Both the position numbers and the translations under genes were made by a program. A stretch of DNA of 64,000 nucleotides from Haematobia irritans. Its lineage: Eukaryota; Arthropoda; Insecta; Diptera; Muscidae. Shown piece after piece: positions 1 to 64,000 of this stretch; the first letter of the stretch is position 1; each line of letters opens with the position of its first letter. The stretch lies in NCBI RefSeq assembly GCF_050003625.1, contig NC_134398.1:27249211-27313210 (forward strand). The letters run 5' to 3'. The notes under the pieces are model-generated. The model was not told the DNA's origin. It saw nothing but the letters and a program-made list of their open reading frames with translations, and did no database searches.

Positions 1-450
1 AGAATATTTTGTAAAAATTTCATTTCTATAGAAAATTTTGTCAAAATAATATTTCTTTGGAAAATTTTGTCAAAATTTTTTGTCTATAGAACATTTCTCC
101 ACAATTCTATTTCTATAGAAAAATTTCTGTTTTGATTTATAGAAAATTTTCTCAAAATTTTATTTCTATAAAAAATGTTTGCAAAATTTTATTTCTATAG
201 AAAATTTTTGCAAAATTTTATATCTATAGAAAATTTTGTCAACATTTTATTTCTATAGAAAATTGTTGCAACATTTTATGTCTACAGAAAATTTTATCAA
301 CATTTTATTTCTATAGAAATTTTTGTCAACAGTTTATTTCTATAGAGAATATCGTCAAAATTTTTTTTCTTTAGAAAATTTTATCAACATTTTATTTCTA
401 TAGAAAATTTTTGCAAAATTTTATTTCTATAGAAAACATTTTTTTACATC
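1..450 (+). repeat. 29-bp AT-rich satellite array, reverse orientation
   Basis: Degenerate tandem copies of a 29-bp unit, read on this strand as TTTTGTCAAAATTTTA followed by TTTCTATAGAAAA. Each unit has the 10-bp palindrome TTCTATAGAA and AAAATTTT blocks. The array runs off the left edge of the window. Its orientation matches only the 43.5-48.5 kb arrays; all others are inverted relative to it. It ends in the hairpin module at 451-556. Confidence 0.95.
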
Positions 451-556
451 TTAGTTCAAGAGGAATATTTGCACAAAAACCGCCAAAATATCAAGAATTC
501 TACCGATCTACTAAACAGTAAAAAATCTACCATTTTTGGTAGAATTCTGGCAACCG
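451..556 (+). repeat. Satellite-array terminal module with hairpin
   Basis: About 100 bp of non-satellite DNA directly after the array, matched closely at 48526-48635, where another same-orientation array ends. An 11-bp perfect inverted pair (AGAATTCTACC at 494-504, GGTAGAATTCT at 538-548) encloses the shorter CTACC/GGTAG pair. The shared end suggests that array plus module once moved or were copied as one unit. The class is unknown; an end hairpin is compatible with Helitron-like elements but does not prove it. Confidence 0.6.
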
Positions 557-1172
557 TGATCACAACTACCGACGACTTTGTGAAATTACGATGACATTCG
601 CTGTGTTAGTAGGTCTTACGATGGATTCTTGCTTGTTTTTGTAATCATAAACAGTCCTTACAAACGGATCCAAAGAAACATTGCTTTTACTACTATGGCA
701 CTGTGGATGTTTTTAGTTCCTTTTTTGATAAAAAAAAATAATGCAAGCTCATGGAGTGCAATAGCCATTAGGATGGTTGTCATGGCAATAACATTCAAGC
801 TTTTAATAACACCAAAAAATATTACAAACTCCACGAAACTACAAAATTTGCTATATGTCAAAGGTAGAATATGATCATTATCAAACATTTAGTTGGCAAT
901 TCAAATACCCTGCAATAGTCCAGTATTGTGTGGAGGATACAAGTTCCGCCTAGAGATATGCAACGAAAATTGTCTATAGTAAATAAACCGGTCGATGTTG
1001 CTGCTGTGCCATTTTTTCAGCAAATTTGCCAAATTTTTAGGTTAGATTTTTGGTGATGCTATCATAGTTCGTGTTTGTGCCACTTTTTAATTAATTCGAT
1101 GAAAATAAAAATCGGTTATGTTAGGTAGTGCCATGGCGTTTGTGCTCCTTTTTGTCAAGTTGTTCCACTTTT
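557..1172. other. Intergenic DNA, no gene recognised
   Basis: Open frames of about 80 codons occur on both strands near 629-888 but have no recognisable domain and overlap each other. From about 1000 to 1170 the DNA has scattered GTGCCA/TTTTT motifs resembling the GTGGCAC-rich repeats at 2885-3000, 21405-21480, 57245-57310 and 63820-64000. Confidence 0.4.
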
Positions 1173-1515
1173 TATACCCCCCACCATACGATGATGGGTA
1201 CATTAACTTTGTCATTCTATTTATAAGACATCGAAATATTAGTCTCAGGCCCCATAAAGTATACATATTTTGGATCGTGATGATATTCTGAGTCGATCTA
1301 GTGATGTCTGTCCGTCCGTACGTCTGCTGAAATCACGCTAACTAATTGAGCGAAACAAACTATCGACTTGAAATTTGGCACAAGTAGTTGTTATTAATGT
1401 AGGTTGAATGGTATTGCAAATGGGTCATATCGGTTCGCTTTATAGCCCCCATATAAACCAACCCCCATATTTAGCTTGCTGATCCTCTTGGAGGAGCTAA
1501 CTTCTATGCTAAGCA
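1173..1515 (-). repeat. Family A dispersed repeat, 3' end fragment
   Basis: Starts on this strand with TATACCCCCCACCAT, the reverse complement of the 3' terminus seen at 25140-25160. It continues through the conserved core (CCCATAAAGTATA, GAGTCGATCTAG, GTCCGTCCGT) into a TATAGCCCCCATATAAAC stretch. It is a truncated minus-strand copy of the family whose long copy lies at 22677-25160. Confidence 0.8.
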
Positions 1516-1656
1516 AAATTCGCATTCGTATTTTAAAGGCATACAGCCTTTGACATCATGACAATATTCCGGTTTTGAAATGCAGAGTTTATTAAATCTC
1601 ATTAGGATTACGGAGATCGATGCATTAAAATAAATACAATTCAATATATATATATA

Positions 1657-2558
<902 letters not shown>

Positions 2559-2640
<82 letters not shown>

Positions 2641-2658
2641 ATATATATATATATATAT
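2559..2658. repeat. (AT)n microsatellite running into the gap
   Basis: Imperfect (TA)n of about 100 bp with ACATA, AAATA and ATAATA interruptions, ending at the assembly gap. Its true length is unknown. Confidence 0.95.
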
Positions 2659-2758
2659 NNNNNNNNNNNNNNNNNNNNNNNNNNNNNNNNNNNNNNNNNN
2701 NNNNNNNNNNNNNNNNNNNNNNNNNNNNNNNNNNNNNNNNNNNNNNNNNNNNNNNNNN
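2659..2758. other. Assembly gap (100 N)
   Basis: Exactly 100 Ns, the usual placeholder for a gap of unknown size. The first bases after it (CATTAAAATACATACAATTC) repeat those at 1623-1642 just left of the first Tc1-like element. The two sides may therefore be the same locus from two haplotypes, or a real duplication. Confidence 0.98.
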
Positions 2759-2884
2759 CATTAAAATACATACAATTCAGTTTATATATGTTAATATTTT
2801 TCCCATTTATATTATGGTGTTTTGAATAGGACGCCTGAAAATATGCAACGATTTTTTTTTTTTTTCATATAAAGCCGTTGTTCT

Positions 2885-3005
2885 TCTGTAGTGGCAAATT
2901 TACCACTTTTTTTCAAGCAATGATATTTTTGTGCCACTTCTAAATACCATCATTTTTACATTCTTGTGCCATCTTTTTTTTGTCACGTTGTGTCACTTAT
3001 TAAAT
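2885..3005 (-). repeat. GTGGCAC-rich dispersed repeat
   Basis: Read on the minus strand, it has repeated GTGGCACAA / GTGGTAAATTTGCCAC motifs separated by T- and A-rich spacers. The same signature occurs at about 1000-1170, 21405-21480, 57245-57310 and 63820-64000. No coding capacity is visible and the family is not recognised. Confidence 0.5.
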
Positions 3006-3057
3006 AAATCCCTTTATACTGTAATATTTTTTGTAGTGTTCGTTACCCAATCACGAT

Positions 3058-6000
3058 TTTATTTCTATAGAAAAATTTGCTGTAAAACAAAAACTTTGGC
3101 AAAATGTGATAAAAATAAAATTTTGAGAAAATTTTCTATAGAAATAAAATTTTGAGAAAATTCTTTACAGAAAAAACTATGATAAAATTTGATAAAAATA
3201 AAATATTGAGAAAATTTTCTATAGAAATAAAATTTTTAAAATTTTGAAATTTTGGAAACAAAATGTTGACACAATATTCTATAGAAAAAATTTTGACAAA
3301 ATTTTCTACAGAAATAAAATTTTGACAAAAATTTCTATAGAAATAAAATGTTGACAAAATTTTCAGAGAAAAAAATTTCTATAGAAATAAAATTTTGACA
3401 AATTTTTCTATAGAAATAAAATTTTGACAAATTTTTCTATAGAAATAAAATCTTGACAAAATAAAATAACATTTTGACAAAATTTTCTATAGAAATGAAA
3501 TTTTGACAACATTTTCTATAGAAATAAAATTTTGACAAAATTTTCTATGGAAATAAAATTTTGAAAAAAATTTCTTAAAAATAAAACTTTGACAAAACTT
3601 TTTATAGAAACAAATTGTTGACACAATTTTCTATAGAAATAAAATTTTAACAAAACTTTCTACTTAAGTAAAATTTTGACGAAATTTTCTTGGAAATAAA
3701 ATGTTGTCAAAATTTTCTATAAAATACATTTTGACACAATTTTCTATAGAAATAAGATTTTGACAAAATTTTCTATAGAAAAAAAAATTGACAAAATTTT
3801 CAATAGAAATAAAATTTTGGTAAAATTTTCTGTAGAAATAAAACTTTGGTAAAATTTTCTGTAGAAATAAAATTTTCAGAAAATTTTCTATAGTAATTAA
3901 ATTTTGACAAAATTTACTAAAGAAATAAAATTTTGACAAAATTTTCTAGAGAAATAAAATTTTGACACAATTTTCTATAGAAATAAAATATTGGTAAAAT
4001 TTTCTGTAGAAATAAAATTGTCAGAAAAATTTCTATAGTAACTAAAATTTTGACAAAATTTACTAATTAAATAAAATTTTGACAAAATTTTCTAGAGAAA
4101 TACAATTTTGACAAAATTTTCTATAGAAATAACATTTTGACAAACTTTTCTTAGAAAAAAAATTTTGACAAAATTTTCTAAACAAATACAATTTTGACAC
4201 AATTTTCTATAGAAATAAAATTTTGACAAAATTTTCTATTGAAATAAAATTTTGACAAAATTTTCTTAGAATTAAAAATTTGACAAAATGTTCTATAGAA
4301 ATAAAATTTTGACAAATTTTTTTATAGAAATAAAATTTTGACAAAATTTTCTATAGAAATAAAATTTTGACAAATTTTTTTATAGAAATAAAATTTTGAC
4401 AAAATTTTCTGTAGAAATAAAATGTTTCGAAAATTTTCCCTATGAATAAAATTTTGACAAAATTTTCTAGAGAAATCCAATTTTGCCACAATTTTCTATA
4501 GAAAAAAATACATTTTGACAAAATTTTCTAGAGAAATACAATTTTGTCACAATTTTCTATAGAAAAAATAACATTTTGACAAAATTTTCTATAGAAATAA
4601 CATTTTGACAAAATTTTCTATTGAAATAAAATTTTGACAAAAAATTTTCTGTAGAAATAAAATTTTCAGAAAAATTTCTATAGTAATTAAATTTTGACAA
4701 AATTTACTAAGAAATAAAATTTTGACAAAATTTTCTAGAGAAATAAAATTTTGACAAAATTTTCTATCGAAATAAATTTTGACAAAATTTTCTATAGAAA
4801 AAATAACATTTTGACAAAATTTTCTATCGAAATAGCATTTTGACAAAATTTTCTTAGAAACAAAATTTTGACAAAATTTTCTAGAGAAATACAATTTTGA
4901 CACAATTTTCTATAGAAATAACAGTTTGACAAAATTTTCTATTGAAACAAAATTTTGACAAATAATTTTCTGTAGAAATAAAATTTTCAGAAAAATTTCT
5001 ATAGTAATTAAATTTTGACAAAATTTACTAAGAAATAAAATTTTGACAAAATTTTCTAGAGAAATAAAATTTTGACAAAATTTTCTATCGAAATAAATTT
5101 TGACAAAATTTTCTATAGAACAAAAAATTTGACAAAATTTTCTATAGAAATAAAATTTTGGTAAAATTTTCTGTAGAAATAAAATTTTGACAAAATTTCC
5201 TAGAGAAATACAATTTTGACCCAATTTTCTATTTAAATAACATTTTGACAAAATTTTCTATAGAAATAAAATTTTGGTAAAATTTTCTGTGGAAATAAAA
5301 TATTCAAAAAAAATTCTATAGTAATTAAATTTTGACAAAATTTACTAAAGAAATAAAATTTTGACAAAATTTTCTAGAGAAATAAAATATCGACACAATT
5401 TTCTATAGAAATAAAATTTTGGTAAAATTTTCAGAAAAATTTCTATAGTAATTAAATTTTGACAAAATTTACTAAGAAAATAAAATGTTGACAAAATTTT
5501 CCAGAGAAATAAAGTGTTGACACAATTTTCTATAGAAATAAAATTTTGGTAAAATTTTCTGTAGAAATAAAATTTTCAGAAAAATTTCTATAGTAATTAA
5601 ATTTTGACAAAATTTACTAAAGAAATAAAATTTTAACAAAATTTTCTAGAGAAATACAATTTTGACACAATTTTCTATAGAAATAACATTTTGACAAAAT
5701 TTTCATAGAAAATAAAATTTTGACAAAATTTTCTAGAAAAATACAATTTTGACACAATTTTCTATAGAAATAACATTTTGACAAAATTTTGTATAGAAAT
5801 AACATTTTCACAAAATTTTGTATTGAAATAAATTTTGACAAAATTTTCTTAGAATTAAAATTTTGACAACATTTTCTATAGAAATAAAATTTTGACAACA
5901 TTTTCTATAGAAATAAAATTTTGACAAATTTTTTTATAGAAATAAATTTTTGACAAAATTTTCTGTAGAAATAAAATGTTGGGAAAATTTTCTCTATGAA

Positions 6001-6540
6001 TAAAATTTTGACTAAATTTTTTATAGAAATAAAATGTTGACAAAATTTTGTATAGAAATAACATTTTTAGAAATTTTTCTATATAAATCAAATTTAGAAA
6101 AAAATTTCTATAGATATAAAATGTTGATAAAATTTTATACAGAAATAAAATTTGGATAAAATTGTCTACATAAATAAAGTTTTGATAAAATTTTCTATAC
6201 AAATAAAATTTTGACAAAATTTTCTATAGAAATAAAATGTTGACCAAAATTTTGACAAAATTTTTCTATAGAAATAAAACTTTGACAAAATTTTCTATGG
6301 AAATAAAATTTTATATAGAAATAACATTTGGAGAAAATTTCCTATAGAAATAAAATTTTGACAAAATTTTCTTATAAATAAAATTTTTTTATAGAAATAT
6401 AATTTTGACACAATTTTCTATATAAATAAAATTTTAACAAAACTTTCTACTTAAATAAAATTTTGACAAAATTTTCTTAGAAATAAAATTTTGACAACAT
6501 TTTCTATAGAAATTAAATTTTGAATAGATTTTCTTAGCAA
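3058..6540 (-). repeat. 29-bp satellite array (3.5 kb)
   Basis: Continuous, diverged 29-bp units in the minus orientation. Variant units (TCTAGAGAAATA, TATAGTAATTAAA, TGGTAAAATTTTCTGTAG) recur together about every 320 bp between 4.65 and 5.4 kb, indicating higher-order amplification. Minus-strand open frames here translate to a 29-residue low-complexity period (FCQNFISIEN...) and are not genes. Confidence 0.95.
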
Positions 6541-6883
6541 TAACACTTTTTTATTTTTTTCTGTGGTAAGCAAAAGGGCAACGTTATAATAATTCCCTTT
6601 TAAGATTTTTTTGTAGATTTTTATACCCAATCCTGTAAAGATTGAGGATTGGTCTAGGAATTTTAATAATAATCAAAGGGTCAAATTTTTCCCATAAATG
6701 AAATCGAAACTTTTTTTCAATAAATTCTATAACATTTTATTCACATACTAACTACTTATAACACTAACTTAAAAATATCAGTCATTTGTCTTTACCGAGC
6801 TTATTTATCTATGTCTACCTACAAATACTTTCACAATTTCCGGGCCTTCTCTGTTTTCCAAAAAAATAAATAAATAAAAACAT
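6541..6883 (-). other. 3' flank / 3' UTR of the lipase gene
   Basis: AT-rich DNA immediately downstream, on the minus strand, of the lipase stop codon. It contains a minus-strand AATAAA at 6736-6741, about 145 bp past the stop, a reasonable poly(A) signal. No other gene is seen. Confidence 0.5.
6736..6741 (-). promoter_or_regulatory. Candidate poly(A) signal for the lipase gene
   Basis: TTTATT on the plus strand gives AATAAA on the coding strand, about 145 nt after the lipase stop. Chosen by position and consensus only. Confidence 0.4.
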
Positions 6884-7306
6884 CTAATAAATATCACTGC
6901 TTATAGGCGATGCCACAAGACTTTCTGTCTCCTTAACCACTCGTATTATACGCTCATTTATAAGTTGTTTAGCATCTTCGGACCATAGGAAGTCATAGTG
7001 ATTCCATTTGTCATACTCATCGCTGATGGGTTGCAATACTGCACATGGCAGGCGCTTTGCCAATTTGTGCACATCCTGAGCGTCGGCCAAGTGATCTGTT
7101 ACGCCATAATAGAGGTGGACACAATTGGTAATGCTGCTGATGTCATAGGCGGGTGGTGTCGCCTGTTGGTAATGGATTTCATTGTGATGACTGCTGCCAT
7201 AATCGTATTGTTGAAATTTACCCTTGACATAGACTTGAATGAAGTGTAAAATTTGTTTGATGGAGGCACCAGCCGGTTGTGCTGCACAAACATCTGACAA
7301 GACAGA
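6884..7306 (-). other. Lipase exon 3 (C-terminal)
   Basis: Encodes residues 290-429, starting SVLSDVCAAQPAGAS. It opens after the acceptor TTTCCAG (minus strand, AG at 7308-7307) and carries catalytic Asp360 and His392. The PAGAS...HF.Q block is the usual acid-lipase motif at this point, which confirms the join to exon 2. The stop codon is at 6884-6886. Confidence 0.92.
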
Positions 7307-10300
7307 CTGGAAAGAGAGAGAGAGAGAGGAAGATAAATGTTAGGAAAAATAAACGAAAAAAGTATTAAAAATTTTGCACTTTTGTTTTTAGTTAAAAGCC
7401 TAACTAAGAGTTTGTTTTTATTATTTTTTATGATTTACTAAAAAAGTTTCTTGGCAAAAATTCAAAACACCGTAGTAGCTGTTGGCGATTACCTTAAGTA
7501 AGGAAGAACGATAAGAAAGAATGGAATAAGATGCTCTGCTAGACAGTTGTTTTATGCCCTACCCCTATTGAAAGGTATGGTTTTTAGCTAAATATTTTAT
7601 TTTGACCAAATTTGCTAAAGAAATAAATTTTTGACAAAATTTTCTATAGATATAAAATGTTAACAAAATTTTCTATAAAGGGTGATACAGTCAAAATTTG
7701 GTCAATATAAACTTGACGTATTTTTTTCAATTTTGCATTTAAAAAACCTGTACACTCCTCATTCTGAAGGTGTGTGTGTGTAGAATGTTGCTCCTATTTT
7801 GATTTTGGAATTCACTCTTCAGTTGTCAAAATGCCGTCCAAGCAAGAAGAGCAGCGTATCAAAATTTTGCTCGTGCATCGCGAAAATCCGAGCTACTCGC
7901 ACGCAAAGCTGGCAAAATCGCTAAAAGTTGCCAAATCAACCGTTACAAATGTAATTAAAGTGTTTGGGGAACGTTTGTCGACAGCCAGGAAGTCTGGATC
8001 GGGGGGAAATCGAAAACCGGAAGCCGCTGAGACGACAAAGAGAGTTGCCGGTAGTTTCAAGCGAAACACTAACCTCTCTCTCCGAGATGCCGCAAATAAG
8101 CTGGGTGTATCGTCTACAACCGTGCATCGAGCCAAAAAACGAGCCGAACTATCGACTTACAAGAAGGTAGTGACTCCAAATCGCGATGATAAACAAAATA
8201 CGACGGCCAAAGCGCGATCCCGGAGGCTGTACACGACGATGCTGACGAAGTTTGACTGCGTGGTAATGGACGAAGAAACCTACGTTAAAGCCGACTACAA
8301 GCAGCTTCCGGGACAGGAGTTTTATACGGCAAAAGGAAGGGGAAAGGTAGCAGATATTTTCAAGCACATAAAACTGTCAAAGTTCGCAAAGAAATATCTG
8401 GTTTGGCAAGCCATCTGTACCTGTGGCTTGAAAAGCAGCATTTTCATAGCTTTCGGGACTGTCAACCAAGAAATTTACGTGAAAGAGTGTTTGAATAAAC
8501 GTCTGCTGCCTTTCCTGAAGAAACACGGTTGTTTCGTACTGTTTTGGCCGGATTTGGCATCTTGCCATTACGGTAAAAAGGCCATGGAGTGGTACGCCGC
8601 CAACAACGTGCAGGTGGTTCCCAAGGACAAGAACCCTCCCAACACGCCAGAGCTTCGCCCAATTGAGAAATACTGGGCTATTGTCAAGGGGAACCTAAAG
8701 AAGACAAAAAACTGCTAAGGACGAGCAGCAGTTCAAGGCAAACTGGCTTTCTGCGACGAAGAATGTGGACAAGGTGGCTGTACAAAATCTGATGGCAGGT
8801 GTCAAGCGTGAGGCCCGGCAATTCGGATTTGGAAAAGCGAAAGCCTAACTGAATATTTTTCCTGAATTTTATACTAATTGAACTTGAAAAAGAAATTTAA
8901 TTTGATTTTTTAATAAACGATTTCACCGATTTACACGCGTTTTCCCTTGACCAAATTTTGACCGTATCACCCTTTAGAAATAAATTTTTGACAAAAGTTT
9001 CTATAGATATAAAATGTTAGCAAAATTTTCTATAGAAATAAATTTTTGACAAAATTTTCTATAGAAATACATTTTTGACACAATTTTCTATAGAAATAAA
9101 ATTTTGAGAAAAATTTCTATAGAAATTAAATTTTGACAAAATTTACTAAAGAAATAAATTTTTGACAAAAATAAAATGTTGACAAGAAATAAAATTTTGA
9201 CAAAATTTTCCAGAGAAATAAAATTTTAACAAAATTTTCCAGAGAAATATAATTTTAACAAAAATTTACTATAGAAATACAATTTTGACACAATTTTCTA
9301 TAGAAATAACATTTTGACAAAATTTTCTATAGAAATAAAATGTTGACAAAATTTTCTTAGAAATAAAATTTTGACAAAATTTTCTATAGAAAAATAATTT
9401 TGACAAAATTTTTATAGAAAAGAAATTTTTAGCAAAATGTTTTATAGAAATAAATTTTTTAACACAATTTTCTATAGAAATAAAATGTTGACAAAACTTT
9501 CTATTTAATACAATTTTGAAAAAAATTTTCTTAGAAATAAAAATTTGACAAAATTTTCTTAGAATTAAAATTTTGACAAAATTTTCTTAAAAAAAAAAAT
9601 TACAAAATTTTCAACAGATATAAAATTTTGGCAAAATTTTCTTAAGAAATAAAATTTTGACAAGATTTGTATAAAACTAAAATTTTGAGAATTTTTTCTA
9701 TAGAAATTTTAAAATTTTGATCAAATTTTGTATACAAATAAAAACAATTTGGTACCAAAGAAAATGTTCTATAGAAATAAATTTTTTAACACAATTTTCT
9801 ATAGAAATAAAAATTTTAAAAAAATTTTCTATAAAAACGAAATTTTGGCAAAATTGTCTATAGAAATGAAATTTTGACAAAAATTTCTATAGAAATAAAA
9901 TATTGCCAAAAATTTTCTATAGAAACAAAATTTTGACCAAAATTTTCTATATAAATAAAATTTTGCTAAAATTTTCTATAGAAATAAAATTTTGACAAAG
10001 TTTTCTATAAAAATAAAATTTTGACAAATTTTTCTTTGCGATAAAATATTGACAATTTTTTGTATACAAATAAAATTTTGACAAAATTTTCTATACAAAT
10101 AAAATTTTGACAAAACTTCATACAAATAAAATTTTTACAAATTTTTCTTAGCAATAAAATTTTGACAAAAATTTCTATAGAAATAAAATATTGCCAAAAA
10201 TTTTCTATAGAAATAAAATTTTGACCAAAATTTTCTATATAAATAAAATTTTGCTAAAATTTTCTATAGAAATAAAATTTTGACAAAGTTTTCTATAAAA

Positions 10301-13300
10301 ATAAAATTTTGACAAATTTTTCTTTGCGATAAAATATTGACAATTTTTTGTATACAAATAAAATTTTGACAAAATTTTCTATACAAATAAAATTTTGACA
10401 AAACTTCATACAAATAAAACTTTTACAAATTTTTCTTAGCAATAAAATTTTGACAAAAATTTCTATAGAAATAAAATATTGCCAAAAATTTTCTATAGAA
10501 ATAAAATTTTGACCAAAATTTTCTATATAAATAAAATTTTGCTAAAATTTTCTATAGAAATAAAATTTTGACAAAGTTTTCTATAAAAATAAAATTTTGA
10601 CAAATTTTTCTTTGCGATAAAATATTGACAATTTTTTGTATACAAATAAAATTTTGACAAAATTTTCTATACAAATAAAATTTTGACAAAACTTCATACA
10701 AATAAAATTTTTACAAATTTTTCTTAGCAATAAAATTTTGACAAAACTTTCTATAAAAAAAAAAAATTTGACAAATTTTTCTATAGAAATTAAATTTTTA
10801 CAAAATTTTGTATAGAAATAAAATTTTGACAAAATTTGTTTTGGGAAATAAAATTTTGACAAAATTTCCTATAGAAATAAAATTTTGGCAACATTTTGTA
10901 TAGAAATAAAATTTTTACAAAATTTTCTTAGAAATAAAATTTTGCCAAATTTTTCTTAGAAATAAAATTTTTACAAAATTTTATTAGAAATAAAATTTTG
11001 ACAAAATTTTCTATAGAAATAAAATTTTGGTAAAATTTCCATTAGTAATAAAATGTTGACAAGATTTCTATAAAACTAAAATTTTGAGAAATTTTTCTAT
11101 AGAAATTTTAAAATTTTGATCAAATTTTGTATACAAATAAAAACAATTTGGTAAAAAAATTTTTTCTATAGAAATAAATTTAACACAATTTTCTATAGAA
11201 ATAAAGTTTTTAACAAAATTTTCTATAAAAACGAAATTTTTGCAAAATTGTCTACAGAAATGAAATTTTGACAAAAATTTCTATAGAAATAAAATATTGA
11301 CAAAAATTTTCAATTGAAATAAAATTTTGACCAAAATTTTCTATATAAATAAAATTTTGCCAAAATTTTCTATAGAAATAAAATTTTGACACAAATTTTT
11401 ATAAACATAAAATTTTTACACAATCTTCTATAAAAATAAAATTTTGACAAAATTTTCTATAGAAATAAAATTTTGACAAATTTTTCTTAGCGATAAAATA
11501 TTGACAAAATTTTCTATACAAATAAAATTTTTACAAATTTTTCTTAGCAATAAAATTTTGACAAAACTTTCTATACAAATAAATTTTGACAAAATTTTCT
11601 ATAGAAATTAAATTTTTACAAAATTTTGTAGAGAAATATAATTTTGACAAAATTTGTTTTGGGAAATAAAATGTTGACAAAATTTCCTATAGAAATAAAA
11701 TTTTGACAAAATTTTCTATAGAAATTAAATTTTTACAAATTTGTTTTGGGAAATAAAATTTTGACAACATTTTCTATAGAAATTAAATTTGACAAAAAGT
11801 TCTCTGGAAATAAAATTTTCACAAAAATTTCTGTAGAAATAAACTTTTGACAAAATTTTCTATAGAAATAAATTTTGACAAAAATTTCTATAGAAATGAA
11901 ATTTTGACAAAATTTCCTATGGAAATAAAATTTTGACAAACTTTTCCATAGAAATAAAATATTGACAAAAATTTTATATAGAAATAAAATTTTGACCAAA
12001 ATTTTCTATAGAAATAAAATTTCGGCAAAATGTTCTATAGAAATAAAATTTTGACACAAATTTTTATAAACATAAAATGTTTACACAATCTTCTATAAAA
12101 ATAAAATTTTGAAAAAATTGTCTATAGAAATAAAATTTTTACAAAATTTTCTACAGAAAAAAAATTTTAGCAAAATGTTCTATAGAAATAAATTTTTTTA
12201 ACACAATTTTCCATAGAAATAAATTTTTGACAAAATTTTCTATAGAAATAAAATTTGGGCAAAATTTTCTATAGAAATAAAATTTTGACATTGTTTTTTT
12301 TTTTATATTGTTCCCCTAAAATACCTACCGGACTTCACCCACTCACCTGTTTGATATTACTCATACCCGGGCCACCAAAGAAAGCAAATGCTTCACGACA
12401 CACATTCTGCAAATACGATCCTTCACCACACACCCAATTGCAGAGTGTACGATAGAATGGCCAATAATGTGAACGTAAGACACCATTATGACCCAAAAAA
12501 TTCACTGCCATTTCGCCCAAATTCAAAGCGAAATTACTGGCCCATTGAACCAAAGGCAATTTCATATTCTCCATATAGGCAACAGGGGCCAAGAGATGCG
12601 ATGATCTTACTTTATCTCTATATTCCGGTCGAGAGGCTAACAATACCAATAGGCATGTGGTACCCTGTGAATAGCCAACATAATGGACGGCTGTATTATT
12701 TGTCTTCACAAGCATATAATCGAATATGGCAGCCAAATCATAATAACCAATTTCATGAAAAGAAAAATTCCAAAAATCATCTGTCCATGTATCATAGTGG
12801 GTGTGATGTTGTGAATAGGAATTCCCACGTTGATTGCCCAGCCAAACATCAAAGCCGGCATCGGCCAATTGATAAGCCAAAGCAATTTCACGATCTGGCA
12901 ATACCCAACCTTCGGAGCTTAGACCAAAACCATGTTGTAATAGAATAACCGGTTTAGGGCGATGCTGAGTAAAGGCGGTGTGGTGAATTTGTTGAGATGG
13001 TGTATAGGTGGGTAAATTGTGTGCAGTGTGTGTGTTGGCCGTAGGTGAATGGGGAATACGATGAACCGTTAGTATATAACCATCATCAGTTTTAATGCGA
13101 TGCCTTTCCAAAGGATATTCACGTTCTAGAATATAATGCTCCTGGAAAGGAAACAAAAGAAAAAGAATTTATTTTTATTTTAATTTATTTCGTTATTGTT
13201 GCTTTCTTCTTAAATCTATTTGACAAACATTCACAGAAAAAAATTTCACCAAAATATTTCCAATTAAAATTTATAATTGAATTTTCAAAAATATTAAATT

Positions 13301-14494
13301 GAAAATTTAATTGATTCAACAACATTTTTTAATTAAAACAAAAATTATGAGTATCAATTAATCAATTCAATTGGATCATTTAATTTTTTAAATTCGGTGA
13401 TTGATACACACAACAAAATCATTTTGGATTCAATTACTTATTGATCCAATTGATTTTTGATAGTCACCAAGGTTAGGTTAGGTTAGGTGGCAGCCCGATG
13501 TATCAGGCTCACTTAGACTATTCAGTCCATTGTGATACCACATTGGTGAACTTCTCTCTTATCACTGAGTGCTGCCCGATTCCATGTTAAGCTCAATGAC
13601 AAGGGACCTCCTTTTTATAGCCGAGTCCGAACGGCGTTCCACATTACAGTGAAACCACTTAGAGAAACTTTGAAACCCTCAGAAATGTCACCAGCATTAC
13701 TGAGGTGGGATAATCCACCGCTGAAAAACTTTTTGGTGTTCGGTCGAAGCAGGAATCGAATCCACGACCTTGTGTATGCAAGGCGGGCATGCTAACCATT
13801 GCACCACGGTGGCTCCCAGTAGTCACCAAAGTCAATATGAAAAATTAATTGATCCAATTAAAAAAATAATTGATCATTTTTAATTGAATATTTTTGAAAA
13901 TTCAATTAAAATTTAAAATTTTAATATTTTGGTGAACATTTTTTCTGTGTACAATCATTCCTGTAATTGAAGACATTTAAATTAAAAATTAGTTGGATCA
14001 ATTAATTTCGTAATTGAATCCAAAATTATTATTATTTTTTTTTTTTCAAAAATTCGAATTTTTTTTAGATAATTATTTAATTTTTTTTTTAAATTATTTC
14101 TACCATTTTAGTAATTTTTACATACAAAATAAGTTAAAATTACCCATAAAAAATATGAAAATAGTGAGTTATAAAAAAATTACTTAAAAGAACTTCCTGT
14201 GTAGTTAAAATAAAGAACATCTTTGGGAGGACATTTTTGGAAGTACTTTTAATGTTGTGGCTTTAGAACAACTTCCAAATTTGTTTTTGCTGGAATGTTT
14301 AACGTGATTATATTCCTTCTCTCCGGGCACTTTTTTGTTGGTTAAGCTAATTCTGTAGATTTAATTTTTTATTTAACGTTTTTATTTTATATATTTTTTT
14401 CTTCTTTAAAATTAACACTCACCGTTTGTAAAGCATTTATTATTGTTATTAAACTATTTAGTAATAAAAAATATTGCCAATATTTTTGTAACAT
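6884..14494 (-). CDS. Secreted acid lipase (alpha/beta hydrolase), three exons
   Basis: Spliced model complement(6884..7306, 12347..13141, 14423..14494), 429 residues, with all introns in phase 0 and bounded by GT/AG. Residues 1-24 are a hydrophobic signal peptide. EYPLERHRIKTDDGYIL (32-48) is the acid-lipase N-terminal motif. LLQHGFG (91-97) is the oxyanion loop, GNQRGNSYS (126-134) the family block and GYSQG (180-184) the nucleophile elbow with Ser182. Asp360 (VTDHLAD) and His392 (WNHYDFLW) complete the triad. Length and motif order match insect neutral/acid lipases of the Lip3/Lip4/magro type, which hydrolyse ester bonds of neutral lipids outside the cell or in the gut or lysosome. A Thr/His-rich insertion at about 55-84 lengthens the loop before the oxyanion motif. 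All catalytic residues are intact, so the gene looks functional. The exact paralogue is not assigned. Confidence 0.93.
7312..7328. repeat. (AG)n / polypyrimidine tract at the lipase intron 2 acceptor
   Basis: GA-rich dinucleotide run on the plus strand. On the coding strand it is a (CT)n polypyrimidine tract directly before the acceptor of exon 3. Confidence 0.7.
7590..7677 (-). repeat. 29-bp satellite, left of the mariner insertion
   Basis: About three satellite units, interrupted after CTATA at 7677 by the DD37E element. The array resumes with GAAATAAA after 8976, so the two pieces were one array. Confidence 0.9.
7678..8974 (+). mobile_element. ITmD37E-like mariner (DD37E) in the satellite
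   Basis: A 1,297-bp element with terminal inverted repeats of about 28 bp: AAGGGTGATACAGTCAAAAT on the left, and AAGGGTGATACGGTCAAAAT reading in from the right. It is flanked by TA duplications at 7676-7677 and 8975-8976. The insertion site is the CTA|TAG of a satellite unit, and removing the element plus one TA restores a normal unit. One transposase gene occupies most of the interior. Confidence 0.93.
7831..8848 (+). pseudogene. DD37E mariner transposase with late frameshift
   Basis: The ATG at 7831 opens a frame beginning MPSKQEEQRIKILLVHREN. It has an N-terminal helix-turn-helix region (KLAKSLKVAKSTVTNVIK), then catalytic Asp in VVMDEETY, Asp in FWPDLASCHY and Glu in LRPIEKYW. Counting from the second Asp gives 37 residues to the Glu (DD37E, as in the ITmD37E lineage). 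The frame stops at 8718 after KKTKNC. One added A in the run at 8706-8711 would restore a C-terminal tail of about 43 residues ending at 8848. The whole catalytic core is open, so the copy lost function recently or is only C-terminally trimmed. In-frame codons upstream of 7831 lack a better start. Confidence 0.9.
8976..12290 (-). repeat. 29-bp satellite array (3.3 kb) in lipase intron 2
   Basis: Minus-orientation units with many variants. It holds a 288-bp higher-order repeat at 9901-10745, plus longer-range duplication: the variant block around 9690-9780 recurs at about 11090-11180. Long minus-strand frames here are satellite translations. Confidence 0.95.
9901..10745 (-). repeat. 288-bp higher-order repeat inside the satellite
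   Basis: Three successive blocks starting at 9901, 10189 and 10477, each beginning TATTGCCAAAAATTTTC and sharing the same ordered set of unit variants (TTTGCGATAAAATATTG, ACTTCATACAAATAAAA, TTAGCAATAAAA). Only isolated base differences separate them, so amplification is recent compared with the divergence between single units. Confidence 0.9.
12347..13141 (-). other. Lipase exon 2 (central catalytic region)
   Basis: Encodes residues 25-289, from EHYILEREY to GGPGMSNIKQ. The acceptor is TTTCCTTTCCAG on the coding strand, ending at 13142, so codons read upstream of Glu25 are intron. The exon ends CAG|GTGAGT. It carries the oxyanion loop and the GYSQG nucleophile. Confidence 0.92.
13236..13955. 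mobile_element. AT-rich foldback element (MITE-like) in lipase intron 1
   Basis: The left arm from ACAGAAAAAAATTTCACC and the right arm to GGTGAACATTTTTTCTGTGT are inverted repeats. They continue inward through AATTGAATTTTCAAAAATAT-like sequence for more than 100 bp. The interior is interrupted by a SINE; without it the element is about 360 bp. Superfamily is not assignable because no clear target duplication was identified. Confidence 0.65.
13471..13819 (-). mobile_element. tRNA-derived SINE
   Basis: The minus strand starts with GCCACCGTGGTGCAATGG, holding a pol III A box (TGGTGCAATGG), and has a B box (GGATTCGATTCC) about 40 nt further on. A ~250-nt body follows, then a CCTAACCTAACCTAACC tail. 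A 10-bp target duplication, TAGTCACCAA, flanks it at 13461-13470 and 13820-13829. Two further copies lie at 21125-21395 and 63520-63690. The element is non-coding and would depend on a partner LINE for mobility. Confidence 0.88.
14060..14293 (-). mobile_element. CCCAGCAAAA family element, partial
   Basis: The minus strand begins CCAGCAAAAACAAATTTGG and continues GTTCTAAAGCCACAACATTA. It aligns over about 200 bp with the element ends at 51899 and near 42690. The distal end is not visible, so this copy is truncated. Confidence 0.6.
14423..14494 (-). other. Lipase exon 1: start codon and signal peptide
   Basis: The ATG at 14494-14492 encodes MLQKYWQYFLLLNSLITI plus INALQT, a 24-residue exon ending ACG|GTGAGT. 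A short charged/polar start, hydrophobic core and small residues near the end fit a signal peptide. Phase-0 junctions with exon 2 place the lipase motif EYPLERH 8 residues after the join, as in insect family members. Too short to appear as a long open frame. Confidence 0.85.
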
Positions 14495-15010
14495 TTTTAT
14501 GTTGTGTTTTTTTTGTTTATTTTTTTTTTTGTCTTAAACTTAAATGTTTTTTTAATTATTGAAGTTTATGTTGTTTTTTTATTTTATTTTATAAATTAAT
14601 GAACTTTTTGAACACCAAATTCTTATTTTGTTCGTTGTTTGCTTTTAATATTTGCGTTCTCACTTCATTGCCTTGCCACGGTCTAATTGCAAGTGCTCAA
14701 CGTTCCATATTCTCCACGGAAGTAAACTAACCCGTTTTGTATAAAATTCTAATCTTTTGCCTTTGAAGTGCGTTAGCTGACCATACTGACGATTATACTA
14801 CGCGAATTGATTTGCGAATCTTATCGCAAATCATTTGATGGTCTAGTAGTTTTTTTTTTTGTTTAAGTTCATTGTATTTATTTCCCCAATAACTTTCTTT
14901 TATTTTAAAAATATTGACGTTTTAATAAAAATCCTACATACTACAAAGAAAACAGCGATATTTTCGATTTATTTAAATGGTTAGTACAATTTTTTTTGGA
15001 ATTTATAAAA
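14495..15010 (-). promoter_or_regulatory. Lipase 5' flank, putative promoter region
   Basis: About 515 bp of non-satellite DNA upstream of the lipase start codon. On the coding strand it has a GATA-type site in TTTGCGATAAGATTCGC (near 14815-14831) and initiator-like TCAGT/TCAGC motifs near 14780-14795. No convincing TATA box at the proper spacing is seen. GATA sites are common near gut-expressed insect genes, but the assignment here is inference. Confidence 0.35.
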
Positions 15011-15945
15011 TGTGCCAAATGTGGAAAAATTTTCTATAGAAATAAAATTCTGGAAAAATTTTCTATAGAAATAAAATTCTGACAAAATTTTCTATAGAAA
15101 TAAAATTTTGACAAAATTTTCTATAGAAATAAAATTTTGAAAAAAAAATTTCATAGATATAAAATTTTGACAAAATTTTCTATAGAAATAAAATTTTAAC
15201 ACAATTTTCTATAGAAATAAATTTTTGGCAAAGTTTTCCTTAGAAATAAAATTTAGACAAAATTTTTTATAGAAATAAATTATGACAAAATTTTCTATAG
15301 AAATAAAATTTTGGCAAAATTTTTTATAGAAATAAAATTTTGACAAAAATTCCATAGTATATAAAATTTTGAAAAAATTTTCTGTAGAAATAAAAATTTA
15401 ACATAATTTTCTATAGAAATAAATTTTTGACATTTTTTTTTATAGAAATAAAATTCTAACAAATCTTCTATAGAAATAAAATTTTGACAAAATTTTCTAT
15501 AGAAATAAAATTTTAACAAATCTTCTATAGAAATAAAATTTTGACAAAATTTTCGATAAAAAGAAAATTTTGACAAAATTTTCTATAGAAATAAAATTTT
15601 TTTATAGAAATAAAATAAACATTTGATGTTCTATAGAAATAAAATCTTGACAAAACTTTCTATAGAAATAAAATTTTAACAAATGTTCTATAGAAATAAA
15701 ATTTTTACAACATTTTCTATAGGAAAAAAATGTTGACAAATTTTCTCTAGGAAAAAAATTTTGACAACATTTTCTATAGGAAACAAATTTTGACAAATTT
15801 TCTCTAAGAAAAAAAATTTGGACTAAATTTTCTATAGACATAGATAAAATGTTGCCAAAATTTCCTATAGAAATAAAATTCTGACAAAATTTTCTATAGA
15901 AATAAAACTTTGAAAAAATATTCTATGGAAAGAAAATTTAGATTT
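15011..15945 (-). repeat. 29-bp satellite array
   Basis: Minus-orientation units with few-base variants, beginning about 515 bp upstream of the lipase start codon. No gene is inside. Confidence 0.95.
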
Positions 15946-16190
15946 AGATTTATGTTTATTGATATATATTATTTACAATTTGGTTAAACGCTATATGTAC
16001 AATTCAAAGAGTTTAAGGTTTCTTATACTTTTTCTACTTAGATATAGCACTGGAATTAATAAATTAACTTTGTGAGATTAATATTTTAATTGAAGGGAAA
16101 AATTTACAAAAACCTATACAAATTTTGTTAGTTAAAAATCTTATAAACTAGACTCATATCTTAGGAGACCAGCTCGGAGATATGAAAAAA
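15946..16190. other. Non-satellite island within the array
   Basis: About 245 bp of AT-rich unique-looking DNA between satellite arrays. It could be an old insertion. No terminal repeats, no domain and no second copy were recognised. Confidence 0.4.
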
Positions 16191-17787
16191 ATTTCCATAG
16201 ATATAAAATTTTAACAAAATCTTCTATAGAAATACATTTTTGGCAAAAATTTTTATCGAAATAAAAGAAACATTTAATGTTCTATAGAAATAAAATTTTG
16301 ACAACATTTTCTATGGGAAAAAAATTTTGACAAATTTTCTATAGAAATAAAATTTTAACAAATCTTCTATAGAAATAGATTTTGACAAAATTTTCGATAA
16401 AAAGAAATTTCTGACAAAAATTTCTATAGAAAGAAAATTTTGACACAATTTTCTATAGAAATAAAATTTTGAAAAAAAAAATGTTCATATGTTACATATA
16501 AAATTTTGACAACATTTTCTATAGAAATAAAATTTTAACACAATTTTCTATAGAAATAAATTTTTGAAAAAAAAATTTATAGAAATAAAATCAACATTTG
16601 ATGTTTTATAGAAATAAAATTTTGACAAAATTTTCTATAGAAATAAATTTTTGGCAAAATTTTTATCGAAATAAAATAAACAATTGATGTTCTATAGAAA
16701 TAAAATGTTGACAACATTTTCTATGGGAAAAAATTTTTGACAAATTTTCTATAGAAATAAAATTTTGACAAAATTTTTTATAGAAATAAAATTTTGACAA
16801 ATTTTCGATAGAAAGAAAATTTTGACAACATTTTCGATAGAAAGAAAATTCTGACAAATTTTCTATAGAAAGAAAATTTTGACTAAATTTTCTATAGAAA
16901 TAAAATTTTAACCAAATTTGCTATAGAAATAAAATTCTGACAAAATTTTCTATAGAAATAAAATTTTGACAAAAATTTTCTACACAGATAAAATAAAATT
17001 TTGAAAAAAAAAATTCCACAGATATAAAATTTTGACAAAATTTTCTATAGAAATAAAATTTTGAAAAAAAATGTTCATATATTAGATATAAAATTTTGAC
17101 AACATTTTCTATAAAAATGCAATTTTAACACAATTTTCTATAGAAATAAATTTTTGAAAAATTTTTTTATAAAAATAAAATCAACATTTGATGTTCTATA
17201 GAAATACAATTTTGACACAATTTTCTATAGAAATAAAATTTTGACAAAATTTTCAATAGAAATAAATTTTTGGCAAAATTTTTATCGAAATAAAATAAAC
17301 ATTTGATGTTCTATAGAAATAAAACTTTGACAAAATTTTCTGTGGGAAAAAAATTTTGACAAATTTTCTATAGAAATAAAATTTTGACAAAAATTTTTAT
17401 AGAAATAAAATTTTGACAAATTTTCGATAGAAAGAAAATTTTGACAAAATTTTCGATAGAAAGAAAATTCTGACAAATTTTCTATAGAAAGAAAATTTTG
17501 ACTAAATTTTCTATAGAAATAAAATTTTAACCAAATTTCTATAGAAATAAAATTCTGACAAAATTTTCTATAGAAATAAAATTTTGACAAAAATTTTCTA
17601 CACAGATAAAATAAAATTTTGAAAAAAAAATTCCACAGATATAAAATTTTGACAAAATTTTCTATAGAAATAAAATTTTAACACAATTTTCTATAGAAAT
17701 AAATTTTTTACAAAATTTTTTATAGAAGTAATATAAACATTTTATGTTCTATAGAAATAAAATTTTGACAACATTTTCTATAGGAAA
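16191..17787 (-). repeat. 29-bp satellite array with higher-order blocks
   Basis: Minus-orientation units. A block starting TATCGAAATAAAA...AAACATTTGATGTTC recurs near 16250, 16670 and 17283 (spacing about 420 and 615 bp), with the same following variants (TATGGGAAAAAA, CGATAGAAAGAAAA, CACAGATAAAATAAAA). Confidence 0.93.
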
Positions 17788-19000
17788 ACAAGTAAGGAAA
17801 GTCTAAAGTCGGGCGGGGCCGACTATATTATACCCTGCACCACTTTGTAGATCTAAATTTTCGATACCATATCACATCCGTCAAATGTGTTGGGGCTATA
17901 TATAAAGGTTTGTCCCAAATACATACATTTAAATATCACTCGATTTGGACAGAATTTGATAGACTTCTAAAAAATCTATAGACTCAAAATTTAAGTTGGA
18001 TAATGCAATAGGGTGGAACCCAATTTTAGTAAAAAAAAATATGGGAAACATTTAAATCTGAAGCAATTTTAAGGAAACTTCGCAAAAGTTTATTTATGAT
18101 TTATCGCTCGATATATATGTATTAGAAGTTTAGGAAAATTAGAGTCATTTTTACAACTTTTCGACCAAGCAGTGGCGATTTTACAAGGAAAATGTTGGTC
18201 GAAATCAGAAAAACATATATATGGGAACTAAATCTAAATCTGAACCGATGTCAACCAAATTTGGCACGCATAGCTATAATGCTAATTCTACTCCTTGTGC
18301 AAAATTTCAACTAAATCGGAGTTAAAAATTGGCCTCTGTGGTCATATGAGTGTAAATCGGGCGAAAGCTATATATGGGAGCTATATCTAAATCTGAACCG
18401 ATTTCAACCAAATTTGGCACGCATAGCTACAATTCTAATTCTACTCCCTGTGCAAAATTTCAACTAAATCGGAGCAAAAAATTGGCCTCTGTGGGCAAAG
18501 GAGTGTAAATCGGGCGAAAGCTATATATGGGAGCTATATCTAAATCTGAACCGATTTGGCTGATATTTTGCAAGTTTTTCGAGAGTCATAAAATATTCGG
18601 ATGTACAGAATTTGAGGAAGATCGGTTGATATACACGCCAATTATGACCAGATCGGTGAAAAATATATATGGCAGCTATATCTAAATCTGAACCGATTTT
18701 TTCCAAAATCAATAGGGATCGTCTTTGAGCCGAAACAGGACCCTATACCAAATTTTAGGACAATCGGACTAAAACTGCGAGCTGTACTTTGCACACAAAA
18801 ATACATCAACAGACAGACAGACGGACAGACATACATACAGACAGACAGACAGACAGACGGACATCGCTAACTTGATTCAGAATTTAATTCTAAGACGATC
18901 GTATACTAAACGATGGGTCTCAGACTTTTCCTTCTTGGCGTTACATACAAATGCACAAACTTATTATACCCTGTACCACAGTAGTGGTGAAGGGTATAAA
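17788..19000 (+). repeat. Family B dispersed repeat (51-codon module)
   Basis: A 1.2-kb element inserted in satellite. The head is ACAAGTAAGGAAAGTCTAAA then TATACCCTGCACCAC, and the tail ends ACCCTGTACCAC...GTGGTGAAGGGTATA, so the two termini carry short inverted TATACCC/GGGTATA motifs. The interior holds ~150-bp monomers beginning ATATATGGGAGCTATATC. A (CAGA)n/(CGGA)n tract at 18812-18862 precedes the tail. No autonomous coding sequence is seen. A second full copy lies at 58028-59319 and a tail fragment at 61313-61567. Confidence 0.8.
18812..18862. repeat. CAGA/CGGA microsatellite tract in family B
   Basis: Tetranucleotide-like run (ACAGACAGACAGACGGACAG and on). The same position in families A and C holds shorter GACGGACGGACA tracts, so it is a conserved part of the superfamily rather than a chance microsatellite. 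Confidence 0.85.
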
Positions 19001-20407
19001 AAGTTTGACAAATTTTCTCTAGAAAAAAAAATTTTGACAAAATTTTCTATAGAAATAAAATTTTGACAAATTTTCGATAGAAAGAAAATATTGACTAAAT
19101 TTTCTATAGAAATAAAATTTTGAAAAACATTTCCATTGATATAAAATTTTGGCAAAATTTTCTATGGAAATAAAATTTTAACACAATTTTTTATAGAAAT
19201 ACATTTTTGAAATTTTTTTTTATAGAAATAAAATAATTATTTGATGTTCTATAGAAATAAAATTTAAAAACATTTATAGGAAAAACATGTTGATAAATTT
19301 TCTATAGAAATAAAATTTTGACAAAATTTTTTATAGAAATAAAATTTTAACAAATCTTCTATAGAAATAACATTTTGACAAAATTTTCTAGAGAAATAAA
19401 TTTTTGACAAAATTTTTTACAGAAATAAAATTTTGATCAAATGTTCTATAGAAATAAAATTTTGACTACATTTTCTATAGGAAAAAAATTTTGACTAATT
19501 TTCTCTAGGAAAAAAATTTTGACAAAATTTTCTATAGAAATAGATACAATTTTAACAAAATTTTCTATGGAAATAAAATTTGGCAAATTTTTAGTAGAAA
19601 TAAAATTTTAACAAAATTTTGTATAGAAATAAAATATTAACAAAATGTTCTATAGAAATAAAATTTTGAAAAAAATTCTACAGAAATAAAATTTTGACAA
19701 AAATGTCTATAGAAATAAAATTATGACAAAAGTTTCTATAGAAATAAAATTTTGACAAAATTTCTATATAAACAACATTTTGTATTGAAATAAAATTTTG
19801 ACAAAATTTTGTATAACAATAAAATTTGGATAAAATTTCCTATATAAATAAAATTTTGACAAAATTGTCTATAGAAACAAAATGTTGACAAAATTGTCTA
19901 TAAAAACAAAATTTTGGCAAAAGTTTCTATAGAAATAAAATTTTAACAACATTTTTTATAGAAATAAAGTTGTGACCAAATTTCCTATATAAATAAAATT
20001 TAAAAAAAACTTCTACAGAAATATAATTTTTTACGAAACTTGCTATAGAAATAAAATTTTATTGAACATTTTCTATAGAAATAAAATCTTGAAAAAAATT
20101 TCTGCAGAAATAAAATGTTGACAAAATTTCCTATAGAAATCAAATTGTGACAAAATTTTCTACAGAAATAAAATTCTGACAAAAATTTCTATAAAAATAA
20201 AATTTTAACAAAATCTATAGAAAAAAAATTGTGACAAAATTTTCTATAGAAAAAAATTTTAAAAAATTTCTATAGAGATAAAATTGTGATAAAATTTCCA
20301 ATAGAAATAAAATTTTGACAAAATTTTCTATAGAAATAAAATTGGGACAAAATTTTCCATAGAAATAAAATTAAGACAAAATTTTTTATAGAAATAAAAT
20401 TGCGACT
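19001..20407 (-). repeat. 29-bp satellite array
   Basis: Minus-orientation satellite continuing directly after the family B tail, showing that family B landed in an existing array. It ends at the hammerhead-bearing unit at 20408. Confidence 0.94.
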
Positions 20408-20897
20408 GCTTTAAAACCATTGTGTTGACTAAACTACAATAGTAGCTTAACCAACAGAGGAAAATAATGTTTGTCAAATTTATTTGGGCAAAGCCCTATA
20501 GACTGCAAGATGGTTGGATGGACGCATGTTTCGGAATTACCACATTCCTCATCAGCATCCTCTACTTGCAGCAAAACTATGAACCAATTATCAGAATAAA
20601 TTCAGGCAGTTCACTAAACCCATGGTGAACCACACTTGAACCTTTCGAAAAAAGGTTTATAATAACCAGCTTATGCCGAAATAAATTCATACAAACATTT
20701 CTCTTTTCCTTTGCCACCATCAAATCATCGATTTGAGTGCAGTTGGCTGGGTTTATTTTGATCGTGCTTCCTCTTACTTCATTCGTGTTTTGTTTTTTAC
20801 TATGGGTTTGTACTTCAATCATATTTGTTGTTTTGATCTCAGCTTTAAAACCATTGTGTTGACTAAACTACAAGAGTAATTTAACCATCAGAGGAAA
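20408..20897 (-). repeat. Retrozyme-like unit, one full copy plus start of a second
   Basis: A block opening GCTTTAAAACCATTGTG restarts at 20842, 434 bp later, so one complete unit plus ~55 bp of the next are present head to tail. The unit encodes a hammerhead ribozyme on the minus strand (20503-20571). Closely related units occur at 27346-28322, 29976-30145, 31036-31092, 44526-44963 and 45466-45676. Low-complexity open frames inside are not conserved as proteins. Confidence 0.8.
20503..20571 (-). ncRNA. Hammerhead ribozyme (copy a)
   Basis: Read on the minus strand: CTGCAAG, internal loop, GGATG, core CTGATGA, stem II GGAAT/ATTCC with a GTGGTA loop, GAAA, a very short stem III, GTC (cleavage after C), CATCC, internal loop, CTTGCAG. 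Both halves of stem I pair perfectly. Stem III reads ACA against CGT, with one mismatch compared with the other copies, so activity may be reduced. Confidence 0.8.
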
Positions 20898-21124
20898 AGA
20901 AATAAAATTTTGACAAAATTCAAAGTCTTTTGCTATATTAATTTTCGTGTTATTTCATACGATCCATTGTTAGTTTATTCTCCCTTTTTAGTTTTTAATA
21001 CTTTTTAACTAACCACAATAATTTCATTTAAAACTTCAAAACAACATATATATTTTTTTTTACTTTGGCAAATTGTGGTAAAATTTCCTTCAAATTTTGG
21101 TAGTTTATTATTGGCACGAGTGGC
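20898..21124. other. Unclassified spacer
   Basis: Short satellite remnant, then AT-rich DNA with TTTGGCAAATTGTGG-like motifs. No feature recognised. Confidence 0.35.
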
Positions 21125-21395
21125 AACCTTGGCTCCAATCCCAGTTTCGATCAAACACCAAAAGGTTTTTCAGCGGTGGATTTCTGAGAGGGTGGATTCC
21201 CCCTCTCAGTAATGCTGGTGACATTTTTGAGTGTTTCAAAGCTACTCTAAGAGGTTAGCTAAACATAGAATCGGGCACCCAGCACTCAGTGATAAGAGAG
21301 ATGTTCACCACTATGGTATCGCAATGGACGGAATTGTCTATGTGACAATTATCGGACTGCCACTATACCTAACATAACCTAACCTTGGGCGAATT
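21125..21395 (+). mobile_element. tRNA-derived SINE, 5'-truncated
   Basis: Aligns with the body of the SINE at 13471-13819, in the opposite orientation (CAAACACCAAAAGGTTTTTC, TCAGTAATGCTGGTGACATT, CACTCAGTGATAAGAGAGA). It ends in CCTAACATAACCTAACC. The A-box head is missing and several indels separate it from the full copy, so it is older. Confidence 0.85.
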
Positions 21396-22130
21396 TTTGT
21401 AGTCGTTGATATCTCTGTGCCACTTTTTTATTGTGAACGTTAAACTTTTGTCATGTTTGTGCCACTTCCACAGCCTGATAGTATTCAAAGACAATTTTCT
21501 AAAGACTGTAAATCAAATTAAGAACCAAAATTTTGTTTAAATTTTTATTCAGTTAATTTTAAATTAATATTAAACAAAATTTCATAAAATCTTTGAATAA
21601 GAATAACTTAAATTTATCATTTCCCAATAGACCAAAATATAGTTTAAATCGAACATGAAATTAAGCGTCGTTAAATTAGGGTTAAATTAATGTGCCACCG
21701 TTTATGTCACTTTTTATGCCAAATTATAGAAATTCCCAATGGCAACGCTGCTTCTGAACCCATACCATATGATTAATAAGAACATCTTATGAAATGAGAT
21801 ATGAGATGTGAGAGCAGTATTGATACACTCAAAGTTATCACTGTGTCTGTGAGATAACCAACTGAGTATAGAGAGCGATTCTAGGAACATTTAAAGAAGG
21901 TATAGTTATCCCTATACCTTAACAGCGCTGGTGTTGGATGCATTAAACACAAATGGACATTTGGTTCACTCAAAGAGAAATCTTTGGAGAGTGAGTATTG
22001 TCGTACTAATCAATCAATTTGCATTAAAAATGCAATGTTTGCAATGCAGAATTATATATTCTTTCTATGAAATTGATCTTTATTTCCAAAATAAAAAAAT
22101 AATTTAAATATTTCTATTGTAGAATAAACA
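21396..22130. other. Intergenic DNA with GTGCCAC motifs and a palindrome
   Basis: TGTGCCACTTTTTT and TGTGCCACTTCC motifs at 21415-21480 and TGTGCCACCGTTT near 21690 belong to the GTGGCAC-rich repeat type. A perfect 9-bp inverted repeat, AAGGTATAG/CTATACCTT with a 6-bp spacer, lies at 21897-21920. No gene is seen. Confidence 0.4.
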
Positions 22131-22543
22131 AGTAAATATGGCCGAGAAATCGGCCAGGCCGAATCCTATGTATCCTCCACCATAGATTGCGTACAAAGTT
22201 CAACTAAAGACTGTTATCCATAATCGAATTACATGGGAGTTATCACAACCCCTTACATGATTGTTAGGGACATATACTAACATTACATACCAAATCTCAA
22301 CCGCATCGGATTAAATTGGCTCCCCCAAGAGGCTCCATAAGGCAAATCTGGGGATCGGTTATACCTAAAAGTGGGACGATATGGCCCATTTGCATTACCA
22401 ACAGATCTACATCAAAAACAACTACTTGTATCATGTTTCAAGTCTATAGCTTGTTTAATTCGAAAGTCAGTGTAATTTCAATAGACGGGCGTACATCGCT
22501 AGATCGACTCAGAATTTCACCATGATCTAAAACATATTTATAT
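22131..22543 (+). repeat. Family A dispersed repeat, short copy
   Basis: The head AACAAGTAAATATGGCCGAG and CGGCCAGGCCGAATCC is followed by about one module and the core (GACGGGCGTACATCGC, TAGATCGACTCAGAATTTCA). It ends where a pogo-like terminus begins, so its own 3' end is missing. Confidence 0.75.
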
Positions 22544-22544
22544 A

Positions 22545-22670
22545 CAGTGAAACCTCTCAAACTTGGACTCTCTGAAAACCGGACAACTCCCAAAATTAGA
22601 CAGTTGTCTGGGGACGTTTGTTATTTTAACCTCTCATAATTGGGGACAAAATATACAATGTCCGTATTAA
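22545..22670 (+). mobile_element. pogo/Tigger-like terminus fragment
   Basis: CAGTGAAACCTCTCAAACTT after a TATA flank is a typical pogo/Tigger-type inverted-repeat start. A subterminal repeat of the same motif (AACCTCTCATAATTGGGGAC) sits 90 bp further in. No right-hand inverse is found, so only one end remains. Assignment rests on terminal pattern only. Confidence 0.5.
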
Positions 22671-22676
22671 ATAAAA

Positions 22677-25160
22677 ACAAGTATATATGGCCGTAAGTTC
22701 GGCCAGGCCGAATCTTATGTACCCTCCACCATGGATTGCGCAGAAACTTCTACGAAAGACTGTCATCCACAATCGAATTACTTGGGTTTAGGGATCTATA
22801 GTAGAAACCAATAATCGATTTTTCGACTTTTCGATTATTGACTTTTAATCAAAAATTGATTTTCGATTATATTTACCAATCAAAATTCGAATATTCGATT
22901 TTTCATAATCGAATTTCATAGAAATAATGACTATACAAAATAATCAATTTTATGAAATCTATTTGTCTTTTTTCGAGTGTTATCAACAATAGTTGCTATG
23001 AAATGACAAAAATTAGTGTTCTGGTCAAACGTGTTAATTTTTTAATTTGTTTATTATATTTTTAAAAGGTTCAATATAAAATTTTTAACATGTACAAATC
23101 ATTTATCATTATTTCCCAAAATAATGAAGTGTCGCCCCAAATTTGTGGCCATGTTTCATTCCTGGGGCCTGGGGGTATAAATTGAAGGATATTCAAATCA
23201 CAAAGGATTCATTTCCAACACTTTCATATTTTATTTAATCAAATCAGAATTTTTATTCTTATTGGTAATAGAATTCCTTACATATAGACACATTTCAATT
23301 CAATTTAAACCAATGAATAAAACATTAAAATCGATTTGTGAAAGTCAAAATTAAAAAAATAGTTGAAAATCCAAAATCTATATTTGATCGTCAAAATTAA
23401 AAATTAGTCGAAAATCTAAAATCGATTTTGCGATTATTTTTAGGTTGATAATCGATTTCGATTTTTTTAGATTTTCATGCCAATATTCGAATAATCGATT
23501 AATCGATTTTCGATTTATAGATCCCTACTTGGGTTGTGGTATCTTAAATCGTTTTCTAAATTTTGAGTTAGTCCATACGTGGTATATATTAGACAAAAAA
23601 GGTATGTGTAGGTAAGTCTACAAATAATTACGAATCGATATGAACTTTCGCACGGTACGTAGAGAGCCAGAATTGAAATATGGGGGTCGCTTATATGGGG
23701 GCTATATACAATTATGAACTTGATATGGACCAATTTTTGTGTGATTGGGGATCGATTTATCTGAGGGCTATATATAACTATAGACCGATATGGACCTAGT
23801 TAGGCATGGTTGTTAACGGCCATATACTAGCACAATGTACCAAATTTCAACTGACTCGGATGAAATTTGCTCCTCCAAGAGGCTCCAAAACCAAATCTCC
23901 GGATCGGTTTATATGGGGGCTATATATGATTATGAACTGATATGGACCACTTTTGGCATGGCTGTTAAATATCATACACTACCACCACGTACTAAATTTC
24001 AACCAGATCGGATGAATTTTGCTTCTCCAAAAAGCACCGGTGGTCAAATCGGGGGATCGGTTTATATATTACGGACTGATATGAACCAATTCCTGCATGG
24101 TTGTTGGATACCATATGCTAACATCACGTACCAAATTTCAACCGAATCGGATGAATTTTGCTCTTCCAAGGGGCTCCGGAGGTCAAATCTGGGGATCGGT
24201 TTTTATGGGGGCTATATATAATTATGGACCGATTTCGACCAATTTTTGCATGGGTGTTTGATGCCATATATTAACACCTCGTACCAAATATCAACTGAAT
24301 CAGATGAATTTTGTTCTTCCAATAGGCTCCGGGGGTCAAATCTGTACTAAATTTCAGCCGGATCGGATGAAATTTGCTTCTCTTAGAGGCTCCGCAAGCC
24401 AAATCGGGGGATCGGTTTATATGGGGGCTATATATAATTATATACCGATGTGTACCAATTTTTGCACAGTTGTTAGAGGCTATATACTAACACCATGTAC
24501 CAAATTTCAGCAGGATCGGATGAAATTTTCTTCTCTTAGAGGCTCTGCAAGCCAAATCTGGGGATCGGTTTATATGGGGGCTATATATAATTATGGACCG
24601 ATGTGGACCAATTTTTGCATGGTTGTTAAAGACCAGATACTAACACCATGTACCAAATTTCAGCCGGATCGGATAAAATTTGTTTCTCTTAGAGGCTCCG
24701 CAAGCCAAATCGGGGGATCGGTTTATATGGGGGCTACATATAATTATGGACCGATGTGTACCAATTTTTGCACAGTTGTTAGAGACCATATACAAACACC
24801 ATGTACAAAATTTCAGCTAGATCGGATGAAATTTGCTTCTCTTAGAGGGTCTGCAAGCCAAATTTGGGGATCCGTTTATATGGGGGCTATACGTAAAAGT
24901 GGACCGATATGGCCCATTTGCAATACCATCCGACCTACATCAATAACAACTACTTGTGCCAAGTTTCAAGCTGATAGCTTCTTTCGTTCGGAAGTTAGCG
25001 TGATTTCAACAGACGGACGGACGGACATGCTCAGATCGACACAGAATTTCACCACGACCCAGAATATATATACTTTATGGGGTCTTAGAGCAATATTTCG
25101 ATGTGTTACAAACGGAATGACAAAGTTAATATAGCCCCCCATCCTATGGTGGAGGGTATA
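22677..25160 (+). repeat. Family A dispersed repeat, long copy (153-bp module array)
   Basis: The head AACAAGTATATATGGCCGTA contains the palindrome GGCCGTAAGTTCGGCC. The middle is a tandem array of ~153-bp modules, clearest at 24344, 24497, 24650 and 24803, each with GGGGATCGGTTTATATGGGG and TACCAAATTTCAG. The tail has CGGACGGACGGACATGCTC, CAGAATATATATACTTTATG and the terminus GGTGGAGGGTATA. An uninterrupted frame of 276 codons (24304-25134) exists because the module is a multiple of three. A hAT-like element is inserted at 22789-23527. Confidence 0.85.
22789..23527. mobile_element. Non-autonomous hAT-like element
   Basis: A 739-bp element with perfect 12-bp inverted termini TAGGGATCTATA/TATAGATCCCTA and an exact 8-bp target duplication CTTGGGTT (22781-22788 and 23528-23535). 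Subterminal DNA is packed with AATCGATT-type motifs on both sides. The 8-bp duplication and YAGGG-type end indicate the hAT superfamily. No transposase remains. It splits the long family A copy. Confidence 0.88.
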
Positions 25161-27014
25161 AAAAACGTTTCCTCCGCCAAACAAAAGGAGTATGTCACAG
25201 TGGTTATTTCTGATGATAAAATCAAAACAAGCTTTTGAAGAATAAAATAAAATGCTATCTTCATTATATTTATTTATTTATCGATTACTTACATTTACAA
25301 TAAAATTGTAAATATAATTGTGAGCTTTGACTGCTAGGGTCTTAAGCCTGAAATGCTCTCTTCCTTATAGTATTAACTGGTAAATAAAAATTCGGAGGAC
25401 ATTGTTTGGCTTTGATTTACACAGTCTATTTCAATCCTTTTATTTTTCGAATTTACCGGAAAAATAAGTTGAGTTTATAGTTTCAGTCTGCAAATAAAAT
25501 GTTTTGCAAAATAAATCAGTCATTTTATCATTTGCGATCCGGAAAAGATGTTCTTCTCACGTGTGAGCATAACAACTAACATTTTGAGAGCTGAGAAGAA
25601 TTTATGTTGTGTGTGTTGTATGCTGGTGAGGTGAGACCTAAACAGACACAATTAACTTATGTTAACATTAGAAATAACATTAACACGTAATAACAGCTAA
25701 TGTAAAGCTTAACACCAAATACGAAACATGATAATGACAACAAATAAATTCAATATAATAATGTTATTATTACAGCTTTAATTAGATCTCATACACAATT
25801 TATTTATTTTTGTTTAGTATTATTTTATTTGAAAATTAATATTTAAATTTTATTCATTAATTTAGGGTATTTAAATATCGACAACCTCCATCATAATAAC
25901 CAGCAAAACAAACTATTGTACAAAACAAATAGAGGTCCAAGATAATCACTATATACTTTCAGCATAATATTGATAAAAATAAATATTTTTATAGTTATAG
26001 AGAGTAATAGCGATAGTATTCATTTTCGTCATTTATTATTGGGGCATTTTCAATTGACCACCAACGGAGGAGGGTCATTCCTATATACATACATGCATAT
26101 ATTTAGATAATGGAACAAAGACTGATTAGAAAATAGGAGTGTGCCAGAATCTCAAATACATACAAACTACAAAGCCTACAAATAGGCAAATAAAGAGCGA
26201 GAGAATAATAAAATGCGTTTAAAATTTTATTTATGACACAGTGCCTATTGTTCTTTTCGTTTTTAATTGGTCTTGTTATATTTTATAAATCTTTGTTATT
26301 GTTTTTTTTTTATACTTACGATGATTAGCAGCTGGCATTATAGGCTTTACAATATGGTTAATCGGATTCAACCTTGAATGGTATGATTTTTTTTTCGAAT
26401 TTTCTTGTCATTAGCCGTGAAAAAATGCAAGTGTTAGACGACTATCGTTCGATGATATTTACGAGTTCTAGTCCTATTTACACCATCTGCTCTGGTTTTG
26501 ATTTACTAATCAAAACTGTCAATCTTTATTTTATTAGAAATTACATTGTGCCATGTAATAATTCACTGATGATCACCCTGTCGTACCCTGATGATGAGTC
26601 AGACTTGAATATGGAATATGACGCGTTTCATTTCAATACGGAATATTGAAATGGCATATAAATATAGAAATATTATAAAGAATGGCTTGAGCACAAAATC
26701 AGGACATTTTATACAATTTGGGTATTATATGTGAAATTAAAAACAAAACATCTTTAAATTTTAGAAAGTTATAAGGGCATAAAACTTTCCAATAAAAAAA
26801 TTGTTATCTTATCGCGAATCAATAAAAACAAAATATTGCAGCATGATTTCATTAGAAATTTAATGAACTTTGTAGCCTTTCACTATGGGGAAATTCCCAT
26901 AGAAATGAAATATCATAATTAGCCTTAAATACAAATCATTTGTGGAAATTGGCAAATAGTATTTTTGCCAAATAAAAAAACGACAAGGTGGACAAAGCTA
27001 ACTATATATATAAA
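25161..27014. other. Intergenic or intronic DNA, no gene recognised
   Basis: About 1.85 kb of AT-rich DNA without satellite. A 91-codon plus-strand frame at 26374-26649 has no domain I recognise. No terminal repeats or tandem structure seen. Confidence 0.4.
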
Positions 27015-27345
27015 TATTAGAAATAAAATTTTGACCAAATTTTCTATAGAAATACAATTTTGACCGAATATTCAATCGAAATAAAAATTTCTATAGAAAT
27101 AAAAATTTCTATAGAAATATATTTTGCAAATATTTCTATAGAACTCAAATTTTGAAAAAAAAATCAATAGAACTCAAAAAAAAATCTATAGAAATAAAAT
27201 TTTGGTAAAAATTTTCTATAGAAATAAAATTTGGGAAAAAATTTTCTATAGAAATAAAATTTTGACAACATTTTCTATAGCAATAAAATGTTGACAACAT
27301 TTTCTATATAAAATTTGAATAAAATTTTCTATAGAAATAAAATTC
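27015..27345 (-). repeat. 29-bp satellite, short diverged array
   Basis: About 11 degenerate units in the minus orientation, ending at the retrozyme-like block. Confidence 0.88.
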
Positions 27346-27496
27346 GTTTTGTTTTGTTATTGTTGGTTTTTTTCTTTAACCATTGTTGTTGTTTTTGATT
27401 TCAGCTTAAAACCATACATTGACTAAACTACAAGTGTAGCTTAACGAACAGAGGAAAAGTATGCTTGTCAAATTTATTTGGGCAAAGCCATATAGA

Positions 27497-27565
27497 CTGC
27501 AAGATGGTTGGATGGACGCACGTTTCGGAATTACCACATTCCTCATCAGCATCCTCTACTTGCAG
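27497..27565 (-). ncRNA. Hammerhead ribozyme (copy b)
   Basis: All parts are intact on the minus strand: stem I CTGCAAG/CTTGCAG and GGATG/CATCC around an internal loop, CTGATGA, stem II GGAAT-GTGGTA-ATTCC, GAAA, stem III ACG/CGT with a 2-nt loop, cleavage site GTC. The 69-nt length equals copies d-g. Confidence 0.88.
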
Positions 27566-27932
27566 CAAAACTATCAACCAATTATCAGAATAAATACAGG
27601 CAGTTCACTAAACCCAAAAGTGAACCACACTTGAACCTTCCGAAAAAAGATTTTACACGATAGCCGGCTTATGCCAAAATAAATTCGACAAACATATTTC
27701 TTTTCCTTTGCCACCGTCAAATCATCGATTTGAGTGCAGTTGGCTGGGTTTATTTTGAGCGTGCTTCCTCTTTTTTTCATTCGTTTTGTTTTGTTATTGT
27801 TGGTTTTTTCTTTAACCATTGTTGTTGTTTTTGATTTCAGCTTAAAACCATGCATTGACTAAACTACAAGTGAAGCTTAACCAACAGAGGAAAATAGTGT
27901 TTGTCAAATTTATTTGGGCAAAGCCCTATAGA

Positions 27933-27993
27933 CTGCAAGATGGTTGGATGGACTCACGTTTCGGAATTACCACATTCCCCATCAGCATACTCT
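27933..27993 (-). ncRNA. Degenerate hammerhead ribozyme (copy c)
   Basis: Same fold, but the core reads CTGATGG instead of CTGATGA, stem I is GTATG against CATCC, stem III is ACG/AGT, and the outer CTTGCAG arm is lost at the inversion junction. Expected to be inactive. Confidence 0.7.
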
Positions 27994-28148
27994 ACTTTGA
28001 CGGTGGCAAAGGAAAACAATATGTTTGTACGAATTTATTTTCGGCATAAGCCGGCTATCATGTAAAACCTTTTTTCGGAAGGTTCAAGTGTGGTTAATTG
28101 TTGGGTTTAATGAACTGAATTTATTCTGATAATTGGTTGATAGTTTTG

Positions 28149-28217
28149 CTACATGTAGAGGATGCTGATGAGGAATGTGGTAATTCCGAAACGTGCGTCC
28201 ATCCAACCATCTTGCAG
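28149..28217 (+). ncRNA. Hammerhead ribozyme (copy d)
   Basis: Plus-strand copy in inverted orientation to b and c. The core CTGATGA, GAAA, GTC, stem II and inner stem I (GGATG/CATCC) are intact. The outer stem I is weakened (CTACATG against CTTGCAG). Confidence 0.85.
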
Positions 28218-28322
28218 TCTATAGGGCTTTGCCCAAAAAAATTTGACAAACATTTTTTTCCTCTGTTGGTTAAGTTACACTTGTAGTTTAGTCAATGCAT
28301 GGTTTTAAGCTGAAATCAAAAA

Positions 28323-29975
28323 CAACAACAATAGAAATAAAATTTTGACAAAAATTTTCTATAGAAAAACAATTTGAGAAAATTGTCTATTGAAATAAAA
28401 TTTTGACAATTTTTTTTTTCTATAGAAATAAAATTTTGATAAAATTTTCTGTAGAAATAAAAATTTGACAAAATTGTCCATAGAAATAAAATTTTGACAA
28501 CATTTTCCATTAAATAAAATTTTGGAAAATTTTTCTATAGATATAATATTTTGAGAAAATTTTCTACAGAAATAAAATTTTGACAAAATTTTCTATAGAA
28601 ATAAAATTTTGACAGAATTTTCTATAGAAATATAATTTTGACAAAATTTTCTATAGAAATAAAATTTTGACAGAATTTTCTATAGAAATAAAATTTGGAG
28701 AGAATTTTCTATAGAAATAAAAATTTTACAACATTTTTCATTAAATAAAATTTTGAAAAAATTTTCTATAGATATAATATTTTGAGAAAATTTTGCTATA
28801 GAAATAATTTCTATAGAAAAAATTTTCTATAGAAATAAAATTTTGACAGAATTTTCTATAGAAATAAAATTTTGACAGAATTTTCTATAGAAATAAAATT
28901 TTGACAAAATTTTCTATAGAAATAAAATTTTAACAAAATTTTCTATAGAAATAAAATTTTGACAAAATTTTCAATAGAAATAAATTTTTGACAAAATTTT
29001 CTAGAAATAAAATTTTGACAGAATTTTCTATAGAAATATAATTTTGACAAAATTTTCTATAGAAATAAAATTTTGACAGAATTTGCTATAGAAATAAAAT
29101 TTGGAGAGAATTTTCTATAGAAATAAAAATTTTACAACATTTTTCATTAAATAAAATTTTGAAAAAATTGTCTATAGATATAATATTTTGCGAAAATTTT
29201 CTATAGAAATAATTTCTATAGAAAAAATTTTCTATAGAAATAAAATTTTGACAAAATTGTCTATAGAAATAAAATTTTGACAGAATTTTCTATAGAAATA
29301 AAATTTTGACAGAATTTTCTATAGAAATAAAATTTTGACAAAATTTTCTATAGAAATAAAATTTTAAAAAATTTTCTATAGAAATAAAATTTTGACAAAA
29401 TTTTCAATAGAAATAAATTTTTGACAAAATTTTCTATAGAAATAAAATTTTGATAAAATTTTGACATTTTCTATAGAAATAAAAATTTGACATTTTCTGT
29501 AGCAATGAAATTTTGACAACATTTTCCATAGAAATAAAAATTTTACAAAATATTCCATTAAATAAAATTTTGAAAAAATTTCTATAGATATAATAATTTT
29601 GAGAAAAATTTCTGTAGAAATAAAATTTTGACAACATTTTCTATAGAAATAAAATTTTGACAGAATTTTCTATAGAAATAAAATTTTGACAGAGTTTTCT
29701 ATAGAAATAAAATTTGGAGAAAATTTTCTATAGAAATAAATATTTGACAACATTTTCTACTAAATAAAATTAAAAAAAAAAAATTTCTATAGATATATAA
29801 TTTTGAGAAAATTTTCTATAGAAATAAAATTTTAACAAAATTTTCTAAAGAAATAAAATTTTAACAAAATTTTATATAAAAATAAAATGTTGACAAAACT
29901 TTCTATAGAAATAAAATGTTGACAAAATTCTCTATAGAAATATAATTTTGACAAAATATTCTATAGAAATATAAT
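28323..29975 (-). repeat. 29-bp satellite array with ~406-bp higher-order period
   Basis: Minus-orientation units. A variant series (TTTGGAGAGAATTTTC, ACAACATTTTTCATTAAATA, TATAATATTTTG) occurs at about 28690 and 29100, and in part near 29530-29720. Confidence 0.94.
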
Positions 29976-30145
29976 TTCTTTTCTGATAATTGGTTGATAG
30001 TTTTGCTGCAAATAGAGGATGCTGATGAGGAATGTGGTAATTCCGAAACGTGCGTCCATCCAACCATCTTGCAGTCTATAGGGCTTCGTCCAAATAAATT
30101 TGACAAATATTCTTTTCCTCTGTTGGTTAAGCTACACATGTAGTT
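29976..30145 (+). repeat. Retrozyme-like unit fragment
   Basis: About 165 bp from CTGATAATTGGTTGATAG through the ribozyme to CTACACATGTAGTTTAG, joined to satellite on both sides. It contains ribozyme copy e. Confidence 0.8.
30006..30074 (+). ncRNA. Hammerhead ribozyme (copy e)
   Basis: 69 nt. Core bases CTGATGA, GAAA and GTC, stem II GGAAT/ATTCC, stem III ACG/CGT and inner stem I are intact. Outer stem I has a single change (CTGCAAA against CTTGCAG). Confidence 0.85.
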
Positions 30146-31035
30146 TAGTAAATTTTCTATAGAAATAAATTTTTGACAAAATTTTCTATAGAATTAAAAT
30201 TTTGACAAACATTTTCTATAGAAAAACAATTTGAGAAAATTGTCTATTGAAACAAAATTTTGACAAATTTTTTTCTATAGAAATAAAATTTTGGAAAAAT
30301 TTTCTATGGATATAATAATTTTTAGAAAATTTTCTATAGAAATAAAATGTTGATAAAATTTTCTGTAGAAATAAAATTTTGAAAAAATTTTCAATAGAAA
30401 TAAATTTTTGACAAAATTTTCTATTGAAATAAAATTTTGATAAAATTTTCTGTAGAAATAAAATTTTGAACTTTTCTATAGAAATAAAAACTTTACAACA
30501 TTTTCCATTAAATAAAATTTTGAAAAAATTTTTTATATAGATATAATATTTTGAGAAAATTTTCTATAGAAATAAAATTTTGACAAAATTTTCTATAGAA
30601 ATAAAATTTTGACAAAATTTTCTATAGAAATAAAATTTTGACAAAATTTTCTATAGAAATAAAATTTTGACAAAATTTTCTATAGAAATAAAATTTTGAC
30701 AAAATTTTCTATAGAAATAAAATTTTGACAAAATTTTCAATAGAAATAAAATTTTGACAAAATTTTCTATAGAAATAAAATTTTGACAAAATTTCTACAA
30801 AATTTGCTATCGAAAATTTTCTATAGAAATAAGATTATAGAACATTTTTTCTATAGAAATAAAATTTTCTATAGAATTAAATAAAATTAATAAAATTTTG
30901 ACAAAATTTTCTATAGAAATAAAATTTTGACAAAATTTTCTATAGAAATAAAATTGTGACAAAATTTTCTATAGAAATAAAATTTTGACAAAATTTTCTA
31001 TAGAAATAAAATTTTGACAAAATTTTCAATAGAAA
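30146..31035 (-). repeat. 29-bp satellite array, clean units
   Basis: 30541-30780 holds some of the least diverged units in the window, at exactly 29 bp spacing (GACAAAATTTTCTATAGAAA plus ATAAAATTT). Confidence 0.95.
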
Positions 31036-31092
31036 TAAAATTGTAGTTTAGTCAATGCATGGTTTTAAGCTGAAATCAAAAACAACAACAAT
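31036..31092 (+). repeat. Retrozyme-like unit end fragment
   Basis: About 57 bp (TGTAGTTTAGTCAATGCATG, GGTTTTAAGCTGAAATC, AACAACAACAA) matching the unit end at 28275-28322, again flanked by satellite. It lacks the ribozyme. Confidence 0.75.
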
Positions 31093-32204
31093 GAAATAAA
31101 ATTTTCTATAGAACTAAACGTTGACAAAATTGTGTATAGAAATAAAATTTTGGCAACATTTTCTATTAAATACAATTTTGAAAAAAAATCTATAGAAAAA
31201 AATTTTGTATTTCCCTTTGGCCCACAATCTTGTTTTTTTTTATCTAAACAAATCATTCAATTCTTCTAAAAACAAACCGAATTAATAAACCATTGCAGAC
31301 ATCTTTAATAAATATCGCAAAATATACCAAAACTAGTGGGAAAAGCGATAAAAAAGAAACCAAAACAAATATCAAAAAAAAAAAACTTTAGTATGTCAAG
31401 TTCAACTGGTTTGAAGCCATGTATTTGTATAGAGCATAACATAGAGATAAACGTACGGTCTGCCTACCAAACGATTTAGTGAAAGTAAATGAAAGTGAGT
31501 GCATTTAGCCGGTAGTGGATACCAATGAAGATAGCACCAACTTCGAACACAAAGTTGAATGACTTGTTCGTTAAGTATGGATGGTCAAATGACTTCAAAA
31601 AGTGCAGTTTTATTTATTAGCGGAAATTGCAGAAAAGCATTATTATGAGATTTTGAGGCAATTAGTCACAATTGTTATATACAGGAAATTTTAGTATTTA
31701 TTTATTACTTGATTTAGTATAATTATAAATTTTATTTATAAGAGCACTAGCAGAATAGAAAATAAAACAAATTAGTAATTTTTTTTATAGATTAAGATAA
31801 AAGTGTTTCTTATTATTTATAGCGACATATAGATTCAATATTACATAAACCTATCTTTCATCTTAAAACTTTGACCTTAAAATATGTTCACCACAAACGC
31901 AGCAAATGTTTGCTTGTTTTTTTTTTTAATACTAAAAATGATGCATTACTTAGTTAGAATGTGAGCTTATAATTAAAAGGTTATTTGTGGTTTGCTTAAC
32001 CATCATCTGTCATTCAATCTATGTGGTGTTAATCTTCCTAGTATTTTGAAAATTAATGGCATTCCTAATGAAGATCAAAACTCTTATATAAAATTCGTTG
32101 TTTTTTTTTTTGGCAAAGTGTTCAATATACGACAACAATATACTATATGTTTAAATCCATAAATAAAACCTCATTTATTTCCTTGTATTGGATAACATGC
32201 CATG
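31093..32204. other. Satellite remnant, then DNA with no recognised gene
   Basis: A few degraded satellite units to about 31205, then about 1 kb of AT-rich DNA without domain-bearing frames, tandem repeats or element ends. Confidence 0.4.
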
Positions 32205-32505
32205 CTACAAGAATCTTCATTAAAAACGGTTATCGGCCTTTGTTATTATACTTAACAGTACAGTATAGACTCTACACTTGAAAGAGACAAGTGTATGTAT
32301 GAGTACTATAGAGCTTTTGTGGTGGCGTGATATTGAGAGTAGCTCCGGCGGGCTAACATACCCCCATTTTTTTATGAATAACTTCAATGAGGAAACACAC
32401 ACCTTCTTTTTGTTTTGGGTAAAGCATTAAGTGAACATTAATTGTTGTTGTTTTACATATTCTGTGATTAGCATATGTTAAATTACTTTGAGATACACAC
32501 ACTAA

Positions 32506-32631
32506 GGGCCAGTTTCTCAATGTTGTTTTATTATTTATCGTGTCGATAAAACAACTGATCCCATACAAAAATTTTACTAACCGGAGGTCTATCCTCCGGT
32601 TAAAATTAATCGGAGGATGAGGAACTGGCCA
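32506..32631. mobile_element. Small PIF/Harbinger-like MITE
   Basis: A 126-bp insert with inverted ends GGGCCAGTTTCTCA and TGAGGAACTGGCC, flanked by TAA on both sides (32503-32505, 32632-32634). It has an internal CCGGAGG/CCTCCGG hairpin. It is absent from the matching position of the right duplication unit. A 3-bp TAA duplication fits PIF/Harbinger; assignment is by pattern. Confidence 0.6.
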
Positions 32632-32725
32632 TAACTCTCTCATAGATAGTTAACACTCCCCCCTCTTCTTGCAATATAAAATGTAATCACAATGCAAATG
32701 AAATTCACGATGTCTACAGTAAATA

Positions 32726-33659
32726 AAGGGTGATTCTTTTGAGGTTAGGATTTTCATGCATTAGTATTTGACAGATCACGTGGGATTTCAGACATGGTGT
32801 CAAAGAGAAAGATGCTCAGTATGCTTTGACATTTCATCATGAATAGACTTACTAACGAGCCACAACGTCGAATTTTCAGTGAATGGGCCCTAGAAAAGTT
32901 GGCAGAAAATCCGCTTTTTTATCGACAAATTTTGTTCAGCGATGAGGCTCATTTCTGGTTGAATGGCTACGTAAATAAGCAAAATTGCCGCATTTGGAGT
33001 GAAGAGCAACCAGAAGCCGTTCAAGAACTGCCCATGCATCCCGAAAAATGCACTGTTTGGTGTGGTTTGTACGCTGGTGGAATCATTGGACCGTATTTTT
33101 TCAAAGATGCTGTTGGACGCAACGTTACGGTGAATGGCGATCGCTATCGTTCGATGCTAACAAACTTTTTGTTGCCAAAAATGGAAGAACTGAACTTGGT
33201 TGACATGTGGTTTCAACAAGATGGCGCTACATGCCACACAGCTCGCGATTCTATGGCCATTTTGAGGGAAAACTTCGGAGAACAATTCATCTCAAGAAAT
33301 GGACCGGTAAGTTGGCCACCAAGATCATGCGATTTGACGCCTTTAGACTATTTTTTGTGGGGCTACGTCAAGTCTAAAGTCTACAGAAATAAGCCAGCAA
33401 CTATTCCAGCTTTGGAAGACAACATTTCCGAAGAAATTCGGGCTATTCCGGCCGAAATGCTCGAAAAAGTTGCCCAAAATTGGACTTTCCGAATGGACCA
33501 CCTAAGACGCAGCCGCGGTCAACATTTAAATGAAATTATCTTCAAAAAGTAAATGTCATGGACCAATCTAACGTTTCAAATAAAGAACCGATGAGATTTT
33601 GCAAATTTTATGCGTTTTTTTTTAAAAAAAAGTTATCAAGCTCTTAACAAATCACCCTT
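32726..33659 (+). mobile_element. rosa-like (DD41D) mariner, internally deleted, copy 1
   Basis: A 934-bp element starting AAGGGTGATTCTTTTGAG and ending ...ACAAATCACCCTT, flanked by TA at 32724-32725 and 33660-33661. It is nearly identical to the copy at 61845-62777 but has a different deletion in the transposase N-terminal region. It sits only in the left unit of the local duplication, so insertion followed the duplication. Confidence 0.9.
32839..33552 (+). pseudogene. DD41D mariner transposase lacking the DNA-binding domain
   Basis: A 237-codon open frame. MNRLTNE matches the start of the other copy's transposase (61845-62777) and is joined in frame to PQRRIFSEWALEKLAENPLF, which leads into the catalytic domain. 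Catalytic residues are Asp in LFSDEAHFW, Asp in WFQQDGATCHT and Asp in LTPLDYFLWG, the last two 41 residues apart (DD41D, the rosa group). Mariner transposases are usually about 340 residues, so about 100 residues including both helix-turn-helix motifs are missing. The frame is otherwise uninterrupted, so a catalytic-domain-only protein could be made. It should not bind element ends in the normal way. Confidence 0.85.
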
Positions 33660-33787
33660 TATTACCCTACGATGTAGCTTTCCGATTACGATAATCACAG
33701 AATTAAATATCGAGCAAAGAATTTTAATATTTGAATAAAAACAATACACGACGTATATTAAAGGTATATTGAAGCATAAGTTTGAAG

Positions 33788-34330
33788 AATCTTCATTAAA
33801 AACTGTTATCGGCCTTTGCTACTATCCACAACACTGAGTATGTGGCTGACGCTACAGAGCAGAGTCGACCCATAAAAGTTACAAGTGTGTATGGATGTAT
33901 GGATAAATACTAATACAGTGTTTATTTGATGACGTGATATTCAGTAGCTCAGGCAGGTTAACATATCCCCCCCACCATTTTTTATGTATAACTTCAATAA
34001 GGAAACACACCTTCTTTTTTGTAAAGCTTAAAGTCAGTTAACTTTAATAGTTGTTATATTTATCTTTGTTGTTTAACATATTCTGTGATTAACATATGGT
34101 ATGTTAAATTACTCTCCCATATATATACACATACCAACTAGCTATTTCTCAGAGATCGTTAAACCTCCCCGTCCGCTTCTTGTTATATACAATGTAATCA
34201 CAATGCAAATGAAATGTTTTGTAATGAAATTTACTGTGGCTAAAGTAAGTATTACCCTACGATAGACATTAAAATTTTAATATCAATTGAAGCTCCTTGA
34301 TATCCAAGGCATATTAAGGATCCACGAAAC
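33788..34330 (+). repeat. Diverged tandem duplication, right unit
   Basis: Repeats the left unit's landmarks: GAATCTTCATTAAAAACTGT, TATCGGCCTTTGCTACTAT, AACTTCAATAAGGAAACACA, TATTCTGTGATTAACATATG, ATGTAATCACAATGCAAATG, ATTACCCTACGAT. It lacks the mariner and the MITE. Function unknown. Confidence 0.7.
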
Positions 34331-36185
34331 AAGAAACATCTATACGATAGAATCCAGTAAATGCTGCAAAGTCTGTTGTGTAATTTTCAATAAATTTTGT
34401 TTATTTTTTTTTTTACTTTTACACTGAAAAAATGGGGTTTCTTTATGAGCAACGAATTTTTCGACGAACGAAATTTTCTTGTTTATTTTTCTTGTTTATG
34501 GGAAAAAATGATTCCAATAAATTCGAGTTTGTTTGTCTTTTCTATCGTTCCGGAGAAAACCCGGGCTCAAGGAGGACTTCGGCTTTAAAGGGTTAATATT
34601 TCATTCCACTTAGAGATAAAGAGATTCGCTCTCTACCTCTGAGAGACTGTAAGAGATTAAAAATGAAGGATTTCATAGAATCCACATATTAGAGGGACTA
34701 TTTAAGCTATAAATTCAGCTTAAATGGTCCATTTTATATGTGGCAAACTGATAAGCAAAAAATGATCAGTTTTAAATCGAATTAATTTTTTGCATATAAA
34801 ACACTTAAATTACGAAATATTTATCTTAATTTTAATACGATCTAATGTATCATCTTCTTTGTCTATTACTTTCTTATGCACCATGTTGCCAGTATTTTTC
34901 TGGCATTTGTCCCCGAATTGAGAGGCTTTCATTCCTAAAAATCCCCAATTTAAATTAAAATTCCTCACAAAAATCCCCAATAAAATCAATTTTTATAAAA
35001 ACAATCTAGAAAATTCGTAACAATTTAAAAATTGAAAACAAAAATAATTTTTTTCTCATGCCGAGTTGCAAACTGATCAAAATTTCAAAAAAAACTGGAG
35101 TTCGGTTATCATGTATTTAAAAACGACAATTTACTTTTAAATACTCAAGTAATAAAATTGGGCGATCGATAAAAAATGTAAATCCAAATAATTCTAATGA
35201 GTAACTTTTATAAAAACAAATCACAACATTCTTCATTCTACATAGTTCCACTAAACATTCCGAATGACATCATCTGATAAGATATACAGATGTAGGGTTA
35301 GAGAAGAGTTTGATAGTATGATGATGATGACGACAATTTTCTATCTCTACATGTTATTGTACTCTCGATATTCGGAATTCCCTACATACTCATTTGTTTT
35401 GATTAAAAATAAAAACAAAACAAATTTTAGTAAATCAAAGCTATGTAAGTGGGAATGATACGAGGGGTGGTTTAAAAGGATTTTGTATGTTCACAAAATC
35501 CGTAAAATAGATGTGGTTAAAAATAATTTAGAATTTTAATTCAAAAACCATAAACTGAAATCTAATAATTTTCTTGTTTTAAGTACAACAAACAAAATAA
35601 CATACCAGCAGGGAGCAAACATCAGCCGGTACGGCAGCCCACACCAATCGAAGGTGTAAATTTTCTGCTGACCTCTTTGGAAAGTAATCTCGATCATTTT
35701 GTTAACTATTCAATTTGGAATGGCCATAGACAAATTAGAAGAAGACGAAGTCTTGTCATAGAAAAACTGAAGCACCAGAGCACTCTGCCAACAAAATATC
35801 GTGAAGTTTGCGTCGACGTGTCTCTCAAATGTACTGCCGTTTGCATCGGAAAATATCAAAACATTTGTGTTTTTTTCATAAATTTCAGAATTAAAATCAG
35901 AACGATTATAGAAAATTTAAATAAAACGTATGTGTATATTAAAGCGAATATTTATTATGGTTTTATGTGAATATTGCAGTTTTAATTTATTCCTGGGCAG
36001 AGCTGCCTTGGAAAAAAATTGACAAATAAAGCAATTTTTTATAGCCCTCTAAACCTTGAGAGCACAAGGCTTAATCTTCTTATTTTCAATGATCATTGGA
36101 ATGGCTTCTTACCGGTGACGCCAGGGAAATTTTTCGGTTTACCCTACCAGGCCAAACAAAGTTCCCTACTTTCCCCTACATTCCC
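34331..36185. other. Intergenic DNA, no gene supported
   Basis: Contains short open frames (34397-34588, 35264-35458, and about 35620-35970) with no domain I recognise. The last follows a possible acceptor (ACATACCAG) but lacks supporting similarity. No repeats of known class are visible. Confidence 0.35.
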
Positions 36186-38530
36186 AAAAAATAAAATTTT
36201 GAGAAAATTTTCTATAGAAATAAAAATTTGAGAACATTATCTACAGAAATAATATTTTTAGAAAAAATTTCATAGAAATACAATTTTGAGAGAGTTTTTT
36301 GCAGAAATAAAATTTTGGGTAAATTTTCGATAGAAATAAAATTTTGAGAAAATTTTTTATAGAAATAAAATTTTTAGAAAAAATTCAATAGAAATAAAAT
36401 GTTGACAAAATGTTCTATAGAAATAAAATTTTGAGAAAAATTTCTATAGAAATAAAATTTTGAGAAAATTTTCTATAGAAATAAAATTTTGAGAAAATTT
36501 TCTATAGAAATAACATTTTGACAAAATTTTCTATAGAAATAAAATTTTGACAAAATGTTCTAAAGAAATAAAATTTTGAAAAAAAATTTCTATAGAAATG
36601 CAATTTTAACAAAATTTTCTATAGAAATAAAATTTTGACAAAATTTTTTATAGAAATAAAATGTTGACAACAATTTCTATGGAAATAAAATTTTGACAAA
36701 ATTTTCTATAGAAATAAAATTTTGACAAAATATTCTATAGAAATAAAACTTTGATAAAATTTTCTATAGAAATAAAATTTTGATAAAATTTTCTACGGAA
36801 TAAAATTTTGTATAGAAATAAAATTTTGACTTACTTTTGTATAGAAATCACACTTTTGAGAAAAATTTCAATAGAAAAAGATTGAGAAAATTTTCTATAG
36901 AAATAAAATTTTAACAAAATTTTCTATGGAAATAAAATGTTGACAAAATTTTCTGTAGAAATAAAATGTTGACAAAATTTTCTACAGAAATAAAATTTTG
37001 AGAAAATTTTCAATACAAATAAAATTTTGACAAAATTTTCTATAGAAATAAAATTTTCACAAAATTTTCTATAGAAATAAAATTTTCACAAAATTTTCTA
37101 TAGCAATAAAATTTTGAGAAAATTTTCTATAGAAATTAAATTTTGAGAAAATTTTCTATAGAAATAAAATTTTGAGAAAATTTTCTATAGAAATAAAATT
37201 TTGACAAAATGTTCTAAAGAAATAAAATTTTGAAAAAATTTTCTAAAGAAATAAAATTTTGACTGAATAATGTATAGAAAAAAAATTCTGACTAAATTTT
37301 GTGTAGAAATAAAATTTTGAGAAAATTTTCTATAGAAATAAAATTTTGACAAAATTTTCTATAGAAATAAAATTTTGACTAAATTTTGTACAGAAAAAAA
37401 TTTTTGACTAAATTTTGTATAGAAATCAAACATTGAGAAAATTTTCAATAGAAAAAGGTTGAGAAAACTTTCTATAGAAATAAAATTTTGACAAAATTTT
37501 CTATAGAAATAAAATTTTGACAAAATGTTCTATAGAAATAAAACTTTGATAAAATTTTGACAAAATTTTTTATAGGAATAAAATTTTGACAAAATTTTGT
37601 ATAGAAATCAAAGTTTGAGAAAATTTTCAATATAAATAGATTGAGAAAATTTTCTATGGAAATATAATTTTAACAAAATATTCTATAGAAGATTGAGAAA
37701 ATTTTCTACGGAAATATAATTTTAACAAAATTTTCTATAGAAAAAAAGTTTTGACAAAATTTTCTCTAGAAATAATATTTTGAGAAAATTTTCTATAGAA
37801 ATAAAAATTTGACAAAATTTTCTATAGAAATAAAATTTTGAGAAAATTTTCTATAGAAATAAAATTTTGACAAAATTTTCTATAGAAATAAAATTTTGAC
37901 AAAATTTTCTATAGAAATAAAACTTTGATAAAATTTTCTATAGAAATAAAATTTTGAGAAAATTTTCTATAGAAATAAAATTTTGAAAAAATTTTCTATA
38001 GAAATAAAATTATGAGAAAATTTTCTATAGAAATAAAATTTTGAGAAAATTTTCTATGCAAATAAAATTTTGAGAAAATTATCTATAGAAATAAAATTTT
38101 GGTTAAATTTTGTATAGAAATCAAAGTTTGAGCGAATTTTCAATAGAAATAGATTGAGAAAATTTTCTATAGAAATAAAATTTTGACAAAATTTTCTGTA
38201 GAAATAAAGTTTTACAAAATTTTCTATAGAAATTATATTTTGAGAAAATTTTCTATAGAAATAAAATTTTGACAAAATTTTCTATAGAAATAAAATTTTG
38301 ACAAAATTTTCTATAGAAATAAAATTTTGAGAAAATTTTCTATACAAATAAAATTTTGACAAAATTTTCTGTAGAAATAAAATTTTACAAAATTTTCTAT
38401 AGAAATTATATTTTGAGAAAATTTTCTATAGAACTAAAATTTTGACAAAATTTTCTATAGAAATAAAATTTTGAGAAAATTTTCTATGGAATAAAATTTT
38501 GACTAAATTTTCTATAGAAATATTTGTAGT
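36186..38530 (-). repeat. 29-bp satellite array
   Basis: Minus-orientation units rich in the GAGAAAATTTTCTATAG variant. The array ends in the module at 38531-38698. Confidence 0.95.
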
Positions 38531-38698
38531 AAAATTTTCTTCATTTTTAAAGATCTTCTCCAGAGCCATCAAAATGTAAAAACTCTTAAAAATTGTGTTG
38601 AGTGAAAAAGTCCCTACATTGTGCCCCTACGTCCCTAAGAGACGCTAAATATTATAAAAAAAACCTACACGTAGTGAATTTCCCTTGCTTTTGCCAAC
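38531..38698. repeat. Array-end module, first copy
   Basis: About 165 bp with landmarks AAAGATCTTCTCCAGAGCCA, AAAAATTGTGTTGAGT, CCCTACATTGTGCCCC, ACCTACACGTAGTGAATTTC and TTGCTTTTGCCAAC. It is nearly identical to 39910-40079. Satellite flanks it on both sides here. Confidence 0.85.
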
Positions 38699-39885
38699 AA
38701 AATAAAATTTTGACAACATTTTCTATAGAAATACAATTTTGACAAAATTTTCTATAGAAATAAAATTTTGACAAAATGTTCTATAGAAAGAAAACTTTGA
38801 TAAAATTTTGACAAAATTTTATTTAGAAATAAAATTTTGACAAAATTTTCTATAGAAATAAATTTTTGATAAAATTTTATTTAGAAATAAAATTTTAACA
38901 AAATTTTCTATGGAAATAAAAATTTTCAAAATTTTTTTTTTATGGAAATAAAGTTTTAACAAAATTTTCTATCAAAATAAAAATTTGAATTTTTTTATGG
39001 AAATAAAATTTTGACAAAATTTTCTATGGAAATAAAATGTTGACAAGATTTTTATAGGAATAAAATTTTGACAAAATTTTCTATAGAAATAAAATTTTGA
39101 CAAAATTTTTTATGGAAATAAAATGTTGACAAGATTTTTATAGAAATAAAAATTTCCCAAAATTTTCTATAGAAATAAAATTTTGACAAAATTTTCTATA
39201 GAAATAAAACTTTTATAAAATTTTCTATAGAAATTTTTTGAGAATTGAATTTTGAGAAAATTTTCTATAGAAATAAAATGTTGACTAAATTTTATATAGA
39301 AATCAAAGTTTGAGAAAATTTTAAATAGAAATAGATTGAGAAAATTTTCTATAGAAATAAAATTGTGACAAAATATTGTATAGAAATAAAATTTTGACTA
39401 AATTTTGTATAGAAATCAGAGTTTGAGAAAATTTTCAATAGAAATAAAATTTTGACTAAATTTTGTATAGAAATCAAACTTTGAGAAAATTTTCAATAGA
39501 AATAGATTGACAAAATTTTCTATAGAAATAAAATTTTGACAAAATTTTCTATAGAAATAAAATTATGAGAAAATTTTCTATAGAAATACAATTTTGAGAA
39601 AATTTTCTATAGAAATAAAATTTTGAGAAAATTTTCTATAGAAATAAAATTTTGAGAAAATTTTCTATAGAAATAAAATTTTGACAAAATGTTCTATAGA
39701 AATAAAACTTTGATAATATTTTCTATAGAAATAAAATTTTGAGAAAATTTTATATAGAAATAAAATTTTGAGAAAATTTTCTATACAAATAAAATTTTGA
39801 CAAAATTTTCTATGGAATAAAATTTTGACAAAGTTTTCTATAGAAATAAAATTTTGCTAAATTTTCTATAGAAATATTTGTTTGG
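38699..39885 (-). repeat. 29-bp satellite array between duplicated modules
   Basis: Minus-orientation units. Together with the following module it appears to repeat the preceding array plus module, a segmental tandem duplication of about 1.4 kb. Confidence 0.93.
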
Positions 39886-40079
39886 TAGATTTGTAGTAAA
39901 ATTTTCTTGAAAATCTTCTTCATTTTAAAGATCTTCTCCAGAGCCACCAAAATGTAAAAACTCTTAAAAATTGTGTTGAGTAAAAAAGTCCCTACATTGT
40001 GCCCCCACGTCCCTACGAGACGCTAAATATTATAAAAAAAAACCTACACGTAGTGAATTTCCCCTGCTTTTGCCAACAC
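39886..40079. repeat. Array-end module, second copy
   Basis: Same landmarks as 38531-38698 with about 10 differences. It continues into unrelated DNA (ACTGCTTCTTACC), which probably marks the original right border of the satellite locus. Confidence 0.85.
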
Positions 40080-40084
40080 TGCTT

Positions 40085-40450
40085 CTTACCAAAGAAATTC
40101 GAAGCAGATCCTTGATTCTTTCCAGTCTAACTCTCTTTTATGTATAGGTGAGTTGTTGCACTTTTTGAAACTTCAATGGCTTCAGACCATTTTTCAATAT
40201 GTGTTACCTCTGTTCTGGCGATATGTTCAGCTTATGATCAAGTTTTCTACCGTTGCGGCATGAATTTCGGCCTTTTTGGGGAATTTCTGGTATCGTTACC
40301 ATTTCATTTAGCTCAATTTTTGGTTGCGATACAACACTGCCAGTGTCAATGTAACGAGCAATGTTACGATAAACAAAAAATTTATTCACATTTTCTAACC
40401 AAATCACACTTGATTTCTATCACGAATAATTTTATTTCTGAATGCAATAT
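40085..40450 (-). pseudogene. Tc1-like transposase N-terminal fragment
   Basis: The minus strand reads VYRNIARYIDTGSVVSQPK, RNGRKLDHKLNISPE, then in other frames ILKNGLKPLKFQKVQQLTY and KRVRLERIKDLLRISLVRS. This is the order found in Tc1-type transposase DNA-binding domains and linker. At least two frameshifts and a stop break it. The catalytic domain is absent, cut off at the array-end module (40079). Its own 5' side runs toward 40600, where a CACCCTGTATA motif may mark an inverted repeat. Confidence 0.65.
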
Positions 40451-40707
40451 ATCAAAATGCTTTTGTAAAATTGGAAACAATAAAATTAACTGACTAGAAT
40501 AAATCTGTCAATTGTCAAACGAGTGATTTAGAAATGATAGCAACTCAAAGTTTGTTGTATTACATATCAAACACCCTGTATAGAGAAGTATCAAAACACC
40601 TGTATATCCAATTTCAATACCAAACATTTTTAAATTTAATTACTTTACGAACAAACCTTTTATTACTAACCTCGTACATCAGCTGTAAATTCTGTCAAGA
40701 TATTTCG

Positions 40708-40727
40708 CTCTCCCTCTCTCTCTCTTT
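40708..40727. repeat. (CT)n microsatellite
   Basis: CTCTCCCTCTCTCTCTCT, a short simple repeat. Confidence 0.9.
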
Positions 40728-40763
40728 ATCATCATATATCTTAACAATGATCTTTAAGTATTC

Positions 40764-40783
40764 ATACATACATACATACATAG
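40764..40783. repeat. (CATA)n microsatellite
   Basis: Five CATA repeats followed by GGCAGAGAG. Confidence 0.9.
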
Positions 40784-40789
40784 GCAGAG

Positions 40790-42520
40790 AGCATTAAACG
40801 ATCATACAGTTATTGAGAAACCAACAACAAAAAGCTACCCCGAAATGGCAAACTACACAAACAACTAACCCATAGACAATGGAGAAAAAATAATTCATTC
40901 AATGGATGTTTTGACTGTTGGATATTTGTATTGGTCTCATGGGCATTGGAATTTTAAATTCGAAAAAAATGTTTAAGTTTAGTTTTAGTCGGCAAATTTA
41001 AGTAAACGCACCATGTTTCTGTTCGTCTGTCGCGAATGACGTTTTTTTTGGCATTTCTTTGAGCTATCAACGGTTTGTGAGAGTTTTTTTTTTTGTAATG
41101 CTTAAACTATTGATTTATTTATTACATTTTTGAATGATTTAATATATTTGGTAATGTGGCGACACCAAAAAACACACACCCCAAGACAATAACGTCATTG
41201 CACTTTCCTGAAATTAAATGTGCTTTAAGTTTTAAGCGATACGTACATAGACGCTTAACAGTTTCTTTAAGTTTTAAAGGCATAGCAAATAGAGAAAAAT
41301 ATTGAAATCGAAATTCTCATGTAATTAAAAATGCAAGTGAAATACATAAAATTTACAATGAATGGCTTTGTCTCTACAACTAGAAAGTGATCAAAGTTCT
41401 TAGTGGCACATACACATAAGTTTTATAAATAAAAAATGTTGAAAAAAATATCTACAAGTTCAAGTGAATACCCGATTTGTGATATTTTTATTTATTTATT
41501 TTTTTAACTTTAAATGAAAATCATCTATGATGCTGAAATAAAAAGCAAGTCTCTCCAATATTAAAAATATTGTTGCCAATTAGTCTAGCACGAATGACGA
41601 AAGACATGTCATTTACAATCACAATTTACCAACATCTTAGTGTCAGTAATGAAATGCCATAAATATCTCATTAGTTCTTTGAAAAAAAAATATTTTAAAA
41701 TAATTTTCAGAATTTGTGAGAAGGCGGAAACATTTTTCAAAGCTTTTTAAAATGAAAACTAACAATATTATACATTTTTGAAATATTACATCCTGCTATA
41801 GAAATAAAAGTGAATTGTTAACTAAAATAAAAATATTTTTTTTTAATTTTTTTTAATTTACAAATTTAAAGAATATCGTTTAAACCAAGTTCAATTAAAA
41901 GCAATTTTTCTGTTCTTTAAGAAAACTAACTTAAATAATAAAAATTTAGTGGAAAAATTTAAGTTTTTATTCAGTTCAAAAAAAAATAAAGCATGATAAT
42001 TTGAAGAAAACATAATTTTATTAAATAATTAAATTTTCATTAATTCAAGTCGTCACCATCATCATGCATATGCAACTCTGCTTTTAAGGGCAATCGCAGC
42101 ACTCTCGTTTGTCGTTATTATTAGACAAAATTCGCATATTTTACAGGAAAAGAAAACTCCATTAATGTTATTTTTTAATTCATGCCATTTTTTAAATTGT
42201 TTATTTAATAAAACTCAAAACATTTTTTTTTTTTAATTTTTCTTTCAATATTTACAAATTTAATAGAATTTAAATTATTATATTAACTCAGTAACATGCA
42301 ATAATATTTAATTTAATCAGTAATCATAGGTTAATAAAAAAACATTATATCATTACATGTACTAAGTTAAGTTGAATCTACTTCGTGCATTTAATGAATG
42401 TATCATATATGATAAGTTTATTAAATTTAATATATCCGAAAAACTTAACAGCTTTTAACTTATAATTTACATTGAATCACATAAATCAATTAAAATTAAA
42501 AAATTACGCCTATAAACATT
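40790..42520. other. Intergenic or intronic DNA, no feature recognised
   Basis: About 1.7 kb, AT-rich, with poly(T) and poly(A) runs. No domain-bearing frame, element end or tandem structure seen. Confidence 0.4.
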
Positions 42521-42524
42521 AGCG

Positions 42525-43315
42525 TTGCTAGACAATTTTCCTAGGCGGGGCTATAGGCCCCCTAGCAAAAAATTATAAGACTGAAGTTATAGCTTCAATT
42601 AATGTTTTATTTTATAAAAATAAATAAAAAAATCAGACTTCAACATAACTAGACAATTAATTTATAAAAAAAGCAACTAAAAGTATTTCCAAACTTTTGG
42701 GTGTTGTTCTAAAGGCACAACTTTAAAAGCACTTCCAAAAATGTCATCACAAAAAGTTAAATGTTTAACCTATGCAGAAAATTTTTTTAGTTCAATGTTT
42801 TATACCTCATTCACATTACACTTCCAAAATCCACTTTAACTAGATTTCAACTGTCATTTGCCTTATAAAAAGGGGATTTCAAATCCACTTTTATTCGATT
42901 TCGAGCCTAATATGAATGAGCTATTAACTCGTTTTTACGTATTTTGAATGGGTATGTTTTTAATAGGTTAAAAAAAGAGTAAGATTTATAAAATGATACA
43001 AATTTTATTGCAAAAATTTTAATATTTTAAAAATTTTTGAAAATATTCGAGGTCAAATTTTTCAGACAAGCGTTATAATGCATCAAAAATCATCAAAACT
43101 TAAAAAAAAAGTTATTCAGGAAAATATCACAAAATTTTTTAATTCGCCTTATAATAAATAAAATTAAATTAAATTAAAATTATATATTGCCATCAGCAAC
43201 TGCTACCACAATGCAAAATCGTAAATAGGTTTTCAAATTCTGGGGGGGGGGGCTAAAATTTTTTCTGGGGGGTCTAAGCCCCCTCCCCAGATGCCTTCCT
43301 ACGCTTATGCCCATA
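42525..43315. mobile_element. Possible degraded DNA element with GGGGCT/AGCCCC ends
   Basis: The left side has GCGTTGCTAG...CTAGGCGGGGCTATAGGCCC. The right side has GGGGGGTCTAAGCCCCCT...TACGCTTATGCC. These two G/C-rich borders enclose AT-rich DNA and look like remote inverted ends of one element. Superfamily is not assignable and the pairing is imperfect. Confidence 0.35.
42665..43150 (+). mobile_element. CCCAGCAAAA family element, diverged copy
   Basis: Shares TTCTAAAGGCACAACTTTAA, AAAAGCACTTCCA, GAGTAAGATTTATAAAATGA and AAAATATCACAAAATTTTTT with the 51899-52471 element, in order and at similar spacing. The terminal CCCAGCAAAA is lost on the left. It lies inside the possible older element at 42525-43315. 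Confidence 0.65.
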
Positions 43316-43524
43316 AATAGAAACATCGACGGAGTGTTACCCATCATAAGACCAAATTTGTAAAGCATTTTGCACTGAGCTAGTCAACGGTGCAAATGGT
43401 TACACTTTCAAACAGCTGTTGAAGACGCTTATATTATTCGAGATACAAAAGAAAGTGTATGGCGGGTGTATTGTGGTTGCTTTTCATTTTCGTCACCACA
43501 GCTGATTAATTTACCACAAAGAAT

Positions 43525-44525
43525 TTGTCAAAATTTGTCAAAATTTTATTTCCATAGAAAATTTTGTAAAATTTTTATTTCTATAGAAAATTTTGTCAAA
43601 ATTTTATTTCCATAGAAAATTTTTTCAGATTTTATTTCCATAGAAAATTTTTTCAGATTTTATTTCTATAAATTAATTCTATAAATTAATAAATTAATTC
43701 TATAAATAAATAATTTTGTCAAAATTTTATTTCTATAGAAAATTTTGTCAACATTTTATTTCTATAGAAAATTTTGTCAACATTTTATTTCTATAGAAAA
43801 TTTTGTCAAAATTTTATATCTATAGAACATTTTGTCAAAATTTTATTTCTATAGAAAATTTTCTAAAAATTTTATTTCTACAGAAAATTTTCTCAAAATT
43901 TTATTTCTATAGAAAATTTTCTCAAAATTTTATTTCTACAGAAAATTTTGTCAAAATTTTATTTCTATAAAAAATTATGTCAAATTTTTATTTCTATAGA
44001 AAATTTTGCCAAAATTTTATTTCTATAGAAAATTTTGTCAAAATTTTATTTCTATAGGAAATTTTGTCAAAATTTTATTTCTAAAGTAAATTTTGTCAAA
44101 ATTTTATTTCTATAAAAAATTTTGTAAAAATTTTATTTCTATAAAAAATTTTGTCAAAATTTTATTTCTGTAAAAAATTTTGTCAAAATTTTATTTCTAT
44201 AAAAAATTTTGTCAAAATTTTATTTCCATGGAAAATTTTGTCAAAATTTTATTTGTATAAAAAAGTATGTCAAAATTTTATTTCTATAGAAAATTTTATT
44301 TATATAGAGAATTTTATCAAAATTTTATTTCTAAAGAAAATTTTGTCCAAATTTTATCTCTATAAAAAATTCTGTCAAAATTTTATTTCTATAGAAAATT
44401 TTATCAAAATTTTATTTATATAGAAAATTTTATCAAAGTTTTATTTCTAAAGAAAATTTTATCAAAATTTTATTTCTAAAGAAAATTTTGTCAAAATTTT
44501 ATTTCTATAGAAAATTTTATCAAAA
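43525..44525 (+). repeat. 29-bp satellite array, reverse orientation
   Basis: First of the arrays whose units read TTTTGTCAAAATTTTA on the plus strand, opposite to almost all others. Clean units lie at 43720-44220. Confidence 0.95.
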
Positions 44526-44963
44526 GAAGAGGAAGCACGCTCAAAATAAACCCAGACAACTGCATTCAAATCGGTGATTTGACAGTGGCATAGGAAAAGA
44601 GATATGTTTGTTTCGAATTTATTTCGGCATAAGCCGGCTATCATACAAAACCTTTTTTCGGAAGGTTCAAGTGTGGTTCATTGTTGGGTTTAATGAACTG
44701 GCTGAATTTATTCTGATAATTGGTTGATAGTTTTGCTGCAAGTAGAGGATGCTGATGAGGAATGTGGTAATTCCGAAACGTGCGTCCATCCAACCATCTT
44801 GCAGTCTATATGGCTTTGCCCAAATAAATTTGACAAACATTCTTTTCCTCTGTTGGTTAAGCTACACTTGTAGTTTAGTCAATGTATGGTTTTAAGCTGA
44901 AATAAAAAAAACAACAACAATGCTTAAAGAACAAAACCAACAATAACAAAACAAAACGAATGG
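44526..44963 (+). repeat. Retrozyme-like unit, single complete monomer
   Basis: About 437 bp, from AGAGGAAGCACGCTCAAAAT to ACAAAACAAAACGAATGG. The ends are contiguous in the tandem unit at 27346-28000, so this is one full circular permutation flanked on both sides by satellite. It contains ribozyme copy f. Exactly one unit length between unrelated flanks is what insertion from a circular or unit-length RNA would give. Confidence 0.8.
44736..44804 (+). ncRNA. Hammerhead ribozyme (copy f)
   Basis: Fully intact 69-nt motif: CTGCAAG/CTTGCAG and GGATG/CATCC in stem I, CTGATGA, stem II GGAAT-GTGGTA-ATTCC, GAAA, stem III ACG/CGT, GTC. The best reference copy in the window. Confidence 0.9.
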
Positions 44964-45465
44964 AAAATTTTATTTCTATAGAAAATTTTGTCAAAATTTT
45001 ATTTCTATAGAAAATTTTGTCAAAAGTTTATTCCTACAGAAAATTTTGTCAAATTTTTATTTCTATAGCAAATTTTGTCAAAATTTTATTTCTATAGAAA
45101 ATTTTGTCAAAAGCTTATTTCTATAGTTTTTTTTCAAAATTTTACTTTTTAGAAAATTTTCTAAATTTTTTATTTCTATAGAAAATTTTTTAAAAATTTT
45201 ATTTCTATACAAAATTTTGTCAAAATTTTATTTCTATAAAAAGTTTTGTCAAAATTTTATTTCTATCGAAAATTTTGTCAAAATTTTATTTCCATAGAAA
45301 TTATTGTCAATGTTTTTTTCTATAGAAAATTATTTTAAAATTTTATTTCCATAGAAAATTTTGTCAATTTTGTTTTTTTCTAAAAAAAATTGTCTATAGA
45401 AAATTTTGTTAAAATTTTATTTCTGTTGAAAATTTTGTCACAATTTTATTTCTATAAAAAATTTT
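44964..45465 (+). repeat. 29-bp satellite array, reverse orientation
   Basis: Continues after the inserted retrozyme-like monomer, with more indels (TTTTTTTTC runs) than the preceding array. Confidence 0.93.
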
Positions 45466-45676
45466 GTTGTTGTTTTTTTTTTATTTCAGCTTAAAACCAT
45501 ACATTGACTAAACTACAAGAGTAGCTTAACCAACAGAGGAAAAGAATGTTTGTCAAATTTATTTGGGCAAAGCCCTATAGACTGCAAGATGGTTGGATGG
45601 ACGCACGTTTCGGAATTACCACATTCCTCATCAGCATCCTCTACTTGCAGCAAAACTATCAACCAATTATCAGAAT
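45466..45676 (-). repeat. Retrozyme-like unit fragment
   Basis: About 210 bp from GTTGTTGTT...TTTCAGCTTAAAACC through the ribozyme to CAACCAATTATCAGAAT, flanked by satellite. It is inverted relative to the complete unit 500 bp to its left. Confidence 0.8.
45582..45650 (-). ncRNA. Hammerhead ribozyme (copy g)
   Basis: Intact 69-nt motif on the minus strand, same core and stems as copy f. Confidence 0.88.
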
Positions 45677-45985
45677 TTAATTTCCATAGAAAATTTTGTC
45701 AAAATTTTATTTGTATAAAAAATCATGTCAAAATTTTATTTCTACAGAAAATTTTATTTGTATAAAAAATTATGTCAAAATTGTATTTCCATAGAAAATG
45801 TCAAAATTTTATTTCAACAGAAAATGTTGTAAAAATTTTATTTGTATAAAAAATTTTGTCAAAATTTTATTTCCATAGAAAATTTTGTCAAAATTTTATT
45901 TGTATAAAAAATGATGTCAAAAATTTTTTTCCAAAGAATATTTTGTCAAAATTTGTTTTTCTATAGAAAATTATTATATTTCATG
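45677..45985 (+). repeat. 29-bp satellite array, reverse orientation
   Basis: Short diverged array with frequent TTTGTATAAAAAATTATGTC variants. Confidence 0.92.
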
Positions 45986-46385
45986 TTAGCCTGATACTGA
46001 AACAGGCAATTGACGTCCAAATGCATTATATCTAATTATACAATTATTTTTCGAGCTTTATGGACAGATATAGATTAAGGAACATGGTTAATAGAGCCAT
46101 TGAAAAGAAAACGCCAGATACGAATCTATACACGCCTGGACTGTACATGTTTCGGTTTGGGCGAATTAACCTTTCCACAGCCTTTAGTATAGATCTGGCT
46201 GGGAGAGATAACTCAATTTTGGGCCCTTTTTGCTAACTCCTTATGGAGAAAACATTTGGGAAATTTCCTCTTACAAATTGAATCATTTTTTCTCCCACTG
46301 TACATCATCTTTTCATATAACTTACAAGTCCCTTAATCTTATTTTTATTTCGTTTTGTTACATAGTAATGCAACAACACGAAATT
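45986..46385. other. Non-satellite island in the array
   Basis: About 400 bp with GCCTGATACTGAAACAGGC (an imperfect hairpin) near 46000. No coding frame, known element end or other copy recognised. Confidence 0.4.
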
Positions 46386-48525
46386 TATTTTTAATTTTAT
46401 TTCTATAAAAATTTTTGTCAAATTTTTATCAAAATTTTATTTCTATAGAAAATTTTGTCAAAAATTTTATTTCTAAAGAAAATTTTGTCAACATTTTTGT
46501 ATAAAAAATTATGTCAAAATTTTATTTGTATAAAAAATTATGTAAAAATTTTGATAAAAATTTTTATAGAAAATTTTCTCAATTTATTTTTATACAACAT
46601 TTTGTCAACATTTTATTTCTATAAAAATTTTGTCAAAATTTTATTCATAGAGAACATTTTCCCAACATTTTATTTCGATAGAAAATTTTATCAAAATTTT
46701 ATTTCTATAGATAATTTTATCAAAATTTTATTTCTATAGAAAATTTTATCAAAATTTTATTTATATAGAAAATTTTATCAAAATTTTATTTCTATAGAAA
46801 ATGTTGTCAAAATTTTATTTCCATAGAAAATTTTGTCAAAATTTTATTTCTATAGAAAATTTTGTCAAAAGTTTATTCCTATAGAAAATTTTGTCAAATT
46901 TTTATTTCTATAGAAAATTTTGTCAAATTTTTTTTTTTTCTATAGAAAATTATGTAAAAATTTTATTTCCATAGAAAAATTTGTCAATTTTGTTTTTTTT
47001 TTCTAAAAAAAAATTGTCAATAGAAAATTTTGTTAAAATTTTATTTCTGTAGAAAATGTTGTCACAATTTTATTTATATTTATTTCTATACAAAATTTTG
47101 TCAACATTTTATTTCTATAAAAAAATTTTGTCAAAATTTTGGTTCTATCGATAATTTTGTCAAAATTTTATTTTCATAGAAATTATTGTCAATTTTTTTT
47201 TTTCTACACAAAATTATTTTAAAATTTTATTTCCATAGAAAATTTTGTCAATTTTGTTTTTTTTTTCTAAAAAAAATTTGTCAATAGAAAATTTTGTTAA
47301 AATTTTATTTCTGTAGAAAATGTTGTCACAATTTTATTTATATTTATTTCTATACAAAATTTTGTCAACATTTTATTTCTATAAAAAAATTTTGTCAAAA
47401 TTTTGGTTCTATCGATAATTTTGTCAAAATTTTATTTTCATAGAAATTATTGTCAATTTTTTTTCTACACAAAATTATTTTAAAATTTTATTTCCATAGA
47501 AAATTTTGTCAATTTTGCTTTTTTCTAAAAAAAATTGTCTATAGAAAATTTTGTTAAAATTTTATTTCTGTTGAAAATTTTGTCACAATTTTATTTCTAT
47601 ACAAAATTTTTTCAAAATGTTATTTCCATAGAAAATTTTGTCAAAATTTTATTTGTATAAAAAATCATGTCAAAATTTTATTTCTACAGAAAATTTTGTC
47701 AAAATTTTATTTGTATAAAAAAATTATGTCAAAATGTTATTTCCATAGAAAATTTTGTCAAAATTTTATTTGTATAAAAAATTTTGTCAAAATTTTATTT
47801 CAACAGAAAATGTTGTCAAAATTTTATTTGTATAAAAAATTTTGTCAAAATTTTATTTCCATAGAAAATGTTGTCAAAATTTTATTTGTGTAAAAAATTA
47901 TGTCAAAATTTTATTTCTATAGACAATTTTATCAAAATTTTATTTCTACAGAAAATTTTGTCAAAATTTTATTTCTATAGAGAATTTTGTCAACATTTTA
48001 TTTATATAAAAAATTTTGTCTAAGTTTTGTCAACATGTTATTTCTATAAAAAGTTTTGTCAAAATTTTATTCATAGAGAAAATTTTCCCAAAATTTTATT
48101 TCTTCAGAAAATTTTGTCAATTTTATTTCTATAGAAAATTTTGTCAAAATTTTATTCCTATAGAAAATTTTATCAAAATTTTATTTCTATAGAAAATGTT
48201 GTCAAAATTTTATTTCCATAGAAAATTTTGTCAAAATTTTATCTACATAGAAAATTTTGTCAAAATTTTATTTCTATAGAAATTTTTTTTGTCAAAGTTT
48301 TACTTTTTAGAACATTTTCTACAAATGTTATTTCTATAGAAAAGTTTCTAAGCATTTTACTTCTATAGTAAATTTTGTCAAAATTGTATTTCCATAAAAA
48401 TATTTTCAAATTTTTATTTCCATAGAAAATTTTGTTAAAATGTTATTTCTATAGAAAATTTCCTCAATATTTTATTTTTATAGAAATTTTTCTGAGAATT
48501 TTATTTCTGTAACAAATTGAAGTAC
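46386..48525 (+). repeat. 29-bp satellite array, reverse orientation, ~256-bp higher-order repeat
   Basis: Between about 46985 and 47520 a block with TTTTTTTTTCTAAAAAAA, TTTATATTTATTTCTATAC and TTGGTTCTATCGATAATTTT variants is repeated at about 256-bp spacing. The array ends in the hairpin module. Confidence 0.94.
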
Positions 48526-48635
48526 CTATTAGGTAGGGAGAATATTTGGCAAAATCTACCAAAACATGAAGAATTCTACCAATCTACCAAAAAGTAAAAA
48601 ATCGACCATTTTTGGTAGAATTCTGTGGCAACCAT
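48526..48635 (+). repeat. Satellite-array terminal module with hairpin, second copy
   Basis: Matches 451-556 in the same order: GAGAATATTTGGCAAAA, AGAATTCTACC (48570-48580), AGTAAAAAATC, GGTAGAATTCT (48614-48624), GGCAACC. The outer 11-bp stem is conserved although the inner loop has a change. Confidence 0.6.
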
Positions 48636-49610
48636 TCTTGTAGGCCATAATTAGTGACAGGTAGTTAGGCAAATTCTAAATTTGATGTTATTTTCGATAT
48701 TTGTTGGTTTTTTAACAATAAAATTTAAATTGGACAATAAAAAATATGCTGGACTCCGATTCTGGCCAAACCTAAATTTTATAAAATACTTCATATTTTT
48801 GTAACTAAACAAATATTTACGAACATTGGATTCTATGGAATTTTTCAGTCAATCAATAAATGCACTTGCTGCAGCTTCCAAAAATGGAGATTATATTTTC
48901 TAGAAGTCTTGACTTGAAGATGGGCTAAATCGATCTAAAGTAAAAATAAAAAAAGTGGATAACATTCTTTAGTAGAAGTTTCTACGCAAACCATGGTGGA
49001 GGGTACATAAGATTCGGCCTGGCCGAATCTACGGAAATGTCATTTCATGATCATTTTTGTATCGTTTCTATGAATTTATATAACACATTAATTGGTTTTA
49101 ATATTTTAATAAAAGCTCGTAAATTTCTAATTGTTAAGCAATTGAAAGTGTTTAAACACCATTTTAAAATACTTTATTACTTCCATATTAATAATGATAT
49201 GGGTGGTAGATAATAAAATGTGAGCAACACAAACGTTGATCAAAGTCTGGTAATGACTCAGGTGGAAATGTTGCACTTTGCTCCCAAAAAACAAGATCGT
49301 TGCTTGATAATATATAGAATTTCAGGAGGTTTGATGACAGATATTCTCCCAAGCAGATCAGTTCGACCAGCACGCTTCCCGAAGAAAAAGATTCTACCAA
49401 TGAAGACTAGATCAGATTCTGGATTTATAAGAACCAATTTTGTTTGAGTTTTAGAGAAACCATAAACATATCATGTAAATGATGAAATAAAGCCTTGATT
49501 TGAAATCTTAAATATGTAGATTCTTACCGCCATTATTTAAATGATTACGAGAAATAAAATCTGGAAAATTTACTTTCAGTTTCAAGCTATTTTTATGATC
49601 AGAGCTCCTT
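48636..49610. other. Intergenic DNA; no supported gene
   Basis: A family A head fragment lies at 48965-49035. A 75-codon frame (49220-49447) precedes an AATAAA near 49485 but has no recognisable domain and is not called as a gene. Confidence 0.4.
48965..49035 (-). repeat. Family A head fragment
   Basis: Reverse complement of the family A 5' end: CCATGGTGGAGGGTACATAA then GATTCGGCCTGGCCGAA. Only ~70 bp remain. Confidence 0.7.
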
Positions 49611-50647
49611 CTATACCCTCAAGAAGTGAAATCGGTCTATACCGATGCCTTATCAAATGGACCGGTAAAAATAAATGCGATACAGATTTTTGAGGGTCTA
49701 AAATACCAGATTTTTGAGGGTCTAAAACACCAATATTTACATTTTCGGGCAAATCGGATAAAAACTACGGTTTCTAGAAACCGAAGGAGTTAATTCGGGA
49801 GATCGGTCTATATGGGGGATATACCAAAACATGGCTCGATACAAACCAAATTCGGCTGACATATATGTGGTACTAAAATACCCCTAGGTTTCCAATTTCA
49901 GGGAAAGTGGATAAAAACTACAGCCCAAGAAATAAATTCGGGATGTAGGTCTATATGGGGGCTATACCAAAATATGGACCGATACTTATCATTTTCGACA
50001 CACCTCTTAATGGTCCTCAAATACCTCTAGAATTCCAATTTCAGACAAATTGGGTAAAAACTACGGATTCTAGAAGCCCAAGATGTAAATTTGGGAAATC
50101 GGTCTAAATGGGGGCTACACTAAAACATGGACCGATTCACCCTATTTTCGATACACCTATTTGTAGTCTCAAAATACCTCTAGATTTTCAATTTCAAGCT
50201 AATCAGATAGAAAATACAGTTTCTAGACGCGGATAGACGGATAGTAAATACAGTTTCGAGAAGCCCAAGAAATAAAATCGGGACATCGGTCTGTATGGGG
50301 GCTATACCAAAACATGGACCGACACGGACCATTTTCTGCACACCATTTGATGGTCCTAAAATACCTCCCGATTTTCAATTTCAGGCAAATTGCATAAAAA
50401 CTACGGGTTTTATAAGCCCAAGACCCCAAATCAGGAGGTCGGTTTATATGGGGACTATATCAAAACTTGGACCGATATAGCCCATCCTCAAACTTGACCT
50501 GCCTGCAGACCAAAAACGAATCTGCGCCAAATTTCAGGACGATAGCGCCATTATTGAAGGCTGTAGCGTGATTACAACAGACAGACGGACATACACATAT
50601 CGTTTTAGTATATATATCCCTGATCAAGGATATATATACTTTATATA

Positions 50648-51866
50648 ACAGGTTGGCTGATAAGTCCCCGGTCTAACAAAGAAAAACATTTTTTTTTTTT
50701 GTTAAAAATCGTTTTTATTATTCAATATAGTTCCCTTCAAGAACAATACAACGAATATAACGACCTTCCAATTTTTTGATACCATTTTGGTAGTAATCCT
50801 TCGGTTTTGCCTCAAAATAGGCCTCTGATTCGGCGATCACCTCTTCATGGCAGCCAAATTTTTTCCCTGCGAGCATGCTTTTGAGGTCTTAGAACAAGAA
50901 AAAGTCGCTGGGGCCAGATCTGGAGAATACGGTGGGTGGGGAAGCAATTCGAAGCCCAATTCATGAATTTTTGCCATCGTTCTCAATGACTTGTGGCACG
51001 GTACGTTGTCTTGGTGGAACAACACTTTTTTCTTCTTCATATGGGGCCGTTTTGCCGCGATTTCGACCTTCAAATGCTCCAATAACGCCATATAATACTC
51101 ACTGTTGATGGTTTTTCCCTTCTCAAGATAATCGATTAAAATTATTCCATGCGCATCCCAAAAAACAGAGGCCATTACTTTTCCAGCGGACTTTTGAGTT
51201 TTTCCACGCTTCGGAGACGGTCGCTGTCCACTCAACCGACTGTCGATTGGACTCAGGAGTGTAGTGATGGAGCCATGTTTCAACCATTGTCACATATCGA
51301 CAGAAAAACTCGGGTGTATTACGAGTTAACAGCTGTGAGCTCGCGCGGCACCCATTTTGCACAGAGCTTCCGCATATCCAAATATTGATGAATGATATGA
51401 CCAACACGTTCCTTTGATATCTTTAAGGCCTCTGCTATCTCGATCAACTTCATTTTACGGTCATTCTAAATCATTTTGTGGATTTTTTGATGTTTTCGTC
51501 GGTAACCACCTCTTTCGGGCGTCCACTGCGTTCACCGTCCTCCGTGCTCATTTCACCACGCTTGAATTTTGCATACCAATCAATTATTGTTGATTTCCCT
51601 GGGGCAGAGTCCGGAAACTCATTATCAAGCCAAGTTTTTGCTTCCACCGTATTTTTTCCCTTCAGAAAACAGTATTTTATCAAAACAAGAAATTCCTTTT
51701 TTTCCATTTTTTTCGCAAAAGTCGCTCTATCTCACAAACTAATTGACTCACAGACGTCAAATTCTGACACGAATCATTTGAAGGTTGGTACTATATAAAA
51801 ATAATATGCATTTAATACTAGCGACGCCATCTATGTGTCAGACAGGGGACTTATCAGCCAACCTGT
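50648..51866 (-). mobile_element. mellifera-type mariner, decayed
   Basis: A 1,219-bp element with inverted ends ACAGGTTGGCTGATAAGTCC, flanked by TA at 50646-50647 and 51867-51868. The end sequence matches, from memory, the mellifera/Famar1-like mariner group. The transposase on the minus strand is broken. It lies within family C. Confidence 0.85.
50815..51707 (-). pseudogene. DD34D mariner transposase pseudogene
   Basis: The minus strand starts MEKKEFLVLIKYCFLKGKNT, with the mariner DNA-binding region (WLDNEFPDSAPGKSTIIDWY). A frameshift follows near KKSTK, then MKLIEIAEALKISKERV and KLCAKWVPRELT in another frame, a stop (NS*), then VTMVETWLHHYTPES in a third frame. Catalytic Asp1 is Val here (MVETW instead of MDETW). 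The last part has VLFHQDNVPCH and HPPYSPDLAP, then a frameshift removes the final Asp block. At least three lesions plus the Asp-to-Val change mean no enzyme. Confidence 0.85.
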
Positions 51867-51898
51867 TAGTCGGAAATCGATACTTCGATGTGTTACAA

Positions 51899-52471
51899 CC
51901 CAGCAAAAAAATTTGGAAGTTCTTCCAAAGGCACAACTTTAAAAGCACTTCCAGAAGATGCACTCCCAATGATGTTCTTTACTTTAACTACCCAGGAAGT
52001 TCTTTTAATTCAATTTTTTATAACTTGGTTTTTTCATACTTTTAATGGGTAATTTTAACTTTTTTGTTTCAAATATGTTAAAAATAGAGTAAGAATTCAT
52101 AAAATGATACAAATCATTTAAATTTTGTCGAAAAAAATCCTAAATCCAATCTGAAAAAATTGTGAATTTTTGAAAGTATTTGAGGTCAAACGTTTCCGAC
52201 AAGCATTCGAATCCATTAAAAATTATAAAATATTATAAAAATTATTTATTTGACAAAATATCACAGAATTTTTTAATTTACATCCAAAACATTGAATTCG
52301 GATCACACCTAAAGAAGTGATGCAAATTCAGTGCATCGGCTGTTGAAATGGAGGACTTCCGTCCTATGACAAGCCCATGTTAAATTCATCGCTTCTGCGT
52401 CAATTTTGCACCACTTTTGGATCCGAAAAGAACATTTGCATTACTTTTTTGGCGACACTTTTTTTGCTGGG
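51899..52471 (+). mobile_element. CCCAGCAAAA family element, complete ends
   Basis: A 573-bp insert with inverted termini CCCAGCAAAAAAA/TTTTTTTGCTGGG placed inside the family C tail (TTACAA before, AAACGAAATGAC after). It has no transposase. Partial relatives lie at 14060-14293 and 42665-43150. Superfamily unknown. Confidence 0.75.
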
Positions 52472-52544
52472 AAACGAAATGACAAACTTACTATACCCCC
52501 GTCTCCAGTCTATGGTGGTGGGTATAAAAATTGTCTTCTCTCCA

Positions 52545-54880
52545 AAATTTTATTTCTATAGAAAATTTTCTCAAAATTTAGAAATAAATTTTTGACAAAA
52601 TTTTCTACAGAAATAAAATATTGAGAAAATTTTCTATAGATATAATAATTTTGAGAAAATTTTCTGTGGAAATAATAGTTTTGACAAAATTTTCTATAAA
52701 AATAAAATTTTGACAAAAATTTCTATAGAAATTAAATTTTGACAAAATTGTCTAAGAAATAAAATTTTGACAAAATTTTCTATACAAATAAAATTTTTAA
52801 AACATCTTCTATAGAAATAAAATGTTGACAAAATTTTCTATGGAAATAATAATTTTGAGAAAATTTTCTATGGAAATAATAATTTTAACAAAATTTTCTA
52901 TAGAAATAAAGTTTTGACAAAATTTTCTATAGAAATAAAATTGCGACAAAATTTTCTATAGAAATAAAATTTTGACAAAATTTTCTATACGAATAAAATT
53001 GCGACAAAATTTTCTATAGAAATAAAATGTTGACAAAATTTTCTATACAAATAAATTGTTTAAACATTTTCTATAGAAATAAAATTTTGACAAAATTTTC
53101 TATAGAAATAAAATTTTGACAAAATTTTCCATAGAAATAAAATTTTGACAAAATTTTCCATAGAAATAAAATTTTGACAAAATTTTCTATAGAAATAAAA
53201 TTTTGTCGAAATTTTCTATGGAAATGATAATTTTGAGAAAAATTTCTATAGAAATAATAATTTTAACAACTTTTTCTATAGAAATAGAGTTTTGACAAAA
53301 TGTTCTATACAAATAAAATTTTGACTAAATTTTCTATAGAAATAAAATTTTGTCGAAATTTTCTATGGAAATAATAATTTTGAGAAAAATTTCTATAGAA
53401 ATAATAATTTTAACAAAATTTTCTATAGAAATAATGTTTTGACAAAATTTGCTATACAAATAAAATTTTGACAAAATTTTCTATGGAAATAAAATTTTGA
53501 CAACATTTTCTATAAAAATAAAATTTTGACAAAATTTTCTACAAGGAATAAAATTTTGACAAAATTTTCTATAGAATAAAATTTTGACAAAACTCTCTAA
53601 AGAAATAAAATTTTGTCAAATATTTCTATAGAAGCAAAAAATTTGCCAAAATTTTCCATAGAAATAAAATTTTTACAAAATTTTCTATAGAAATAAAATT
53701 GCGACAAAATTTTCTATAGAAATAAAATTTTTAAAACATTTTCTATAGAAATAAAATTTTGACAAAATTTTCTATAGAAATAAAATTTTTGACAAAATTT
53801 TTCATAGAAATAAAATTTTTGACAAAATTTTCTATAGAAATAAAATTTTGTCGAAATTTTCTATAGAAATAAAATTTTGTCGAAATTTTCTATAGAAATA
53901 ATAATTTTGAGAAAATTTTCTATAGAAATAAAATGTTGACAAAATTTTCTATAGAAATAAAATTTTGACAAAATTTTCCATAGAAATAAAATTTTGACAA
54001 AATTTTCCATAGAAATAAAATTTTGACAAAATTTTCTATAGAAATAATAATTTTAACAAAATTTTCTATAGAAATAGAGTTTTGACTTGACTTTGACATT
54101 TTCTATAGAAATAGAGTTTTGACAAAATTTTCTATACAAATAAAATTTTGACAAAATTTTCTATAGAAATAAAATTTTGACAAAATTTTCTACAGAAATA
54201 AAATTTTGACAAAATTTTCTACAGGAATAAAATTTTGACAAAATTTTCTACAAGGAATAAAATTTTGACAAAATTTTCCATAGAAATAAAATTTTGACAA
54301 AATTTTCTATAGAAATAAAATTTTGTCGAAATTTTCTATGGAAATAATAATTTTGAGAAAATTTTCTATAGAAATAATAATTTTAACAAAATTTTCTATA
54401 GAAATAAAGTTTTGACAAAATTTTCTATACAAATAAAATTTTGACAAAATTTTCTATAGAAATAAAATTTCTACAGGAATAAAATTTTGATAAAATTTTT
54501 TACAAGGAATAAAATTTTGACAAAATTTTCTATAGGAATAAAATTTTGACAAAACTTTCTAAAGAAATAAAATTTTGTCAAATATTTCTATAGAAGCAAA
54601 AAATTTGCCAAAATTTTCCATAGAAATAAAATTTTGACAAAATTTTCTATAGAAATAAAATTTTCTATAGAAATAAAATTTTGATAAAATTTTTATAGAA
54701 ATAAAATTTTGATAAAATTTTTATAGAAATAAAATTTTGACAAATTTTTCTATAGAAATAAAATTTTGACAAAATTTTCTATAGAAATAAAATTGCGACA
54801 AAATTTTCTATAAAAATACAATTTGGACAAAATTTTCTATAGAAATACTATTTTGACAAAATTCTCTATTTTTATAGAAA
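52545..54880 (-). repeat. 29-bp satellite array
   Basis: Minus orientation. The ATAATAATTTTGAGAAAA and AGAAGCAAAAAATTTGCC variants recur, the latter at about 53630 and 54595 (~963 bp apart), pointing to a large higher-order block. The array ends abruptly in a mariner fragment. Confidence 0.95.
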
Positions 54881-55245
54881 TTTTCCAATATAAGATTTTT
54901 CTGTTTTATAGTGTTTGGTAAAATTTTTGTACGACCACGTTTAAATTCAGCAACCCAATTTTTTACTGTTGCATATGAAGGAACACTTTCACCTAACACA
55001 TTCACCATTTCATTATGAATTTCTTGTTCCGATAACCTTTTTTATGTGAATATTTAATAACAGCACGCATTTCTAATTTTTCCATTGTAAAAACAACACC
55101 TGTTTTTATATGAAGGAGTTGCCAGATCGAAACAAAATTTAACATGTGTTCATAACAGAGATGGAAGTTTCCAAAACACTTAACTTTTTTCTGTTTATAC
55201 CGCGCTTTTTGTGCTAGGCTAAGAAGTTTCCGAACTGCCCTCGTA
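54881..55245 (-). pseudogene. mariner 5' end and transposase N-terminal fragment
   Basis: The minus strand starts TACGAGGGCAGTTCGGAAAC, a mariner-type terminus. About 150 nt later it encodes MEKLEMRAVIKYSHKK, and after a frameshift LSEQEIHNEMVNVLGESV and SYATVKNWVAEFKRGR, the mariner helix-turn-helix region. The rest, including all catalytic residues, is replaced by satellite DNA at about 54880. One inverted repeat only. Confidence 0.78.
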
Positions 55246-55849
55246 GTTTGGTCTCGAGTGGCAACCATAATCACAATACCAAGAAGGAAATTGGGGTATA
55301 TATTCATTAAAAATTTTGCGGTTTATTTTCATAAGCCAAACGAGCCCCAAAAATTAAATGAAGTTATTCCCAAATAAAAGCATTAAAATCTGGTGTTGTT
55401 GTTTTGTACACAATTTTTTTTGGGTCCTACTTCATTTAGATTTTGGGGCCAATTTTCATGGGGTCATTTTCATAGCAGCTGGGGCCTTAATTCGTGAAGC
55501 CAATTTCTATTTTTTTTTTGCCAAAGTCCATTAATTCCCCTTCGATTGTGAATATCGTATTTGTTCTTTAGATTATTACATCGTTATGATCAAAGCTGAG
55601 GACTTATTAACCACTTCCCATATAATAGAATATATAGAAATTTATGGAAAGCGGCTTAGTAATCTAATTTACCTTATAATATAATATAATTTTCTCTATT
55701 ATTCGCTTATCCCTATAGATATTCTTTAGTCTTCGACCGATATATTGATCATAATAAAAAAACTGATATTATTACCATAAAAAAATTAATTACTTTGTCC
55801 AAGACAAATACAATTTCCAAATGACTATGACATTTTATTTTTGTTTTAT
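55246..55849. other. Intergenic DNA upstream of a candidate gene
   Basis: No coding frame. The segment near 55438-55485 (GGGGCCAATTTTCATGGGG, ATTTTCATAGCA) recurs at 59453-59495 between satellite arrays. Confidence 0.4.
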
Positions 55850-57068
55850 GATTTCAGATTAAAAACAAAAAAACAAAAAAAACTCATCGCACTTTGAACA
55901 GAGTGGGAAGCTTGGCGAAAAAAATATAGGCAGCAGCCATCACACATGGAGAACGATATAGCGAAACATTAACAAAAACTACGTCACTATAATGAAATGA
56001 ACTTTAGTAAAAACAATAACAATACAACTAAGAAAATAACCAAGCAATTGAATTAAAAAAATCGATAATAGAGTATAAACGAAAGAAAAAAAAATTAAAA
56101 AAAAATTGAAAAAAAAAACAAGAGAACACAAAATCTTATCAACCGCGAAAAGAAGTAAAAAAAAAAACAATTAAAATAAAATACTAGAGCCAAGTAGTGT
56201 TTTTTTTTTGTTTGCTATTTTTTTTTTTTTTTGCTCACATTAAAGAGTTTCAAAAGGTTTATGAAAAAACACACACAAAAAATTATAACCATGACAAAAT
56301 AATAACAATATGAATAATATTATTAAACGATAGTGGAACCATATTTGCTTCAATGAAAATATTGCAAAGAAGAAAAATATTAAAGTCCCCCATTTGAGAT
56401 CGCAGCCAATTGAACACTTCACTAGTAGCCATCGAAGCAAACACACATAAACGGAAATATTAGCAGCTAAAATTAATTTTTTTCTTCATAAAAAAAATTT
56501 AATGTAATTTAAAAAACAAAAAAATAATAAAGTGCCTGATTAAATCCAAAAAAACAAGTGATATAAAAAAATCTCCTTTGCTGAAATAGGAAAAAAACTT
56601 CATCAATTCCCATAATCTAAAAACTAAAAATCCAGTAATTACCTGGTTGTGCTAAAACCAAAAAAAAAAAACTAGGTCATCTCCGCTTAGACGCTATCGC
56701 TATTGACCAACGCCACATAACTTACAAATAATCAACGATGAAATAAAAAAATCATTGAGACGGGCAATAGCAAGCAACTTAACTAAAAAACTAAAGATAA
56801 ATTACAAAAAAAATAACGCCTACCGGTAAAACAAGTGATTTTTCGCATTTGAATTAAATTTGGTCAGTGCAACTTGATACCCGGCTCATAACGAGTCGTG
56901 CAAAATTCAAACCCGAAATTGAAAAAAAATCCAAACACTCAACGCATATTACCACATTCCTTATGGCCTATAGTATTAACTGAAATGTATGGTAGTTCTT
57001 AGCAAATATTTTTGCTATTAAAAAAAAACACATTTTTTTTAATTACAACATACGCTTTTATTGCTACA
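55850..57068 (+). other. Putative long 5' leader of the gene at 57069
   Basis: A-rich DNA with many short CAAAAA/AAAACAA tracts and no satellite, in the style of long 5' UTRs of fly neuronal or developmental genes. Transcription start not identifiable. Inference from composition and from the coding exon that follows. Confidence 0.3.
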
Positions 57069-57191
57069 ATGATGAAAATGTTGTTTACGCCATACCATAG
57101 AAATTGCAAAAATATTTCATTTTGGATTTCATTTGGAGTTGTACTGCTATTAGCCAATGTAATTCCTCGGACCAATGGATTTAAAGTTACG
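57069..57191 (+). CDS. First coding exon of a secreted or membrane protein
   Basis: The ATG at 57069 (A at -3) encodes 41 residues: MMKMLFTPYHRNCKN, then the hydrophobic stretch ISFWISFGVVLLLANVI, then PRTNGFKVT, ending at the donor ACG|GTGAGT. A basic start followed by a hydrophobic core and small/polar residues is a signal peptide or signal anchor. The intron is phase 0 and begins at 57192. The next exon is not within the window, and the downstream 4 kb is mostly satellite and dispersed repeat, like the lipase intron. I do not recognise the protein. It could be a chance frame with a chance donor, but start context, signal sequence and perfect donor together make a real exon more likely. Confidence 0.5.
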
Positions 57192-57244
57192 GTGAGTAGA
57201 AAAATATTAAAAAAAAAATAAGTAAAAACGACAAAAATATGAAA

Positions 57245-57310
57245 TAAGTCACTCAAAAGAGTGGCACAAAAAGTGTCACTAAATTTAAAAATAAAAGTGG
57301 CACACACAAA
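57245..57310 (+). repeat. GTGGCAC-rich dispersed repeat fragment
   Basis: AGAGTGGCACAAAAAGTGTC and AAAAGTGGCACACACAAAA, the same motif series as at 2885-3005 and 63820-64000. It lies just inside the putative intron. Confidence 0.5.
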
Positions 57311-57404
57311 AATAAGATTTAAATGAATTTGATAAATGTGTTTTTGTATGAAATTATAAATACAATTTTTACAAAATTAGACAAAACAATAAACAAATAA
57401 AATT

Positions 57405-58027
57405 TTGACAAAATTTTCTAAAGAGTATTGACAAAAATTTCTGTAGCCTATAGTATTAACTGAAATAAAATTTTGACTCAATTTTCTATAGAAATAAGAT
57501 TTTGAGAAATTTTTCTATAGAAATAAAATTTTGTCTCATTTTTCTATAGAAATAAAATGTTGATAAAATTTTCTATAAAAATAAAATTTTGATAAAATTC
57601 GCTATAGAAATAAAATTTAGACAATATTTTCAATAGAAATAAAATTTTGACAAAATTTTCTATAGAAAAAAAATTTTGACAAAATATTCTATAGAAATAA
57701 AATTTTGACAAAATTTTCTATAGAAATAAAATAATTTACAAAATTTTCTATAGAAATAAAATGTTAACAAAATTTTCTATAGAAATAAAATTTTGACTCA
57801 ATTTTCTATAGAAATAAAATATTGAAAAAAATTTTCTATAGAAATAAAATTTTGACAAAATTTTCTATAGAAATAAAATAATTTACAAAATTTTCTATAG
57901 AAATAAAATGTTGACAAAATTTTCTATAGAAATAAAATTTTGACTCAATTTTCTATAGAAATAAAATGTTGACAAAATTTTCTATAAAAATAAAATTTTG
58001 AGAAAATTTGCTATAGAAATAAAATTA
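57405..58027 (-). repeat. 29-bp satellite array
   Basis: Minus-orientation units. The 21-bp stretch CCTATAGTATTAACTGAAAT near 57446 copies 56968-56987, left of the putative exon. The array is interrupted by family B. Confidence 0.94.
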
Positions 58028-59319
58028 AACAAGTAAGGAAAGTCTAAAGTCGGGCGATGCCGACAATATTATACCCTGCACCACTTTGTAGATCTAAATT
58101 TTCGATACCATATCACTTCGGTCAAATGTGTTGAGTGCTATATATAAAGGTTTGTCCCAAATACATACGTTTAAATATCACTCGATTTGGACAGAATTTG
58201 AAAGGCTTTTACAAAATCTATAGACTCAAAATTTAAGTTGGCTAATGCACTAGGGTGGAACACTATTTTAGTAAAAAAAAAATATGGGAAACATTAAATC
58301 TGAAGCAATTTTAAGGAAACTTCGCAAAAGTTTATTTATGATTTATCGCTCGATATATATGTATTAGAAGTTTAGGAAAATTAGAGTCATTTTTACAACT
58401 TTTCGACTAAGCAGTGGCGATTTAACAAGGAAAATGTTACCAACATTGACCATTTTTGTCGAAATCAGAAAAACATATATATGGGAGCTATATCTAAATC
58501 TGAACCGATTTCAACCAAATTTGGCACGCATAGCAACAATGCTTATTCTACACCCTGTGCAAAATTTTATCTAAATCGGAGTTAAAAATTGGCCTCTGTG
58601 GTCATACGAATGTAAATCGGGCGAAAGCTATATATGGGAGATATATTTAAATCTGAACCGATTTCAACCAACTTTGGCACGCACAGATAGAATGTTAATT
58701 CTACTCCCTGTGCAAAATTTCAACTAAATCGGAGCAAAAAATTGGCCTCTGTGGTCCTATGAGTGTAAATCGGGTGAAAGCTATATATGGGAGCTATATC
58801 TAAATCTGAACCGATTTCAACCAAATTTGGCACGCATAGCAACAATGCTAAATTTACTCCTAGTGCAAAATTTCAAACAAATTGGGCAAAAACTCTGGCT
58901 TCTAGGACCATATTAGTCCATATCGGGCGAAAGATATATATGGGAGCTATATCTAAATCTGAATCGATTTCAATCAAATTTGGCGCGCATAGCTACAATG
59001 CTAAATCTACTCCCTGTGCAAAATTTCAACCAAATTGGGCCAAAACTCTGGCTTTTAGGACCATATTAGTCCATATCGGGCGAAAGATATATATGGGAGC
59101 TGTATCTAAATCTGAACCGATTTCAATCAAATTTTTCACACTTGACTATACTACTAATTGTACTCCTAGTGCAAAATTTCAACCAAATTCGGCCAAAAAT
59201 CTGTCTTCTGGGGCCATATAAGTCCATATCGGGCGAAAGATATATATGGGAGCTATATCTAAATCTGAACCGATTTCAATCGAATTTTGCACCTGTTCCA
59301 CAGTGTGGCGCAGGGTATA
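58028..59319 (+). repeat. Family B dispersed repeat, second full copy
   Basis: Same head (ACAAGTAAGGAAAGTCTAAA) as 17788. It has six ~153-bp modules, with ATATATGGGAGCTATATC starting near 58476, 58629, 58782, 58935, 59088 and 59241, and a short tail ending CACAGTGTGGCGCAGGGTAT. It is inserted in satellite, as the first copy is. A 144-codon frame (58787-59221) is open across three modules. Confidence 0.85.
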
Positions 59320-59670
59320 CAAAAAATTTCTATAGAAATAAACTGTTGACAAAATTTTCCATAGAAATAAAATTTTGACAAAATTTTCTATAGAAATAAC
59401 ATTTTTGACAAAATATTCTATAGAAATAAAATATTGACAAAAATTTTTTTGGGGCCAATTTTCATGGGGCCCATTTTCATAGCACCTACATTAATTCGTA
59501 TTTTCTATAGAAATAAATTTTGGCAAAATTTTCTATATAAATAAAATTTTGAGAAAAATATCTATAGAAAAAAATTTACAAAATTTGCTATAGAAATAGA
59601 ACTTTGAGAAAATTTTCTATAGAAATAACATTTTGAGAAAATTTTCTATAGAAATAAATTTTTTTCAAAC
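59320..59670 (-). repeat. 29-bp satellite array with a captured host-like segment
   Basis: Minus-orientation units, interrupted at 59450-59500 by the GGGGCCAATTTTCATGGGG segment also found near 55440. Confidence 0.9.
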
Positions 59671-60770
59671 AATTTTTATAATTCAATATCTTTAAAAATT
59701 TTTATTTCATCTTTCATTCATTTTATCAAAGTCTATTGTGAGTTAGATCTCACTATCGAACCTAGAAAATTTTATTTGCATATTTTTAGGCACATCTCTT
59801 GTTCACTCGATAATACTATGGTTTGAGAAAGAAGAAGTGTTCAAAATTAGAAATAAAATTTTGACAAAATTTTCTATAATAATAAAATTTTGACAAAATT
59901 TTCTATAAAAAAATTGATAAAATTTTCTATAGAAATAAAATTTTGACAAAATTTTCTATAAAAATAATAGTTTACAAAATTTTGAGAAAATTTTTCTATA
60001 GAAATATTTTTTTTTTTTTTTTGACAAAATTTTCTATAGAAATAAAATTTTGACAACATTTTCTATTGAAATAAAAGTTTTAAAAAAATTTCTATAGAAA
60101 TAAAATTTTTAAAAAATTTTCTATAGAAATAAAATTTTGACAAAATTTTCTATAAAAATAAAATTTTGAGAAAATTTTCTATAGAAATAAAATTTTATCA
60201 AAGTCCATTGTGAGTTGGATCTCCCTTTGTGAAGAAAATTTTATTTGCATATTTTTAGGCGTCTCTCTTGTTCGCTTGACAATACTATGGTTTGAGAAGG
60301 ATAAAGTGCTCAAAATTAGGAATGTATAGAAATAAAATTTTGACAAAATTTTCTATAGAAATAAAATTTTTAAAAAATTTTCTATAGAAATAAAATATTT
60401 AAAAAATTTTCTATAGGAATAAAATTTTGGCAAAATTTTCTATAAAAATAAAATTTTGAGAACATTTTCTATAGAAATAAAATTTTGTCAAAATTTTCTA
60501 AAGAAACAAAATTTTGACAAAATTTTCTATACAAATAAAATTTTAACAAAATTTTCTATAGAAATAATAAAATTTTTATAATTCAATATCTTTAAAAATT
60601 TTTATTTCATCTTTCATTCATTTTATCAAAGTCCATTGTGAGTTAGATCTCCCTTTTTGTAGAACCTAGAAAATTTTATTTGCCTATTTTTAGGCGTCTC
60701 TCTTGTTCGCTTGACAATACTATGGTTTGAGAAGGAAAAAGTGCTCAAAATTAGAAATAAAATTTTGACA
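59671..60770. repeat. Composite satellite plus TTTGCATATTTTTAGGC module, three copies
   Basis: A ~150-bp module (TTTATCAAAGTCCATTGTGA, TTTGCATATTTTTAGGCGTC, CTTGTTCGCTTGACAATACT, ATGGTTTGAGAAGG) occurs at 59675-59850, 60190-60330 and 60565-60765, with satellite in between. A more diverged relative is at 63350-63480, outside satellite. Satellite and module have been amplified together. Confidence 0.8.
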
Positions 60771-61312
60771 AAATTTTGTATAGAAATAAAATTTTGACAA
60801 AATTTTCTATAGAAATAAAATTTTGAAATGAAAAAATTTTCTAAAATTTTGAGAAAATTTTCTATAGAAATAAAATTTTTTTCAAAATTTTCTAAAGAAA
60901 AAAAATTTTGACAAAATTTTCTATACAAATAAAATTTTAACAAAATTTTCTATACAAATATAATTTTGAGAAAACGCACTATAGACATAAAATTTTGACA
61001 AAATATTTTATAGAAATAAAATTTTGACAAAATTTTCTATAAAAAAAAAATTGGCAAAATTTTCTTTAGAAATAAAATTTAGACCAAATATAGAAATAAA
61101 ATGTTGGCAAAATTTTCTATAAAAATAAAATATTGACGAAAATTTTTAACAGAAATAAAAGGTTGACAAAATTTTCTACAAAAATAAAATTTTGACGAAA
61201 ATTTTCTACAGAAATAAAATTTTGACAAAATTTCTATAGAAATAAAATTTTGACAACATTTTCTATTGAAATAAAATATTGAGAAAATTGTCTATAGAAA
61301 TAAAATTAGTAG
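60771..61312 (-). repeat. 29-bp satellite array
   Basis: Minus-orientation units up to the family B tail fragment. Confidence 0.94.
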
Positions 61313-61567
61313 ATATCGGGCGAAAGATATATATGGGAGCTATATCTAAAACTGAACCGATTTCTTCCAAAATCAATAGGGTTCAATTCTGACCCAAAAC
61401 ACATACTTGTGGCAAATTTGAAGACGATTGGACTAAAATTGCGACCTAGACTTTGATTACAAAAATGTGTTCACAGACAGACGCACCGACGGACGGACGG
61501 ACATGGCTAGATCGACTCAAGGGCAATATTGCCAAAGGCACCATATGTCTAGCTCGTCTGCCTCTGA
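61313..61567 (+). repeat. Family B tail fragment
   Basis: Begins in the middle of a module (ATCGGGCGAAAGATATATAT) and runs through ACAGACAGACGCACCGACGG and ATGGCTAGATCGACTC. The terminal GGGTATA is absent. Confidence 0.75.
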
Positions 61568-61844
61568 TATGAATTTTTGCTTGGTATTTAGATTATGAAC
61601 TGATGTTGACGAATTTTTGTGTGATTGGGGATCGGTTTATCTGGAGGCTCTATATAGCTATGGACCGATATGGAACAATGTTGGCATGGTTGTTAGCGGT
61701 CATATCTTAGCACAACGTAACAAAGGAATCGGATGAAATTTACTCCTTCAAGAGGCTCCAGAGGTCAAATTTGGGGATCGGTTTATATGGGGGCTGTATA
61801 TGGACCGATATGGACGAATTTTTGGACGATTTTTAGAGGACATA

Positions 61845-62777
61845 AAGGGTGATTTGTTAAGAGCTTGATAACTTTTTTTAAAAAAAAAACGCATAAAATT
61901 TGCAAAATCTCATCGGTTCTTTATTTGAAACGTTAGATTGGTCCATGACATTTACTTTTTGAAGATAATTTCATTTAAATGTTGACCGCGGCTGCGTCTT
62001 AGGTGGTCCATTCGGAAAGTCCAATTTTGGGCAACTTTTTCGAGCATTTCGGCCGGAATAGCCCGAATTTCTTCGGAAATTTTGTCTTCCAAAGCTGGAA
62101 TAGTTGCTGGCTTATTTCTGTAGACTTTAGACTTGACGTAGCCCCACAAAAAATAGTCTAAAGGCGTCAAATCGCATGATCTTGGTGGCCAACTTAGCGG
62201 TCCATTTCTTGAGATGAATTGTTCTCCGAAGTTTTCCCTCAAAATGGCCATAGAATCGCGAGCTGTGTGGCATGTAGCGCCATCTTGTTGAAACCACATG
62301 TCAACCAAGTTCAGTTCTTCCATTTTTGGCAACAAAAAGTTTGTTAGCATCGAACGATAGCGATCGCCATTCACCGTAACGTTGCGTCCAACAGCATCTT
62401 TGAAAAAATACGGTCCAATGATTCCACCAGCGTACAAACCACACCAAACAGTGCATTTTTCGGGATGCATGGGCAGTTCTTGAACGGCTTCTGGTTGCTC
62501 TTCACTCCAAATGCGGCAATTTTGCTTATTTACGTAGCCATTCAACCAGAAATGAGCCTCATCGCTGAACAAAATTTGTCGATAAAAAAGCGGATTTTCT
62601 GCCACTGATTTTGGTAATAAAATTCAATGATTTGCAAGCGTTGCTCGTTAGTAAGTCTATTCATGATGAAATGTCAAAGCATACTGAGCATCTTTCTCTT
62701 TGACACCATGTCTGAAATCCCACGTGATCTGTCAAATACTAATGCATGAAAATCCTAACCTCAAAAGAATCACCCTT
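61845..62777 (-). mobile_element. rosa-like (DD41D) mariner, internally deleted, copy 2
   Basis: A 933-bp minus-strand element with the same ends as 32726-33659 and TA duplications at 61843-61844 and 62778-62779, inside a family A repeat. Across the shared catalytic region only two coding changes are seen relative to copy 1, so both moved recently. Confidence 0.9.
61952..62664 (-). pseudogene. DD41D mariner transposase, out-of-frame N-terminal deletion
   Basis: The ATG at 62664-62662 starts MNRLTNEQRLQIIEFYYQNQ, then a deletion junction puts the catalytic part (AENPLFYRQILFSDEAHFWL...) out of frame. Catalytic Asp residues in LFSDEAHF, FQQDGATCHT and LTPLDYFLW are kept, with 41 residues between the last two. 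It retains 13 more N-terminal residues than copy 1 but loses the reading frame, so no usable protein is expected from the normal start. Confidence 0.85.
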
Positions 62778-63349
62778 TATATAAAACCCACGTACTAAAT
62801 TTCAACCTGATCGGATGGAATTTGGTTCTCTAAGAGGCTCCGCAAGCCAAATCTGGTGGTCGAATTATATGGGGGCTATACGTAAAAGTAGTCCGATATG
62901 ACCGATTTGCAATACCATCCGACCTACATTAATAACAACTACATGTGCCAAGTTTCAAGACGATAGCTTGTATCGTTCGGAAGTTAGCATGATTTCAACA
63001 GACAGAGGGACGGAGGTCATGGATAGATCGACTAAGAATTTCACCACGACCCAGAATATATATACGTTATGGGGTCTTAGACCAATATTTCGATGTGTTA
63101 CAAACGGAATGACAAAATTAATATACCCCCATGCTATGGTGGAGGGTATGATAAGATGCCACACTTTTTTGTTAAACAAAAAATTCGAATTAAAAAAATG
63201 TTATACCGTTTTTTCTATGAAATTGTGAATTTGCGTTTCTCTTTTAAATTAAGTCTAAATAAACCCCACGATCATTTTAGCTCCTTTACATCGAATATCA
63301 ATCCAATTATCAATTAGCAGTTCTTGCGGAAACCCGGTTTACCTATTAC

Positions 63350-63480
63350 AGACAAATTTCCTTTGCATATTTACAGGCATCACTACAGAAAATTGTCTTT
63401 GCATATTTTCAGGAGTACCACTTGTCCGCTTTATGACACAATGGTTTGAGAAGGGAAAAGTGCTCAAAATTTTAAAAAGG
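63350..63480 (+). repeat. Relative of the TTTGCATATTTTTAGGC module
   Basis: TTTGCATATTTACAGGCATC, then TTTGCATATTTTCAGGAGTA and ATGGTTTGAGAAGGGAAAAG, then TGCTCAAAATT. Two half-copies side by side, without satellite, so this may be closer to the source sequence of the module at 59.7-60.8 kb. Confidence 0.55.
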
Positions 63481-63519
63481 GATGCATTAGTTTGATTTTA
63501 ATGTGACAGTCCATTGTTT

Positions 63520-63690
63520 AAGGCTCTCGCCTCCATCTCCATTCCACTCTGTCTATTGTGATAGCAAAGATGTTGAACATCTTTCAAATCAATGAGTGCT
63601 ACTCGATTCTATATTTAGTTTAGTGACAATGGCTTCCTAGACTTAGTCTCAGCATTAGCATTGAGAATTTCTAAACAAAGGAGGCACATC
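63520..63690 (-). mobile_element. tRNA-derived SINE, decayed body fragment
   Basis: CTCTGTCTATTGTGATAGC, TCAATGAGTGCTACTCGATT, TAGTGACAATGGCTTCC and AGCATTAGCATTGAGAATTT align in order with the SINE body at 13471-13819 (same strand). Both ends are missing and many substitutions have accumulated. Confidence 0.65.
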
Positions 63691-63819
63691 CATTGCCTAT
63701 TTTCAGGCGTCCTACTCATAAAGTTAAAATTACTCAAAGGTATAGTAATGAACGCATTAGTTCGATTTTATGTTAAGACATTGATTTTAAAGGGATTTGG
63801 AATAAAAATTTAGGAAAGA

Positions 63820-64000
63820 AAGTGGCACAATATGGCAAACAGCTGGTACAAAGATGTCAAAAGTAGGGCATTTAGTGGCACAGCATGTCAAAAAGCACAA
63901 AAATTTGAAAAAGTAGGGAATTTAGTGGATAAGCGTTGACATTTTTGTTCCACTTTTTTGTTGTGCCAATAAATGACACACACTTTTTACATTTTTTTTG
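63820..64000 (+). repeat. GTGGCAC-rich dispersed repeat
   Basis: Repeated short motifs AAAGTGGCACAATATGGCA, TTTAGTGGCACAGCATGTC, AAAGTAGGGCATTTAGTGG and AAAGTAGGGAATTTAGTGG run to the window edge. The most extended example of this family here; its internal direct repeats are 50-60 bp apart. Confidence 0.55.

Follow-up and report, generated by a model that had tools for sequence, protein, structure and literature searches.

What kind of element places two hammerhead units head to tail with a third facing the other way, and how does such a group come to be inserted in a fly chromosome? The question is raised by a locus in a 64,000-nucleotide stretch of the genome of the horn fly, Haematobia irritans, called the window here. 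The earlier note placed the hammerhead units at 27346-28322; a retrozyme insertion is present there, and its actual span is 27345-28330. This single insertion consists of two tandem minus-strand units joined head-to-head to a plus-strand unit. Stem II of the minus units lies at 27527 and 27963, 436 bp apart as had been claimed, and that of the third unit, rightly called inverted, at 28172 on the plus strand. The left arm (27345-27996, minus strand, 1.5 units) has its 3' end (..CAAAACAAAACG) at site A, immediately beyond unit position 436, and the right arm (27997-28330, plus strand, about 0.77 unit) has its 3' end at site B (..CAACAACA), the two end sites being defined below. The tandem minus units meet the inverted unit 5'-to-5', with both 3' ends outward. 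The earlier note overlooked that the arms diverge with their tails outward and that their 3' ends lie at two alternative sites. GC content is 37% for the unit, and the longest open frame in the insertion has 94 codons. Identical 14-bp repeats, ATAGAAATAAAATT, flank the insertion on the left (27331-27344, plus strand) and right (28331-28344, plus strand); they are non-diagnostic inside a 29-bp satellite because the plus strand of the window holds the same 14 bp 230 times.

By its letters, the motif belongs to the type I hammerheads: stem I is in two parts, stem II has 5 bp, stem III is short, and GUC is present. Unit 1 has the core of this type (CUGANGA, GAAA and GUH) together with an open-ended stem I and stems II and III. 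The stems described in the earlier note (CTGCAAG/CTTGCAG, GGATG/CATCC, GGAAT/ATTCC and ACG/CGT, with GTC) hold for unit 1, and not all of them for its neighbours. Hammerhead 1 (27497-27565, minus strand) has an intact core, and a cut between 27515 and 27514 is predicted from the hammerhead fold. Hammerhead 2 (27933-27997, minus strand) is degenerate and predicted inactive: its outer stem I is 5'-truncated, the motif beginning at unit position 221 within that stem, and it carries a core A to G change (CTGATGG), GTATG in stem I and CGTGAGTC in stem III. Hammerhead 3 (28149-28217, plus strand, predicted cut after 28199) has an intact core and a mispaired outer stem I, with CTACATG where unit 1 has CTGCAAG. 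Of these three hammerheads, only that of unit 1 looks intact.

The covariance-model check proposed in the earlier note partly went against its reading. In Rfam, no model reaches its gathering threshold anywhere in the window, a search of 27300-28400 gives no hammerhead even at E up to 10, and Hammerhead_1 scores 16.1 bits on an isolated 91-bp stretch of unit 3 (cut-off 34, E 0.13). The gathering score is a library threshold and not a defining feature of the hammerhead fold. A MIR7533 match on 27300-28400 (41.1 bits, cut-off 230) was set aside, being read as a match to the inverted repeat that the insertion itself forms. Folded alone to minimum energy, the unit 1 motif keeps outer stem I and stem II and loses the exact catalytic fold; for units 2 and 3, shuffled sequences fold at least as well as the isolated motifs. 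The complete unit is strongly self-paired (-130 kcal/mol, z -6.4).

Further copies lie in the window. One, of 1.12 units, is at 20411-20899 on the minus strand, with a hammerhead at 20503-20571 whose stem III pair is broken (ACATGCGT). Another is interrupted by satellite: its 5' part, with a hammerhead at 30006-30074, lies at 29981-30153 (plus strand), and what is apparently its 3' part resumes at TGTAGTTTAGT within 31036-31101 (plus strand). The 29-bp satellite array that splits this copy, at 30139-31052, is about 890 bp long. It is bordered on each side by the 11-bp TGTAGTTTAGT (30139-30149 and 31042-31052), which would be expected if the array had itself been inserted with target duplication. 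The remaining two, at 44519-44967 (plus strand, 1.02 units, hammerhead 44736-44804) and 45445-45676 (minus strand, 5'-truncated, hammerhead 45582-45650), have intact hammerheads and face each other without touching, 478 bp apart. The window also holds an element at 32720-33670 that we take to be mariner-like, with inverted ends AGGGTGATT / AATCACCCT and one open frame of 237 codons (32839-33552) in which Pfam finds nothing at E 0.01. Tandem arrays of 153-bp period occur at 18216-18557, 24343-24891 and 58471-59292; the one at 24343-24891 matches an abundant repeat that flanks some retrozymes.

These copies belong to a very large family. The 1.17-Gb genome has 6,797 matches to the exact 35-nt motif and none to the motif read backwards, and the pattern CTGATGA-N16-GAAAC-N4-GTH, which describes the intact architecture, occurs at 13,699 places against 3 in the backwards control. 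Retrozyme copies are dispersed across all five large contigs; searches of viral_contigs and genome_contigs with an exact 29-nt motif gave 0 matches each. A second subfamily, seen in loci L002 and L031, numbers 3,208 exact copies (backwards control 0) and differs by five letters changed together, ACG-UG-CGU becoming ACA-GC-UGU and GUC becoming GUA. In stem III the third pair changes from G-C to A-U, and G,C takes the place of U,G as the two innermost letters; at the cleavage position A replaces C. Both the stem III pairing and GUH are kept. The broken one-step intermediate, ACATGCGT, has 99 copies and the core-dead G8A form 81, numbers that look like decay. For a third form, ACGGCCGUU, the count is a single exact copy, and it is therefore not treated as a subfamily.

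The compensatory change in stem III is a single evolutionary event and not thousands of them, and covariation across an alignment of 60 copies lends the base pairing weak support: two pairs are changed on both sides, a number reached by 57 of 500 shuffles, and the covariation score is 0.045 vs 0.040, matched by 8 of 500 shuffles. Conservation was read from 50 copies, a set that omits the query unit and the loci found through the hammerhead itself (L002-L008). The core is intact in 35 of these and changed in 15, and there is no core-specific conservation among copies (core 2.8%, rest of the hammerhead 2.7%); the copy alignment places the hammerhead inside a broader conserved zone of the unit. 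The stem III octamers of both subfamilies are self-complementary, their 8-mer duplexes reaching -8.8 kcal/mol in subfamily 1, which has U-G wobbles, and -11.1 kcal/mol in subfamily 2. In the folding model the 2-bp stem III of a monomer contributes no stability, the energies being -16.1 with it and -17.1 without in subfamily 1, and -16.8 with and -17.1 without in subfamily 2. Two molecules, or two tandem units, could instead form a double hammerhead through this self-complementary stem.

Neighbours were counted as motif places within 1.5 kb among the first 100 of 6,797 and the first 100 of 3,208 matches, all on contig C1. Among these listed matches, subfamily 1 gives 9 tail-out, 22 tandem and 0 tail-in neighbours, and subfamily 2 gives 13 tail-out, 12 tandem (11 of the 12 at unit spacing) and 0 tail-in, that is, 22 tail-out vs 0 tail-in for both together. 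Tandem units are spaced 440-442 bp apart in subfamily 1 (22 intervals) and 427-437 bp in subfamily 2 (11 intervals), and spacing varies less within arrays than between them, a result equalled in 0 of 20,000 permutations in a test that omits one 1,132-bp same-strand pair. Unit-spaced tandems occur in 10 of 69 and 5 of 75 exact-motif clusters among the matches listed. In the array at C1:18098424-18102629, five units run one way and six the other, with 441 bp within each arm.

The same pattern is found in 37 loci, namely the window insertion, L002-L008 and L010-L038. Touching units are '-+' 16 times, '+-' 0 times and on the same strand 31 times; divergent insertions with touching arms occur in 18 of the 37 loci and convergent ones in none. 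Two facing pairs, that in the window and one in L021 (1340-1951, plus strand, and 2325-2601, minus strand, 374 bp apart), do not touch, and we read both as separate insertions. Runs span from 0.13 to about 3 units with scattered 5' ends, and two complete hammerhead regions stand in tandem in at least 7 of the 37 (L002, L010, L017, L024, L026, L028 and L037). Six copies (L012, L030, L032, L034, L036 and L038) are almost exactly one unit long, with their 5' end at unit position 1-7, where site A starts; this end may be either a transcript start or the end of one full lap of a circle. The share of such copies is biased because loci were selected by their match to the whole unit. Similarity is 0.92 between opposite arms of one insertion, 0.91 between different insertions and 0.94 between tandem neighbours. 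Opposite arms are barely closer than copies from different insertions, and the same-template test gave no signal for them.

Where the runs begin varies more than where they stop. Across the 37 loci, most 3' ends lie at one of two sites in an AC-rich stretch, some 40 nt from each other: site A, at unit positions 436 to 11 (..CAAAACGAATGAAAA), and site B, at unit positions 396-412 (..CAACAATG). The exceptions include L016, which ends at 87, and interrupted copies. Of the 18 divergent insertions, 16 have ends that could be read by eye (L010 and L016 were omitted), and 13 of these have one A end and one B end, two being A/A and one B/B (one-sided binomial p 0.011). Retrozyme 3' ends show no consistent poly(A) tail. 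Some retrozyme ends lie directly against the termini (..GGGTATA or ACAAGTATATAC..) of a different repeat, itself very abundant, on the 5' side in L012, L023, L030 and L038 and on the 3' side in L008 and L026, four loci at unit position 6-7; those termini are a possible insertion hot spot. A shared promoter in L012, L023, L030 and L038 was considered and dropped, the common 5' flank being the end of that repeat.

The flanks were compared for 30 insertions, 14 of which have at least one satellite-poor flank. Allowing one mismatch, flank matches of at least 12 bp are present in 6 of the 14, against 12 of 182 mismatched pairs; they measure 12-17 bp, and all six fall among the 9 insertions with both flanks satellite-poor. 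In the other 8 of the 14, clear flank duplication is absent. The 29-bp satellite lies on at least one side of 21 of the 30 insertions, and flanks are satellite-rich in 34 of 64 cases beside insertions vs 12 of 64 at locus ends. The targets are therefore AT-rich.

These ends closely resemble those of Penelope-like elements (PLEs). In PLEs, both strands are cut and extended, reverse transcription starts internally at an AC-rich stem loop, and a 30-40-bp tail is optional (PMC11167929); head-to-head pLTRs, a tail at one inverted end and short target site duplications are described in the available part of PMC3846280. The retrozyme shares with them tail-out inverted copies, tandem partial copies, an AC-rich 3' start region, an optional 30-40-bp tail and AT-rich targets, and 6 of 14 insertions have short flank matches. 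It differs in having neither a reverse transcriptase nor an endonuclease, and its flank matches of 12-17 bp compare with 8-10 bp in rotifer PLEs (PMC3846280, available part). Tail-out arrays with two alternative 3' ends point to Penelope-like integration. Five PLE protein queries found no match in the 64-kb window; therefore the retrozyme falls outside the PLEs, despite inserting in their manner.

The horn fly genome does contain PLEs. A PF01541 search led, with weak scores, to Penelope-type genes, and a 260-aa piece of one of them found 38 proteins among 153 candidates. Protein P0001 (418 aa, Haematobia) has the reverse transcriptase domain RVT_1 (E 8.3e-9); its C-terminus shares 65% identity with P0030. 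The latter scores above the GIY-YIG cut-off, and GIY-YIG is not listed for P0001 itself. A 200-aa piece of L062 matches the region of P0001 that follows the reverse transcriptase (E 2e-18) and gives 150 scored places of 1,026 candidates in the genome, 27 of the 150 with open frames of 700-874 codons. Pfam names no domain in three PLE pieces. Over 149 of the 150 places (the C114 row was omitted), neighbours 400-7,000 bp apart, that is, within 7 kb, are 13 times tail-out, 9 times same-strand and once tail-in.

The PLE copies have a hammerhead-like motif of their own, CTGA[A/T]GA..GTCGAAACGTT, which differs from that of the retrozyme. At one PLE 5' junction, CTGAAGA..GTCGAAACGTT is followed by AC-rich letters and then a start codon; Rfam finds no hammerhead there at E up to 10, and the retrozyme unit has no significant similarity to this junction, the best match having E 0.17. 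One AC-rich match, with E 0.47, falls within the PLE frame at about 91-112 nt from its start. The motif, as CTGA[A/T]GAAGACAACA..TTGTCGAAACGTT, is also seen in PLE copies at L042:1206(-), L044:1165(-) and L071:408(+). Two apparent cases of a unit inside a PLE (L044/L062 and L045/L063) were rejected; they are separate insertions, one in satellite and the other lying some 0.9 kb upstream of a fragmentary PLE. The comparison of the retrozyme with the PLE copies of this genome is one of orientation.

Taken together, these observations probably describe a horn-fly family of non-coding hammerhead repeats of about 427-442 bp, predicted to yield unit-length RNAs that are likely circularised and copied by a PLE reverse transcriptase with its GIY-YIG endonuclease. 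A non-autonomous fly retrozyme, as the earlier note had proposed, remains the best reading of AT-rich units that carry a type I hammerhead, form tandem dimers as well as multimers, pair strongly with themselves and have no PLE-protein match in the window. Its opposite, random fragments of a larger protein-coding element, does not agree with the abundance of tandem junctions elsewhere and with units that have no long frame (at most 94 codons). We infer self-cleavage, a circular RNA and mobilisation in trans, and retrozymes are likely spread by the PLE enzyme. A tandem copy would be transcribed, and its hammerheads, probably paired through their self-complementary stem III, would release monomers that a host ligase may close into circles, by analogy with published retrozymes. 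To judge from the ends seen, the PLE enzyme would nick AT-rich DNA on both strands, and cDNA would start at each nick within the AC-rich stretch, at site A or B. Synthesis may then run for up to several laps, and the two cDNAs would join at their 5' sides. The expected product is the arrangement observed, a head-to-head array with 3' ends outward, usually one A and one B.

A more specific version is held tentatively: retrozymes may be PLE satellites that exploit two-sided, target-primed rolling-circle reverse transcription of hammerhead-made circles, the enzyme starting at either of two AC-rich sites and going round several times from each nick before the two concatemers are joined head to head, with self-complementary tetraloops pairing the tandem hammerheads. 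If true, the two-sided rolling-circle reading would explain both the spread of retrozymes and the inverted, tailed insertions of Penelope.

The most serious alternative keeps the family and the PLE enzyme and makes the template a linear, multimeric read-through transcript, the hammerhead being irrelevant to transposition. In the element PAc, hammerhead mutants have no effect on insertion in vitro, insertion proceeds with dead hammerheads, no reads end at the cut site, and reverse transcription starts alike on both strands (PMC11167929). Insertion may therefore not depend on ribozyme function, and the strand-equal starts of PAc offer no parallel for the A/B asymmetry of retrozyme insertions. 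Likewise, none of the runs mapped in the horn-fly loci begins or stops at the cut (unit 267/268), and 15 of 50 copies have a changed core. A linear template would nevertheless have to cross up to six intact hammerheads uncut in the 5 + 6 array on C1, and the core-dead G8A form stands at 81 copies against the 3,208 of the compensated form. Uniform spacing within arrays fits a monomeric circle, although a homogeneous source array would also give it. Since the core is not specially conserved and PAc inserts without activity, the case for a role of the hammerhead in spread draws on three things: the existence of the compensated subfamily, the low number of core-dead copies, and analogy. On balance, we regard the linear template as unlikely and still worth serious consideration.

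Movement of a non-autonomous element by a LINE-type reverse transcriptase is improbable, though twin priming also produces inverted 5' parts and LINE-type frames, recognised by eye, are present in the genome. The 3' ends have no consistent poly(A) tail, insertion orientation agrees with that of the horn-fly PLE copies, and the two internal AC-rich starts with outward 3' ends match published PLE insertions (PMC11167929; PMC3846280, available part). Spread of a tandem hammerhead satellite at the DNA level, by unequal exchange, gene conversion or extrachromosomal circles, would account for tandem units and for the 29-bp satellite beside 21 of 30 insertions on at least one side, but is very improbable in the face of 3' ends that recur while the 5' truncations are scattered, touching inversions that are exclusively tail-out, flank matches in 6 of 14 insertions and copies across all five large contigs.

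The preferred reading, a hammerhead retrozyme copied by a PLE enzyme, can be set beside the systems already described. The metazoan non-LTR retrozymes of Cervera and de la Pena 2020 are, in the part of that paper available (PMC7229834), likewise small low-GC tandem repeats with a type I hammerhead, found as dimers to multimers with self-paired RNA in genomes that also hold PLEs; their short stem III carries a tetraloop that is palindromic in one axolotl form. The horn-fly unit has low GC, no ORF and a self-paired RNA, and the absence of LTRs was judged by reading. At 427-442 bp it is above the 170-400-nt RNAs and within the 150-450-bp repeats given there. Head-to-head arrays with alternative PLE-like 3' ends, which the horn-fly family has, are not seen in that available text.

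Other hammerheads are similar by description. Those of newt and axolotl satellites, with a unit of about 330-350 bp, also have a weak helix III and in one form a palindromic tetraloop, and their activity as dimers is demonstrated (PMC7229834, same part), whereas that of horn-fly units is predicted. Among Diptera, the available text of Perreault 2011 (PMC3088659) describes interspersed Aedes aegypti repeats whose hammerheads have a loop III that could fully pair in a dimer, proposes the dimer and assigns no mobiliser. Type III hammerheads of Musca are reported (PMC3088659 and PMC7936874, in part), and insects are named among metazoan retrozyme hosts (PMC7229834, same part). In open-licence literature, screened mostly as listings, neither the horn-fly family nor PLE-type ends on retrozymes were found.

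In the parts available of two 2020 papers (PMC7229834, PMC7761336), the mobiliser of animal retrozymes is described as open; because they share features and co-occur with retrozymes, PLEs are named there as a strong or likely candidate. The horn-fly repeats appear to be an abundant new dipteran family of this known metazoan kind, with new sequence evidence on the mobiliser. They bear on how animal retrozymes are mobilised and supply hammerhead variants from nature in large number, among them one with a compensated stem III. With Penelope-type insertion ends and many long open PLE frames in the same genome, the question of the mobiliser becomes directly testable.
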